IMG/VR virus record: IMGVR_UViG_3300046376_000026
Location: 1 to 42,557 of that record
Origin: a virus
Direction: 5' to 3' (one strand)
DNA length: 42,557 nucleotides
Below, in pieces: positions 1 to 42,557 of the stretch (position 1 is the stretch's first letter; each line of letters begins with the position of its first letter). A program made the position numbers and the translations under genes. Under the pieces are notes generated by a model. That model did no database searches and was not told the DNA's origin. It worked only from the letters and a program-made list of their open reading frames with translations.

Positions 1-106
1 TCCATAGTTCTCTTTTCTTTTTCGGTTTCGCCCCCATAGTGTGGCAAGTAGTACTTCTCTTCGTCGTTTGTCTAGATTGGTTTTCTGGGCAGGCGGGCCA
101 CTCGAT

Positions 107-159
107 CACGGAATGCGGAAAATTTGCACGAGGTGCGGGCTAACGCGCACGAAATGCGG
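107..159 (+). repeat. Three phased 12-bp repeats (CACGnnnTGCGG)
   Basis: The pattern CACG-NNN-TGCGG occurs at 107-118, 127-138 and 148-159, that is with 20 and 21 bp spacing (two helical turns). It lies in the untranslated leader of the first rightward gene, next to two HTH-protein genes. Such phasing is typical of operator or iteron arrays bound on one DNA face. The binding protein is unknown; the neighbouring HTH products are the obvious candidates. The rest of 1-230 holds a TTGTCT-AG-ATTGG box at 68-80 and a short CAC trinucleotide run just before the ribosome binding site; I see no credible gene there. Confidence 0.5.
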
Positions 160-230
160 GATCACGAGGGGATCGAGAAAAAGTTATCGAGTAGCGTACC
201 CACCACCACCACCACCAAGGAGCAAGCAAG

Positions 231-914
231 ATGCCTAAACCTAAGCCACCTGAGACCATTGATACCTGCGATCTGTTCGCAAATTCCCTTCCGCTGGAGT
301 TGATCGGTCCGGCGCTCGCCGCGCTGGCCAATCTTGGCATTACGAATGTCGGCTACAGGCTGAACACCCACGAACTGCGGTTCAAGAACCGCAAGACGCA
401 TGAGGTCAGCGCGGAAGATTTTGCCGCCGAATTCGTCAAGGAGAACGCGCGGTTCAAGTCGGCAGACATGGTCGCGCATTTCAAAGCGGCTGGCCGCGAG
501 CCAAGTTCGGCTTATTACGGCATCAAGAAATTGGCCGACGCGAATGTGGTCCGAAAGAGCGTGGGCGGTGAATTCGTCCGCGTCGAGGCGCTGCCAGCAC
601 CAGAGCCGAAGGAGACGAAGCGCGGCAGCAACAGCAAACCCTATGATGTGTCGAACAAGGTGCTGATCGCGAGGGCCATCAAGGGACGGAAGCACATCAC
701 GGTTGTCGAGCTGCGCGAGCTGTTCGCGCGCGAGAAGCGCCCTGAGAAATCGATCAGCCCGATCCTGTCAATGATGGTGAAGGCCAAGGAGATCAAGCAG
801 ACTGGTGTCGGCCAGTACGATGTGCTGACGAAGCCGAAGTCTGAGAAAACCGCCACCGCTGCCGCCATGACGAACGGCATGACCAACGGCAACGGAGCTG
901 CAGCACATGGCTAA
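231..914 (+). CDS. Tandem winged-helix DNA-binding protein
   Basis: This 227-residue protein is probably a regulator or nucleoid-type DNA-binding protein. Two similar segments of helix-helix-helix-beta-hairpin pattern are visible at residues about 75-120 and about 143-197. Each begins with a basic stretch and ends in a short strand pair (GGEFVRV and GVGQYDVL), as in winged-helix domains. A Pro/Lys-rich linker separates them and the C-terminus is a low-complexity Ala/Asn/Gly tail. The start follows GGAGCAAGCAAG, the leader used by many rightward genes here. It overlaps the next gene by 8 nt, so the two are probably translationally coupled. I do not recognise a named family; the winged-helix reading comes from pattern only. 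Confidence 0.7.
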   Translation: MPKPKPPETIDTCDLFANSLPLELIGPALAALANLGITNVGYRLNTHELRFKNRKTHEVSAEDFAAEFVKENARFKSADMVAHFKAAGREPSSAYYGIKKLADANVVRKSVGGEFVRVEALPAPEPKETKRGSNSKPYDVSNKVLIARAIKGRKHITVVELRELFAREKRPEKSISPILSMMVKAKEIKQTGVGQYDVLTKPKSEKTATAAAMTNGMTNGNGAAAHG

Positions 915-1284
915 AAAAGCGAAAGCGAACGGACACGGCAAACCCGGCCACAACCGCCGGAGCGGAACGATCAGGCTCTACAGAAAAATCATCGAGCATG
1001 ATCACGATCCAGACATGGACGAGATTGTCAGTGTCATCGCCAAGGAAGGTCTGACCGTCAGCCAAGCCGCGATGCTGTCGGGCGTCGGCAATTCGACCAT
1101 CGCCAACTGGCAGGCGAAAAAGACCAAGCGCCCGCAGCACCTCACCATGAAAGCCACGCTCGCGGGCATGGGTTACGGGTTCACCATCCAGCAGGTCGAG
1201 AAGATGGACTACAAGACCGAGATGGCGAAGGCGGAACGCTGGCAAGAGAAGCGCGAAGCCGACCGCAATCAGCAAAAAAAATAA
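907..1284 (+). CDS. HTH-domain phage protein
   Basis: This basic protein has 125 residues. Residues about 40-72 read as a helix-turn-helix: 'LTVSQAAMLSGVGNSTIANW' has the Ala, Gly and Trp spacing of recognition-helix motifs in XRE/MerR-like regulators. The N-terminus is Lys/Arg-rich and the C-terminus is a charged helix ending in polylysine. The gene overlaps the upstream winged-helix gene by 8 nt. The pair may form an early regulatory unit acting on the repeats at 107-159. That target is inference. Confidence 0.65.
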   Translation: MAKKAKANGHGKPGHNRRSGTIRLYRKIIEHDHDPDMDEIVSVIAKEGLTVSQAAMLSGVGNSTIANWQAKKTKRPQHLTMKATLAGMGYGFTIQQVEKMDYKTEMAKAERWQEKREADRNQQKK

Positions 1285-1290
1285 GCTGAG

Positions 1291-1359
1291 CTTGCTCCGG
1301 GTTCCGGTCGATCAGGAACCTTTTGACGCGGACCAGATAGTGCCGGTCCCCGGAGCAAG
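1291..1359 (+). ncRNA. Predicted three-way-junction RNA element
   Basis: Three perfect helices nest here. The outer stem is 1291-1299 with 1351-1359 (CTTGCTCCG/CGGAGCAAG, extendable to 11 bp). The second is 1300-1305 with 1315-1320 (GGTTCC/GGAACC, 9-nt loop). The third is 1330-1334 with 1345-1349 (GGACC/GGTCC, 10-nt loop). The element fills the gap between two genes and ends 26 nt before the next start codon. No U-tract follows, so it is not a standard terminator. Its 3' strand contains GGAGCAAG, the start leader of many genes in this phage, and its 5' strand is the exact complement. It could be a 5' UTR control element or part of a small RNA. Function is unknown. Confidence 0.5.
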
Positions 1360-1385
1360 ACCAATTTGGCTAGAGAGGCGAAGGC

Positions 1386-1628
1386 ATGAGAGACAAGGAC
1401 TTCATTGACAAACTGAATTTTCTCGGAAGAGAAGCCGACCGCCTGTTCAATGGCGGTTGCGATATGCCGATAGAGGAGCGCAAAGCTGGATTTGCGCTGA
1501 TTGCTTTCTCTCTCGAAGACGATAGTCCCGTTGAGATCACGACCAACCTAACCGGAGCTGGGATGGTTGACCTTATCGATAAGCTGAAGGACTGGCTTCC
1601 GGAAATCTTTGGGAGGCACAATGGCTGA
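1386..1628 (+). CDS. Small hypothetical protein (80 aa)
   Basis: This is an 80-residue acidic protein that I do not recognise. It is predicted mostly helical, with no Cys pairs or membrane segments. The start has GAGAGGCGAAGG just upstream. Its stop lies inside the start of the next gene (ATGGCTGA), which supports coupled translation with the two following genes. It is preceded by the folded RNA element at 1291-1359, which may control its expression. Confidence 0.6.
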   Translation: MRDKDFIDKLNFLGREADRLFNGGCDMPIEERKAGFALIAFSLEDDSPVEITTNLTGAGMVDLIDKLKDWLPEIFGRHNG

Positions 1629-1932
1629 TCGAGCATTTCTGGAACGTCTGTCGCGCGAGCTGGCGGATCAGGGTAGGCTGATCGAGGCTGGCTGGGTCGG
1701 CTATCGGCTGATGGTGATGTCGCCTACCGCGCCGCCGATCCAGCTTGACGAGTGCAGGCTGGCGTTCATGGCGGGATCGCAGCATCTGTTCTCCAGCCTC
1801 ATGAACATCCTCGATCCCGGTGCGGAGCCGACCGATGCCGATCTGCGCAAGATGGACCTGATCGAGCTGGAGCTGCTGAAGTTCGCCGAAGAGTTTGAAC
1901 TGAGGGCAGTTAGGACGAAGGGATCGGCATGA
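1621..1932 (+). CDS. Small hypothetical protein (103 aa)
   Basis: This is a helical protein of 103 residues with no recognised domain. The start chosen is the ATG at 1621 behind GGGAGG; a TTG four codons upstream is also open but less likely. It overlaps both neighbours (ATGGCTGA upstream, ATGA downstream), so the three small genes form one tight cistron group. Conserved proteins of this look occur in alphaproteobacterial phages, but I cannot name a family. Confidence 0.65.
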   Translation: MADRAFLERLSRELADQGRLIEAGWVGYRLMVMSPTAPPIQLDECRLAFMAGSQHLFSSLMNILDPGAEPTDADLRKMDLIELELLKFAEEFELRAVRTKGSA

Positions 1933-2153
1933 CCGACGAAGAGCTGCTAGAGCGCATCACCGTGCTGACCGTGCAGGGTCACACCGCGATGAAGGCTGGC
2001 GACATGGCAACCGCCAAGCGCTGTCACGACGAGATGTCCGAGCTTTTGCTGGAACACTACGGGCCGAGCGAATTCGAAGGTGACCCGACGATGGAGATGA
2101 TCGACCGTCTCAGGCGGGTGTTCACGTTGTTGGGCAAGGTGCCGCTGCAATGA
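1929..2153 (+). CDS. Small hypothetical protein (74 aa)
   Basis: This is a 74-residue acidic helical protein, the last gene of the left rightward unit. It starts in an ATGA overlap with the preceding gene. The pattern of two amphipathic helices with Met/Leu heptads suggests a small interaction module, but no function can be assigned. It faces the convergent endolysin gene across about 96 bp of hairpin-containing spacer. Confidence 0.6.
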   Translation: MTDEELLERITVLTVQGHTAMKAGDMATAKRCHDEMSELLLEHYGPSEFEGDPTMEMIDRLRRVFTLLGKVPLQ

Positions 2154-2195
2154 AGCGGTGAGCGGCGGGCGCTTGCAGTCGCCCCGACAGTTTGA

Positions 2196-2246
2196 AGCAC
2201 GTCAATTCGTGCTGCCGCTCGCCTCTCCGCGCTGGACGATGCGGAG
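2196..2246. terminator. Hairpins between convergent operons
   Basis: Two perfect hairpins sit between convergent transcription units: 2196-2201 with 2208-2213 (AGCACG/CGTGCT, 6-nt loop) and 2225-2230 with 2241-2246 (CTCCGC/GCGGAG, followed by CCTTTAAT on the plus strand). The position at the end of both operons suggests termination. The T-tracts are weak, so this is only a plausible bidirectional terminator. Confidence 0.4.
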
Positions 2247-2249
2247 CCT

Positions 2250-3215
2250 TTAATCCCTGTACGGGAAGATGACCTCGACCACGTCGTCTGTCCGAATGCC
2301 GAGATCGTCCATCAAGCCGGGGCTGATGTCGGCGACCCGGTCAGTGTTCTCATGCGGTCCCCAGTCGGCGGGGAATGCCTTCATCTCAATGCCAGTCGCC
2401 AGCGCCCGCACCAGCGCCACGTCTTCCAGCAGCGACGGCTTCGGCGTCTTGGCGTAGTCCCACCGACACGCGACATAATGGATGTAAGGATTAAGTCGCC
2501 GAGCCAGCCCGGTTGTTCCGGCGGGCTGCGAAGGCAGGAATAGATGCGGTGCTTGGTCAACCTTGCTGATGAACGCCAAGCCCTCGCTCGCTGACACGCC
2601 CGTATCATCTGGACCTCCAAACTGCGAGACCTTGCCGGTGACATGCAGCGCCTCGCCCGGCTGCGGCGGTAGTGTCACCTCGTCGCCCTCGTCAGCGCCG
2701 CCCAGCACGTCGGCGATGGCATCGCAGATACCTTCAAAGTTCACTGCGTATTGATCGGCATCCGCCTCGCTGTCCACAAAGCAGACCTCGATCAGGATGG
2801 ACGGCATCTTGGTCGAGTTCAGGAAGAACAGATCGGTGCGCTTCTTGGCCCCGCGATTGAGAAACCCGCCAGCTTGGGCGATTGCGCCGGACACCTGACC
2901 GGCAAGCGCATTCTGCGTCACGTACAGCACCTCGACGCCCATCGGCTTGGTGGTCTCGACATAGGCGTTGAAGTGGACCGACACGTCGAGGTCGCGCGTC
3001 TGCTTGTTGTGGTAGTTGACGATGGTGTTGAGGTTTTCGTTCTGGCTCTTGCTGGTGTCGTCGTGAAAGACCTTCACCTCAACGCCGCGATTGCGCAGTT
3101 CGGTGGCGACCTGCTCGACCACCTTGCGCGCTTCGTTCACTTCATCGAGCACGCCGCTGGCACCGCGAACATGCTTGCCGTGGCCGGAAGATATAACGAT
3201 GCGCTCATAGCTCAT
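2250..3215 (-). CDS. Endolysin, N-acetylmuramoyl-L-alanine amidase
   Basis: This is a lytic amidase of the Amidase_3 (zinc-dependent) family that cleaves the MurNAc-L-Ala bond at the end of infection. The protein has 321 residues. The catalytic domain spans about 5-172, with the zinc and active-site signatures GHG (His12), an acidic residue near Glu25/Glu28, SVHFNA (His81) and IEVCFVDS (Glu143). Residues about 180-321 form an extra C-terminal region, possibly for wall binding, that I cannot name. The start at 3215 lies behind AAAGGAGCGAGCC and overlaps the stop of the upstream membrane protein (ATGA). Two membrane proteins directly upstream complete a lysis cassette. Confidence 0.88.
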   Translation of the reverse strand: MSYERIVISSGHGKHVRGASGVLDEVNEARKVVEQVATELRNRGVEVKVFHDDTSKSQNENLNTIVNYHNKQTRDLDVSVHFNAYVETTKPMGVEVLYVTQNALAGQVSGAIAQAGGFLNRGAKKRTDLFFLNSTKMPSILIEVCFVDSEADADQYAVNFEGICDAIADVLGGADEGDEVTLPPQPGEALHVTGKVSQFGGPDDTGVSASEGLAFISKVDQAPHLFLPSQPAGTTGLARRLNPYIHYVACRWDYAKTPKPSLLEDVALVRALATGIEMKAFPADWGPHENTDRVADISPGLMDDLGIRTDDVVEVIFPYRD

Positions 3216-3451
3216 GGCTCGCTCCTTTTCACCGGGTGATCCTGTTGCGACCTGACGGTGACGCAATTGCGCGCGAGATCGCCGAGCAGAATGTCCTTGC
3301 GTTCGGCCTGAGTTTTAAGCGAGTGCAGCACAAAGACCATGAACGCGATGAACAGCACGTTGATGACGATCAGCGCCAGCGCCAGCGGCTGCTCTTTCAG
3401 CCCCTCGACAACGCCGCTTGCGACCTTGCCGCCTTCCTCTGAAATGCCCAT
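3212..3451 (-). CDS. Small membrane protein, holin or lysis accessory candidate
   Basis: The protein has 79 residues with one clear transmembrane helix (about 21-46, very hydrophobic Leu/Ile/Val/Phe) and a polar, charged C-terminal tail. Its stop overlaps the endolysin start (ATGA), and its own coding sequence supplies the endolysin ribosome binding site. Position and topology suggest a lysis role such as a single-span holin, an antiholin or a spanin-like component. It is too short for a typical i-spanin. The exact role is inferred from context. Confidence 0.65.
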   Translation of the reverse strand: MGISEEGGKVASGVVEGLKEQPLALALIVINVLFIAFMVFVLHSLKTQAERKDILLGDLARNCVTVRSQQDHPVKRSEP

Positions 3452-3524
3452 GGGTTAGCACCCTCGACAGACTTGTGGATCGAACGGCTCGACCGGCGGC
3501 AACGGGTCGATTTGGCTCTGTCGC

Positions 3525-3761
3525 CTATCGCCCGAAAAAGTGCGGGGCGCTAACCCCACCTCCGATAACAGACAATAGCCACGTGACGATGACGATCAGG
3601 CAGAGCAGACCGACCACGATCTTGCCCCACTTGAGCACTTCGCCAGAGATCGCGATGCCCATCCAGCCCAGCACCCAGAGGATGACAAAGGCGACGAGGA
3701 TGATGATCGCGCAATAGAGCGCGACGTTGAGAAACCCGAGCAGAATTGCTGCTGCACTCAT
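3525..3761 (-). CDS. Two-span membrane protein, holin candidate
   Basis: The protein has 78 residues with two hydrophobic segments (about 5-35 and 45-67) separated by a short Gly/Lys turn. This fits a small class II-type holin. It sits two genes before the amidase in the leftward late operon, just after the tail fibre accessory genes. The ATG overlaps the stop of the upstream gene (ATGA). No family was recognised; the holin call rests on size, topology and neighbourhood. Confidence 0.65.
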   Translation of the reverse strand: MSAAAILLGFLNVALYCAIIILVAFVILWVLGWMGIAISGEVLKWGKIVVGLLCLIVIVTWLLSVIGGGVSAPHFFGR

Positions 3762-3991
3762 GACGGTACTCCTGCCCTGATCCGCTGGGCTTCATCCACA
3801 TACGACTGGTACGGCGAGAAATCAGTGATCGGCGCAATCGGCGTCGCGTCGGAATATTCAACTGTGCCAGTGTCGTCGTCGTACCACTGCACAATGGCAA
3901 TGTTGCTTGCCACCAAGGCAGAGCAGTCTGCTTTGTTGGTCAGGTGCTCAATGAAGATAAGATCATCCTTTGCGATAATGGTAACGCGCAT
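3758..3991 (-). CDS. Tail-fibre-assembly-like small protein (paralog A)
   Basis: This 77-residue protein is clearly related to the product of the next upstream gene at 4008-4469. Both start MRV-I-A-DD, contain a VQW-DD..G..E(Y/F) segment and end the shared part with PYQSYVD. A tryptophan followed by an acidic strand resembles the small proteins found behind tail fibre genes, some of which are fibre chaperones. This copy lacks the proline-rich and helical extension of its paralog. The ribosome binding site is GGGAG. A chaperone function is inference from position. Confidence 0.6.
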   Translation of the reverse strand: MRVTIIAKDDLIFIEHLTNKADCSALVASNIAIVQWYDDDTGTVEYSDATPIAPITDFSPYQSYVDEAQRIRAGVPS

Positions 3992-4007
3992 CGCTCAATT
4001 CTCCCTC

Positions 4008-4469
4008 TCAGTGTGGCTGATCTTGCGCGGCCAGCGCTTCCTGAAACGCGGCGTTCATCACCGCGTTGTACGCCTCGGCTTTTGCCTTCAGCATCGACAT
4101 GAAGTCCGCTTCCGTCATCGGCGGCTTGCCCTCCAGCGCGAGGGTGCGGTTCTCATGATCGAACATCACCTGCTGGTCCGGCGTCAGCATCTCTGGCGGT
4201 TCGAACACAACAGGCGGCGGCGGCGGATCAGGCAGCGGCGGTGGTTCCGGTTCTGGAATTGGCACCGCGTTATCGACATAGCTCTGGTACGGCGTGAACT
4301 CGGTGATCACCTCGTTCGGCTTGCTGTGCCCGACGAACTCCAGCTCGCCGATGTCGTCGCGCCATTGCACTGCACTGATGCCCTGCGCAAACAGTGCGGC
4401 GCAATCGGTCAGCCCTGCCGTGCCGTCGATCGTGATCACATCGTCAATTGCGTTGATTGATACCCGCAT
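4008..4469 (-). CDS. Tail-fibre-assembly-like protein with Pro-rich linker (paralog B)
   Basis: The protein has 153 residues. Residues 1-75 are paralogous to the downstream gene at 3758-3991. A Pro/Glu-rich linker (about 72-94) leads to a helical C-terminal segment (about 95-150). The linker and tail make it about twice as long as paralog A. The position right after the tail fibres suggests a fibre chaperone or a small tail-tip protein. The start is preceded by GGAGACTGATCG and overlaps the preceding gene by 26 nt. Confidence 0.6.
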   Translation of the reverse strand: MRVSINAIDDVITIDGTAGLTDCAALFAQGISAVQWRDDIGELEFVGHSKPNEVITEFTPYQSYVDNAVPIPEPEPPPLPDPPPPPVVFEPPEMLTPDQQVMFDHENRTLALEGKPPMTEADFMSMLKAKAEAYNAVMNAAFQEALAAQDQPH

Positions 4470-4767
4470 CGATCAGTCTCCGTTGTGCGCCCGCTGCCGC
4501 TTCCCCGACCGCATCGATCACGCCCTTGACCATGCCGTTGCGGAACGTCTCCACCGCAGCGCCGGTCTGCCGCTGCACCTGTGAGTTCTCGACCAGTAGC
4601 ATCGGCAATAACGCGATGGCGCAGCGCCAGTCGTCAATCATCTCTTCGCTCTGCGGGTTCTTGCCGCGCACCAGCGTCCACCACGGGCATTTGTGGCACA
4701 CGGTCGAGGTGTCAACCTTGTGCAGCGGACAGATCGCGCCTTCATCAGCATGCGGAATTTTCACCAT
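4444..4767 (-). CDS. Conserved phage hypothetical, Cys-rich N-terminus
   Basis: The protein has 107 residues. The N-terminus carries CPLH...TVCHKCPWW, a Cys/His cluster (Cys13, His16, Cys24, Cys27) fit for zinc binding. The rest is helical with WRCAIALLPMLL. Similar proteins are common beside tail fibre genes in proteobacterial phages, but their role is unknown to me. Start and upstream stop overlap (TGATG). Confidence 0.65.
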   Translation of the reverse strand: MVKIPHADEGAICPLHKVDTSTVCHKCPWWTLVRGKNPQSEEMIDDWRCAIALLPMLLVENSQVQRQTGAAVETFRNGMVKGVIDAVGEAAAGAQRRLIDAGINQRN

Positions 4768-5504
4768 CAGTTTTTACTCGCAAGGATCACATCGATGTAC
4801 TGGATCGCCATCGTGATCGAATGGTTGTGTCCGCCGCCGCCAGTGTTGGAGCTGTTGACGCCGATATTGTTGCCGCCAGCGCAATATTGGATTTGATTGA
4901 TGGCACCATTAACGCCCGTATAGGACGCATAGTATATGCCGCCAGTTGGTGACACTTGCACTTGCCCCCAATTTGCGCCGCCTCCATTGACAAAGGGAAA
5001 CATGGCAGTAGTCGCCCCGCCCGGATAAACCTGAATGGCGTTGTTGGCTTGGGATGCGATGTTGGCCGGGATTTCGCCCACCGTCAGCGTGTGATTGCCG
5101 ACCACCGTCTGCGCCATCACCGACGAGAACGAATTGGTGCCGCCTGCCACGCCGCCGTTGCCGGAGACGACGCGAAGCGCCTTGTCGTTCTGCGTCGTCA
5201 GCTTGGTCCAGCCGGTCGGCGCTGATGCCTGATAGAACAGCATCACCGTGCCGGATGGGAATGCCGCGTTGTCGGCATAGGCTTTGTCGGCGGCATCGGT
5301 CGGAGCGACGGGAGGACCAGACAGCGTCAGCGCGGCGGCCATTGGCGTCGAGCCATCGGTATAGACCGGCGTCTTGCCGCCTGTCGGCGCTCCGATGGTC
5401 GTCCACTTCTCGCCGTCCCATGTGTAGACCGGCATGCCGCCGACCGCTGGCTGGGGCCACTTTTGTCCGACTGTCGGCGCGCTGGGGAAATCGAATGCTG
5501 CCAT
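4767..5504 (-). CDS. Distal tail fibre / tail collar-like protein
   Basis: The protein has 245 residues. An N-terminal segment with a YTWDGEKW motif leads to a PSGTVMLFYQ...PTGWTK stretch typical of phage tail collar-type fibre modules, then a Gly/Asn-rich beta region. It ends GGGGHNHSITMAIQYIDVILASK. His-x-His motifs like this bind metal ions in T4-type fibre tips. Predicted role: distal receptor-binding piece of the fibre set. Its ATG overlaps the stop of the collagen-like fibre gene (TGATG). Confidence 0.8.
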   Translation of the reverse strand: MAAFDFPSAPTVGQKWPQPAVGGMPVYTWDGEKWTTIGAPTGGKTPVYTDGSTPMAAALTLSGPPVAPTDAADKAYADNAAFPSGTVMLFYQASAPTGWTKLTTQNDKALRVVSGNGGVAGGTNSFSSVMAQTVVGNHTLTVGEIPANIASQANNAIQVYPGGATTAMFPFVNGGGANWGQVQVSPTGGIYYASYTGVNGAINQIQYCAGGNNIGVNSSNTGGGGHNHSITMAIQYIDVILASKN

Positions 5505-7111
5505 CAGTAATACTCATCGATGATGATCATGCCCGCGCCGCCGAGACCTCCAAGGAAGTTTGCTCCTGTCCCACCGATGCCTCCGGCCCCGACCACCCAA
5601 GCATAGGGACCGACAGGATTGAGGATCAGCTTTTCGCAATAACCACCCGTTGATCCACCAGCCCCGGAACAATTGTTAGCAGCCTGATACCAAGCCCCGG
5701 CACCGCCGCCGCCAGAACCCGGACCATTCGCGGCATTTCCAGTGCCGCCGAGAACGCTTGTGCCGCCGCCGCCGAAGATGCTCGAACCGCCATTGCCACC
5801 AAGCAATTGACAAGACCCCGCAGTGATCATTTGCTGACCGGCACCGCCCGACGCACCGCCGATGTTGATGTCGCCGCCGCTCGCGCTGCCTCCAGAAGGA
5901 GGGCTGACAGCATTGGTGGGATGAATAGTGCCGCCGTTCGCAATGAGATTTGGTCCAAATGTCGTATTGCCGCCAGCCGTCCCATGCGGACCCGTGTTGA
6001 TATTGCCATCTGTTGAATTGCCTTGGCCGCCAGAACCGCCGCCGACCATGCGGACGTTGATCGCCACGCAGCCTGCTGGCGGATTGTAGTTGCCCGAACC
6101 GGCACCTTGATAAACGGTGCGCGTGCGCAGCGTAGACGCCGCGCTGACATTGCGGCGCGCCTGCGTCTGCTGCGCCGCCGAGAGGCTTTGCGCGGCGTCG
6201 TAATGCACGCCGGGGAATGCATCGACATACTGCTTCGGCGCGGCCTGCAAGTCCGCAGCCGGATTGGCCGCCAGCACCAGCGGACCCGTCATGGTGTCGC
6301 CAGCCTTGGCAACGAAGGTGGTGACATCCGGCTGCGGACACGCGATCACCCACTGCGTCGAGGTGCCGTCATTGTATCTGACGTAAAGCAGTCCGGTGTC
6401 GCTCTCCCACCAGATCGTATTGTCAGGCACGCCAACCGGCGCGGTGTCGGAGATGACGACGGTGCTGGCACCGACCGGACCCGGAATGCCCTGAATGCCC
6501 TGATCGCCCTGATCGCCCTTCTGCCCTTGCGGCCCGATCAGCGAAGTCCCGGCAGGCCACACGCCAGCCTTGGGACCGAACATGAAATGCGTGGTGGTGT
6601 TGATGTAGAAATCGCCGTTGACACCTTCAGAGATCGGATCGGTCGCGCCGTACAAAACTGTATTGCCATCGACACCCGGATTACCCTGCGGACCCGGAAT
6701 ACCCTGCGGACCTTGCGGACCCGGCACTGTCGAAGCTGCGCCCTGCGGTCCTTGCGGGCCGATCGGCCCGATCGGCCCCGTTGCACCTTGCGGTCCAATC
6801 AGCGACGTACCAGCAGGCCACACGCCACCGGATTTTGGCCCATAGATAAAATGCGTCGCCGTGTTGATGTAGAAATCGCCGTTATTTCCGATGCTGCTGT
6901 TCGGCGGCGATGCTCCGTACAGCACGCTGGTGCCGGGAGGACCGACCGGCCCCGGCACGGTTGACGCCGGGCCGGGCGGTCCCGGCGGTCCCGGCGGTCC
7001 CTGATCGCCGACACTAATCGTTTCGATGGCGTCCTGCGCGACCACGACGACCGGCGTTTGACCATCGGCGACCGTGGTGGCAGGACCGTTGATGATTTCG
7101 ATCTTGCTCAT
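5504..7111 (-). CDS. Collagen-like and Gly-rich tail fibre protein
   Basis: This structural fibre has 535 residues. Gly-X-Y collagen-like repeats occur at about 38-60, 105-148 and 193-214, predicted to trimerise. Between them sit two copies of a module of about 47 residues (61-108 and 150-196; VLYGA...[26 protein letters not shown]). Residues about 340-535 are extremely Gly-rich, as in polyglycine adhesins that present host-range loops. The gene overlaps both neighbours by 1-4 nt. The repeat architecture invites recombination and copy-number change, a common route to host-range shift. Confidence 0.82.
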
Positions 7112-7452
7112 CGTGCCGCGCCAGGATTGTTGGTGAATGTGCCGGTCCAGACGCTGCGCTTGTAGCCGCCAGCCGACATGACATTCGAATGGTCAAAGTC
7201 GCCAAGCCCCAATCGCTCCAGCGTCGCCTGCGCGATGCGCACCGAGAACATGCCGTTGACCGGATCGACCAGAACCATCTCGCCGGTATCAGTGCCGAGC
7301 CGTAGCACCGCCGCTTCATCCTTGGCGTGACGGCGCAGCATCATCACCATCGACACTCCAGTAATGTCGATGGGGACGCCGCTGACGGTCTGATACCCAA
7401 ACACGCAGTAGAAGTCCGCGTCGTTATCAACCGTGATGTTGACGATGGCCAT
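7108..7452 (-). CDS. Tail fibre-associated beta-sandwich protein (hypothetical)
   Basis: This 114-residue protein is predicted mostly beta. The start used is the ATG at 7452 (MAIVNITVDND). The open frame extends further upstream, but that part overlaps the fibre gene in another frame and looks like shadow. It resembles small proteins encoded between fibre genes (a polymeric-type strand pattern with 'VWTGTFTNN' at the end). It may be a fibre connector or adaptor. It couples to the collagen-like fibre by an ATGA overlap. Confidence 0.65.
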   Translation of the reverse strand: MAIVNITVDNDADFYCVFGYQTVSGVPIDITGVSMVMMLRRHAKDEAAVLRLGTDTGEMVLVDPVNGMFSVRIAQATLERLGLGDFDHSNVMSAGGYKRSVWTGTFTNNPGAAR

Positions 7453-7469
7453 GGGCGTCGGTCTCTTCG

Positions 7470-8783
7470 CTAGATGATCTGGCCGCCTGTCTGGAGCGAG
7501 CCAGCGGCATTGCCGGGAAGGTTGTTTATTCCATAGCCGAAGGTGTCGATGATGCCGTTCATGTTGGCGTTGTATTTCGACCCGGAGACATTCCCGGCCC
7601 CGGTGATCGAGGCCCAGAACGGCGAGCACACTCCCAGCTCGCTCGCGACCGCGAACGCGGACGCAAAGTTCACGCCGCCCTGAATGACCAGCGCTGGCCG
7701 ATTGAACTGGTTGGAGCCAATCAGGCCGTTCAGGCTTGCGCAGATATGGCCTGCGCAGCTTGCTCCGGTCTCGATCGTGACGGTGCCGCCATCGATAATT
7801 ACCGCAGCCCCGGCAATGCCGGACGATAGATGATAGCGAGAGCACGGGCCAAAGTGGACGTTCCTGATGGCCGTGCGGCCACCGTTCGATGCGAACCCGT
7901 CAAGGCAACCGTTCCCGGTCGAGAACCGGAAGCCTTCAATGTCGTAATTGCCGTTTGTTTGAAAGACGGCGCACTGGCTGGCCCCGTTCGCCGTCAGCAT
8001 GACGTTTTGCGGAGCTGCCGGATTGCCCCTGAAATAGACCGTGCCGACCCCGTTGGTTGGTCCCAATGTGGTGTTGTTGTACAGACCGTCCGCGACGTGA
8101 ACGATCTGGCTGTAGCCGTTCATATTGTACTTTTGAGTTTCAGTGTGCGCGCGTTGCAGCGTGGCGAACGGCCCCACCGTTGCGCTCACGACAGTCGCAG
8201 ATGTCCCGTCATAGTTGGCATCGTTGCCGGTGGTGCCGTTGACATACCAATCGGCATTCTTCTGCAAGATCGCGGCAGCACCAACGCGCCTTGTCGATCC
8301 GGCGACGATCAGCCATTCGGTGCCGTCAAAGAACAGCAACAGCCATGAAGTCGGCAGCACATCGCCGACCGCGACCGCCGACAAATCCATGTACGTCACT
8401 GGCGCGAACGCGCTGCCGTTGACGCTGAAGACGGTGCCGCCGGGGACAGAAGCAAAGCCGGGTTGAAACCAAATCGTCGTGCCAGCGGGCGGCGGCATCG
8501 TTGGCAGTGCCGGGATAGTCGCGCTCCATTGTGACGCATTGCCGCCGTTGTTCGACATTTTGAAGTAGTTGAAGACATCGGCGATCTGCACCGCCTTCTT
8601 GACCTGCGCAAGATCGCCATTGGCCGGGTTCAAACCTGCCGCCGCAATGAGCGCGACCAACTCGCGCTGCGGATACTCAATCGAGGCCGCAGGCGGGATC
8701 GACCCCATCGTGCCGGTCGATGGATTGCCGTTGACGTAGGCGGCATTCGGATCAGAAACGCCGTAGGGCTGATTGTACTGCAT
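7470..8783 (-). CDS. Tail fibre / tailspike with predicted beta-helix
   Basis: The protein has 437 residues. The N-terminal about 80 residues (PQRELVALIAAAGL, then LAQVKKAVQ) match the attachment region of many phage tail fibres. From about residue 180 the WYVNGTTGNDANYDG segment opens a run of short beta strands with Asn/Gly turns, the signature of a right-handed beta-helix as in tailspikes and carbohydrate-binding spikes. Likely role: receptor binding, possibly polysaccharide degradation. No catalytic residues can be assigned by eye. It follows the gp48-like gene, as expected. Confidence 0.78.
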   Translation of the reverse strand: MQYNQPYGVSDPNAAYVNGNPSTGTMGSIPPAASIEYPQRELVALIAAAGLNPANGDLAQVKKAVQIADVFNYFKMSNNGGNASQWSATIPALPTMPPPAGTTIWFQPGFASVPGGTVFSVNGSAFAPVTYMDLSAVAVGDVLPTSWLLLFFDGTEWLIVAGSTRRVGAAAILQKNADWYVNGTTGNDANYDGTSATVVSATVGPFATLQRAHTETQKYNMNGYSQIVHVADGLYNNTTLGPTNGVGTVYFRGNPAAPQNVMLTANGASQCAVFQTNGNYDIEGFRFSTGNGCLDGFASNGGRTAIRNVHFGPCSRYHLSSGIAGAAVIIDGGTVTIETGASCAGHICASLNGLIGSNQFNRPALVIQGGVNFASAFAVASELGVCSPFWASITGAGNVSGSKYNANMNGIIDTFGYGINNLPGNAAGSLQTGGQII

Positions 8784-8801
8784 CTCACATACGCTCCCCG
8801 T

Positions 8802-9569
8802 TCATGGTGTTCCGGCCATGTCGCCGCCGCTCTGCAGGCCGGAATAGTCGAAGATGATTTCGGTGTGCGCTGGCTTCCAGCGATTGAGCAGGCACTCAAG
8901 ATCGTCGGCGATGCCGATGCGCAGGTGAGGATCAACACCGCACTGGCCTGACGTGACGCGAAACCACGTCAGGCTCGCGGTCGCGACATGCACGGTCCAA
9001 TAGTAGCGGTTCTCCAGTGGCCCCAGCCCGTAGTTCGGCCACTCCGACAACTCGCCGTCGAGAACCGGCGCGTCGCCGCGCGCGCCCATGATCTTCTGGC
9101 CCCACTGATTGCGCATCGGATCGGGCGGCAGCGCGCCAATGGTGCGACAGTCGCCGCAGCCGTCCATTGCGATGAAGAACGGGCGATATTCGGTGATGGT
9201 GATCGTGTAGCCGATCATCGCGGCTGCATCGATGAAGAACTGGCGCGACTGCCCGCCTTCCAGCGTCATGCGCATCACCAGCGCGAGCTGACGCTGCGCG
9301 ATGCTCTGAGGTGCGGAGTAGCAGGGATCGGGCAGGCCCCAGTTGCGCTCCCAGTCCGGCAGCAGCTCGATCGTCGTTCTTGGATCGCTTTCCATCTCCA
9401 GCAATTTGCTGGCGCGGATTTCGAAGTCGCCCCAGATGCGCGTCAGCCCGCGCACCACCAGCATCAGCACGCCGTCCCAGTCGCGCGGCCACGCCTGACC
9501 GAGCGGCAGCAGCGCCTGCATCGCGTCGGCATAGTCCTCGCCGGTTCTGGTGACGTGTTGATCAGGCAT
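8802..9569 (-). CDS. Mu gp48-like baseplate protein (YmfQ/DUF2313)
   Basis: This 255-residue protein is similar to the gp48/YmfQ family, which links the baseplate wedge to fibres in Mu-like tails. The typical start (YADAMQALLPLGQAWPRD) and the SDPRTTIELLPDWERNWGLP block are visible at about 12-85. The chosen start, ATG 9569, overlaps the end of the baseplate J gene by 8 nt. An ATG five codons upstream is less likely. Position between gpJ and the first fibre matches Mu order. Confidence 0.85.
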   Translation of the reverse strand: MPDQHVTRTGEDYADAMQALLPLGQAWPRDWDGVLMLVVRGLTRIWGDFEIRASKLLEMESDPRTTIELLPDWERNWGLPDPCYSAPQSIAQRQLALVMRMTLEGGQSRQFFIDAAAMIGYTITITEYRPFFIAMDGCGDCRTIGALPPDPMRNQWGQKIMGARGDAPVLDGELSEWPNYGLGPLENRYYWTVHVATASLTWFRVTSGQCGVDPHLRIGIADDLECLLNRWKPAHTEIIFDYSGLQSGGDMAGTP

Positions 9570-10644
9570 AGAGCACCGTCCCAAGAGCTGGCATGTAGCC
9601 GGGCGCTGGCATCTCGGTTGTCTGGAAGGTCAGTTCGTGCGTCTCTTCGCCGACTGCCTGACTGATCGCCTCATCGACCCATGATCGGTACATGGTCTGG
9701 CCCGGCTTCGAGCGTGCGAACTCCATGTCCTTGATCGAGGTCTCGATGCGGGCGCGAACGGTCGGGTCGTCGGTGGTCAGGTTGCTGATGGTGATGTCGT
9801 AGAAGAACAGGATCGGTGCCATCACGAAGCAGTCCTTCACTGTGACGGGCCGCTTGCTGTCGATGTAGTCGGACACGACCAGAATGTCGGCTTCGGTCGG
9901 CAGGCCGTAATTGTCGCCGTGCAGATCATCCATCAGGAAGCGCACCGTCATGGTGCCGGGTCCGATCTCGCAGGCCGCCCATGCGCGCGTGACGCCGGGG
10001 CAGGCGAGCGCCCACGCTTCATAGTCCGCGAGGTCGCCGCCCATCGGCGGGTTCTGAATTCGAAACAGGATGCGCTCGCGGAGCTGGTCGTCGGTCTCGG
10101 TGTCGATGCCGCCGGTCATGTCGCCAAGCAATGTTGCGGTATCGACGCCGTCGATGGCCGGGTTAAGCGACATGGCGTCACCGTCCGGCAGATTTCCGAC
10201 GCTGCCCGCCGTCAGCGCCACCGCGTCTGCGGTGCCGAAGCCGCCGCTTCCAATCTCGCCCGCCGCGACGGTCTGATACTGCACGTTGTTGCCGCCGGTC
10301 AGCAGCGTGCCGATCGGGATGATCGCGCCGGAAGCGCCGCTCGCGTTGACGAATTCTATTGTGCCGTGCGCGTAGGTCGCGGCCTTGCGTCCCTTGGAGC
10401 CGTCCGCATTGGTCAGCCAGATCACACCGTGGCGATCCAGCCATTCCTTCTCTGCGGTGTCCGGCATCAATTGCTTGGCGAGCCAGTCGAGGTAGAGATA
10501 GGCGAGGTTCGCCAGCCCCGACATCGCGTCGCTCATGATGCGCAGCGCCGAATTCGGGATCATCACCTTCGCGCCGAGCTGCGACAGCACATAGTCGCGC
10601 GTCATGCGGCGGGTGTCTCGCAGGGTTGGCGTCGTCCAAGGCAT
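9562..10644 (-). CDS. Baseplate J-like protein (Mu gp47)
   Basis: This 360-residue protein is a baseplate wedge component of contractile tails (Baseplate_J family). It has the family N-terminus (MPWTTPTLRDTRR) and the 'TEKEWLDRHG'-type region near 70-85. It also has GAIIPIGTLLTGG and DGVDTATLLGDMTGGIDTETDDQLRERIL with the typical ARVRALR-like end of domain 1. The start at 10644 follows GGGGAGATAGCA. The longer open frame would overlap the previous gene. Confidence 0.88.
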   Translation of the reverse strand: MPWTTPTLRDTRRMTRDYVLSQLGAKVMIPNSALRIMSDAMSGLANLAYLYLDWLAKQLMPDTAEKEWLDRHGVIWLTNADGSKGRKAATYAHGTIEFVNASGASGAIIPIGTLLTGGNNVQYQTVAAGEIGSGGFGTADAVALTAGSVGNLPDGDAMSLNPAIDGVDTATLLGDMTGGIDTETDDQLRERILFRIQNPPMGGDLADYEAWALACPGVTRAWAACEIGPGTMTVRFLMDDLHGDNYGLPTEADILVVSDYIDSKRPVTVKDCFVMAPILFFYDITISNLTTDDPTVRARIETSIKDMEFARSKPGQTMYRSWVDEAISQAVGEETHELTFQTTEMPAPGYMPALGTVLYA

Positions 10645-10646
10645 TG

Positions 10647-11150
10647 CTATCTCCCCAGCTCGTCCCACAATTCGCTGTACAGAAGCTCGATTGCCGGTGT
10701 GGGTCCGCGATAGATTTTCACCCCGACATCGATGCGATTGGTGCCAATCTGCTCCGGCAGAACATCGATGCGGGATGCGATCAGCCGCTGCGTGAATGGC
10801 TTCATCGCATCGCGGGTCCAGCCCTCGGCTCGCGACAATGTCGAGCCTTCACGCGCCAGCGGCCCCGTCAGCTTGGCGCGCGAGAGCAGCCACAGCAGGC
10901 AGCCGACCGGCCAGCCCTGCCAGATCAGGTCCGCGTCAAGGTCTCCCCACCAGCCCCGGCGATCGGTCGCATCCGGGTCCGGCAGCTCCTCGCTGACAGG
11001 TGCAAGCGCGTCTGTGCCGAGCGCGATGATGACCGCCGTTTGCAGGTCGTAACCGTCCGCGATCAAGTTCTGATCGGTCATCAGCCAATCGAGCTGCACG
11101 GCATAGGCCGGGAAGTCGAGCTGCTGCAGATATCGGATGTCGCTTGCCAT
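10647..11150 (-). CDS. Mu gp46-like baseplate protein
   Basis: This 167-residue protein matches the GP46 family. It shows the LQTAVIIALGTD, RRGWWGD and CLLWLLSRAK blocks in the right order. In contractile tails of the Mu type the family contributes to the baseplate wedge. The start at 11150 lies just after the gp45 stop. Order gp45-gp46-gp47 is conserved. Confidence 0.87.
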   Translation of the reverse strand: MASDIRYLQQLDFPAYAVQLDWLMTDQNLIADGYDLQTAVIIALGTDALAPVSEELPDPDATDRRGWWGDLDADLIWQGWPVGCLLWLLSRAKLTGPLAREGSTLSRAEGWTRDAMKPFTQRLIASRIDVLPEQIGTNRIDVGVKIYRGPTPAIELLYSELWDELGR

Positions 11151-11151
11151 G

Positions 11152-12081
11152 CTACGGCTCCGCATCTTCGCTTGTCGGCGGTCCCGGCTTCGGCGCGTTG
11201 ATCGTCACCGCGTCGCTGCCGCTGGGATCAGAGGTCATGCCCTTGCCGCCGTTGACGCCATAGACCGGATGCTGTGCGCTATCGGTGCCCAGCTTCACCT
11301 TGCCGATGAAACACCACGTCGCGCTGGCCTTGTCGTAATAGCCGACCACGGTGTCGCCGCTATAGAACTCGATCTTGTTTTTGGTGACGCGAACCTCATG
11401 GTTCACCGTCTCGCCTTCGTGCTGGTAGTCCTGCTGGCTCTGACCGCTGCCGCCCGTGCTGTCGCGCGAGCTGGCCCCACCACCGCCGCCGCTTCCCGAC
11501 GAGCCGCCGCCGCTCTGTCCCGGTCGCTGTTGCTTCTTCTTCATGACGTGGCGCAGCGAGACCATGCGCTCCGTGTTCTGCTGCTGGCTGCCATCCGCCG
11601 CCCGCGTGCTCGCGCCGCCATTGCCGCTGCCTTGCTCATCATCCAGCGACAACAGGAACAGCCCGGTCCTGCGCAGCAAGGTCATCTGCCCGATGTCGTC
11701 ATATTGCGCGTTCTCGCCCGCCTTCAGGCCCATCGGGCGATGCCTGCGATCGTCAACCGCGATCACCACCGGATGATTGCGCTGGCCGCCGACAAACACC
11801 GCGATGCCTTCCGCCGCCGGTCCCTTGTCCTGATCGGCGCCACCGCTCGCTCCACCAGCACCACCGCCGCTGCCACCCTGCTGTTGCTGCTGGTCGCGCG
11901 GCAGCGGCATTGAGGTGAAGCCGAAATGCTGAATGCGCTCCACAATTCCGCGCCCGTCGCCAAACATCCCGTCAAACGAAAGCTCCTGCATCATCGGGTT
12001 GTCGTTCGCCTTGTTCAGCGTCAGCCGCACGATCTGGTGCATCGCGCGACCAGCGGTTTCGAGGAGGGAGTTCCGGTGCAT
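11152..12081 (-). CDS. Mu gp45-like baseplate spike / assembly protein
   Basis: This 309-residue protein belongs to the GpV/gp45 spike family, which forms the trimeric puncturing tip. The N-terminal domain has the 'FGFTSMPLP...EGIAVFVGGQRNHPVVIAVDDRRHRP' core and 'GENAQYDD'. Two long Gly/Ser/Gln low-complexity insertions (about 64-88 and 150-225) make it longer than usual. They are unusual for a rigid spike and may be flexible loops. The C-terminus keeps the beta-rich EVRVTKNKIEFYSG and a Gly/Pro end. Confidence 0.83.
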   Translation of the reverse strand: MHRNSLLETAGRAMHQIVRLTLNKANDNPMMQELSFDGMFGDGRGIVERIQHFGFTSMPLPRDQQQQQGGSGGGAGGASGGADQDKGPAAEGIAVFVGGQRNHPVVIAVDDRRHRPMGLKAGENAQYDDIGQMTLLRRTGLFLLSLDDEQGSGNGGASTRAADGSQQQNTERMVSLRHVMKKKQQRPGQSGGGSSGSGGGGGASSRDSTGGSGQSQQDYQHEGETVNHEVRVTKNKIEFYSGDTVVGYYDKASATWCFIGKVKLGTDSAQHPVYGVNGGKGMTSDPSGSDAVTINAPKPGPPTSEDAEP

Positions 12082-12091
12082 GTCGAGCCTC

Positions 12092-13297
12092 TCAACTAAA
12101 ATTGGGTTTGCCGCCCATGTGGCGCGGATCGACCATCGTCAGCGTCGTCGTGCTTCCGGCGTCGCTCTGCTCGTAGACACAGCCCTTGCAGCCCAGCGTT
12201 TGGTCGAGGATCAGCGACGGCGACCTGACGTGGTAATATTCGCCAGCCTTCCAGAGGTCGTTGCTCTGGCTGTAGTCCTTGAACCAGCCCTGCACGGTGA
12301 TCTGCGCTTCAATCTCGGTCGCGTCGGTGAACTTCTTCTCCATCTGCAATCGCTGCTGGATGCCGTGCGGGATGTCGGCGATGTCGCCCAAGATCACCAG
12401 ATACCTGTTGCGCTGATGCGGGCCGGGGTCGTAGGCGATCTGCTTGTTCGCCTTGTCCATGTTGCTCTGGTCGCTGCCGCTGTCCTGACCGATCCCGTAC
12501 TTGTGCTTGTAGACCCACTGGTCGCGGACGACGCAGTTCGCGCGCAGGATGTTCTGCCCCTCGATCAGATAGCCGTTGGTCTCCGCGCTGTGATCGCCGA
12601 TGGCGAGGATGCCGCCCTGCGGGCGCGATCCCAAGATGATGTTTCGGTGCTTGGCGTACCTATCCAGCGTGTTCCAGATGGTCTCGCCGGGATTGACCTG
12701 AATTTGCTTGATCGGCGTATTGTCCACGTCGCCCTGCAGCGTCACCTTGATGCCGAGATGCGCGGTCAGATCATTCGCCAGTTGTTGCCACGTCTTGCCG
12801 TCATGGTTGCCCAGCTTGTCAGGTGGCACCGATGTGGTCGTCACATCGATGGTGTCGCCAGTGCCGATCAGGCGCACGCCGTGCTGCTTCGCGTCGTAGC
12901 CGACATGCCGCTCGATGATGTAGCCGTAGACGACAAGCTGGCCGCCGATGAACACCCGCACGATGTCGCCCGGCACGAATTGCAATGCATCTACCTTCAG
13001 CGGGATTGGGCTCTCCTCGGTACATTCGAACTGGAATTTCGGAAACGGCTCCGTGTTCAACTGTTCGACGCGCACAGTTGTCCACTCGGAGAACAGCCAG
13101 CCATTGACTTCGAGAACGATGATTTCCTTGAAGCCGCTGGTCGGCCACGGTCGCGCCTCGGCTGGCGTGCCCGGTTGCTGTTCCGCCGCCGTGTTCTGGC
13201 CGGGCGTGACGGTCGAGGCCGGTCCATCGCCCGCGCCGGGATCGGTGGCTCCGGGGTTATCCGGCTCGACGGTGATCGGAGGGAGTTCGGTTGCCAT
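12092..13297 (-). CDS. Mu gp44-like baseplate hub protein (gpD/gp27 type)
   Basis: This 401-residue protein belongs to the tail hub family of contractile tails, between tube and spike. After a Pro/Thr/Gly-rich N-terminal tail (about 1-50), the hub domains follow: 'KVDALQFVPGDIVRVFIGGQLVVYGYIIERHVGYDAK', the 'TWQQLANDL..HLGI' region, and 'GETIWNTLDRYAKHRNIIL' in the second half. The disordered N-terminal tail is not typical. Stop and start of adjacent genes nearly abut. Confidence 0.83.
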   Translation of the reverse strand: MATELPPITVEPDNPGATDPGAGDGPASTVTPGQNTAAEQQPGTPAEARPWPTSGFKEIIVLEVNGWLFSEWTTVRVEQLNTEPFPKFQFECTEESPIPLKVDALQFVPGDIVRVFIGGQLVVYGYIIERHVGYDAKQHGVRLIGTGDTIDVTTTSVPPDKLGNHDGKTWQQLANDLTAHLGIKVTLQGDVDNTPIKQIQVNPGETIWNTLDRYAKHRNIILGSRPQGGILAIGDHSAETNGYLIEGQNILRANCVVRDQWVYKHKYGIGQDSGSDQSNMDKANKQIAYDPGPHQRNRYLVILGDIADIPHGIQQRLQMEKKFTDATEIEAQITVQGWFKDYSQSNDLWKAGEYYHVRSPSLILDQTLGCKGCVYEQSDAGSTTTLTMVDPRHMGGKPNFS

Positions 13298-13298
13298 G

Positions 13299-13967
13299 TC
13301 ACACCGCCAGCATCTGGCCGACGCGCGGCATGAAAGCGGGATGCACTACCGAATTCTCGTTGATCAGCTCCTGATAGCGAGACGGGTTTGCATAGGCGAG
13401 CTGCGCCATCCGAAGCGCAGGCATCACCATCGAGTAGCTGTAGCTTATGACGCGCGGAAGCTGCCTGCCGCGATCGGCCAGTTGCTTCACCACGGTGCCA
13501 TGCAGCGCGAGGATCGCCATGTAGGTGCCAGCATCGAGGTCGTCGGAAGCCACTTCCTCTGCTTGACTGAATGCGTCGTTAATCGACGTTGCGACCGCCT
13601 CGACCTGATCGCGCGAGACAAATGTCATCGTTGAAATGATGCGAGCCTCGCACGACAACGTCAGCCGCACGATGGCGAGCACCGTCGAGGTGCCGCCGGG
13701 ATAGACCGGCGTCTCTGCCAGCGCCGCCTTGCGCACGCGGTCCATCGTCACCAGCGTTGCGTTGCCGTTGCGCGCCAGATCGAGAATGATCGCGAACGCG
13801 CTCGCGAAGGTCGCCGGATAGATCATGTTGTAATCGGCGATCATCATGCCGACGCAGCGACGCAGCGCACTCGCCAGATCAGGCGCGGGATTGACCGTGG
13901 TCGAAAGCACGACCGGCCCGATGCGCTGCACGATCCCCAGCAATTCTTCGGCTTCGTCAGAAGTCAT
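13299..13967 (-). CDS. C-terminal half of Mu gp43-like tail protein
   Basis: This 222-residue protein looks like the C-terminal part of Mu gp43. Evidence is the terminal QLPRVISYSYSMVMPALRMAQLAYANPSRYQELINENSVVHPAFMP block and the helical middle. The N-terminal half is encoded directly upstream in the SAME reading frame, separated only by TGA-GGA-AGC before this ATG. The family is normally one protein of about 480 residues. This is therefore either a stable gene fission with a new start (TGAGGA as ribosome binding site, short spacing) or a nonsense mutation / readthrough site. Confidence 0.75.
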   Translation of the reverse strand: MTSDEAEELLGIVQRIGPVVLSTTVNPAPDLASALRRCVGMMIADYNMIYPATFASAFAIILDLARNGNATLVTMDRVRKAALAETPVYPGGTSTVLAIVRLTLSCEARIISTMTFVSRDQVEAVATSINDAFSQAEEVASDDLDAGTYMAILALHGTVVKQLADRGRQLPRVISYSYSMVMPALRMAQLAYANPSRYQELINENSVVHPAFMPRVGQMLAV

Positions 13968-13973
13968 GCTTCC

Positions 13974-14540
13974 TCACGGCAGGCTGGTTACGGTTGTGTC
14001 GGTGGTGACGTTGGCCGCCGCGCTCGCATACGGCTGCACTTGGCTTGCGGTGTCGGGCGCGGGCGGGCCGATCACCGAACTGTTGAGGTTCTGCGCGGAG
14101 TTCGCGACCTGTCCCGGCCCGTACTGCACAGGCCGATAAACCGGGTCGCCGTATTCCACGAAGCTCATCTCGACGGTGCAGAAGCCGCCTTTCTCGCGGC
14201 TCTCGCTGATGCTGTACTGCTGCACCATCACCTGAATGTCGGCCATCTGGTACGGCATCGGCAGCCGCAGCATGCCGGGGCCGTCCTGCTCCAGCGCGCT
14301 GATCAGGTTGTCCTTGAGCTGCAGATAGATCGGGCCAATCAGATAGCCCTGCACACTGACGGTCACGGCGCTGCGGCCCATGTCCTCGGCATAGGGAATG
14401 TTGCGCTTCGGGTACTGATGCAGCGCGACACGGCGTCCGCCGACCCGGCTGTCGGTATCGACATAGAAGATCGCACCGCGAAACATCGCCTGCTGAAACT
14501 TGTCGCGCCATGGATTGTGAACGTCCCTGATCTGGGTCAT
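13974..14540 (-). CDS. N-terminal half of Mu gp43-like protein (DNA_circ_N)
   Basis: The protein has 188 residues. It carries the DNA_circ_N domain at about 8-130: FRGAIFYVDTDSRVGGRR, HQYPKRNIPYAEDMGR, GYLIGPIYLQLKDNL and ALEQDGPGMLRLP. In Mu-like tails this protein sits at the tube-baseplate junction; the name 'DNA circularisation' is historical. The last 45 residues are a low-complexity Ala/Thr/Pro linker ending at an in-frame TGA, after which the C-terminal half begins. No clear Shine-Dalgarno was judged; it follows the tape measure gene by a few bases. Confidence 0.82.
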   Translation of the reverse strand: MTQIRDVHNPWRDKFQQAMFRGAIFYVDTDSRVGGRRVALHQYPKRNIPYAEDMGRSAVTVSVQGYLIGPIYLQLKDNLISALEQDGPGMLRLPMPYQMADIQVMVQQYSISESREKGGFCTVEMSFVEYGDPVYRPVQYGPGQVANSAQNLNSSVIGPPAPDTASQVQPYASAAANVTTDTTVTSLP

Positions 14541-14543
14541 CGC

Positions 14544-16910
14544 CTATGGCCCCTGCGCAATCGCGCCGACCGGCGAGCTTGTCGGTTGCATCTGCTTGTA
14601 GTTCTGCACCGTGGTCTGCTGCCAAAGATCGCCGGACGAAGCGGCCTTCGTCTGCGCCGCCGTGCCGTTCGAATTGACCGTGAGGTGCACCTTGCCATCG
14701 ACCTTGGTGCCGCCGTTCGCGGCGCTATCGACAGCGCTGTCGATGCGGCGATAGCTGATCGGCTTGTCGGTCGGGAAATTTTTCGAGGTGTAGCCCATCT
14801 GCGCCGCTGCGGCGGCGGTGATGTCGATGCCTCGCCCGGTTCTCGGGTTTGGACCGACATCGGTCTGCGGAAGGACCGCCTTCCGCCCGTCAGGCATAGT
14901 GACCTCATACATCTGACCAACCTTGCCGACGCCCTTCGGCAACGCGATGCCGGGCACCGAACTCTTCGGGCTGTTCGCTGGCTCGGACGGATCACGCCAG
15001 CCACCGGGTGCATTGCCGAACCATGACCCCTTGACGGTCTTGCCACCTTCGGATTTGCCGCCGCTCTGCGATGTCGCGATGTCTGTTGCCTTACCCGGTT
15101 CGACGCCGTTCCTGATCAGCGCTTGGCGCGCGTCCTCGACGGTCTTGACGCCGAAGTGCCCCTGATCGTTGTTTCGCCACTGGTTGCCGGAGACCAGACC
15201 CCACTTCGTGGCCAACTCATCCTCGGTGCCCGGCGGCAGCGAGACGCCGCGACCGGGGCGGCTGCGCACGCCGCGACCGATCTGGTTGATGTCGATCGCC
15301 GCGCCGATCGGGTGGCCGCTGGGATTGTGCGCGCGCTCGCCCAGCGTGCCGCTGTCCGGCCCGATGACGCCGCCTGACTTCTCATAATCGTTGATGAAGC
15401 CTTGGAAGTTCTGCGCGAAGCGGCCATCGACCTGAAACTTCTTGCCGCTCGCCGTCGTGACGGTGGCCAAGCCCGAACGCGCGATCGGCGTGCCCGCCGG
15501 GGCAGCGATGCCGCCAGCACCGCCGCGCGATCCGCCCGGCACACCTGCGCCACCTGTGTCGCCGATCACCTTGCCGGTGCCGGGATCGTAGACCTGCGGC
15601 GTGGTGCCCGCCGTGCCGCCGCCCGTACCCGGCGACAGGTTGGTGTAGCCACCGCCGCCGAAGCCAGCCGCGCCGGGAACGCGGCCCATGCCGCCGCCCG
15701 CCGCAGCGCCCGCGCTGCCTCCGAAGTTTGCATTTGTGAAGCCGCCAGCGCCGCTGCTGCCGCCCTCAATGTAGCTCTTGAAATCGACCAGCGCGGCAAA
15801 GACACCGTCCTTGACCATGCGCGAGCCTTCGCTCAATCCGCCGCCGAAACCATCGGTGAACGCGCTCGGGTGATACAGCCCGCCGCCGATGCGTGGGTTG
15901 ACATTGTTTGGACGTAGGAAGGTGCCAGTGTCCGGCGCTTGCGGCGCGTGCGGTGCCCTGTAGCCCGATCGCGGGTTCAAGTTTGGCTGATTGTCGTAGC
16001 CGGGGATTATCTTGCCAAGCAAAGTGCCTTTGCCGTCCGGCCCGCGAGCAATCTTGTCCCAAGCAGCGTCAATCGCCTCGATCTTTTCGAGAACAGTGCC
16101 AAGCCCGTTAATCAATTTCGTTAGGCCGGGTGCCAGACCGCTGCCCACCTTGATGGAGAAGTTCTCCCACGCCTCGCCAAGCTGCACGATCGACTTGTGA
16201 TATTCGACCAGCCTTTCCTGCTCCTCCTTTGTCAGCTCTTTCGTCCGCGCCTGCGCGGCAGCGACCGCATCCATGTAGTGCAGCACATCAGCGCTGCCGA
16301 ACATGAGGCGCGACAGGTCTTTCGCGTCGGCGAGCCTTCCTTGCAAAAGCATCCGGCGCAGGCGGGCGAATGCGTTGTTCATCGCTGCCTGCGGGTCTTT
16401 CGCGCCAGCGATTGCCTCAACCAGATCACCAGCGCGATGAGCGTATAATTCCTGCCGCACCTCGCCGATGCGGCGCTTGAAGTCCTCGGCATTCTTGGCG
16501 AACGTCTGGAGCGCCGCCGATGCTTCTTCAGGCGTCGAGCCTGCCTCGGATGCGGCCTGCTGGAAGCCCCTGATCTGCCTGATGCTAAGGCCGATGTCGG
16601 CAGACAGGTTTTTCAGGCCGACGACGCGAGCGCTGACATCGTTCATGGTACGGATCACCGCACCGAAGGCCAGACCGACGCTTGCCGCGCCCAGTCCCAA
16701 GCCGCCCAAAGCCGGGACCACTTTCAGCACCTCGCCACCAAGCGAGCGCACGGCCTGCGTCATCTTGGTGAATTCGGTCGTCACCACCTTCGCGTTCGTG
16801 CCGCTGCGCTGCTGCACCATGCCGATTTCTCGGCCAAGCGCGCGAAGCTGAGCTAGGCTCTGCTCGGTGACTATTGTCGTCCTTAGCCGAAGGACTTCCT
16901 CGTTGGCCAT
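14544..16910 (-). CDS. Tape measure protein with peptidase-like and DPBB-like domains
   Basis: The protein has 788 residues and sets tail length. The N-terminal about 330 residues are coiled and helical, with a hydrophobic stretch near 50-75. Residues about 330-480 are Gly-rich linker. At about 520-605 a VanY/M15-like peptidase signature is seen: 'SGHPIGAAIDIN' and 'WRNNDQGHFG' give the metal-binding H-x6-D and terminal H. At about 640-735 a double-psi-barrel-like segment follows (GSWFGNAPGGWRDP, 'LPQTDVGPNPRTGRGIDI'). These would help pass peptidoglycan during DNA injection. The start is ATG 16910 after GAGGCAAGC; an ATG 12 codons upstream lies in the preceding gene. Confidence 0.83.
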   Translation of the reverse strand: MANEEVLRLRTTIVTEQSLAQLRALGREIGMVQQRSGTNAKVVTTEFTKMTQAVRSLGGEVLKVVPALGGLGLGAASVGLAFGAVIRTMNDVSARVVGLKNLSADIGLSIRQIRGFQQAASEAGSTPEEASAALQTFAKNAEDFKRRIGEVRQELYAHRAGDLVEAIAGAKDPQAAMNNAFARLRRMLLQGRLADAKDLSRLMFGSADVLHYMDAVAAAQARTKELTKEEQERLVEYHKSIVQLGEAWENFSIKVGSGLAPGLTKLINGLGTVLEKIEAIDAAWDKIARGPDGKGTLLGKIIPGYDNQPNLNPRSGYRAPHAPQAPDTGTFLRPNNVNPRIGGGLYHPSAFTDGFGGGLSEGSRMVKDGVFAALVDFKSYIEGGSSGAGGFTNANFGGSAGAAAGGGMGRVPGAAGFGGGGYTNLSPGTGGGTAGTTPQVYDPGTGKVIGDTGGAGVPGGSRGGAGGIAAPAGTPIARSGLATVTTASGKKFQVDGRFAQNFQGFINDYEKSGGVIGPDSGTLGERAHNPSGHPIGAAIDINQIGRGVRSRPGRGVSLPPGTEDELATKWGLVSGNQWRNNDQGHFGVKTVEDARQALIRNGVEPGKATDIATSQSGGKSEGGKTVKGSWFGNAPGGWRDPSEPANSPKSSVPGIALPKGVGKVGQMYEVTMPDGRKAVLPQTDVGPNPRTGRGIDITAAAAAQMGYTSKNFPTDKPISYRRIDSAVDSAANGGTKVDGKVHLTVNSNGTAAQTKAASSGDLWQQTTVQNYKQMQPTSSPVGAIAQGP

Positions 16911-16917
16911 GCTTGCC

Positions 16918-17429
16918 TCATTCCCGTGGCCGCTGCCGTTCGGCAACCTCCAGCAACCTGTCGGTCCAGTTTATGTGCTGTTGGACTTCATCCAGCGGCA
17001 TCGCCAGAAACTCGCCGGGTGGGCGCGAATAGAATTTCGCAAGGCGATAGCAGTTTAGAACTGCATCGCCTGTGCGCCCGGCGGGAAAAAACCCATCAGC
17101 GCATGGGCGCAGGTGGACCAGTCCTCCGCGTCCAGTGCCTTGATCGTTGAAGGAGGGACCGTCGCCAGTCTCGCCATCATCGCGCCCATCACCGCTGGAT
17201 TTGGCGTGACCTGCCCGGTCTCCCAGTTGATGTTGATCGGGTAGCCGTTGCCCATCTCCATGATGTCGCCGCCGGTCGGCCTGCGAAATTTCATCTGCTT
17301 GAGCATTTCGCCGTGGGCCTGCACCGGAGTGACGAGGTCGATGACGATCTCCTTCGGTCGCTCTTTCGGTTTCTCGGGAGCTGCCGCATCTGCAACCGGC
17401 TCCGTCTTTCGCGCTACCGCCTCCGTCAT
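16918..17429 (-). CDS. Tail assembly chaperone, -1 frameshift fusion product
   Basis: This is the long chaperone form made by -1 ribosomal frameshifting, as in lambda G/GT, P2 E/E' and Mu. The slippery run GGGTTTTTTC lies at 17094-17085. G-GGT-TTT and T-TTT-TTC are both in register with the zero frame. After the shift the reading frame stays open to 16918 and adds about 57 residues, including YRLAKFYSRPPGEFLAMPLDEVQ. Total nucleotide count (512 + 1) divides by three. The product is 170 residues and lies directly before the tape measure, the standard position. Confidence 0.82.
17055..17429 (-). CDS. Tail assembly chaperone (Mu gp41 / P2 gpE family)
   Basis: This 124-residue zero-frame product wraps the tape measure during tail assembly. 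The Lys/Glu/Pro-rich N-terminus is followed by the family core at about 28-65: LVTPVQAHGEMLKQMKFRRPTGGD. The stop lies just past the slippery site used to make the longer form. Between tube and tape measure, as in other contractile phages. Confidence 0.85.
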   Translation of the reverse strand: MTEAVARKTEPVADAAAPEKPKERPKEIVIDLVTPVQAHGEMLKQMKFRRPTGGDIMEMGNGYPININWETGQVTPNPAVMGAMMARLATVPPSTIKALDAEDWSTCAHALMGFFPPGAQAMQF

Positions 17430-17440
17430 TGTTCGCGCTC

Positions 17441-17806
17441 CTACTGGACTTCGTCGCAGGACACGCCTTCGAACCGAATGCGGAACTGGCCGTCATGCGT
17501 GTTGATGTCGAGCGGCCCCTTGGTCCACGCATTGCGCAGCACATAGGTCTTGCCGTTGATGAGTTCGGCGGTGACCGTCGCGTTGACGACACCCTCCAGA
17601 AATTCCAGCGACACTTCCGGCAGCGTGCTCACGTCGCCCTCGATGTAGGGCACGCGCGGCAGCTCCTGATAGCCGTGGACGTAGTCCTGACCGGCGATGC
17701 CGGTGCGCTCGACCGGCGATCCCGACACCGTCAGATTGCCCTTCAGCGGATACTGGTTGCCGTCAACTTTCAGATACGCGGTGCCCGCGAACGGTCCTTG
17801 CGCCAT
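17441..17806 (-). CDS. Tail tube protein (Mu gpM family)
   Basis: This 121-residue protein is the inner tube of the contractile tail. It has the family pattern: AYLKVDGNQYPLKGNLTVS at the N-terminus, the GYQELPRVPYIEGDVS loop, and the beta strands to the end (GQFRIRFEGVSCDEV). The start is ATG 17806 behind GGAGAGGACA; an upstream ATG lengthens the frame by 11 residues but has poor context. It lies downstream of an inserted gene rather than directly after the sheath. Confidence 0.86.
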   Translation of the reverse strand: MAQGPFAGTAYLKVDGNQYPLKGNLTVSGSPVERTGIAGQDYVHGYQELPRVPYIEGDVSTLPEVSLEFLEGVVNATVTAELINGKTYVLRNAWTKGPLDINTHDGQFRIRFEGVSCDEVQ

Positions 17807-17912
17807 TGTCCTCTCCAGTTCGGAATGGAACGATGGCAATCGTTTTCACCGCGCCAGCGGTGTGCTCAATGCTTGCTGCTTTCAAAACTTGAGTTGAGGC
17901 CGAAAACGTTCA

Positions 17913-18569
17913 TCAATGCGCCTGCATCAATCTCAAACCGTTGGCGCAGATCGCAGCGCCGTCCTGCACCGCCACCTTCTGAAAGCAGGTGATCGCGGAT
18001 AGCGGGCTGGCGTTGACGATCTGGATTTGATGCCGATTGAAATAGGGCACATAGACCCGGAAGTGCTCGGCCCATGTCGCCCAGTTCGTCGCGCTCTGCA
18101 CCCGGCGCTTCTCTTGCGGCGCGCGGGATACTCCATCGTAGTCGAAGCCGAACAGCACGATCTGCTTGGCGCGCTTGTGGATGCAGATTTGCAGCGCCCC
18201 GAAGCCTGATGTGCCGCCGCCATAGATCACACCCGGATCGTCCGACACTTGCTGGCCGTCCATCCGCTTCAGGAACGTGATGTTCTTCGACGGCGGCGGT
18301 CCGGTCTTTTCGAGCTGATCTTCCGGCACCGCCCAGTAGACCCGGCTCTGCACGTTGACGAGCTTGTCGCGCCAGCACTTGTACTTCGGCATGTCGAGGC
18401 CGAAGCCCGCATCAGCCCATGGGATGTCGAAGATCGATCCCTTTACTGCGAGCACATGCGCGCCGCGCAGCGCCTCAAAGTTAAAATCCATCAGTGACGC
18501 GCCGCCGCCAATCACGGCCACTGGCCTGTCGTCCCAGAATGGCTTGTTGATCTTTCCGTAAATCTCCAT
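17913..18569 (-). CDS. DUF115-like Rossmannoid enzyme inserted in tail module
   Basis: This 218-residue protein is not a tail component. It has a Rossmann-type start (VAVIGGGASL, 17-26), a middle 'WADAGFGLDM' acidic strand and IVLFGFDYDG at 137-146. This pattern occurs in DUF115/MAF-like and sialyltransferase-like glycosyltransferases, including phage-borne ones. It could act on nucleotide sugars to modify host surface or phage components. The gene stands alone between sheath and tube, behind a strong terminator hairpin (18586-18616), so it is likely a moron-type insertion with its own expression. The start is ATG 18569 after GAGAGGCGAGCG. Family assignment is tentative. Confidence 0.6.
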   Translation of the reverse strand: MEIYGKINKPFWDDRPVAVIGGGASLMDFNFEALRGAHVLAVKGSIFDIPWADAGFGLDMPKYKCWRDKLVNVQSRVYWAVPEDQLEKTGPPPSKNITFLKRMDGQQVSDDPGVIYGGGTSGFGALQICIHKRAKQIVLFGFDYDGVSRAPQEKRRVQSATNWATWAEHFRVYVPYFNRHQIQIVNASPLSAITCFQKVAVQDGAAICANGLRLMQAH

Positions 18570-18585
18570 CGCTCGCCTCTCTTAT

Positions 18586-18616
18586 TAAAACGGCGCGCAC
18601 CCGCCGTGCGCGCCGT
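18586..18616 (-). terminator. Intrinsic terminator after tail sheath gene
   Basis: A perfect 11-bp stem pairs 18616-18606 with 18600-18590 (ACGGCGCGCAC/GTGCGCGCCGT, 5-nt loop) and is followed on the minus strand by TTTTAATAAG. It separates the sheath gene from the inserted DUF115-like gene. Confidence 0.8.
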
Positions 18617-18636
18617 CCGCCATCTATGCCCGCGCG

Positions 18637-20190
18637 TTAGGTTGCGATCGTGGTATCGACGCCTCGATCGTACTGAAGTCTGAATTGCGCCAGCACCGCG
18701 AAGACGCGCAATTGGTTGATCAGGTCCGGCGGGTACAGCACGTTGACGCGGTTCGGATCGTTCGGGTCGCGCTCCACGATCAGATTGGTCTTGAACGCAG
18801 TGGCGTTCTCGACGCGGCCCAAGAATTCATCCTGCCGATACTGCGCAATGAGTTCCGCCTTGATGATCTTCGGCGTGACGATCGCCTGACCAGCGCCGAA
18901 CAGGGTGCCGTCGTCGGCGAGCTTGTGCCTCGGGAATTTCGTCGTGATGGCGTAACGCTGGCTTCGGAACAGCGCCGCCAATGTCGCCAGCGTCGGCACC
19001 AGTTCATAAGCGTCGTCACCCTGACCATAGAGATTGCGCTGGTATGTGGTGCTCTCTCGCTTGATCGATGGGACGCCATCCCCGTTGATGCTCTGCGTCG
19101 CGAGACCGACGCCCGCAAAATCGTTGAGCTGCCGCATCGTGAAGCGCTGATGCTTTGGCGCGGGCAGGCAACCATCCAGCGACAGCGTCTGCAACGGACG
19201 TGCCGGATCATTGACCAGCGCGCGCGCGGCCTTCGCGGTGTAGGCCGCCGCGAAGCACCACGGCGGTGTCGGGGAATTCGCCTCGATGCCAAGGATCGAG
19301 ACCACGCCGGAATTGTTGTTCGGGCCGTACTGCAGAAGGTCCGCATAACCGACGCTGTCGCCAGCCGCCGCGACGCCGCGCTTTGCCGCGAAGATATGAC
19401 CGTAAAGCTGGCGCAACCAACCCCAGCGCCCTAGATCGCTGAAGCCATATTCGCTTTCCAGCAAGGCCAGCGAGGTGCTGTCGGTATAACCTGTCGCGAC
19501 ATACTCATAGGCTTCGTCGCCGAGATTGGTGATTGCTGCGGAGATGTCCACCGTGCCGGTGCCGCCCGACAATTTGTTTCCGGTAGGCAAGGTGATGGCG
19601 AGACCAATCGGCACCTGCTCTGAGGCAAGGGTGCCGCCATAGGCCAACCGCACATCGAGGTCGTTGCCCTCGATGCCCTTCCATTTGCAGGTCAGATCGA
19701 CTTCTGCGGCAGTGGCAACCGCAGTCACCGGCATCGATGGATCGGCGGTGATCGCCGCCGCGATGTTGGTCGCGGTCGTGTCGATCGCTTCTCCGGCGGC
19801 AACGAACACCTGCACACGGCGGCCTGCGACGTAGACCGGCAGCGTGCCAGCGGAAACCGCCGCAGCCGTCACCGTCAGCTTGCCGGTCGCGGCCACGCCC
19901 GCCGCCGCTTCTGCGATCGGGACTACCCAAAGCTCCTGCGCGAAATTGTTGCTGGTGAAGAAGTCCACCATGCCGTCGAGCATTGAGCCGTAGCCGAACA
20001 ACTGCCGTGCGTCGGCCACCGATGGCACCGGCACCGGCACGTTCGGCTCCGCCGTGCCGCTCGCCAGCATGGTGCCGAAGATCAGCGAGATGAGATTTGA
20101 AGTCGGATAACCAGCCATGCTCGGGTCCACTTCGACCCAGTAGAGCGGCATTTTCCAGTTCGCAGGAATGCTGTTAAACGAGATGGGCAT
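18637..20190 (-). CDS. Tail sheath protein (Mu gpL family)
   Basis: This 517-residue protein is the contractile sheath. The N-terminus MPISFNSIPANWKMPLYWVEVDPSMAG and the ADARQLFGYGSML segment match Mu-type sheaths. A central beta insertion (about 110-220) follows, and the C-terminal domain has FAGVGLATQSINGDG and LINQLRVFAVLAQFRLQYD. The start is ATG 20190; an AAGGAG lies some 10 nt upstream. It overlaps the preceding gene by 17 nt. Confidence 0.9.
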   Translation of the reverse strand: MPISFNSIPANWKMPLYWVEVDPSMAGYPTSNLISLIFGTMLASGTAEPNVPVPVPSVADARQLFGYGSMLDGMVDFFTSNNFAQELWVVPIAEAAAGVAATGKLTVTAAAVSAGTLPVYVAGRRVQVFVAAGEAIDTTATNIAAAITADPSMPVTAVATAAEVDLTCKWKGIEGNDLDVRLAYGGTLASEQVPIGLAITLPTGNKLSGGTGTVDISAAITNLGDEAYEYVATGYTDSTSLALLESEYGFSDLGRWGWLRQLYGHIFAAKRGVAAAGDSVGYADLLQYGPNNNSGVVSILGIEANSPTPPWCFAAAYTAKAARALVNDPARPLQTLSLDGCLPAPKHQRFTMRQLNDFAGVGLATQSINGDGVPSIKRESTTYQRNLYGQGDDAYELVPTLATLAALFRSQRYAITTKFPRHKLADDGTLFGAGQAIVTPKIIKAELIAQYRQDEFLGRVENATAFKTNLIVERDPNDPNRVNVLYPPDLINQLRVFAVLAQFRLQYDRGVDTTIAT

Positions 20191-20791
20191 CGCCGTGGTC
20201 TCCTTCTTCAGTCGGAGGTGATGCGGGTGCGGCCCGCGTTGTTTCAATTTCGATATCCACTTCGAGCTGGGGCGTGCCAGCGTCGGCGTGTTCCTTGTCG
20301 GGGAATTGCGTGGTGATGCGGACGGATTTGAAATCGTCGGGGACGCGCGGATCGAAGTAACTGCGGAACTGCACGTTCATCTCGACGCGGATTTCGAACA
20401 GCGTTGTCTCGCCGATCTTGGCGTACTGCCCGACACGGTCCATTGCCGTGACGCCCTCCATCATCCTCGTGAAGCTCGGGTCACTAAGCAGGATGTCATC
20501 GACCGTGCTCATCCATTCTTCTAGGTCGCTGATCTGGTTCTGCTTGTCGGTTTCGACATGCACAGCGCCGGAAAACCCCAGTGTCAGGTCGTGAATGAAT
20601 TTCGGCATCGTCTGGTTTGACTGCCCATCCGGCAAACGCCGTTCGCGCAGGATGTGAACGGCGAGCACCGGCAGATCGCCCGGCTGGACCTGAAGCATCG
20701 GCGTCTGTCGGTAGGTCTTGAATTGCGCGCCGAACCCGATTTGCAGCAACGACAGCGCCTTCTGCTGAAGCGTGATTGCGTAGTGGCTCAT
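20174..20791 (-). CDS. Tail completion / terminator-like protein
   Basis: The protein has 205 residues. It sits between head completion genes and the sheath, where phages encode the tail terminator or neck protein (Mu gp37/lambda U position). The Ala/Gln-rich helical start and the beta-rich middle fit that role. There is also a Thr/Glu-rich tail. No direct sequence family was recognised, so the call rests on order. It overlaps both neighbours (ATGA upstream). Confidence 0.65.
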   Translation of the reverse strand: MSHYAITLQQKALSLLQIGFGAQFKTYRQTPMLQVQPGDLPVLAVHILRERRLPDGQSNQTMPKFIHDLTLGFSGAVHVETDKQNQISDLEEWMSTVDDILLSDPSFTRMMEGVTAMDRVGQYAKIGETTLFEIRVEMNVQFRSYFDPRVPDDFKSVRITTQFPDKEHADAGTPQLEVDIEIETTRAAPASPPTEEGDHGDAHLV

Positions 20792-21141
20792 GACGGCGGC
20801 TCCTTCAGGCGCAACAGCAGAATGCCGCCGCCTTGGCCGTCCTCATCGAGGTCGCCGATCCAGAATTGCTTGCCGAATGCCGGATGCCGGATGTCGGTTA
20901 TAGTGACGAAGTCGCCTTCATTCGGGTACGCGGCGAAGTCGGCGAGCCGGACTTCCAGCTTTGTCTGCTGGTCGGAGTAGATGGTGCCGTCCTGCATCTC
21001 GACATCGAGCGCGGTCGATGAGTAGACGCCGTTGGTATCGAATGCGGGCACGCCCGGTTGGCTCACGGTCGGCGTATAGCTGACCATGATCTGGAAAATG
21101 TCGCCTGCCGGTTTGAGTACCAACGCATCGAAGTCGATCAT
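20788..21141 (-). CDS. Head-tail joining protein candidate
   Basis: The protein has 117 residues. The ATG at 21141 (MIDFDALVLKP) is the sensible start; the frame is open further upstream, but that part overlaps the previous gene and reads as shadow. It is a beta-rich small protein with 'EVRLADFAAYPNEGDFVTI' and 'FWIGDLDEDGQG', similar in pattern to short head-tail attachment proteins such as lambda FII/ATPase_gp7 types. Function is by position. Confidence 0.65.
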   Translation of the reverse strand: MIDFDALVLKPAGDIFQIMVSYTPTVSQPGVPAFDTNGVYSSTALDVEMQDGTIYSDQQTKLEVRLADFAAYPNEGDFVTITDIRHPAFGKQFWIGDLDEDGQGGGILLLRLKEPPS

Positions 21142-21149
21142 GCGCGCCC

Positions 21150-21503
21150 CTACGGAGTGGAGATTGCGATGGCGAGTTTGCAATCCTCTTTCTGCAGCAC
21201 GGGAGCATCGCGCGTTCCAGATCGCACCTTGATGAAGGCGACGGTATGCGCCCACGACCTGCCGATAACGATGCCGCTTTTTGGTCTCGCCGTGATCGAG
21301 ATTTCCCGGCCTTCGTCATCGAACAAATCGTTGTAGAGGTTGCCGTCCGAAGAGACCTGAAACGTCATCTGGTTCGGCATGTTGCCCGCGTTGTATTCTT
21401 GCGGAACGGTGATGCGGACGATCGTGCCAGCAGAGCAATCGACGCCATCCGAAAGCGCTTCACCCATCTTGATGGTTGGTCCGTCTACGATGACGAGTGG
21501 CAT
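21150..21503 (-). CDS. Hypothetical head/neck-region protein
   Basis: This 117-residue beta-rich protein lies just after the major capsid gene and its terminator. A segment 'MTFQVSSDGNLYNDLFDDEG' is seen, a pattern that recurs in small phage structural proteins with an Ig-like or jelly-roll fold. I do not recognise the family. It could be a head fibre or neck protein. The ribosome binding site is AGGAGG. Confidence 0.55.
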   Translation of the reverse strand: MPLVIVDGPTIKMGEALSDGVDCSAGTIVRITVPQEYNAGNMPNQMTFQVSSDGNLYNDLFDDEGREISITARPKSGIVIGRSWAHTVAFIKVRSGTRDAPVLQKEDCKLAIAISTP

Positions 21504-21526
21504 TGGTATCCTCCTGTGTTCGTCTC

Positions 21527-21556
21527 AAAAATGGATGCGGCGCAACCGACGCCGCA
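21527..21556 (-). terminator. Terminator after major capsid gene
   Basis: A 7-bp stem (TGCGGCG/CGCCGCA, 21556-21550 with 21542-21536, 7-nt loop) is followed by TCCATTTTT on the minus strand. Partial termination here would leave head genes expressed above tail genes, as seen in many phages. Confidence 0.65.
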
Positions 21557-21570
21557 CCAAGGCTGGGAGG

Positions 21571-22581
21571 TTAGCTGTGGCTACCGCGCTGCAGCGCCAG
21601 CGGACGGGTGCAGAAGTTGAGCGCGTTCATCTGCGTGTCGAGATGGATGCCTTTGTCGTTCGGCATCGGGTACTGCTTGACGTAGCGCGGCAGACCCATG
21701 GTGTTGACGGTCTCGATGTAGTCGGCGGGCGCGTACACCGTTGGGAACAACTGCGGCACGCCGGTCGGATAGAAATACGCGCTGTCGGTCTCGACCATCG
21801 GCGCGCCCTGTGCGTAGCCGCGATAGTTGGTCCACAGGATGCCGCCGAACGCGAATGATCCCCACGTCTGGCCGCCGGAGATGTACTGGCCGCGCAGCTC
21901 TGCTGCATCCATCATGTTGAGGTAGGTCTGGCGCACCTCTGCGCTCATGATCAGCGCGTCGAAGAAGCCATCGCCGCAGATCGCCTCGACACCGCTGAAG
22001 CCCTGACCATCCAGATTGTTGCCCATGGTGCGGATCACCGTCGCGCACGTCTGGCGAACCGCGCCGGTCCCGGCTCCGGTGAACACGAAGTTGATCGGTG
22101 CGGGCTGCACCAGTCCGTACTCGGTGAACAGGTTCAACGTCGAGCCATCGGCATAGGTGACGATGCCCTTGACCGCACCGACGCGGGCATGCTCCTGCGT
22201 GTACTCCAGCGACTGGCCGGAGGTCTGCATCCGCTCGCCGACTTTCGTCATCACCGCTTCGGTGCCGGTCTCCTGACCGAACGGACGCACGCCTTGCACT
22301 TCCTCGGCCATGACGGCGTCGTTGATTTCGAAATGCGGCACGCTCAGCATGCGCATCCCGCGCCGGGGCTTGGCGATCGTATGGCCGGGACCGCCGCGTG
22401 GTGACGGCGCGACCAGCGTCAGGATGTTGTTCTTCTCCTCGATCACCACCGACGTGGTTGGGATGCTGATTTCGTTGAACAGACCCCTGCCGGAAATGTA
22501 ACCGGGGATGAAGATCAGTTTGTTGATGGCCAGTGATAGCGGCACCACACCGAAGGCATCGCCGCGAAAGATGTCGAGCAT
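21571..22581 (-). CDS. Major capsid protein (lambda gpE family)
   Basis: The protein has 336 residues, close to the 341 of lambda gpE. It matches the phage major capsid protein E family: start MLDIFRGDAFGVVPLSLAIN, 'PGYISGRGLFNEISIPTTSVVIEEKN' and 'RPFGQETGTEAVMTKVGERM' in the E-loop region. The C-terminal half has 'CGDGFFDALI' and the SDTAYFYP-like 'TDSAYFYPTGVPQLF'. Forms the icosahedral shell; lies directly after the decoration gene. Confidence 0.92.
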   Translation of the reverse strand: MLDIFRGDAFGVVPLSLAINKLIFIPGYISGRGLFNEISIPTTSVVIEEKNNILTLVAPSPRGGPGHTIAKPRRGMRMLSVPHFEINDAVMAEEVQGVRPFGQETGTEAVMTKVGERMQTSGQSLEYTQEHARVGAVKGIVTYADGSTLNLFTEYGLVQPAPINFVFTGAGTGAVRQTCATVIRTMGNNLDGQGFSGVEAICGDGFFDALIMSAEVRQTYLNMMDAAELRGQYISGGQTWGSFAFGGILWTNYRGYAQGAPMVETDSAYFYPTGVPQLFPTVYAPADYIETVNTMGLPRYVKQYPMPNDKGIHLDTQMNALNFCTRPLALQRGSHS

Positions 22582-22636
22582 TTTCGTGATCCTTTGTTTA
22601 GCTGCCTGTCGGCGAGCGGTTGCTGGGGTTCGCTTG

Positions 22637-23116
22637 TTAGCGAACGACGATGCCGGTGAGAGCGAGGTTGGCGATGCCGAGTGCCTGTTCGGTCGTAATG
22701 ATCGCGCCCCAGTTGATCAGCTTGCCGTTGACCTCGGCGTTGCGCGTGATGACTGCGATTTGCAGGCCAACGCCCGGCTGACTGGTGCCCGCGTAGATCG
22801 CCAGCGCGTTGCAATCCGCGCCAACCGCCGCCGGGACATAGGTCGCCGGAAGGGTGCTGGTTGCCGGTGCCGTCTTCTTCAGCGGCTGACCGATAACAAT
22901 GGTCACCGGATCGGCGAGATAGGCATTGTCGCGCGAGAGCTGGCCGTTCGCCTCCGACAGAATGAATTCTGCGCTGTGCGCCTTCTCTGTTAGCGGCGGC
23001 CACTGCGGTCCGGTCGCTGCAAGCTGCTCGGGGCTTTCACCAGCCCTCGCATCGACACGATCGTGCTCAGCAGCCTGCGCGTCGCGATCGGGATCGGTGT
23101 GCGGATGTTTTGCCAT
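22637..23116 (-). CDS. Head decoration protein (lambda gpD family)
   Basis: The protein has 159 residues. After a charged Asp/Glu/Ala/His-rich N-terminal tail (1-60) the gpD core is seen from about 68 onward: AEFILSEANGQLSRDNAYL, 'GADCNALAIYAGTSQPG' and the INWGAIITTEQ end. It stabilises the packaged shell. A 6-bp hairpin (22628-22645) surrounds its stop codon. The start is ATG 23116. Confidence 0.85.
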   Translation of the reverse strand: MAKHPHTDPDRDAQAAEHDRVDARAGESPEQLAATGPQWPPLTEKAHSAEFILSEANGQLSRDNAYLADPVTIVIGQPLKKTAPATSTLPATYVPAAVGADCNALAIYAGTSQPGVGLQIAVITRNAEVNGKLINWGAIITTEQALGIANLALTGIVVR

Positions 23117-23139
23117 GTCGGAAACTCCTCTCTCTCTGG

Positions 23140-24147
23140 TTACTTCTTGAAGCGGGCGTTGATCTTGTCGGTGATCTTTTCCCAAGCCGATGCTTGCGTC
23201 GGCGGCGGCACCAGCGGATGGTGCGGCATCACCGGCTGCTCAGCCGTCCGCATATCGAGCAGCTCCTTGCGAACCTGCTCGACCGGCGTGTTGGCGCGCA
23301 CGTAACCGCCGACGCGCTCCGGCGCTTGCGCCAGCGCGCAAAGGTCGGTGACGCTGGCGACATACTTCCTGTGCTCCTCGACGCCCTGCTGCTTCGCCGC
23401 ATCGAGCGTGATCACCTTCGCCGACGGTGCGGGCGGCGCTTCTGCTGGCGGCGGCGGTGACACCGGAGGTGCGGGCGGCACCTCCGGTGTCGCAGGCTCC
23501 GGTGCAGGAGGAGGCGGATCTCCCTCGCCATCGCCTGTCTCGGCGCGGAAGCGATCGGCTGCCGCCTTTGGCAACAGGCGCAGCGAAAACTTTGCCGCCA
23601 TCTTTTTCTCTGACGTGACCTCATCGGCGAAGCCCCATTGTTTGGCTTCGGTGGCGTCCATCAGGCGATCCTCTTTCATCAGCGCCTTGACCTTCGCGGT
23701 GGTGCTTTTTGCGCGCGCCACGTAAGTCGAGGTCAGTGACTTGTCGATGCGGTCGAGGTCGTCGGCCACCGCGCGCATGTCGTCGGCGTTGCCCCACGAC
23801 ATGCCGGATGCGCCATGGATCAGCATGAAGCTGTTCGACGGCATCACGATCTTGTCGGCGGCCATGGCGATGAACGATGCGGCTGACGCGGCGATGCCAT
23901 CGACATAGGCCGTCACCGTGGCCTTGTGGTTCTTCAGCGAGTTGTGGATCGCGACGCCATCGAACACGTCCCCACCGGGGCTGTTGATGCGCAGCGTGAT
24001 GTTGCTCACGTCGCCCAGCGCGTTGAGGTCATCCAAGAACTGCTTGGCGCTGACGGTGTCCTCGCCCCACCACGACTTGCCAATCTCGTCATAGATGACG
24101 ATCTCGGCGGTGCTGTCCTCGGCCTTCATCGTGTACCAGTTGCGCAT
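23140..24147 (-). CDS. Head maturation protease with scaffold tail (ClpP/gpC type)
   Basis: The protein has 335 residues. A ClpP-like protease domain spans about 10-190 with the S49/ClpP signatures RINSPGGD (oxyanion region), GIAASAASFIAMA (nucleophile Ser88 by the ClpP Gly-x-x-x-Ser position) and FMLIHGA (His111). A Pro/Ala linker (about 208-245) leads to a helical C-terminus (250-335), the expected place of scaffold function as in lambda C/Nu3. Between portal and decoration genes, standard order. Confidence 0.88.
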   Translation of the reverse strand: MRNWYTMKAEDSTAEIVIYDEIGKSWWGEDTVSAKQFLDDLNALGDVSNITLRINSPGGDVFDGVAIHNSLKNHKATVTAYVDGIAASAASFIAMAADKIVMPSNSFMLIHGASGMSWGNADDMRAVADDLDRIDKSLTSTYVARAKSTTAKVKALMKEDRLMDATEAKQWGFADEVTSEKKMAAKFSLRLLPKAAADRFRAETGDGEGDPPPPAPEPATPEVPPAPPVSPPPPAEAPPAPSAKVITLDAAKQQGVEEHRKYVASVTDLCALAQAPERVGGYVRANTPVEQVRKELLDMRTAEQPVMPHHPLVPPPTQASAWEKITDKINARFKK

Positions 24148-24162
24148 GGCACTGCTCCCTGT

Positions 24163-25752
24163 TCATGCCGCGTCGTCTGCGGCTGCCTCGTCGGCTTGAT
24201 CCTGTGCGGCTTGATCTGCGGCGTCCTGCGCGGCTTGCTGCGCTTCGTCCTGCGCGGCCTGATCGCTCGGCGCGAGCGGCTGATTTGCCGCCGCGTAGAC
24301 CACCGGGAAAATCAGATCGAGCTGTTCCTCGCGCGCCTTGTCTGCAGCAATGCGCCGGTCGTTCTCCTCCGGGTCGTTGCCTTCGGCTTCGACCACGTCG
24401 CTGCGGCTCTTGAAGCCCGCATCGACTGCGAGTTTTTCGGCCTGCCGGTCCTTCAGCGGATCGACCCAGTCGTTGCGCTGCGGTATCCACTTCGCGCGCT
24501 GAAAGGTCGATTGCTGCGCAAGGTACGCGCTCGCATCAATCTGGATCGCCTGCGAGAGAACCGCCGTGTCGAGCCAGCGCTTCCAGATCGGCATGCACAT
24601 CTGAAAGACGATGATGTTGTGCTGGAATTGCTCCAGCTTGCGGCGGTACTCCACGATCGAGCCGCGCAGCGATGAGTAATTCGCCCGGCGCAAATCTGAC
24701 GTGCAGACCGAATAGGGAATGCCCAGCCCGCCGAACAGCGCGAGCTGCTGGCGATACTGATAGCTCTCGTATGCGCCGCCGACATCGGCAGGCTCGGAAA
24801 ACTTGATGTCCTCGCCCGGCAGCAATGTCTGCATGGTGCCAGGTTCAAGCCCCGACAGCCCGATGTTCTCTTGCTGCGCGCTGTTATCGACGCCGTCGAT
24901 CGGGATCACATCCTCCGGCGTCGCCGTGGTGATGAAGCCCGCGAACATCGCGGCGATGCGTTTGCGCTCCAGCTCGGCGTCGTCGTACTGGTCGAGCAGA
25001 AACATGCGGACCAATGCGGGCGTGATCAGCGGGACGCCGCGCATCTGGCCGGGCCGCGTGCATTTGAAGATGTGCAGCACCTCGGACGCCGGGATGCGAA
25101 CCGGGTACAGCGTGCCGGTGATCTCGATCGGCATGTCGCCGGGATGGATGGGGTAGAACCAATAGGCCGCGCGCTTGCCCAAGAGGTCCAGCTCGATGCC
25201 GTTCATGATCCAGTTGCCGTTCGGGGCCTGCTGGTTCATCCAGTACGGGCACATCTCGCTTTCGAGCAGTTGCACCTGTAGAGGCACCGGAAAGCCGTCA
25301 TCGATCTTGCGCGGCCTGAAGCGAACGAAGCACTCGCCAGCTTCGAACAGCGCCTTCGCGACGATCGTCTGCATGCCGTAAAAATCCGCCAGTCCATCGG
25401 CGTCGGCCTGATCGGTCCAATCCAGCCAGAGCTGCATGATGCTTTCGCGCAGGTCGGGATCGTCGGTGATCAGCGACGATGGCTTGATGCCGGTGCCGAT
25501 CAGGTTGGCGACAAAGCTCTCGGCTGCGGCGTTGGCGTGCGGGTTGTTGCGCATCGCATCCCGCGCGCGCGAGCGCAGCAGCGCGCCGGTCGCTGACATG
25601 ATGACGTTGGTGGTGTACTGCGTCGGCATCCAGCTCTTGAGCCGCCGCCGCTGGCCCGCGCCGTCGAAATAATAATTGCTGGCGCGCTTGTCCGACCGCG
25701 AGATGAACTTGCCGAGAATGCCTTCCGACAGGATGTCGCGCACGATACCCAT
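24163..25752 (-). CDS. Portal protein (lambda gpB family)
   Basis: The protein has 529 residues, matching gpB length. Features of the family: 'NNPHANAAAESFVANLIGTGIKP', 'LFEAGECFVRFRPR', 'LLESEMCP', 'HIFKCTRPGQMRGVPLITPAL' and 'DVGGAYESYQYRQQLALFGGLGIPYSVCTSDLRRANYSSLRGSI'. Forms the dodecameric DNA gate. The final 40 residues are an Ala/Asp/Gln run of low complexity. Confidence 0.92.
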   Translation of the reverse strand: MGIVRDILSEGILGKFISRSDKRASNYYFDGAGQRRRLKSWMPTQYTTNVIMSATGALLRSRARDAMRNNPHANAAAESFVANLIGTGIKPSSLITDDPDLRESIMQLWLDWTDQADADGLADFYGMQTIVAKALFEAGECFVRFRPRKIDDGFPVPLQVQLLESEMCPYWMNQQAPNGNWIMNGIELDLLGKRAAYWFYPIHPGDMPIEITGTLYPVRIPASEVLHIFKCTRPGQMRGVPLITPALVRMFLLDQYDDAELERKRIAAMFAGFITTATPEDVIPIDGVDNSAQQENIGLSGLEPGTMQTLLPGEDIKFSEPADVGGAYESYQYRQQLALFGGLGIPYSVCTSDLRRANYSSLRGSIVEYRRKLEQFQHNIIVFQMCMPIWKRWLDTAVLSQAIQIDASAYLAQQSTFQRAKWIPQRNDWVDPLKDRQAEKLAVDAGFKSRSDVVEAEGNDPEENDRRIAADKAREEQLDLIFPVVYAAANQPLAPSDQAAQDEAQQAAQDAADQAAQDQADEAAADDAA

Positions 25753-25753
25753 C

Positions 25754-25990
25754 TCAAAGCCCTTTGTCGGCTTGAGTGGTCATCCTGATCTGGCGGATGC
25801 GACCGCCAGCGCCCAGCGCTTCGGCGAGGTCTTCTTCGAGGGCGGCGAGGATTTGCCGCAGATCGGTGAGCGAGCGGAATTCGGTGCGCTTGTCACCATA
25901 GCCAGCGCTGCTGACGCCGGAGATGATCTGCGCCTTCAGCGTGTCGATCTGCGACTGTATCTGGTCAGGCGTCAGCTTGAAGCGGGGCAT
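25754..25990 (-). CDS. Head-tail connector, gpW-like
   Basis: The protein has 78 residues. Helical start, then 'SSAGYGDKRTEFRSLTDLRQILAALEEDL', the conserved part of gpW-type connectors, and a basic C-terminus with IRQIRM. Its place between terminase large subunit and portal equals lambda W. Joins the head channel to the tail. Confidence 0.82.
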   Translation of the reverse strand: MPRFKLTPDQIQSQIDTLKAQIISGVSSAGYGDKRTEFRSLTDLRQILAALEEDLAEALGAGGRIRQIRMTTQADKGL

Positions 25991-26002
25991 CGCCGGAAGC
26001 CG

Positions 26003-28033
26003 TCAGGCTCCGAGATAGGTACTCCGAATGACGCGCCTTACTCTTCGGCCACGCGGTGGCGGTGGCGGTGGTGGCGCTGTCGTCTCGACTACCTCGGATT
26101 GGGTTGGCGGCTGCCTGCCAACGCCAGCCCTAGTCCGATTGTTACCGCTTGGCAATGCTATCCGTTGAACGTTCAGCAAATAGCCAGCCGCCGCCTGCAT
26201 CGCCTCGCAGTCGAAGAAGTGGTTGTCGCGCGACCGCTGCACCCACTCGACGCGGCCTGTCGGCTGCTTGAGCCGCGCTTCAGAGACGAGCTGGTGGCAG
26301 TAATCGTCATCGACGCCATTGAAGACATGCCAGCCGCCGATGTGGTCCTCTGGCCACCTAAGCCGTTCATGCACCCAGCTTTTCCAGTGATCGGTGTCCA
26401 AACGCACAAGGTCCAGACCGTACTTTGCGGCGCGTCCATCCTTGCGGCTGACCTCGATCTTGCTGAAGAGCAATGGCGTGCGCATCGGCGACGCCGATCC
26501 CTTGGTTGGCCGCACCCTGCGCATGAAGCGGCGACAGAATTCATAGACGCGATTGAGTGGCAGGGTGTCGGTCTTGCCGGGCCGGAAGCCGCTGTCGATG
26601 AACGCAAGCCGGATCGGCACGCCGTCGATCGGCGATGAGACCAGATCGCCCAGCGCATTCCAGATGTCCTCCTCTGCGGTGTCGCCGCGCAGGTAACCGT
26701 AGTTGATCAGCCACGATGTCGCGCGTGCGCCCCAGCCACGAATGACCCACGGGATCGATTGCTTTTGCACGTCGCATGCAAGCGTCAGGTACATCACATC
26801 CTCTGGCACCTCGCCGCGCTTGTAGGTGGCTTGCCGGGATTTCTCCTTTATCTCCATCCACTCCGGCACCTCGCCGCCGCCGGGCGAATACAGTTCGCCG
26901 AAGCCAGCGTTGATGGCCTGCTGCACCATCGCGTCGTCGCCGGACTGCTGCGCCTCGACCAGCACGGCAACGCGCTCGCCGAACGTGACGAACGGTGAAG
27001 CCAGACCGGAGCACCAGAACGTGATTGATTTGCTCTCCGGCGGCGCGCCGTGGACGATGCCGCCCTTATCGACGTTCTGGCCCGGCGCGACATACCTGCC
27101 GCGTGCGTTCATGTCGGCCTTGTGGTTCTCCTCGATCACCCCGTTGCAGTTGGGGCATTCAAGGAAGGTCTCGCGCGCCGCTTCCAGTGGCTTGGCCTTC
27201 AGCGGGAAGCGCAACAGGTTGAAACGCGGCACAAAATATTCGTCGCAGTGCGGGCATGGCCAGCACCAGTGATGCCGCGTGCCCTGCTGCCAGAGTTGCC
27301 AGATCGGGCTTTCGATGTCCTCGGACACGGCGATGTCCCAGAAGAAAAGGCCAGTGGTCTCGTCCTTGGTCGCTGCTACCCTGCCGCGCTTCGGCGTCGA
27401 TGTCACCACGCAAACGAAGTCGGCATAGGTGTCGCCGCGCCGCTCGACCAGACCAAGCGGACCGCCCTGATTATTCACGTTGTCGCGCATCTCGTCGTAT
27501 TCATCGACCAATGCCAGCGCCGCCGGATCGGACTTGAGCGCGGTTGATGATCCCGAATGCGCGAGGCGGAACGGCACGCCTGCCACCACCTTGCGGGTTT
27601 TCGTCATGCGCTTGCCGCGCGCGACCTTGGCCATCAGCGTCGGCGCTTCATCGAGCAGCGCCATGACGCGCGGTTCGAACTGCTCGGTGAGGAATTGCTT
27701 GTTGGGTCCAACGTACAGGATTGGACCGGGGCGCTGATCGAGCCGCTGGCCCGCGACATCGAGCATCAGCTCGGACTTGCCCGACTGCGCGCCGAACACC
27801 ATGACGACGCGCTTGTACACCCCGCTGGCGATGACGCGCTCCGGTTCGACCACATAGGGTGTCAGCAGTGGATCACGCGGTCCCGGCACCGCCGCCGTTG
27901 CCGGATAGGTCCGGTTTGCCGCCGCCCACAGGTCCGGCTCCATCGGCTCTGAAGGCATCATCAACGCCGCGAACCGTCTCCAGCCGTATGGCCTGTGCCA
28001 TTGCGTGCTCTGCGATGCGACGAAGTCTAGCAT
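26003..28033 (-). CDS. Terminase large subunit (lambda gpA family)
   Basis: This 676-residue protein is the ATP-driven packaging motor and nuclease. The N-terminal region with PDLWAAANRTYP resembles the gpA start. Walker A is FGAQSGKSE (80-88) and Walker B is ALVDEYDEM (174-182). A four-cysteine cluster (CPHCDEYF... CPNC, about 255-300) and the nuclease C-terminal domain follow, and a Pro-rich basic tail ends the protein. The start at 28033 follows GAGAGGTCA and gives a family-like N-terminus. It overlaps the small subunit by 161 nt; ATG 27961 is an alternative. Confidence 0.92.
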   Translation of the reverse strand: MLDFVASQSTQWHRPYGWRRFAALMMPSEPMEPDLWAAANRTYPATAAVPGPRDPLLTPYVVEPERVIASGVYKRVVMVFGAQSGKSELMLDVAGQRLDQRPGPILYVGPNKQFLTEQFEPRVMALLDEAPTLMAKVARGKRMTKTRKVVAGVPFRLAHSGSSTALKSDPAALALVDEYDEMRDNVNNQGGPLGLVERRGDTYADFVCVVTSTPKRGRVAATKDETTGLFFWDIAVSEDIESPIWQLWQQGTRHHWCWPCPHCDEYFVPRFNLLRFPLKAKPLEAARETFLECPNCNGVIEENHKADMNARGRYVAPGQNVDKGGIVHGAPPESKSITFWCSGLASPFVTFGERVAVLVEAQQSGDDAMVQQAINAGFGELYSPGGGEVPEWMEIKEKSRQATYKRGEVPEDVMYLTLACDVQKQSIPWVIRGWGARATSWLINYGYLRGDTAEEDIWNALGDLVSSPIDGVPIRLAFIDSGFRPGKTDTLPLNRVYEFCRRFMRRVRPTKGSASPMRTPLLFSKIEVSRKDGRAAKYGLDLVRLDTDHWKSWVHERLRWPEDHIGGWHVFNGVDDDYCHQLVSEARLKQPTGRVEWVQRSRDNHFFDCEAMQAAAGYLLNVQRIALPSGNNRTRAGVGRQPPTQSEVVETTAPPPPPPPRGRRVRRVIRSTYLGA

Positions 28034-28595
28034 TGACCTCTCGTTCGATGATCCGCCGCATGGTCAGGTCGCGCGTGCATGCCGCCGCCAGACCAGCGAA
28101 CTCGCTTCTTACCACGCCTGCGATGTTGTCAATCATCTCTTCGTAGATGTCGAGCGGCACAAGGCGGCTCAGCCGCTGTTGCGTGCGCACCTCGATCTCG
28201 CGCGCCTTGGCATCGCGCATGCGCGTGTCGGCAGCCGACTTCGATGTCTTGCGATCCTCATCGCGCAGCCAGCGCACGTATGACTGACAGGCGTCGAACC
28301 AACTGTACTGACCCTTCCGCCCGGTGGTCTTGAGCCAACCCTCCGCGACAAACTGCGAGATGCGTCCGCGCGTGAGGCCCCAGCATCGCGCCAGCGTGTC
28401 GCTGTCGGTCAGCGTGGCGCTGTCGCGCGCGTGTTTGGCAAAGCCCCTGATGAGATCGGCCAGTCGCCAGTTGTCCTTGCCGATCGGCTGAATGAAGCCG
28501 TCGCGCTGCAATTTTTTCAGCTCGTCGGGATGCTCCATCAATAGGAGCGACATCGCCAGCGCGGTCGATACGGTCCCAGCCTCGTTTTCAGCCAT
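27873..28595 (-). CDS. Terminase small subunit (Nu1-like)
   Basis: The protein has 240 residues, longer than lambda Nu1 (181). It recognises the packaging site. A winged-helix-type DNA binding segment is at about 75-110 (TLARCWGLTRGRISQFVAEGWLKT) and a helical dimer/interaction part follows (KSAADTRMRDAKAREIEVRTQQRL). The C-terminus is a Gly-rich tail. The start is ATG 28595 behind GGAGGCTGCG. Confidence 0.82.
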   Translation of the reverse strand: MAENEAGTVSTALAMSLLLMEHPDELKKLQRDGFIQPIGKDNWRLADLIRGFAKHARDSATLTDSDTLARCWGLTRGRISQFVAEGWLKTTGRKGQYSWFDACQSYVRWLRDEDRKTSKSAADTRMRDAKAREIEVRTQQRLSRLVPLDIYEEMIDNIAGVVRSEFAGLAAACTRDLTMRRIIEREVNARLRRIAEHAMAQAIRLETVRGVDDAFRADGAGPVGGGKPDLSGNGGGAGTA

Positions 28596-28605
28596 CGCAG
28601 CCTCC

Positions 28606-28644
28606 AATTGAAAGTTTCTTGTCTAATTGATCCCAAATTGAAAG
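28606..28644 (+). repeat. Direct repeats AATTGAAAG beside terminase gene
   Basis: AATTGAAAG occurs at 28606-28614 and 28636-28644 (30 bp apart), with AATTGATCC between at 28625. They lie in the divergent region just ahead of the terminase small-subunit start. In lambda the cosB binding sites also lie ahead of nu1, so these may be terminase or repressor sites. The second copy also supplies the -35 hexamer of the rightward promoter. Confidence 0.35.
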
Positions 28645-28680
28645 AATTTTCCCCTCAGAATGATAAGTTCGGCTTTACTG
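28619..28680 (+). promoter_or_regulatory. Promoter P1 for amidoligase operon
   Basis: TTGAAA (28638-28643), 17-bp spacer and TGATAA (28661-28666) make a near-consensus sigma70 promoter. A TTGTCT-A-ATTG box starts at 28619, exactly 42 bp before TGATAA. The block 28657-28680 (GAATGATAAGTTC and beyond) recurs with one change upstream of 30802, where the box-to-hexamer distance is again 42 bp. The box may be an activator or repressor site. Confidence 0.65.
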
Positions 28681-28710
28681 GAGGGGCGGATTGCCTAGTG
28701 TATTCAAACG

Positions 28711-28761
28711 GTTCGGCGGTTCGCCGGAACGCGGGGACGGGTTCCCTTAACCCGGTTTTTT
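28711..28761 (+). promoter_or_regulatory. Attenuator-like leader before amidoligase
   Basis: A first hairpin (28711-28730, GTTCGGCG/CGCCGGAAC with one bulge) is followed by a second perfect stem 28738-28743/28749-28754 (CGGGTT/AACCCG) and six T residues (28756-28761). This is an intrinsic-terminator shape lying between the promoter and the ribosome binding site of the amidoligase. It suggests that expression depends on read-through or antitermination. Confidence 0.55.
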
Positions 28762-28774
28762 CGGAGCGAGCGAA

Positions 28775-29791
28775 ATGCATCCCTCTATCTCTTCCTTCAC
28801 CTTCGGCGCGGAATTCGAAGTCCTCCTTCCGCGCGGTCTAGACCGCCACAGCGGCGCGGCAGCGGTCGCGCGCGCGTCCGGTCTTACCGTCAACTCCGGC
28901 ACGATCGGCGGCAGCACCGCAAATTGGAAGGTCGTTTCGGACTTGAGCGTTTCCGGTAACGGCCACGGTCTCGAATTCGTTTCCCCAATCCTTAAGGGCG
29001 AAGACGGTCTCAATCAGGTTCGCAAAATCACCGCCGCGCTTACCGCGATCGGCGCGACCATCAATCAGACTTGCGGCCTTCATGTTCATGTCGGCGTCCG
29101 AAACGAGCCGATCGATTTTTTCAAAAATCTGATCAAGCTCTATAGCAAATTTGAGGATGCGATCGATACCATCATGCCGCAGTCGCGCCGCGCCAACGCC
29201 GCGCGTTATTGCAGATCGGTCAAGCTAATCAACCCGGCAGCAATCGACGCCGCGCGCTCAAAGGAAGAATTAGCGCAAGCGCTTTACCGCGCCAGCGGCG
29301 CGGACGGCGCGAAATATCACAAGGTCAACTTGGTCCCGCACGGCAAGCCGACAGTCGAATTCCGGCACCATGCCGGAACGGTTGACGGCGAAAAGGCGGT
29401 CAATTGGATCGTCACTTGCTTGCGCCTCGTCGCGGCGGCGAAAGCCGGTAAGAGCGGCGCGGGCGAAACCATCGCGCGGGATTTTTCGCGGCTCGATGCG
29501 AAGGCGCGCGCGGTCGCCGATGCAATCAGCAAGCCGGAAGGCGCAACGGCGGATGAAATCCGCAGCGCGCACGGTTTCCGCGCGCTCTCGATCAAGCGGC
29601 AAGCGGCCATCGCGGGCTTGCAGGTTCGCGTCGTTCGCGAGCGCGGCAAAGAGCGCTTCTTTATCGTCGCGCAAACCGAACCGGGCCGCGACGTTCCCGC
29701 AACGCTCGCCGGTCTATTCGAAGTTATCGACGCATCGCCGGAGGAAGCCGAATTCCTCCGCGCGCGCGCGCAGACACTCGCCAACCTTTAA
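28775..29791 (+). CDS. GS-fold amidoligase fused to wHTH-like C-terminal domain
   Basis: This 338-residue protein belongs to the Amidoligase_2 (glutamine-synthetase-like COOH-NH2 ligase) family. ATP-dependent ligases of this group join amino acids or amines to carboxyl groups of small molecules, peptides or proteins. Motifs: FGAEFEV (10-16, metal/ATP glutamates), GLEFVSPIL (65-73), CGLHVHVG (100-107) and VEFRHHAGT (194-202), all intact. Residues about 240-310 look like a DUF3489-type winged helix: PEGATADEIRSAHGF, a middle helix, then RERGKERFFIV. The fusion suggests action at DNA. Start by GGAGCGAGCGAA; the cyclotransferase-like gene follows 58 bp later. Confidence 0.8.
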   Translation: MHPSISSFTFGAEFEVLLPRGLDRHSGAAAVARASGLTVNSGTIGGSTANWKVVSDLSVSGNGHGLEFVSPILKGEDGLNQVRKITAALTAIGATINQTCGLHVHVGVRNEPIDFFKNLIKLYSKFEDAIDTIMPQSRRANAARYCRSVKLINPAAIDAARSKEELAQALYRASGADGAKYHKVNLVPHGKPTVEFRHHAGTVDGEKAVNWIVTCLRLVAAAKAGKSGAGETIARDFSRLDAKARAVADAISKPEGATADEIRSAHGFRALSIKRQAAIAGLQVRVVRERGKERFFIVAQTEPGRDVPATLAGLFEVIDASPEEAEFLRARAQTLANL

Positions 29792-29797
29792 CCCAAC

Positions 29798-29825
29798 CCG
29801 GCGCGCGCCAATCCCGGTGCGCGCC
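29798..29825 (+). promoter_or_regulatory. Intergenic hairpin between amidoligase and GGCT genes
   Basis: A perfect 9-bp stem (29798-29806 with 29817-29825, GGCGCGCGC/GCGCGCGCC) carries a 10-nt loop. No T-tract follows, so it is probably an RNA stability or translation-control structure. It ends 12 nt before the GGAGCAAG leader of the next gene. Confidence 0.5.
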
Positions 29826-29849
29826 ACCACCAAAATTGGAGCAAGCAAA

Positions 29850-30596
29850 ATGTTGTATTTCGCCTATGGATCGAATTTGCATCTGGGCCAGATGGCCCGC
29901 CGATGCCCTGATGCCGAACCGCTCGGGCCGTTGATCATGCCGAACACCCGGCTGGTGTTCCGGGGAGTTGCTGATGTCATCCGCGAAGATGGTGTCGAGT
30001 GCCCCGGCGGCATCTGGCGTATCACCAAGCGGTGCGAGGCGGCGCTCGATCGATACGAGGGCTTCGACCCGGATCATCCTGATCGCGGCATGTACACGAA
30101 AGAGTACGTGCAGCTCGACGGGCTGCCCGATGGTGAGACCGAAATCATGCTCTACACGATGAACTCGCGCGGCATCTATCCGCCGTCTGAGGGCTACTTC
30201 GGCACCATCGTGCAGGGCTACAAAGACTTTGGGCTGGATCGCGCCGCGCTCAAGATTGCGCTCGATCACTCTTACGAGGCTAAGCACCCGTCGCACATTG
30301 AGCGCCAGCGAACGCGGCGGATGGGACGGCCAGCGCTCGCACCGCGCCCGGTTCGCAAGGCCAAGCCAGAGCAACAGCCGGAGCGGCGGACAGACAAGGC
30401 CGCACAGAAGGCCGCGAAAAAGGCCGCCAAGAAAGAGCGCAAGGCCGGACAGATGATGGACGGCGGCAAGCACCGCCGCGCGGTGGATCAGCTTCATGAT
30501 CCATGGGCGAACGTGCCTGCGGATGTGCATCGCAAAAAGATAACCAACCTGTCGGACTGGTTGCGCGACCGCAAGTCCTCGGGCGTGCGGCACTAG
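29850..30596 (+). CDS. Gamma-glutamylcyclotransferase-like (GGCT/AIG2) protein
   Basis: The protein has 248 residues. The GGCT-fold signature YFAYGSNL (3-10) and the catalytic glutamate in ALDRYEGF (Glu70) are both present, so the enzyme is likely active. Such proteins cleave gamma-glutamyl amide links by cyclisation to 5-oxoproline. The core ends near 150. Residues 150-248 are a long basic Lys/Ala/Arg tail that could bind nucleic acid or a partner and is not typical of the family. Next to an amidoligase it is the natural opposite or editing activity. Start from GGAGCAAGCAAA; a terminator follows at 30611. Confidence 0.82.
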   Translation: MLYFAYGSNLHLGQMARRCPDAEPLGPLIMPNTRLVFRGVADVIREDGVECPGGIWRITKRCEAALDRYEGFDPDHPDRGMYTKEYVQLDGLPDGETEIMLYTMNSRGIYPPSEGYFGTIVQGYKDFGLDRAALKIALDHSYEAKHPSHIERQRTRRMGRPALAPRPVRKAKPEQQPERRTDKAAQKAAKKAAKKERKAGQMMDGGKHRRAVDQLHDPWANVPADVHRKKITNLSDWLRDRKSSGVRH

Positions 30597-30610
30597 ACGG
30601 CCAAATGCTA

Positions 30611-30644
30611 CCCCGGCGGGTCATTCTCGCCGGGGAATTTTTTT
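30611..30644 (+). terminator. Intrinsic terminator after GGCT gene
   Basis: Perfect 8-bp stem CCCCGGCG/CGCCGGGG (30611-30618 with 30628-30635), 9-nt loop, then AA and seven T residues. It closes the amidoligase-GGCT unit. Confidence 0.88.
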
Positions 30645-30704
30645 GTCTCGATTGGCAATCAATGGAATTTCCTTGTCTCTAGAATGATAAGTTCAGCTTT
30701 ACTG
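30643..30704 (+). promoter_or_regulatory. Promoter P2, duplicate of P1
   Basis: TTGTCT-CG-ATTGG starts at 30643, directly out of the terminator T-run. TGATAA lies at 30685-30690, 42 bp further, the same distance as in P1. The 24-nt block 30681-30704 matches P1 with one change. The -35 hexamer at the 17-bp position is a weak ATGGAA (30662-30667), so P2 may need an activator at the TTGTCT box. A CAACGGTTCGCCG segment of the leader is also shared. Confidence 0.6.
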
Positions 30705-30765
30705 CATGCAGGCGTTGGCTACTGTTTTCCCAACGGTTCGCCGCAGCGGCGGGCCGGTTTCGGGA

Positions 30766-30781
30766 GCGGCACCAACGCCGC
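30766..30781 (+). promoter_or_regulatory. Leader hairpin ahead of DUF6011 gene
   Basis: Stem GCGGC/GCCGC (30766-30770 with 30777-30781) with a 6-nt loop ACCAAC, 8 nt before the GGAGCAAGCC leader. It may tune initiation at 30802. Confidence 0.35.
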
Positions 30782-30801
30782 GCAATTTTGGAGCAAGCCA
30801 A

Positions 30802-31419
30802 ATGAACGCCTATTTCAAATTGAATGACCAGTGGTGCATCCGCTCCGCTGCTGCAGATGTCGCCGGTCAGTCGGTCATTGTGACCAAGCGCAACGGCCAG
30901 TCCAAGCCGGTGCAGCTCGGCGACAAGGTTGGCGAGGGCTTCGGCCAGACCTATTACGCCATTGCGGAGCGCGCGCCGCAGCCCGCGCAAAATGTTGGCG
31001 ACCTTTCCCGTATCATCGCGATGTTCGACCGCGCGCGGCAGCACCTGCGCTACCCGGCGGTCGTGCTCGACGGTTTCCGCGTCAACGTCGCGGGCGGTCG
31101 CGCGCGCGAACCGGGAAGCCTCACGGTAACCAGCGCCGAACGCGGCGCGGACAACCGCCGCCGCTGGTTAGGCCGCGTCACGCTCGCCGGTCAGTTCGAA
31201 CCGGCGCGCGATACTGACCCGGCGATCGGGGACAAGTTGCGCGCGTTCGCCGCCGACCCGGCGGGTGTCGCCGCCGAATATGGTCGCCTGCACGGTGCCT
31301 GCTGCTTCTGCCGCAAGCCGTTGCGTGACGAGCGGTCCACTTCGGTGGGCTACGGCCCGAATTGCGCAGAGAATTACGGCCTCCCTTGGGGCGCGATCTG
31401 CGAAGCCATCGCCGCCTGA
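30802..31419 (+). CDS. DUF6011-like zinc-binding protein
   Basis: The protein has 205 residues. The C-terminal part (about 165-195) shows GACCFCRKPLRDERSTSVGYGPNCAENYGLPW, which reads as the DUF6011 zinc site (C-x2-C, Ser, GxGPxC). The N-terminal about 60 residues are beta-rich and the middle has basic patches (GGRARE, DNRRRW). DUF6011 occurs in phage and plasmid proteins, sometimes with nucleic-acid enzymes; the function is not known. Start behind GGAGCAAGCCAA; controlled by the P2 leader. Confidence 0.7.
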   Translation: MNAYFKLNDQWCIRSAAADVAGQSVIVTKRNGQSKPVQLGDKVGEGFGQTYYAIAERAPQPAQNVGDLSRIIAMFDRARQHLRYPAVVLDGFRVNVAGGRAREPGSLTVTSAERGADNRRRWLGRVTLAGQFEPARDTDPAIGDKLRAFAADPAGVAAEYGRLHGACCFCRKPLRDERSTSVGYGPNCAENYGLPWGAICEAIAA

Positions 31420-31450
31420 CCCGTCAACCACGACCTTTAGGAGCGAGCAA

Positions 31451-31795
31451 ATGCGTTACACCATGAGACGAGACAACAGCGCCCCACTTCGATGGGTGAT
31501 CCGCCAGAGCCGCCGAATTGTCGGCAGCGTCCGGCGCGCTGAGAACGGCACCGACTTTGTTGGCCGCATCGGCCAGCACACTGCGATCGGGCCGGACCCG
31601 ACGACTGCCTTCCGCGAAGTTGCTGCGCGCGGTCTCGGCTTCGCCAACCTCGCCGCGCTACGGGCGAGCAACGCGCGGGCGCGGTCGCAGAACCGCATCA
31701 ACAGGGCGCGCGTCCGCAGCGAGCTATTGCGGGGCGATCGTCCGGCCACGGTCACGGGCCATGGTCCGGTGCCCGGCGAACCGTATGCGGAATGA
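31451..31795 (+). CDS. Small basic hypothetical protein
   Basis: The protein has 114 residues, very Arg-rich, with no Cys pairs or membrane segment. The C-terminal half is helical with many Arg/Asn/Ala (NLAALRASNARARSQNRINRARVR), which fits nucleic-acid contact. Start from GGAGCGAGCAA. No family recognised. Confidence 0.55.
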   Translation: MRYTMRRDNSAPLRWVIRQSRRIVGSVRRAENGTDFVGRIGQHTAIGPDPTTAFREVAARGLGFANLAALRASNARARSQNRINRARVRSELLRGDRPATVTGHGPVPGEPYAE

Positions 31796-31866
31796 CCCTT
31801 CGACACTGCGGCCTGCGGGCCGCAGCACGAAGCGCCAATTCCGGCCTTCACTTTTGGAGCAAGCAA

Positions 31867-32484
31867 ATGAAAAAATCTCTACTGACTGCGGCAGCGCTCG
31901 CGCTGCTGATGACTACCGCGCAAGCGGGAAGGGACATCACGCTGAAGGCCAAGGGCAACTGGAGCGCCTATTACACCATCAGCGACAAGGGCAATCCGCT
32001 GTGCGGCATGCAGACCTATTGGCAGAACAATCGGCGCGCGCTGGTTGCCGGTGCGCACATCAAATATCAGAGTGGCGGGCTGGTCACGATCCAGATGTTC
32101 AAGGTTGGCTGGCGCATGCCGGTTGGTACTGAGGTCAAGGTCAATCTTGCCTTTGATAACAGCGAGCAGTTCCCCGGCGTTGCTACGTCGTTCATCTATA
32201 AGGGTGATGCGCTGCTCTCGCTCAACGTGAAGGAAGGGACCGAAGCCGACTTCTTGAGCCTGATCGAGGATGCGCGCGAGTTCAAGATCAGCTTCCCCGA
32301 TGGTGACGAGCCAACATGGGTGGCGAACATGACCGGCAGCCGCGAGGTCAGCGGCGCGTTCAAGCGCTGTGCGTACACGCTCGACGCCAACGCGCCGACG
32401 CAGCCGACCGGCAAGGCCGCGCCGACGCAGCCGACCGGCAAACCCACACAGCCCGCCGCTAAGCGGGACGATGGAAGTGTGTGA
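31867..32484 (+). CDS. Secreted/periplasmic protein, unknown function
   Basis: This 205-residue protein has a clear Sec signal peptide (MKKSLLTAAALALLMTTAQA, cut near Ala20). The mature part is beta-rich with two cysteines (about 48 and 162) able to form a disulphide. The C-terminal 35 residues hold two near-identical 9-residue repeats, APTQPTGKA and APTQPTGKP, encoded by identical 23-bp segments at 32392 and 32419, then a Pro-rich tail. A phage-coded exported protein of this type could alter the cell envelope or block superinfection. Start by GGAGCAAGCAA. Confidence 0.7.
   Translation: MKKSLLTAAALALLMTTAQAGRDITLKAKGNWSAYYTISDKGNPLCGMQTYWQNNRRALVAGAHIKYQSGGLVTIQMFKVGWRMPVGTEVKVNLAFDNSEQFPGVATSFIYKGDALLSLNVKEGTEADFLSLIEDAREFKISFPDGDEPTWVANMTGSREVSGAFKRCAYTLDANAPTQPTGKAAPTQPTGKPTQPAAKRDDGSV
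32392..32441 (+). repeat. 27-bp tandem repeat inside secreted-protein gene
   Basis: A 23-bp identical segment occurs at 32392-32414 and 32419-32441 (27-bp period, nine codons). It encodes the APTQPTGK repeats. Copy number could change by slippage. Confidence 0.75.
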
Positions 32485-32525
32485 TGGAGACCGCGAGAGA
32501 TGTCCACGGCACTAGGAGAAAGCAA

Positions 32526-32885
32526 ATGAAACCGACCCTCACCGCCGCCGACCTGCGGCAATTCACCGGCACCGGGCAGTGGTTTCGCCACGGCCTGATG
32601 CGCAAGATCGTCTACACCGAAGGCGTGCAATATGTCGCCGACAACGCAGGCGCATATTGGCTGATCGACAAGGTCGCCACCTTGCAGCTTGAGCCGAAGG
32701 TTCGCGCGGAGGATTGGCAGTCGTGGAAACTTACGGTCGATGATAAGCAGGCCGCGATGCTGACCTGCGATGACGGCAACGGCAACATCGTCTATTCCGA
32801 AAGGATCGACTGGACCGACTTCCCGCTGGACCAGATCGAGCTGTGGGTGGAGGGCAATGTGATCCTTTTGCCCAGTGAACACTGA
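32526..32885 (+). CDS. DUF6876 family protein
   Basis: The protein has 119 residues and matches the DUF6876 pattern throughout: LTAADLRQFTGTGQWFRH, YTEGVQYVADNAGAYWLID, 'LTCDDGNGN', and 'WTDFPLDQIELW...LLPSE'. The family is widespread in phages and integrative elements; its role is unknown. Start behind GGAGAAAGCAA. Confidence 0.8.
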   Translation: MKPTLTAADLRQFTGTGQWFRHGLMRKIVYTEGVQYVADNAGAYWLIDKVATLQLEPKVRAEDWQSWKLTVDDKQAAMLTCDDGNGNIVYSERIDWTDFPLDQIELWVEGNVILLPSEH

Positions 32886-32900
32886 AAATGGAGCAAGCAA

Positions 32901-33173
32901 ATGAACGATAGCGAAATCAAAACGGGGCCGGGCGGCACCACCTTTGCCGGGCCGGACGCCGTGGCGCTGTATCGGGCGACAGCCCTTGCCAGCGGTCTGC
33001 GGCTCTATGCCAAGACCGGCATGCAGCCCAACCGGGCATGGACGCCGACCGCGATGCTCAAGGCCGCGACCGGCATCACCGGCAAGAAGTACAAGCGCGG
33101 CGAACATGCCAAAGCCGCCGACGACATCAAGTTGTGGGCCGACACGATGTCCGCCGCACTGCCGAAGAGCTGA
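32901..33173 (+). CDS. Conserved phage hypothetical (90 aa)
   Basis: The protein has 90 residues. The segment TFAGPDAVALYRATALASGLRLYAKTGMQPNR and 'AMLKAATGITGKKYKRG' form a compact helical domain seen in many proteobacterial phage hypotheticals. No catalytic motif. Start by GGAGCAAGCAA. Confidence 0.72.
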   Translation: MNDSEIKTGPGGTTFAGPDAVALYRATALASGLRLYAKTGMQPNRAWTPTAMLKAATGITGKKYKRGEHAKAADDIKLWADTMSAALPKS

Positions 33174-33188
33174 TGCATAAACCTCTGA

Positions 33189-33217
33189 TCGACACCATCG
33201 AGCTATGCGAAAGATAA
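33189..33217 (+). promoter_or_regulatory. Promoter-like sequence P3
   Basis: TCGACA (33189-33194), 17-bp spacer, AGATAA (33212-33217), followed by GCT as in a GAWNGATAAG-type block shared with P1 and P2. It lies in the 135-bp gap before the gene at 33309 and could be an internal promoter for the small-gene run. Confidence 0.45.
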
Positions 33218-33264
33218 GCTAGACTATTCATCGATCGCGTGGCCTACTCTTTCTCGACCGGGCA

Positions 33265-33290
33265 GGCGCTACCCCGGAGCAAGTAGCGCC
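33265..33290 (+). promoter_or_regulatory. Leader hairpin displaying a decoy GGAGCAA
   Basis: Perfect 8-bp stem GGCGCTAC/GTAGCGCC (33265-33272 with 33283-33290). The 10-nt loop reads CCCGGAGCAA, a copy of the start leader placed about 21 nt before the true one at 33297. The 12-mer CCCCGGAGCAAG (33272-33283) also occurs in the structured RNA at 1348-1359. Confidence 0.5.
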
Positions 33291-33308
33291 AATTTTGGAG
33301 CAAGCAAA

Positions 33309-33596
33309 ATGAAGTTCATCGCATTGAATATGGTTGAAGCCGGTCAAGCCGCTTACAACGAAGACACGGGCCGCGAAGAAGTTACCGAAACGGCGAAGCC
33401 GTGCATGGTCAACACCGCGAACATCCGCGCGTTCTACGGTCGCCGCGACGGCAAGCCGGGCACCCGGATCACGTTCACGGACGGCGGCGGGTTCGCGGTC
33501 ACGGAAGCGCCGGACGTTCTCGCCCAGATGGTCGCCAGCGGCGATACGGCGGCGCGGCTCGCGCTCGCACCGCCCGCGACCGAAGCCGCCAACTAA
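33309..33596 (+). CDS. Small hypothetical protein, beta-rich (95 aa)
   Basis: The protein has 95 residues with a pattern of NTANIRAFYGR, then TRITFTDGGGFAVTEAPDVLAQMV. It recalls the compact FlbD-like or small phage 'ribbon-helix' folds, but no family can be named. Start from GGAGCAAGCAAA. An intrinsic terminator directly follows. Confidence 0.62.
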   Translation: MKFIALNMVEAGQAAYNEDTGREEVTETAKPCMVNTANIRAFYGRRDGKPGTRITFTDGGGFAVTEAPDVLAQMVASGDTAARLALAPPATEAAN

Positions 33597-33608
33597 TCCC
33601 CATCAAAC

Positions 33609-33635
33609 AGGCGGGCCAATGCGCCCGCCTTTTTT
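33609..33635 (+). terminator. Intrinsic terminator after 33309 gene
   Basis: Stem AGGCGGGC with GCCCGCCT (33609-33616 with 33623-33630), 6-nt loop, and a run of T to 33635. It lies only 18 nt before the next start codon, so downstream genes depend on read-through or a further promoter. Confidence 0.8.
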
Positions 33636-33652
33636 CTATCGGAGCAATTGAA

Positions 33653-34210
33653 ATGATACCGGCGACCAAGAACAACATGCCTTCGATGGCATGCGTTTCG
33701 GCGATGCAGAAATGCATCCGCCGGGGCATGGAGAAAGAGGCGATGGAGTTCGCCTGCGAGCTGCTGCACACGTCGAAGCCGCTGCACTCGATGGTGTGCA
33801 ATCGGCTGGAGGTTATCTGCCACGAAGATTTGGACACGCTCGCCGCCCCGTGGGTGGTGCCGTTCGTCGCCACGGCAATCGCGCAGAGCAAGGAGCGCTA
33901 TTCCAAATCGATCGGCGAGGCGCGGCTGATGATCGGCAACGCGATCAGGATGATGTGCCGCGCGCCGAAGTCCAGAGCGGGTTGCCACTTCGGCGCGGCG
34001 ATCGGGCTTCGCTCGCTGCTGGAGGACTACGCGCCGACCGTGCCTGATTGGGCCTTCGACCAGCACACGATGAAGGGCAAGAAGATGGGGCGCGGTCTCA
34101 AGCACTTCCGCGAGGAAGGCGCGAAGCTGGTGCCGGAGCCGACCGCGCCGGACCCGTTCATCGAGGAAGCCTATCGGTTGTGGGCGATCAAACAGGGAGA
34201 GGCGCGATGA
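33653..34210 (+). CDS. RarA/MgsA C-terminal-like protein
   Basis: The protein has 185 residues. The pattern SAMQKCIRRGMEKEAMEFACELL ... NRLEVICHEDLDTLAAPW resembles the helical C-terminal domain of RarA/MgsA clamp-loader-like ATPases (surplus helices that bind and tetramerise). The end has 'DQHTMKGKKMGRGLKHFREEGAKLVPEP', also seen there. No ATPase domain is present, so it may bind host RarA or DNA repair factors. Start from GGAGCAATTGAA. Confidence 0.6.
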   Translation: MIPATKNNMPSMACVSAMQKCIRRGMEKEAMEFACELLHTSKPLHSMVCNRLEVICHEDLDTLAAPWVVPFVATAIAQSKERYSKSIGEARLMIGNAIRMMCRAPKSRAGCHFGAAIGLRSLLEDYAPTVPDWAFDQHTMKGKKMGRGLKHFREEGAKLVPEPTAPDPFIEEAYRLWAIKQGEAR

Positions 34211-34416
34211 TCAAGGTCATTTACTCAAGCGTCGATGGCACCCGCACGGTGCGGTCGTTTAGTACGCTTGCCGGAGCGCGCCGGTTCGCGCGTCTCGGCG
34301 TCGGCAGGCACCCGGAAATCGGCAGCACCTATGCCGTCTCGGCTGACGGCATCGGTAAGATCGAGGTCCATGGCGATGCCAAGCTGGCCGACCTGTTCGG
34401 CGAGGAGGTTGAGTAA
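34207..34416 (+). CDS. Small hypothetical protein (69 aa)
   Basis: The protein has 69 residues, predicted alpha/beta, no known motif. It overlaps the gene before it by ATGA and the one after by TAATG, so it belongs to the coupled series 33653-36098. Confidence 0.6.
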   Translation: MIKVIYSSVDGTRTVRSFSTLAGARRFARLGVGRHPEIGSTYAVSADGIGKIEVHGDAKLADLFGEEVE

Positions 34417-34598
34417 TGCCACGTCGAACAGAATGCACATGCGGATCAGGGCTGTACCCGGAAGCCCGCCACGACGCGCGCGGGATTTTCCTTTGCTATA
34501 CCTGCAGCCGCTGCGATCTCGAAAAGATGCGCGGCTATCGGTCAGACGTGCTGACTGATAGCAACTACTGGCACGACGAGCCGATCGATGAGGATTGA
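34416..34598 (+). CDS. Zinc-ribbon-like small protein (60 aa)
   Basis: The protein has 60 residues. Cysteines at CTCGSG and CYTCSRC give two C-x-C/C-x2-C knuckles. The remaining 'RSDVLTDSNYWHDEPIDED' end is a widely shared phage hypothetical signature. Likely a structural zinc protein; role unknown. Confidence 0.7.
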   Translation: MPRRTECTCGSGLYPEARHDARGIFLCYTCSRCDLEKMRGYRSDVLTDSNYWHDEPIDED

Positions 34599-34755
34599 CC
34601 ACAAGCACACGAACAGCAGGGACGGCGCGGGCTTGCGCCGTCTCCGCACGTCAAGGGACTACGAGCAGACCCGCATCGAGACCCTGCGGCTGCGCGAGAA
34701 GGCGCTGGCCGAAGCGCGGGCGCGAATTGAGAAAGCGAAACGGAGCAAGCAATGA
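34588..34755 (+). CDS. Very small basic protein (55 aa)
   Basis: This 55-residue frame overlaps the gene before by 11 nt and the gene after by ATGA. It starts MRIDHKHTNSRDGAG and continues as a highly charged Arg/Lys/Glu helix (coiled-coil-like). Its last codons contain the GGAGCAAGCA ribosome binding site of the next gene. Coupling and codon use support it as real; function unknown. Confidence 0.55.
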   Translation: MRIDHKHTNSRDGAGLRRLRTSRDYEQTRIETLRLREKALAEARARIEKAKRSKQ

Positions 34756-35246
34756 AGATGCGGAAACACTACGAGTTGTTGCAGCGGATGGTGCCAGAGA
34801 ACAAGCTGATCCAGTTCATGCTCGCGCATGGGCGGGACTACACCATCGGTCCCGACACCTATGCCGGAGAACGCGGCGAGCCGAAGCAATGCTACATGAA
34901 CGCCACCCACCTTGCGCAGCGCGACCCGGCGCTGACCTATGTCGAGGGCGTGGTGTCGGTGTTCGGCATCGCCGTCGAGCATGCGTGGTGCGCCACCGCT
35001 GACGGCATCGTCGTTGATCCGACGATGGAGCCAGCCGTGTCTGACGGCACCTTCGACCGCATCGGCGAATATTTCGGCGTGCCCCTGCTGACCGACTACG
35101 TGATCAAGGCGTGCCTGCGGAACGGCGTCTATGGGATGCTCGACTACGTCAACGCGCACAAGACCATGCCGAAGCTGGTGGAGCTGGGCCTTGAGGAAGG
35201 CCAGCGCTGGCTGCTCGACGGCAAGCGCCGGAAGGCGGCGCGCTGA
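34752..35246 (+). CDS. Predicted Cys-His-Asp thiol hydrolase-like protein
   Basis: The protein has 164 residues. Conserved-looking residues Cys47 (QCYMNA), His77 (EHAW) and Asp89 (VVDPT) are in the order and local context of papain-like/transglutaminase-like folds. These families act as peptidases, amidases or acyltransferases. The family recurs in phage genomes as hypothetical. With an amidoligase and a cyclotransferase in the same operon it could process amide bonds; this link is inference. Confidence 0.62.
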   Translation: MKMRKHYELLQRMVPENKLIQFMLAHGRDYTIGPDTYAGERGEPKQCYMNATHLAQRDPALTYVEGVVSVFGIAVEHAWCATADGIVVDPTMEPAVSDGTFDRIGEYFGVPLLTDYVIKACLRNGVYGMLDYVNAHKTMPKLVELGLEEGQRWLLDGKRRKAAR

Positions 35247-35719
35247 TGGCTGGCGATTGCGGAAGCTGCACCGCGTGCTGCCGGGTCTACACGATCCCGG
35301 CGCTGAGCAAGCCCGCCGGGAAATGGTGCCAGCACTGCGCCATCGGCGTGGGCTGCAAGGTCTACGAGGAGCGCCCGGCGATGTGCGTCGAGTTCAAGTG
35401 CCTCTGGCTGCTCAGTCAGGAGCGCGACGACCCTCGCGAGCGCCTGCCGCCGGAGCTGCGCCCCGACCGCTGCAAGGTGGTCTTTTCCCCGACCACCAAC
35501 GACGCGATCATGGCGGCGCTCACGATGCCCGGCTCGCCGGATGCGTGGCGGAAGCCAGCCGTCCGCGCCTTGATCGCCAAGATGACCGCTGCCGACATGG
35601 CCGTGGCTGTCGGTCCACCAATGGCGACCCGCACGCTGCGGATCACGAAGCACGGCATGAACGAAGTGCAGATGACGGAGCCGGACGAGAACGGCATGCA
35701 GTGGAGCATTGACGAATGA
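35246..35719 (+). CDS. YkgJ-family cysteine-cluster protein
   Basis: The protein has 157 residues. The YkgJ pattern is complete: CGSCTACC (5-12), C28 and C31, GCKVYEERPAMC (36-47) and FKCLW (50-54). These proteins bind zinc or an iron-sulphur cluster; the role is undefined. Stop and start overlaps with both neighbours. Confidence 0.8.
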   Translation: MAGDCGSCTACCRVYTIPALSKPAGKWCQHCAIGVGCKVYEERPAMCVEFKCLWLLSQERDDPRERLPPELRPDRCKVVFSPTTNDAIMAALTMPGSPDAWRKPAVRALIAKMTAADMAVAVGPPMATRTLRITKHGMNEVQMTEPDENGMQWSIDE

Positions 35720-35883
35720 AGGTCGGCGATCAGGTGCGCGTCCGCAAAGGGCGCGATACGCCCGCCGCCCTTGGCGACAAGATCGTTGAGGTCGTGAAGC
35801 TCGATGAGCTGTCGGTGTGGGTTGCCAAGAACGGCCAGACTTATGTTCTGGATCGGTCGCAAGTGCAGAGGATCAAGACATGA
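35716..35883 (+). CDS. Small SH3/KOW-like protein (55 aa)
   Basis: A 55-residue frame from ATG 35716 (ATGA overlap upstream) to TGA 35881. MKVGDQVRVRKGRDT, then KIVEVVKLDELSVWV and TYVLDRSQVQRI is a typical five-strand SH3/KOW-like barrel pattern found in small phage proteins. The next gene's ATG overlaps its stop. Confidence 0.65.
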   Translation: MKVGDQVRVRKGRDTPAALGDKIVEVVKLDELSVWVAKNGQTYVLDRSQVQRIKT

Positions 35884-36098
35884 GGACTATCATCACCATC
35901 GCGCTGCTGCTCGCCACGCCAGCGGCGGCGCAACAGCGGACGATCTATGGCGCGGACGGCAGGGTTACCGCGCGCGCCGCGACCGACACGCAAGGGACGA
36001 CGACGCTATACGACGCAGCGGGCCGGGTTACAGCGCGCATTTCGGGACCGCCGCAGGGTAAGCCGCCTGTCACCGGCAAGCCCTCCAGCGGGCGCTAA
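35880..36098 (+). CDS. Small secreted YD-repeat-like protein (72 aa)
   Basis: The protein has 72 residues with a signal peptide (MRTIITIALLLATPAAAQQ). The mature part has two repeats of Y-x2-G/A-x-GRVTAR (residues about 24-35 and 43-55), like minimal YD or RHS strands, and a Gly/Pro/Lys end. An exported protein; function unknown. It ends the rightward accessory operon. Confidence 0.65.
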   Translation: MRTIITIALLLATPAAAQQRTIYGADGRVTARAATDTQGTTTLYDAAGRVTARISGPPQGKPPVTGKPSSGR

Positions 36099-36130
36099 AA
36101 GGCGGGGACGGCATTTGCGCCCGTCCCCGC
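36097..36130 (-). terminator. Convergent terminator hairpin
   Basis: Perfect 10-bp stem GCGGGGACGG/CCGTCCCCGC (36102-36111 with 36121-36130), 9-nt loop. On the minus strand it is followed by CTTTTAG, so it best serves the leftward sulfotransferase transcript; on the plus strand it lacks a T-run but may still block the convergent message. Confidence 0.65.
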
Positions 36131-36155
36131 AGGCGTCCGGTTCAAGGTCACCGGA

Positions 36156-36779
36156 TCAGTAATTAAAGCGGTCACAGAGCGGCCTCTCCGCGTCCATTAT
36201 TCGCTTGCGCATCGCGGGCGTCACTACAGCCTCGGTCTCCATCCGCCGCTCCGTAGCGTTCCTACGGGGCGGCATCAGCGGCACCGCCGCGCGGACCTCT
36301 CCCGCCTCATCCAGAATTTTGTTCAAGTCCGCGAAAAGCGTTTCGGTCTTGCCGATGCGATCGACCGGCTTATCCGACCACAGGCCCAGCTTCTGAAACA
36401 TCGTTTGCGTGGCGATGCCGGGGAAGCGCTCCAGATATTTTTCCACGAACTCCGCGAATGAAAAGCTCCAACAGCACGCCATCCAGACCTGTGCTGCCGT
36501 GCCCCGGTGCTGGACGTGGACCGGGTAGCCGCTGGCCACCGCGAATGCCCAGCGCGACACCAGCCAGTCCACCGGATGCCGCACGAAGCCGAACGACAGC
36601 CTGCCGCTCTCGATGCCAGGATGTCGCGCGCGCAGCTCGGGCAAACCGAAATGTCGCTCGCCCTCGGCATCGCCGCTCTCGTGCCCGACCGGATTGCAGC
36701 GGTACAGCGCCTCGCGAACGGACATGCCGCCGGTCTTCTGGACGTGGATGAACAGCGTCTTATCGGTCACGAAAGCCAT
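36156..36779 (-). CDS. Sulfotransferase
   Basis: This 207-residue protein transfers sulfate from PAPS. The 5'-phosphosulfate loop is FIHVQKTGGMS (10-20, Lys15) and the 3'-phosphate segment is GFVRHPVDWLVSRW (64-77, Arg67 and Ser75), both intact and in the expected order of Sulfotransfer_2-type enzymes. The acceptor is unknown. It is the last gene of a leftward set with a glycosyltransferase and ParB-like protein, so a sugar on DNA or on the cell/virion surface is a likely target. It starts one base after the upstream small gene stops. Confidence 0.85.
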   Translation of the reverse strand: MAFVTDKTLFIHVQKTGGMSVREALYRCNPVGHESGDAEGERHFGLPELRARHPGIESGRLSFGFVRHPVDWLVSRWAFAVASGYPVHVQHRGTAAQVWMACCWSFSFAEFVEKYLERFPGIATQTMFQKLGLWSDKPVDRIGKTETLFADLNKILDEAGEVRAAVPLMPPRRNATERRMETEAVVTPAMRKRIMDAERPLCDRFNY

Positions 36780-36780
36780 G

Positions 36781-36966
36781 TCACACCAGCCCTTCCGCTT
36801 TGCGCCCGCAGATCACACGCGCAAGATCGGTGACCGACACCACGGCAGGACCGGACCCGTAACCCGATGCCTGCACAGCCACAATGCGGTGCGCCTCTGC
36901 CTCGATTGCCCATCCCTGATCTTCGAACCAGTGCGAAATCCACCACACCAGTTTTTCTTCGTCCAT
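36781..36966 (-). CDS. Small hypothetical protein (61 aa)
   Basis: A 61-residue protein from ATG 36966 (or GTG 36969) in a TGATG overlap with the glycosyltransferase stop. WWISHWFEDQGWAIEAEAHRIVAVQAS is amphipathic and Trp-rich; the remainder is helix. The placement between glycosyltransferase and sulfotransferase suggests an accessory or linker role. Not a known family. Confidence 0.55.
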   Translation of the reverse strand: MDEEKLVWWISHWFEDQGWAIEAEAHRIVAVQASGYGSGPAVVSVTDLARVICGRKAEGLV

Positions 36967-37730
36967 CACTTCCTCCCTCTTGCCAGCGAGTTCTGCCGCC
37001 GCACATGCGGAACGCCCGCGACGGTGTCGCCCTTCTTCATGTAGCCGGGCCGCCGGAAGCTGATGGCCGTGCCCCAGCGCTTGGCGACGATCTCGGTGGA
37101 GCGCTTGAAGTCCTCCGGCGTCACCAGCCCCGACTGGCCGCCGCTGCCACTGAAGCTGCGCCCGAAGTCGAAATAGTACCGGATGTCGGCCAAGACGATA
37201 CGGTCCTCCAGCAGCGTGCGCATGGTCCAGTCCAGATCGGCGCGGCTCTTCAGCGTCTCATCGTACAGCCGACCGCGCGCCTTGTTCATCACGCCCCAGC
37301 AACCATAGACCTGTTGCGTCGGCACGATGGGCCGCTCGTCGGGCCGGACCACCGTGGTGTTGGCGGTCCGCGACCAGCAGAAGGTGCTCAGCCCCAGATC
37401 GGCGCAGCAGGTGACCGCGTTCTCGATGATGGCCATGACCTCGTCGGGATCGGTGATGAAGCGCTTCGATCCGATGTTGCTCCTGACGCCGACCAGATCG
37501 TCGTCGCTCTGGATCAGGCATGGAGCCGTCACATTCTGGATGATCCAGTTGCGCGCCGCCGGAGCGCCCGATGATGGCGGGTGCAAAAGCAACTGCCGGT
37601 TGGGGACCGCCGCCCGGTACTCGTCGCGCTCGCGCTCATCGACGCAGATGATTGCGTCCGGCATGAGGGACAGCATCGTCTTCGCGTTGTGCGGTCTGCC
37701 CCGACTGGGGACCACGATCTGGTACTTCAT
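36966..37730 (-). CDS. TET-associated-type glycosyltransferase (GT-A)
   Basis: This 254-residue protein is likely a nucleotide-sugar transferase of the TAGT group, first noted beside TET/JBP DNA oxygenases in phages. It has the typical N-terminal VVPSRGRP (6-13), an acidic metal motif QSDDDL (74-79), a CWG-type middle (GCWGVM, 143-148), and the DLDWTMRTLLEDR acceptor-loop pattern (165-177). No TET/JBP gene is seen in the window, so the modified base or other acceptor is unknown. The start is ATG 37730 inside the zinc-ribbon gene end. Confidence 0.75.
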   Translation of the reverse strand: MKYQIVVPSRGRPHNAKTMLSLMPDAIICVDERERDEYRAAVPNRQLLLHPPSSGAPAARNWIIQNVTAPCLIQSDDDLVGVRSNIGSKRFITDPDEVMAIIENAVTCCADLGLSTFCWSRTANTTVVRPDERPIVPTQQVYGCWGVMNKARGRLYDETLKSRADLDWTMRTLLEDRIVLADIRYYFDFGRSFSGSGGQSGLVTPEDFKRSTEIVAKRWGTAISFRRPGYMKKGDTVAGVPHVRRQNSLARGRK

Positions 37731-37851
37731 GCCGCCTCCGCTGATATTCCCGCTTCACCGCCAGCTTCTGCTCGTAGCTGCACGGGCCGCAGTAAACCTT
37801 CGTTCCGCTGATCCCGGCTCCGCACTTCGCGCATGGCCGGATGTGTCTCAT
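37636..37851 (-). CDS. Zinc-ribbon protein (71 aa), possible ParB extension
   Basis: The frame from ATG 37851 (ATGA overlap with the ParB stop) encodes MRHIRPCAKCGAG ... YCGPCSYEQKL, a classic C-x2-C ... C-x2-C ribbon with a basic tail (EYQRRRHE). Residues after about 45 overlap the glycosyltransferase start in another frame. A run of seven A residues just before the start may permit -1 slippage from the ParB frame, giving a 282-residue fusion. Confidence 0.55.
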   Translation of the reverse strand: MRHIRPCAKCGAGISGTKVYCGPCSYEQKLAVKREYQRRRHEVPDRGPQSGQTAQREDDAVPHAGRNHLRR

Positions 37852-38483
37852 TTTTTTCGCTCGCCCAGCAGCTCGACCAGCTTGTCGGCGCGGATCGCAT
37901 GCGCCAGTCCCATCTTGTGGCGGCGCTTGACCACCGGCAGATCGAGCCGATCGCACAACACATTCCATTCGTGCGTGGTTGACGCGAGGACAACGAGATA
38001 GTCGTAATGTTCGTGCGGCTGCAGCGCCATGCCGGGCACATCAAGCCGCTCGTCCTCCTTGGTGCCTTCCTTCTCCCCGTACTTCCGGGTGATGTCGGTC
38101 ACCACCTTGCGCAGCTCGGCATGCTCATCCAGCTCGATGCCGGTCAACAGCAGCTTGAAGGCGTCCACATCCGGGATCGCCAGCGCGCTGAGCGGGTCAT
38201 AGGTCGCCAGCACCTTCGCTGCCTCGTCTTCGTTGAGGTCCACGATCAGCACCGGCATCTCGCTGTCGTCGGCAAGGTCCGCGCGCAGGTGCCCGTCAAT
38301 CAATTCGATGCCATCGGCTGTATCGCGGCCTATGCCAGCGCCGACAAAGCCCACCGTCGCCAGCAATTCCGTCAGCGCAGATCGCTGGCCCTCTGGATGC
38401 TGCCGCCAGTTGCGCGGGTTGCGCTTCAACTCGCTCGCCTTAACGCGGCGCAGCTCGACAATCCGGTTGCGAAATTCGGTCAT
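37848..38483 (-). CDS. ParB/Srx-fold nuclease-like protein
   Basis: This 211-residue protein has a ParB-like N-terminal domain: LKRNPRNWRQHPEGQR, VGAGIGRD and LIDGHLRADLA (about 19-85, the last as a ParB box II variant). The rest is helical with HEHYDYLVVLASTTHEWN. Phage ParB-like proteins work as nucleases, CTP-switch proteins or modification partners. The chosen start (MTEFRNRIVELR) overlaps the upstream stop as ATGA; a longer start is less likely. Confidence 0.82.
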   Translation of the reverse strand: MTEFRNRIVELRRVKASELKRNPRNWRQHPEGQRSALTELLATVGFVGAGIGRDTADGIELIDGHLRADLADDSEMPVLIVDLNEDEAAKVLATYDPLSALAIPDVDAFKLLLTGIELDEHAELRKVVTDITRKYGEKEGTKEDERLDVPGMALQPHEHYDYLVVLASTTHEWNVLCDRLDLPVVKRRHKMGLAHAIRADKLVELLGERKK

Positions 38484-38935
38484 GCTGCCCTGTTCCACTG
38501 TTGCTCCAGCGGCGTTGCCCATCGGCAATTGCCGGGTTCGTAATTCCCATCGGCGTCTGGGTATCGATCAATCGTATGCTCTGGCGACGGCTTGTGGCCC
38601 ATGTCGGCGAGAAAGTTCGCGAAGCTGTAGCGCCAGCGGTCGCACACCGTGATGCCGCGCCCACCGTAAATTCTCCACTTCTCATGCTTCGGGTAGTAGC
38701 AACGCTTCTTCATCGCCAGCCATGTCGTGTACTCCGGCGAGTATCTGCCGCCGTGAACGACCGACTTGCAATCGCGGCAGCCGGTAGTTTTACCTTTCCG
38801 CAAATCGCGGTTGTCAGCGACGATCACCGCGCCGCAATCGCACTGGCAAAACCAGTAGCTTGCCCTTTGCGGCGTCCGCTTTATGGCCGTCAACTTCCCA
38901 AATCGCTGGCCTTTTAGGTTGGCAGATCGCGGCAT
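38480..38935 (-). CDS. HNH-like homing-type protein with zinc ribbon
   Basis: The protein has 151 residues. An N-terminal Cys cluster (CQCDCG at 30-35 with CRDC at 53-56) is followed by WLAMKKRCYYPKH, 'YGGRGITVCDRW' and TIDRYPDADGNYEPGNCRW. The last block resembles the second half of His-Me-finger (HNH) nucleases of phage homing type. The start is MPRSANLKGQRFGK. It is a possible selfish element next to ParB. The nuclease call is from pattern only. Confidence 0.65.
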   Translation of the reverse strand: MPRSANLKGQRFGKLTAIKRTPQRASYWFCQCDCGAVIVADNRDLRKGKTTGCRDCKSVVHGGRYSPEYTTWLAMKKRCYYPKHEKWRIYGGRGITVCDRWRYSFANFLADMGHKPSPEHTIDRYPDADGNYEPGNCRWATPLEQQWNRAA

Positions 38936-39173
38936 ATCGGGCTCATTTTGCTGTGAAATTTAGGGCGAATTGAAAAATGTTGGATACGTTTAAACTTCAC
39001 GGTCGCGCGGTCCCCGCACCATCCGGCATCGCCCACAGTACCTTTGGCTGAACATGGGAGGGCTGGGAGGGCCATCACCCTACTTGGCTGAGCGTGGAAG
39101 CCCTGCGTGAAGCGCTGCGTTGATTGCGGTTGCGATGCGGTTGCGTTGCTTATGCGTGCGATCTGCATGCTGG
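38936..39173. other. Intergenic region, GCGGTTGCG tandem and GGCTGA repeats
   Basis: This 238-bp gap holds two near-direct repeats TTGGCTGA...TGG (near 39044 and 39090) and a tandem GCGGTTGCG (39126-39134, 39137-39145; 11-bp period). A short open frame here has non-coding composition and was not accepted. Promoters for the leftward HNH-like gene may lie inside; no strong one is visible. Confidence 0.4.
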
Positions 39174-39764
39174 TCACTTGCGCGTTGACATGGCCTTGTC
39201 GATGGCCATGGGGATTGTTCTGACGAGTTCGCGATGCATGGATGTGGCGAAGTCTTCATAGAACGGGACGCGCTTCGGTATCGCTGTCTGATGTTTGAGA
39301 ACATAAAGCAGGCGCAGCCTTCGCTTCTTCTTGTCGCGCGCATACAGCACATCGCCCTTACGCACTGCTGTTGGCATGTTCCTTGGTCTGAGACTTGCGG
39401 GCACGCCCTTCGAAGTCTTTGGCACGCTGCTGGCTGGCACGGCGAGGTTTGCTCCACCATGGGGTGACCGCGTGCCGCCCGTGGCCTGCATCTGCAGATT
39501 ACCGCGATCGAGCTTGTCGTATATCTCGACAGCCAAAGACTGTTTGCTGGCGCGCGCATCTTTGGTGGTGAGTGACGCCGCGATGAAGCTGCTGTTGCGC
39601 TGGTTTACGTGCTGCGGCCACGTTGACCTGATCAACAGGTTGCGGGTGATGTCGGCAGAACGGTTCATAGCGAGCGCCAGCGCATATGGCACCTGATCTG
39701 CGGCTGCGCCGATCTGCACGGCTGCCTTCTCCAGTTCAGCGAAGTCGAATTCGAGATTGAACAT
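39174..39764 (-). CDS. Putative minor tail protein Z-like protein
   Basis: The protein has 196 residues: FDFAELEKAAVQIGAAADQVPYALALAMNRSADITRNLLIRSTWPQHVNQRNSSFI resembles the start of lambda gpZ / minor tail-type proteins. A basic middle (KKKRRLRL) and helix end follow. It lies well away from the structural module, which is odd for a tail protein and may reflect rearrangement. Family assignment is weak. Confidence 0.45.
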   Translation of the reverse strand: MFNLEFDFAELEKAAVQIGAAADQVPYALALAMNRSADITRNLLIRSTWPQHVNQRNSSFIAASLTTKDARASKQSLAVEIYDKLDRGNLQMQATGGTRSPHGGANLAVPASSVPKTSKGVPASLRPRNMPTAVRKGDVLYARDKKKRRLRLLYVLKHQTAIPKRVPFYEDFATSMHRELVRTIPMAIDKAMSTRK

Positions 39765-39901
39765 GGATGGTTTCCAATTCCGCTGAATAGAACATTTCCA
39801 ATTGTTCCGAGGCGCGGTTCCTTACAGCATCCTTACAAGCTGTTCCGCTGTCCGAAACACCAAGTGCGTTTCCGTTTCACAGAGTGAGACCGAACAAGAT
39901 G

Positions 39902-40123
39902 TTACCCAGTAACAGTGATCCACCTGCCGCCTTCGTCGCGCGCTGTTACTAAAATTTCATCTCCGACAGTGACGTTGATCTGCCGAATGCGACCGCCTGA
40001 CGCATCCTCGAAATAGACCTGCACTTCCTGCATGTTGACGGTACTCCCTGCTGGAAAGACCACGTCTGCCTGATGGTTTTCGGTGTGGTATGCCAGAGAT
40101 AACGCATCCTTTAGGGTCGCCAT
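39902..40123 (-). CDS. Small hypothetical protein (73 aa)
   Basis: A 73-residue protein from ATG 40123 behind GGAGACCTTACCCG. Helical start, then beta-rich end with GDEILVTARDEGGRWITV. It is divergent from the Cro/YdaS-like gene. No family recognised. Confidence 0.55.
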   Translation of the reverse strand: MATLKDALSLAYHTENHQADVVFPAGSTVNMQEVQVYFEDASGGRIRQINVTVGDEILVTARDEGGRWITVTG

Positions 40124-40205
40124 CGGGTAAGGTCTCCTTGCCATTTTGGGCGAACAGTCTAAAACTTTTGACCCCTAAACCAGCGCATATGAGGATTAGA
40201 ATACT

Positions 40206-40415
40206 ATGGCCGCCAAACGCGACACCTTGGACAAGGTGATGAAGTATATTCGGAGCGTGCGTGGGCTGCCGGTTCGGGTCGCCAAAGAATGCGACATCGA
40301 GCGCGCGGCGGTCTATCAGTGGACGCGGGTGCCCATTGAGCGGGTCCACAAGGTGGCCAAGATCATTGGCATGAAGCCGGAGCAAATCCGGCCTGACATC
40401 TTCAAGCGGCGCTAA
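40206..40415 (+). CDS. Cro/YdaS-like HTH regulator
   Basis: The protein has 69 residues. The HTH reads LPVRVAKECDIERAAVYQWTRVPIERVHKVAKIIGMKPEQIRPDIF, matching the small Cro/YdaS group (VxxW-RVP and LRPDxF end). It likely controls divergent promoters around 40124-40205. It is the only rightward gene in the right third. A strong hairpin follows. Confidence 0.8.
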   Translation: MAAKRDTLDKVMKYIRSVRGLPVRVAKECDIERAAVYQWTRVPIERVHKVAKIIGMKPEQIRPDIFKRR

Positions 40416-40422
40416 GGGCGCA

Positions 40423-40455
40423 GAGGGGCAGCCACGCGAACGAAGGCTGCCCCTC
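40423..40455 (+). terminator. Long hairpin after regulator gene
   Basis: Perfect 11-bp stem GAGGGGCAGCC/GGCTGCCCCTC (40423-40433 with 40445-40455), 11-nt loop, no T-tract. It would end or stabilise the regulator message. The GGGAGCAAGC leader sequence recurs near 40478 without a start codon. Confidence 0.5.
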
Positions 40456-40554
40456 CGGTCCAAGCACTGAAGCGCGGGAGCAAGCCGCACGTCGCAGCGC
40501 TGGATCGCTAAACTATAGTCGCTTCTCATTCCGTTTTCCATCAGATGTCATTCG

Positions 40555-40845
40555 TCATCGCTCGCATTTGCGGATGTTTATGCGAAGCAGATCACCGCTC
40601 TCGATCGCGGGCTTGTCCTTGCCGATCCACAGCGCCAGCCCAAGGCGCTTGATCACCAGCCACCAGCCCAGCGACACCTCGGTATATGCCATCTGGCTCT
40701 CGACCATTGCGCTGCCGACCTTGTCGCCTTCGTACACCCGGCGAAACCGTTCCTCGACGCTTGTTGCGACCTCTTCGAACTCGAATTCCCTCAGTGCCAT
40801 ATCGCGACTGTCAGGCAGCTCAGTCCCAGCTTGAACATCTCCCAT
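40555..40845 (-). CDS. Small hypothetical protein (96 aa)
   Basis: A 96-residue protein; ATG 40845 has GGAGG about 8 nt upstream and is preferred over ATG 40860. The N-terminal half is acidic. The C-terminal half has SLGWWLVIKRLGLALWIGKDKP, hydrophobic enough for a membrane-associated helix. It overlaps the 55-residue gene upstream. Unknown function. Confidence 0.6.
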   Translation of the reverse strand: MGDVQAGTELPDSRDMALREFEFEEVATSVEERFRRVYEGDKVGSAMVESQMAYTEVSLGWWLVIKRLGLALWIGKDKPAIESGDLLRINIRKCER

Positions 40846-40958
40846 CGCGACATCCTCCATTGCGTTGCCATTTCCGGGTTCAGGTCGTGAATGTGCAAAA
40901 CGCCGCGCGTGTAGGTCAGCAACGGTCCTGATGGGTCAAAGAACAGCGTTTTCGACAT
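40791..40958 (-). CDS. Conserved tiny phage protein (55 aa)
   Basis: The frame ATG 40958 to TGA 40791 encodes MSKTLFFDPSGPLLTYTRG, 'VLHIHDLNPEM' and WRMSRWEMFKLGLSCL. This combination is a familiar pattern of small phage proteins of unknown role ('MSRWEM' end). The start has GAGGCCAGACC before it. It overlaps the next gene by 55 nt. Confidence 0.65.
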   Translation of the reverse strand: MSKTLFFDPSGPLLTYTRGVLHIHDLNPEMATQWRMSRWEMFKLGLSCLTVAIWH

Positions 40959-40972
40959 GGTCTGGCCTCATT

Positions 40973-41046
40973 CCGTTACTTTGCCCGTTACATCCCGTTA
41001 CAGCCGTTCGCTAAGCCCCTTGAAATGTTCACTTTTATTCCGTTAC
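40973..41046. repeat. Four CCGTTAC heptamers
   Basis: CCGTTAC at 40973, 40985, 40995 and 41040 lie between the primase-helicase stop and the next leftward start. Spacing is 12, 10 and 45 bp. Such an array may be an operator or iteron set; on the minus strand it reads GTAACGG. Confidence 0.5.
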
Positions 41047-41057
41047 ATCATTTATTT

Positions 41058-42557
41058 TCAGCCGCCCAAGCCGTTCACGGCCTTGCCTGTCGCCCACCAG
41101 AACGGCTTCTGGATGCCGATGATGCCTGCATCACGCAGCTTGTCTCCGGCCCGTTTGAATGCCGCGCGAAAGCGACCATCAGCCGCTTCTTCGTCGGTGT
41201 CGTCATCGACCACCTTGGCCCGCATCGCTGCGCGGACCATGGCCACGTCAACGACCCTTGTGATCGATGAATGCACCGGAAACGGCGGCTTGATGCCGTA
41301 CTCGTTGATCGCGTCGAACAGCGCATGCATCAGCAAGCGCTCGTTGCTTGAGGCGTTGTAGCCGCCCTTCAGGCTGGACTGGCCGGTCTCGAATGGGATC
41401 ACCGCACACGAAGTCTCTTCGTTGCCCCACTTGTTTCTGCCGACGCTGATGACCGGCAGAGTGAATTCCCACCTCAAGCCGTCCTTGCCCTCGCGCTGCT
41501 TGCGCACGGTCGCACGGTGAATGTTGCCGCCGGTCGGCGTCCGCTTGTCGGCCACGATTTCGAATTCGACCGTGGTCTCGAAGTCGGCGGTCAGACTGCC
41601 GTGGCCGCGTGGCGTCGATCCGCCTTTAGGTTTGTGGTGGACGAGGACTACCGCGCAACTGAACTTCTCCTGCAACGCGACCAGTCGCTTGCGGACCATC
41701 GAGACATCTTGGCTGGCGTTCTCGTTCATGCCGGGCGCGAGCGCGCTCAATGTGTCGATCACGATCAGGACCAGCCTGTGCGGATAGGTCTTGGCGACGG
41801 CGATGATTTCCTCGATCAGCGCATTCAGATCGTCATCGCTGCTGAAGAAGTCTGGCCGCTTGGTGCAGAGATAGAACGGAAACGTCGCATTGTGCGGCAG
41901 CTCATGCTGGATCGAATAGGCCAGCTTGCGCTTACCAAACCCTTTGCCAGCCTCGGCAGCGACATAGACCACCAGCCCCGGCTCGACATTCTTGCCGTTC
42001 CACTTCAGGCCGCGCGCGACCGCCATCGAAATGTCGAACGTGCCGAAGCTCTTGCCGCTGCCGCTATCGCCGAAAATCAGGGTGATTTCACCCATTGGGA
42101 AGACATCCTCGACCAGCCAGTCGTACCCGGTGGCGTGCCCAAGCGTTGCGATCTCTTCCCAGCGCAGGCCGCCGAACCGCGACCGGAACGGCTTTGGCGA
42201 CCACTCTCTCGTCTGCTCGACCAGCGCCTGCAAGTCATCGACCGTGCCGCCGCCCGTGATCCAGTCGGACACGTCGCCCTTGGCTGGCATGCCTTCCCAG
42301 TGCCGCGCCAGATCGAGCACACGCACATGCGCGGCGGTGCCGTGCAGATACCGCGCGACATCCTGCGCATGATCCTGCCCCGGCAGCACCGGCCTGCCAT
42401 CGGGATGCCAGCGCAATTCGCCGTCAGGGGTTTTGGCTTGCGGGTCATTGTCCTGAAGGACCACCACATCAGCACCGCGAAAAAATTCGCTCAGCTCAGC
42501 TCGCCACTTGCCGACGCCACCGGGATTGCAGGTCGCGATCAGGCCGATCGAGGCGAG
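41058..42557 (-). CDS. Toprim primase/RepA-like ATPase helicase (5' partial)
   Basis: The gene runs off the right end; the frame is open through 42557, so the true start is outside the window. About 499 residues are seen. The Toprim part is at the edge: IATCNPGGVGKWRAEL, then GADVVVLQDNDP (metal Asp pair) and KGDVSDWI. The RecA/AAA part follows with Walker A FGDSGSGKS, Walker B LVLIVIDTLSAL, 'VLVHHKPKGG' and the GHGSLTAD region. It unwinds and primes phage DNA. The C-terminal part is helical. An internal GTG at 42467 is not the start. Confidence 0.87.
   Translation of the reverse strand, partial: LASIGLIATCNPGGVGKWRAELSEFFRGADVVVLQDNDPQAKTPDGELRWHPDGRPVLPGQDHAQDVARYLHGTAAHVRVLDLARHWEGMPAKGDVSDWITGGGTVDDLQALVEQTREWSPKPFRSRFGGLRWEEIATLGHATGYDWLVEDVFPMGEITLIFGDSGSGKSFGTFDISMAVARGLKWNGKNVEPGLVVYVAAEAGKGFGKRKLAYSIQHELPHNATFPFYLCTKRPDFFSSDDDLNALIEEIIAVAKTYPHRLVLIVIDTLSALAPGMNENASQDVSMVRKRLVALQEKFSCAVVLVHHKPKGGSTPRGHGSLTADFETTVEFEIVADKRTPTGGNIHRATVRKQREGKDGLRWEFTLPVISVGRNKWGNEETSCAVIPFETGQSSLKGGYNASSNERLLMHALFDAINEYGIKPPFPVHSSITRVVDVAMVRAAMRAKVVDDDTDEEAADGRFRAAFKRAGDKLRDAGIIGIQKPFWWATGKAVNGLGG

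Follow-up and report, generated by a model that had tools for sequence, protein, structure and literature searches.

The right arm of the contractile-tailed phage analysed here carries a two-gene unit, in which an amidoligase with an inserted winged-helix domain is followed by a GGCT-fold protein with a long basic tail. The window, i.e. the whole stretch of DNA that was analysed, comprises 42,557 bases and represents an entire virus record; it encodes a tail sheath (18637–20247) and a GpA-type large terminase (26003–28033), and the amidoligase and GGCT genes are divergent from the terminase genes. A search of phage records at the DNA level with the window returned 0 matches. Sequence comparison established the families of both enzymes with their intact motifs, the site of the winged helix, the pairing of the two genes, the movement of the winged-helix domain from one ligase to another and its co-distribution with the basic tail of the partner. 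We tentatively propose, with somewhat less than even confidence, that, in these lineages, a gamma-glutamyl-type ligase/cyclotransferase pair is directed to nucleic acid. The features of the unit and its surroundings are as follows.

28662–28705, + strand: promoter-like element GATAAGTTCGGCTTTACTG-N15-TAGTGTATTC ahead of the ligase gene (repeat; relatives)
28738–28754, + strand: leader hairpin CGGGTT-CCCTT-AACCCG with a 6-bp stem, followed by GTTTTTT (attenuator candidate, not supported)
28763–28774, + strand: ribosome-binding region CGGAGCGAGCGAA (repeat families)
28775–29791, + strand: Amidoligase_2 protein, 338 aa (Pfam 9.9e-34; AlphaFold; Foldseek; purifying selection in relatives)
28775–29455, + strand: amidoligase catalytic core, residues 1–227 (Pfam, conserved residues, AlphaFold)
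29486–29674, + strand: inserted DUF3489-type winged-helix domain, residues 238–300, net charge +6 (Pfam in relatives, AlphaFold, Foldseek)
29675–29788, + strand: terminal helix pair of the amidoligase, residues 301–338 (AlphaFold, C-terminus comparison)
29850–30596, + strand: GGCT-fold protein, 248 aa, with YGSNL and Glu70 (Pfam, PHROG, human GGCT alignment)
30273–30593, + strand: basic tail of the GGCT protein, with a PSHIERQRxRRMGRP motif, a Lys/Ala/Arg stretch and a terminal NLSDWLRDRKSSG motif (sequence, charge)
30611–30642, + strand: strong intrinsic terminator closing the two-gene unit (fold analysis)
30686–30729, + strand: second copy of the promoter-like element, opening the next unit (DUF6011 gene, 30802–31419; repeat of the copy at 28662)
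36966–37730, − strand: TAGT glycosyltransferase (PF20691)

The amidoligase matches the Amidoligase_2 profile (PF12224) with an E-value of 9.9e-34 and 117.7 bits against a cut-off of 22 (Pfam), and the motifs GAEFE, LEFVSP, GLHVHVG and EFRHHAGT are all present. Residues G11, E13, E15, E67, G101, H103, H105, E195 and R197 are invariant across 37 relatives, and dN/dS values of 0.24–0.31 for the ligase genes of relatives indicate purifying selection. The AlphaFold model of the whole protein (pLDDT 91.9) was matched by Foldseek to YbdK (1tt4, E 5e-6) and to glutamine synthetases, i.e. the protein displays a fold like that of glutamine synthetase, in which acidic, His and Arg residues are conserved; a profile search of PDB sequences with the amidoligase detected no similarity to YbdK or glutamine synthetase. 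Since the model places the protein with YbdK and glutamine synthetase, ATP-dependent amide formation would be the expected chemistry of this enzyme.

Similarly, the downstream protein matches the GGCT/GGACT profile (PF06094; E 2.6e-7, 31.6 bits against a cut-off of 22.8, Pfam) as well as the PHROG family of gamma-glutamyl cyclotransferases (9e-24). When aligned to human GGCT, its YGSN loop matches and E70 falls on the position of the human LDxxEG motif, while the GGCT genes of relatives are under purifying selection (dN/dS 0.25–0.30). The fold suggests that the predicted activity is the removal of gamma-glutamyl groups. The tail bears a net charge of +18 across about 103 residues. A preliminary description of this DNA had proposed an intact Amidoligase_2 enzyme with the four motifs named above and an intact GGCT-fold protein with YGSNL, Glu70 and a long Lys/Ala/Arg tail, all of which these analyses bear out. 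Among related loci, one GGCT partner (L068:5004-5735) has an additional C-terminal domain that appears winged-helix-like by eye and gave no Pfam match. At another locus, a second GGCT-like gene, of the VYGTL type, follows the pair at a distance of a few genes (L002:8825-9250), and genes of this type occur in 11 non-redundant loci.

Comparison of the C-terminal part of the ligase with profiles and models identified a DUF3489-type winged helix. The window protein itself matches DUF3489 (PF11994) weakly (E 0.043, 16.1 bits, cut-off 29.5, Pfam), while 26 of the 37 relatives match at E<=0.05, with a best value of 4.4e-7. In a whole-contig search the profile was found in 16/16 contigs with a winged-helix ligase versus 0/10 other contigs, the coordinates of the match being verified for the window and taken as the amidoligase frame in the other contigs; the curated cut-off was passed by five contigs, all close relatives of the window. 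It is the matches in relatives that support the assignment, as the single-sequence match of the window alone is too weak. In the AlphaFold model, residues 242–297 form three helices and two beta strands (H-H-H-beta-beta, pLDDT mostly 85–94) with two further helices after them, and the top Foldseek matches of the isolated domain are mostly winged-helix proteins (MarR, ArsR and BlaI repressors), although the best E-value is only 0.008. The insert has three helices and a beta wing, similar to solved winged-helix proteins. Its charge is positive in 35/35 relatives (range +2 to +11), and the domain is predicted to bind DNA.

In ligases that lack the winged helix, a short last segment similar to the terminal helix pair comes directly after the core; as the core thus runs straight into the terminal segment, the winged helix is to be regarded as an insertion, situated by this comparison between the catalytic core and the last two helices, and not as a tail. 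The DUF3489-like winged-helix C-terminus of the preliminary description consequently stands as to fold (AlphaFold), is supported as to family by the DUF3489 matches of relatives and falls as to its tail position. Eight ligases (L086, L088, L097, L103, L110, L117, L118 and L120) carry another type of insert at this position (KxFxEIRxQVxxxGG...), for which no Pfam match was obtained in the two that were scanned (L103 and L117).

The winged helix does not share the history of the core that carries it. The window ligase shares 73% of residues with L018 in the second half of the core and 44% in the winged helix, whereas the corresponding values against L001, L008, L009 and L015 are 57–66% and 81–84%. 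The core tree favours a pairing of the window with L016 (support 92/90 in one tree, and 99/96 in another that includes the near-identical L018), and this placement is rejected by the winged-helix tree (p-AU 3e-7); the core tree, in turn, leaves the winged-helix grouping unrejected (p-AU 0.18). L020 represents a second conflict between core and insert trees. This disagreement of the trees indicates that the winged helix is swapped between ligases; for a binding domain that determines a target, an exchange of this kind would be expected. Furthermore, the basic tail of the partner is distributed together with the winged helix: the median charge of GGCT tails is +11 beside a winged-helix ligase versus +1 beside a ligase lacking the domain, their median length is 70.5 versus 18, and an ERxRxxxxG motif occurs in 31/36 versus 0/27 of them, but the tree allows only 1–4 independent evolutionary contrasts, so that common descent could account for the correlation. 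The co-distribution fits a link to nucleic acid.

The preliminary description had staked its proposal on the neighbours being conserved in relatives, and this adjacency was indeed found. The viral scan with the ligase yielded 46 loci and that with the GGCT protein 482 relatives, 80 of which were kept. Counted from the GGCT side, an amidoligase lies at <=2.5 kb in 42 of the 45 non-redundant loci with enough flank; counted from the ligase side, a GGCT gene is present in 16/30, those devoid of it being distant ligases without the winged helix. The winged-helix version comprises the window plus at least 37 related phage sequences, and a GGCT gene is located just downstream of the winged-helix ligase in 38/38 non-redundant phage loci, which include some found via GGCT. 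Additionally, the distances between ligases correlate with those between GGCT proteins (Mantel r 0.70, with no permutation above 0.19). Among the neighbours, terminase genes, ParB-like proteins and DUF6011 recur often, though none is general, and since there is no other constant partner gene the two genes are taken to act as a unit. The scan of genomes with the ligase gave 0 relatives, while that with GGCT retrieved prophage-like pairs from clostridia and, from mycobacteria, GGCTs that lack a ligase partner, with no winged-helix ligase among the matches. Most of L141–L192 are mycobacterial chromosomes, where the GGCT relative lies in ORFs of ~1 kb with no ligase nearby. An HNH-endonuclease-like ORF is found inside one pair (L001:4983-5453), where the gap between ligase and GGCT amounts to about 750 bases, and a PAPS-reductase-like gene lies near the pair at L118:5278-6483 and at 12 similar loci, with ParB-like proteins often encoded by those phages.

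With regard to expression, the element GATAAGTnnnGCTTTACTG...TAsTGTwTTC is located at 28662 and 30686, and close relatives have it ahead of their ligase genes as well; its 78% repeat spans 30681–30729, and elsewhere in the window the pattern recurs solely as a weaker copy at 33213. In the form GATAAG-N4-GCTTTAC...TACTGT (28662, 30686 and 33213, + strand) it precedes two, perhaps three, right-arm units and likely represents a phage promoter family. A sigma-70 consensus promoter was sought with no match, and the promoter previously ascribed to the unit is thus retained as a conserved, repeated promoter-like element and not as a sigma-70 consensus. Copies resembling GGAGCAAGCAAA lie ahead of several right-arm genes. 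The strong terminator reported earlier was confirmed, as 30611–30635 forms a 10-bp stem with a z-score of −3.87. Conversely, the attenuator-like leader was not supported: folding of the leader is no better than that of shuffled sequences (z +0.54), and among the relatives the hairpin can be made out clearly by eye in L015 only.

If the tentative nucleic-acid reading is followed, the ligase would be a glutamine-synthetase-fold carboxylate-amine ligase that forms an amide, most likely of the gamma-glutamyl type, at the expense of ATP, and the GGCT-fold enzyme would free a gamma-glutamyl-type group as 5-oxoproline. The inserted winged helix and the basic tail of the partner would bring both enzymes to nucleic acid, where an amide on DNA or a DNA-bound protein may be put on and taken off, or protected and deprotected, by the pair; what we infer in this scheme is the gamma-glutamyl nature of the chemistry, the binding of DNA and the target. 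A more specific version, in which the ligase, aimed by its exchangeable winged helix, marks DNA, or a protein attached to it, with a gamma-glutamyl-like group and the basic-tailed cyclotransferase erases this reversible amide mark, is considered unlikely. A winged helix can also bind protein or RNA or serve regulation only, which counts against a nucleic-acid role, and no constant DNA-modification partner of the pair was found. A hypermodified base as the target, which had been suggested previously, found no support: a thymidylate-synthase homologue, as would serve thymidine hypermodification, was present in 0/29 contigs (which may be fragments), and the TAGT glycosyltransferase is absent in most phages with the winged-helix pair. 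This gene occurs in 7/48 contigs, all seven from close relatives in the window's own clade, and was therefore rejected as a general partner. In the window it belongs to a set (36156–38528, − strand) in which it is flanked on one side by a weak sulfotransferase match (Sulfotransfer_2, slightly under the cut-off) and on the other by a ParB-like protein that also matches a DNA methyltransferase weakly; this set is possibly a DNA or surface glycosylation module. Of the ligase and cyclotransferase with a nucleic-acid target that had initially been proposed, the ligase fold, the pairing with GGCT, the winged helix and the co-distribution of the basic tail are upheld, whereas DNA or a hypermodified base as the target is not.

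The main rivals of the nucleic-acid reading are a role in envelope modification and a bifunctional enzyme resembling BirA. In the former, which seems somewhat unlikely, the pair would alter peptidoglycan peptides or another surface molecule and thereby block superinfection, with the winged helix and tail as accessories. Modification of the cell wall against superinfection is the published hypothesis for the phage pair and for the amidoligase genes of phiEco32, RIO-1-like and LUZ24-like phages; moreover, 27 loci encode the pair without winged helix or basic tail, and as such pairs are common in phages, DNA is not a requirement of the chemistry. The other members of the peptidoglycan-modification cassette are, however, missing beside the pair: the COOH-NH2 ligase was found in 0/29 contigs (in a search without a positive control), the class II glutamine amidotransferase in 1/29 and the R2K ATP-grasp ligase in 1/29. 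The LUZ24 amidoligase is also distant from that of the window (E 1e-15), the LUZ24 GGCT belongs to a different, YGTL-type subfamily, and the combination of winged helix and basic tail is left unexplained.

Regulation by the ligase itself, which we consider distinctly unlikely, would have the enzyme make an amide of a metabolite or peptide while the winged helix, depending on the substrate, switches the enzyme's own promoter off or on. The fusion of a winged helix to an amide-forming ligase, the conserved and repeated promoter-like element of the unit and the repressors among the Foldseek matches agree with this, and exchange of the domain fits a switching of operators. However, the promoter-like element looks general, at least one further unit having a copy of it, no operator with dyad symmetry was identified, and the partner's basic tail is again unaccounted for. 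Finally, it is improbable that the pair shifts nitrogen or glutamate via gamma-glutamyl compounds during infection. These compounds are substrates of both folds, and a role in nitrogen metabolism has been proposed for phage ZRK32, but the winged helix and tail would have no role and no further glutamate-pathway gene recurs beside the pair. Should the pair act at DNA, it would constitute a new kind of reversible amide modification, and should it not, a new enzyme-regulator fusion. The amidoligase-GGCT combination is a recurrent unexplained phage enzyme pair, whose usual cell-wall explanation is a hypothesis, and the swappable, putatively DNA-binding domain together with the partner's basic tail makes the question of its target directly testable.

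Pairs of this kind have been annotated in Arthrobacter, Clostridium and Pseudoalteromonas phages and elsewhere, in the accounts available to us usually as a 'peptidoglycan modification' module. As in the window, Amidoligase_2 adjoins AIG2/GGCT in Arthrobacter cluster AL phages, C. difficile Tn6164 and Terrisporobacter and C. clostridioforme prophages, the Tn6164 pair likewise adjoining a terminase gene; a winged-helix insert such as that of the window ligase is not mentioned in the descriptions consulted, and in the clostridial relatives that were checked the ligase, unlike that of the window, ends in the short terminal segment alone. The cassette of RIO-1-like and LUZ24-like podoviruses also combines an amidoligase with a gamma-glutamyl cyclotransferase, but has at least five enzymes, a COOH-NH2 ligase, an amidotransferase and an ATP-grasp ligase among them, against two in the window. 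No PADLOC anti-phage defence model matched, and no description of a winged-helix ligase with a basic-tailed partner was found in the literature searched, an absence to be taken as provisional. The claim of the preliminary description that no such phage system had been described is therefore incorrect for the pair, which is already known, annotated and the subject of a published hypothesis, and is sustained for the winged-helix fusion version, which appears undescribed.

The closest solved folds for the ligase, YbdK and glutamine synthetase, are both without a winged helix; YbdK is a weak gamma-glutamylcysteine ligase. BirA, the biotin ligase/repressor, likewise joins an amide-forming ligase to a winged helix, but its catalytic fold is unrelated and its winged helix N-terminal, whereas that of the window ligase is inserted near the C-terminus. 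In butirosin biosynthesis, the ligase BtrJ attaches a gamma-glutamyl group that the GGCT-fold enzyme BtrG removes; unlike the window pair, this system employs an ATP-grasp ligase, belongs to a biosynthetic cluster and has no DNA-binding domain.
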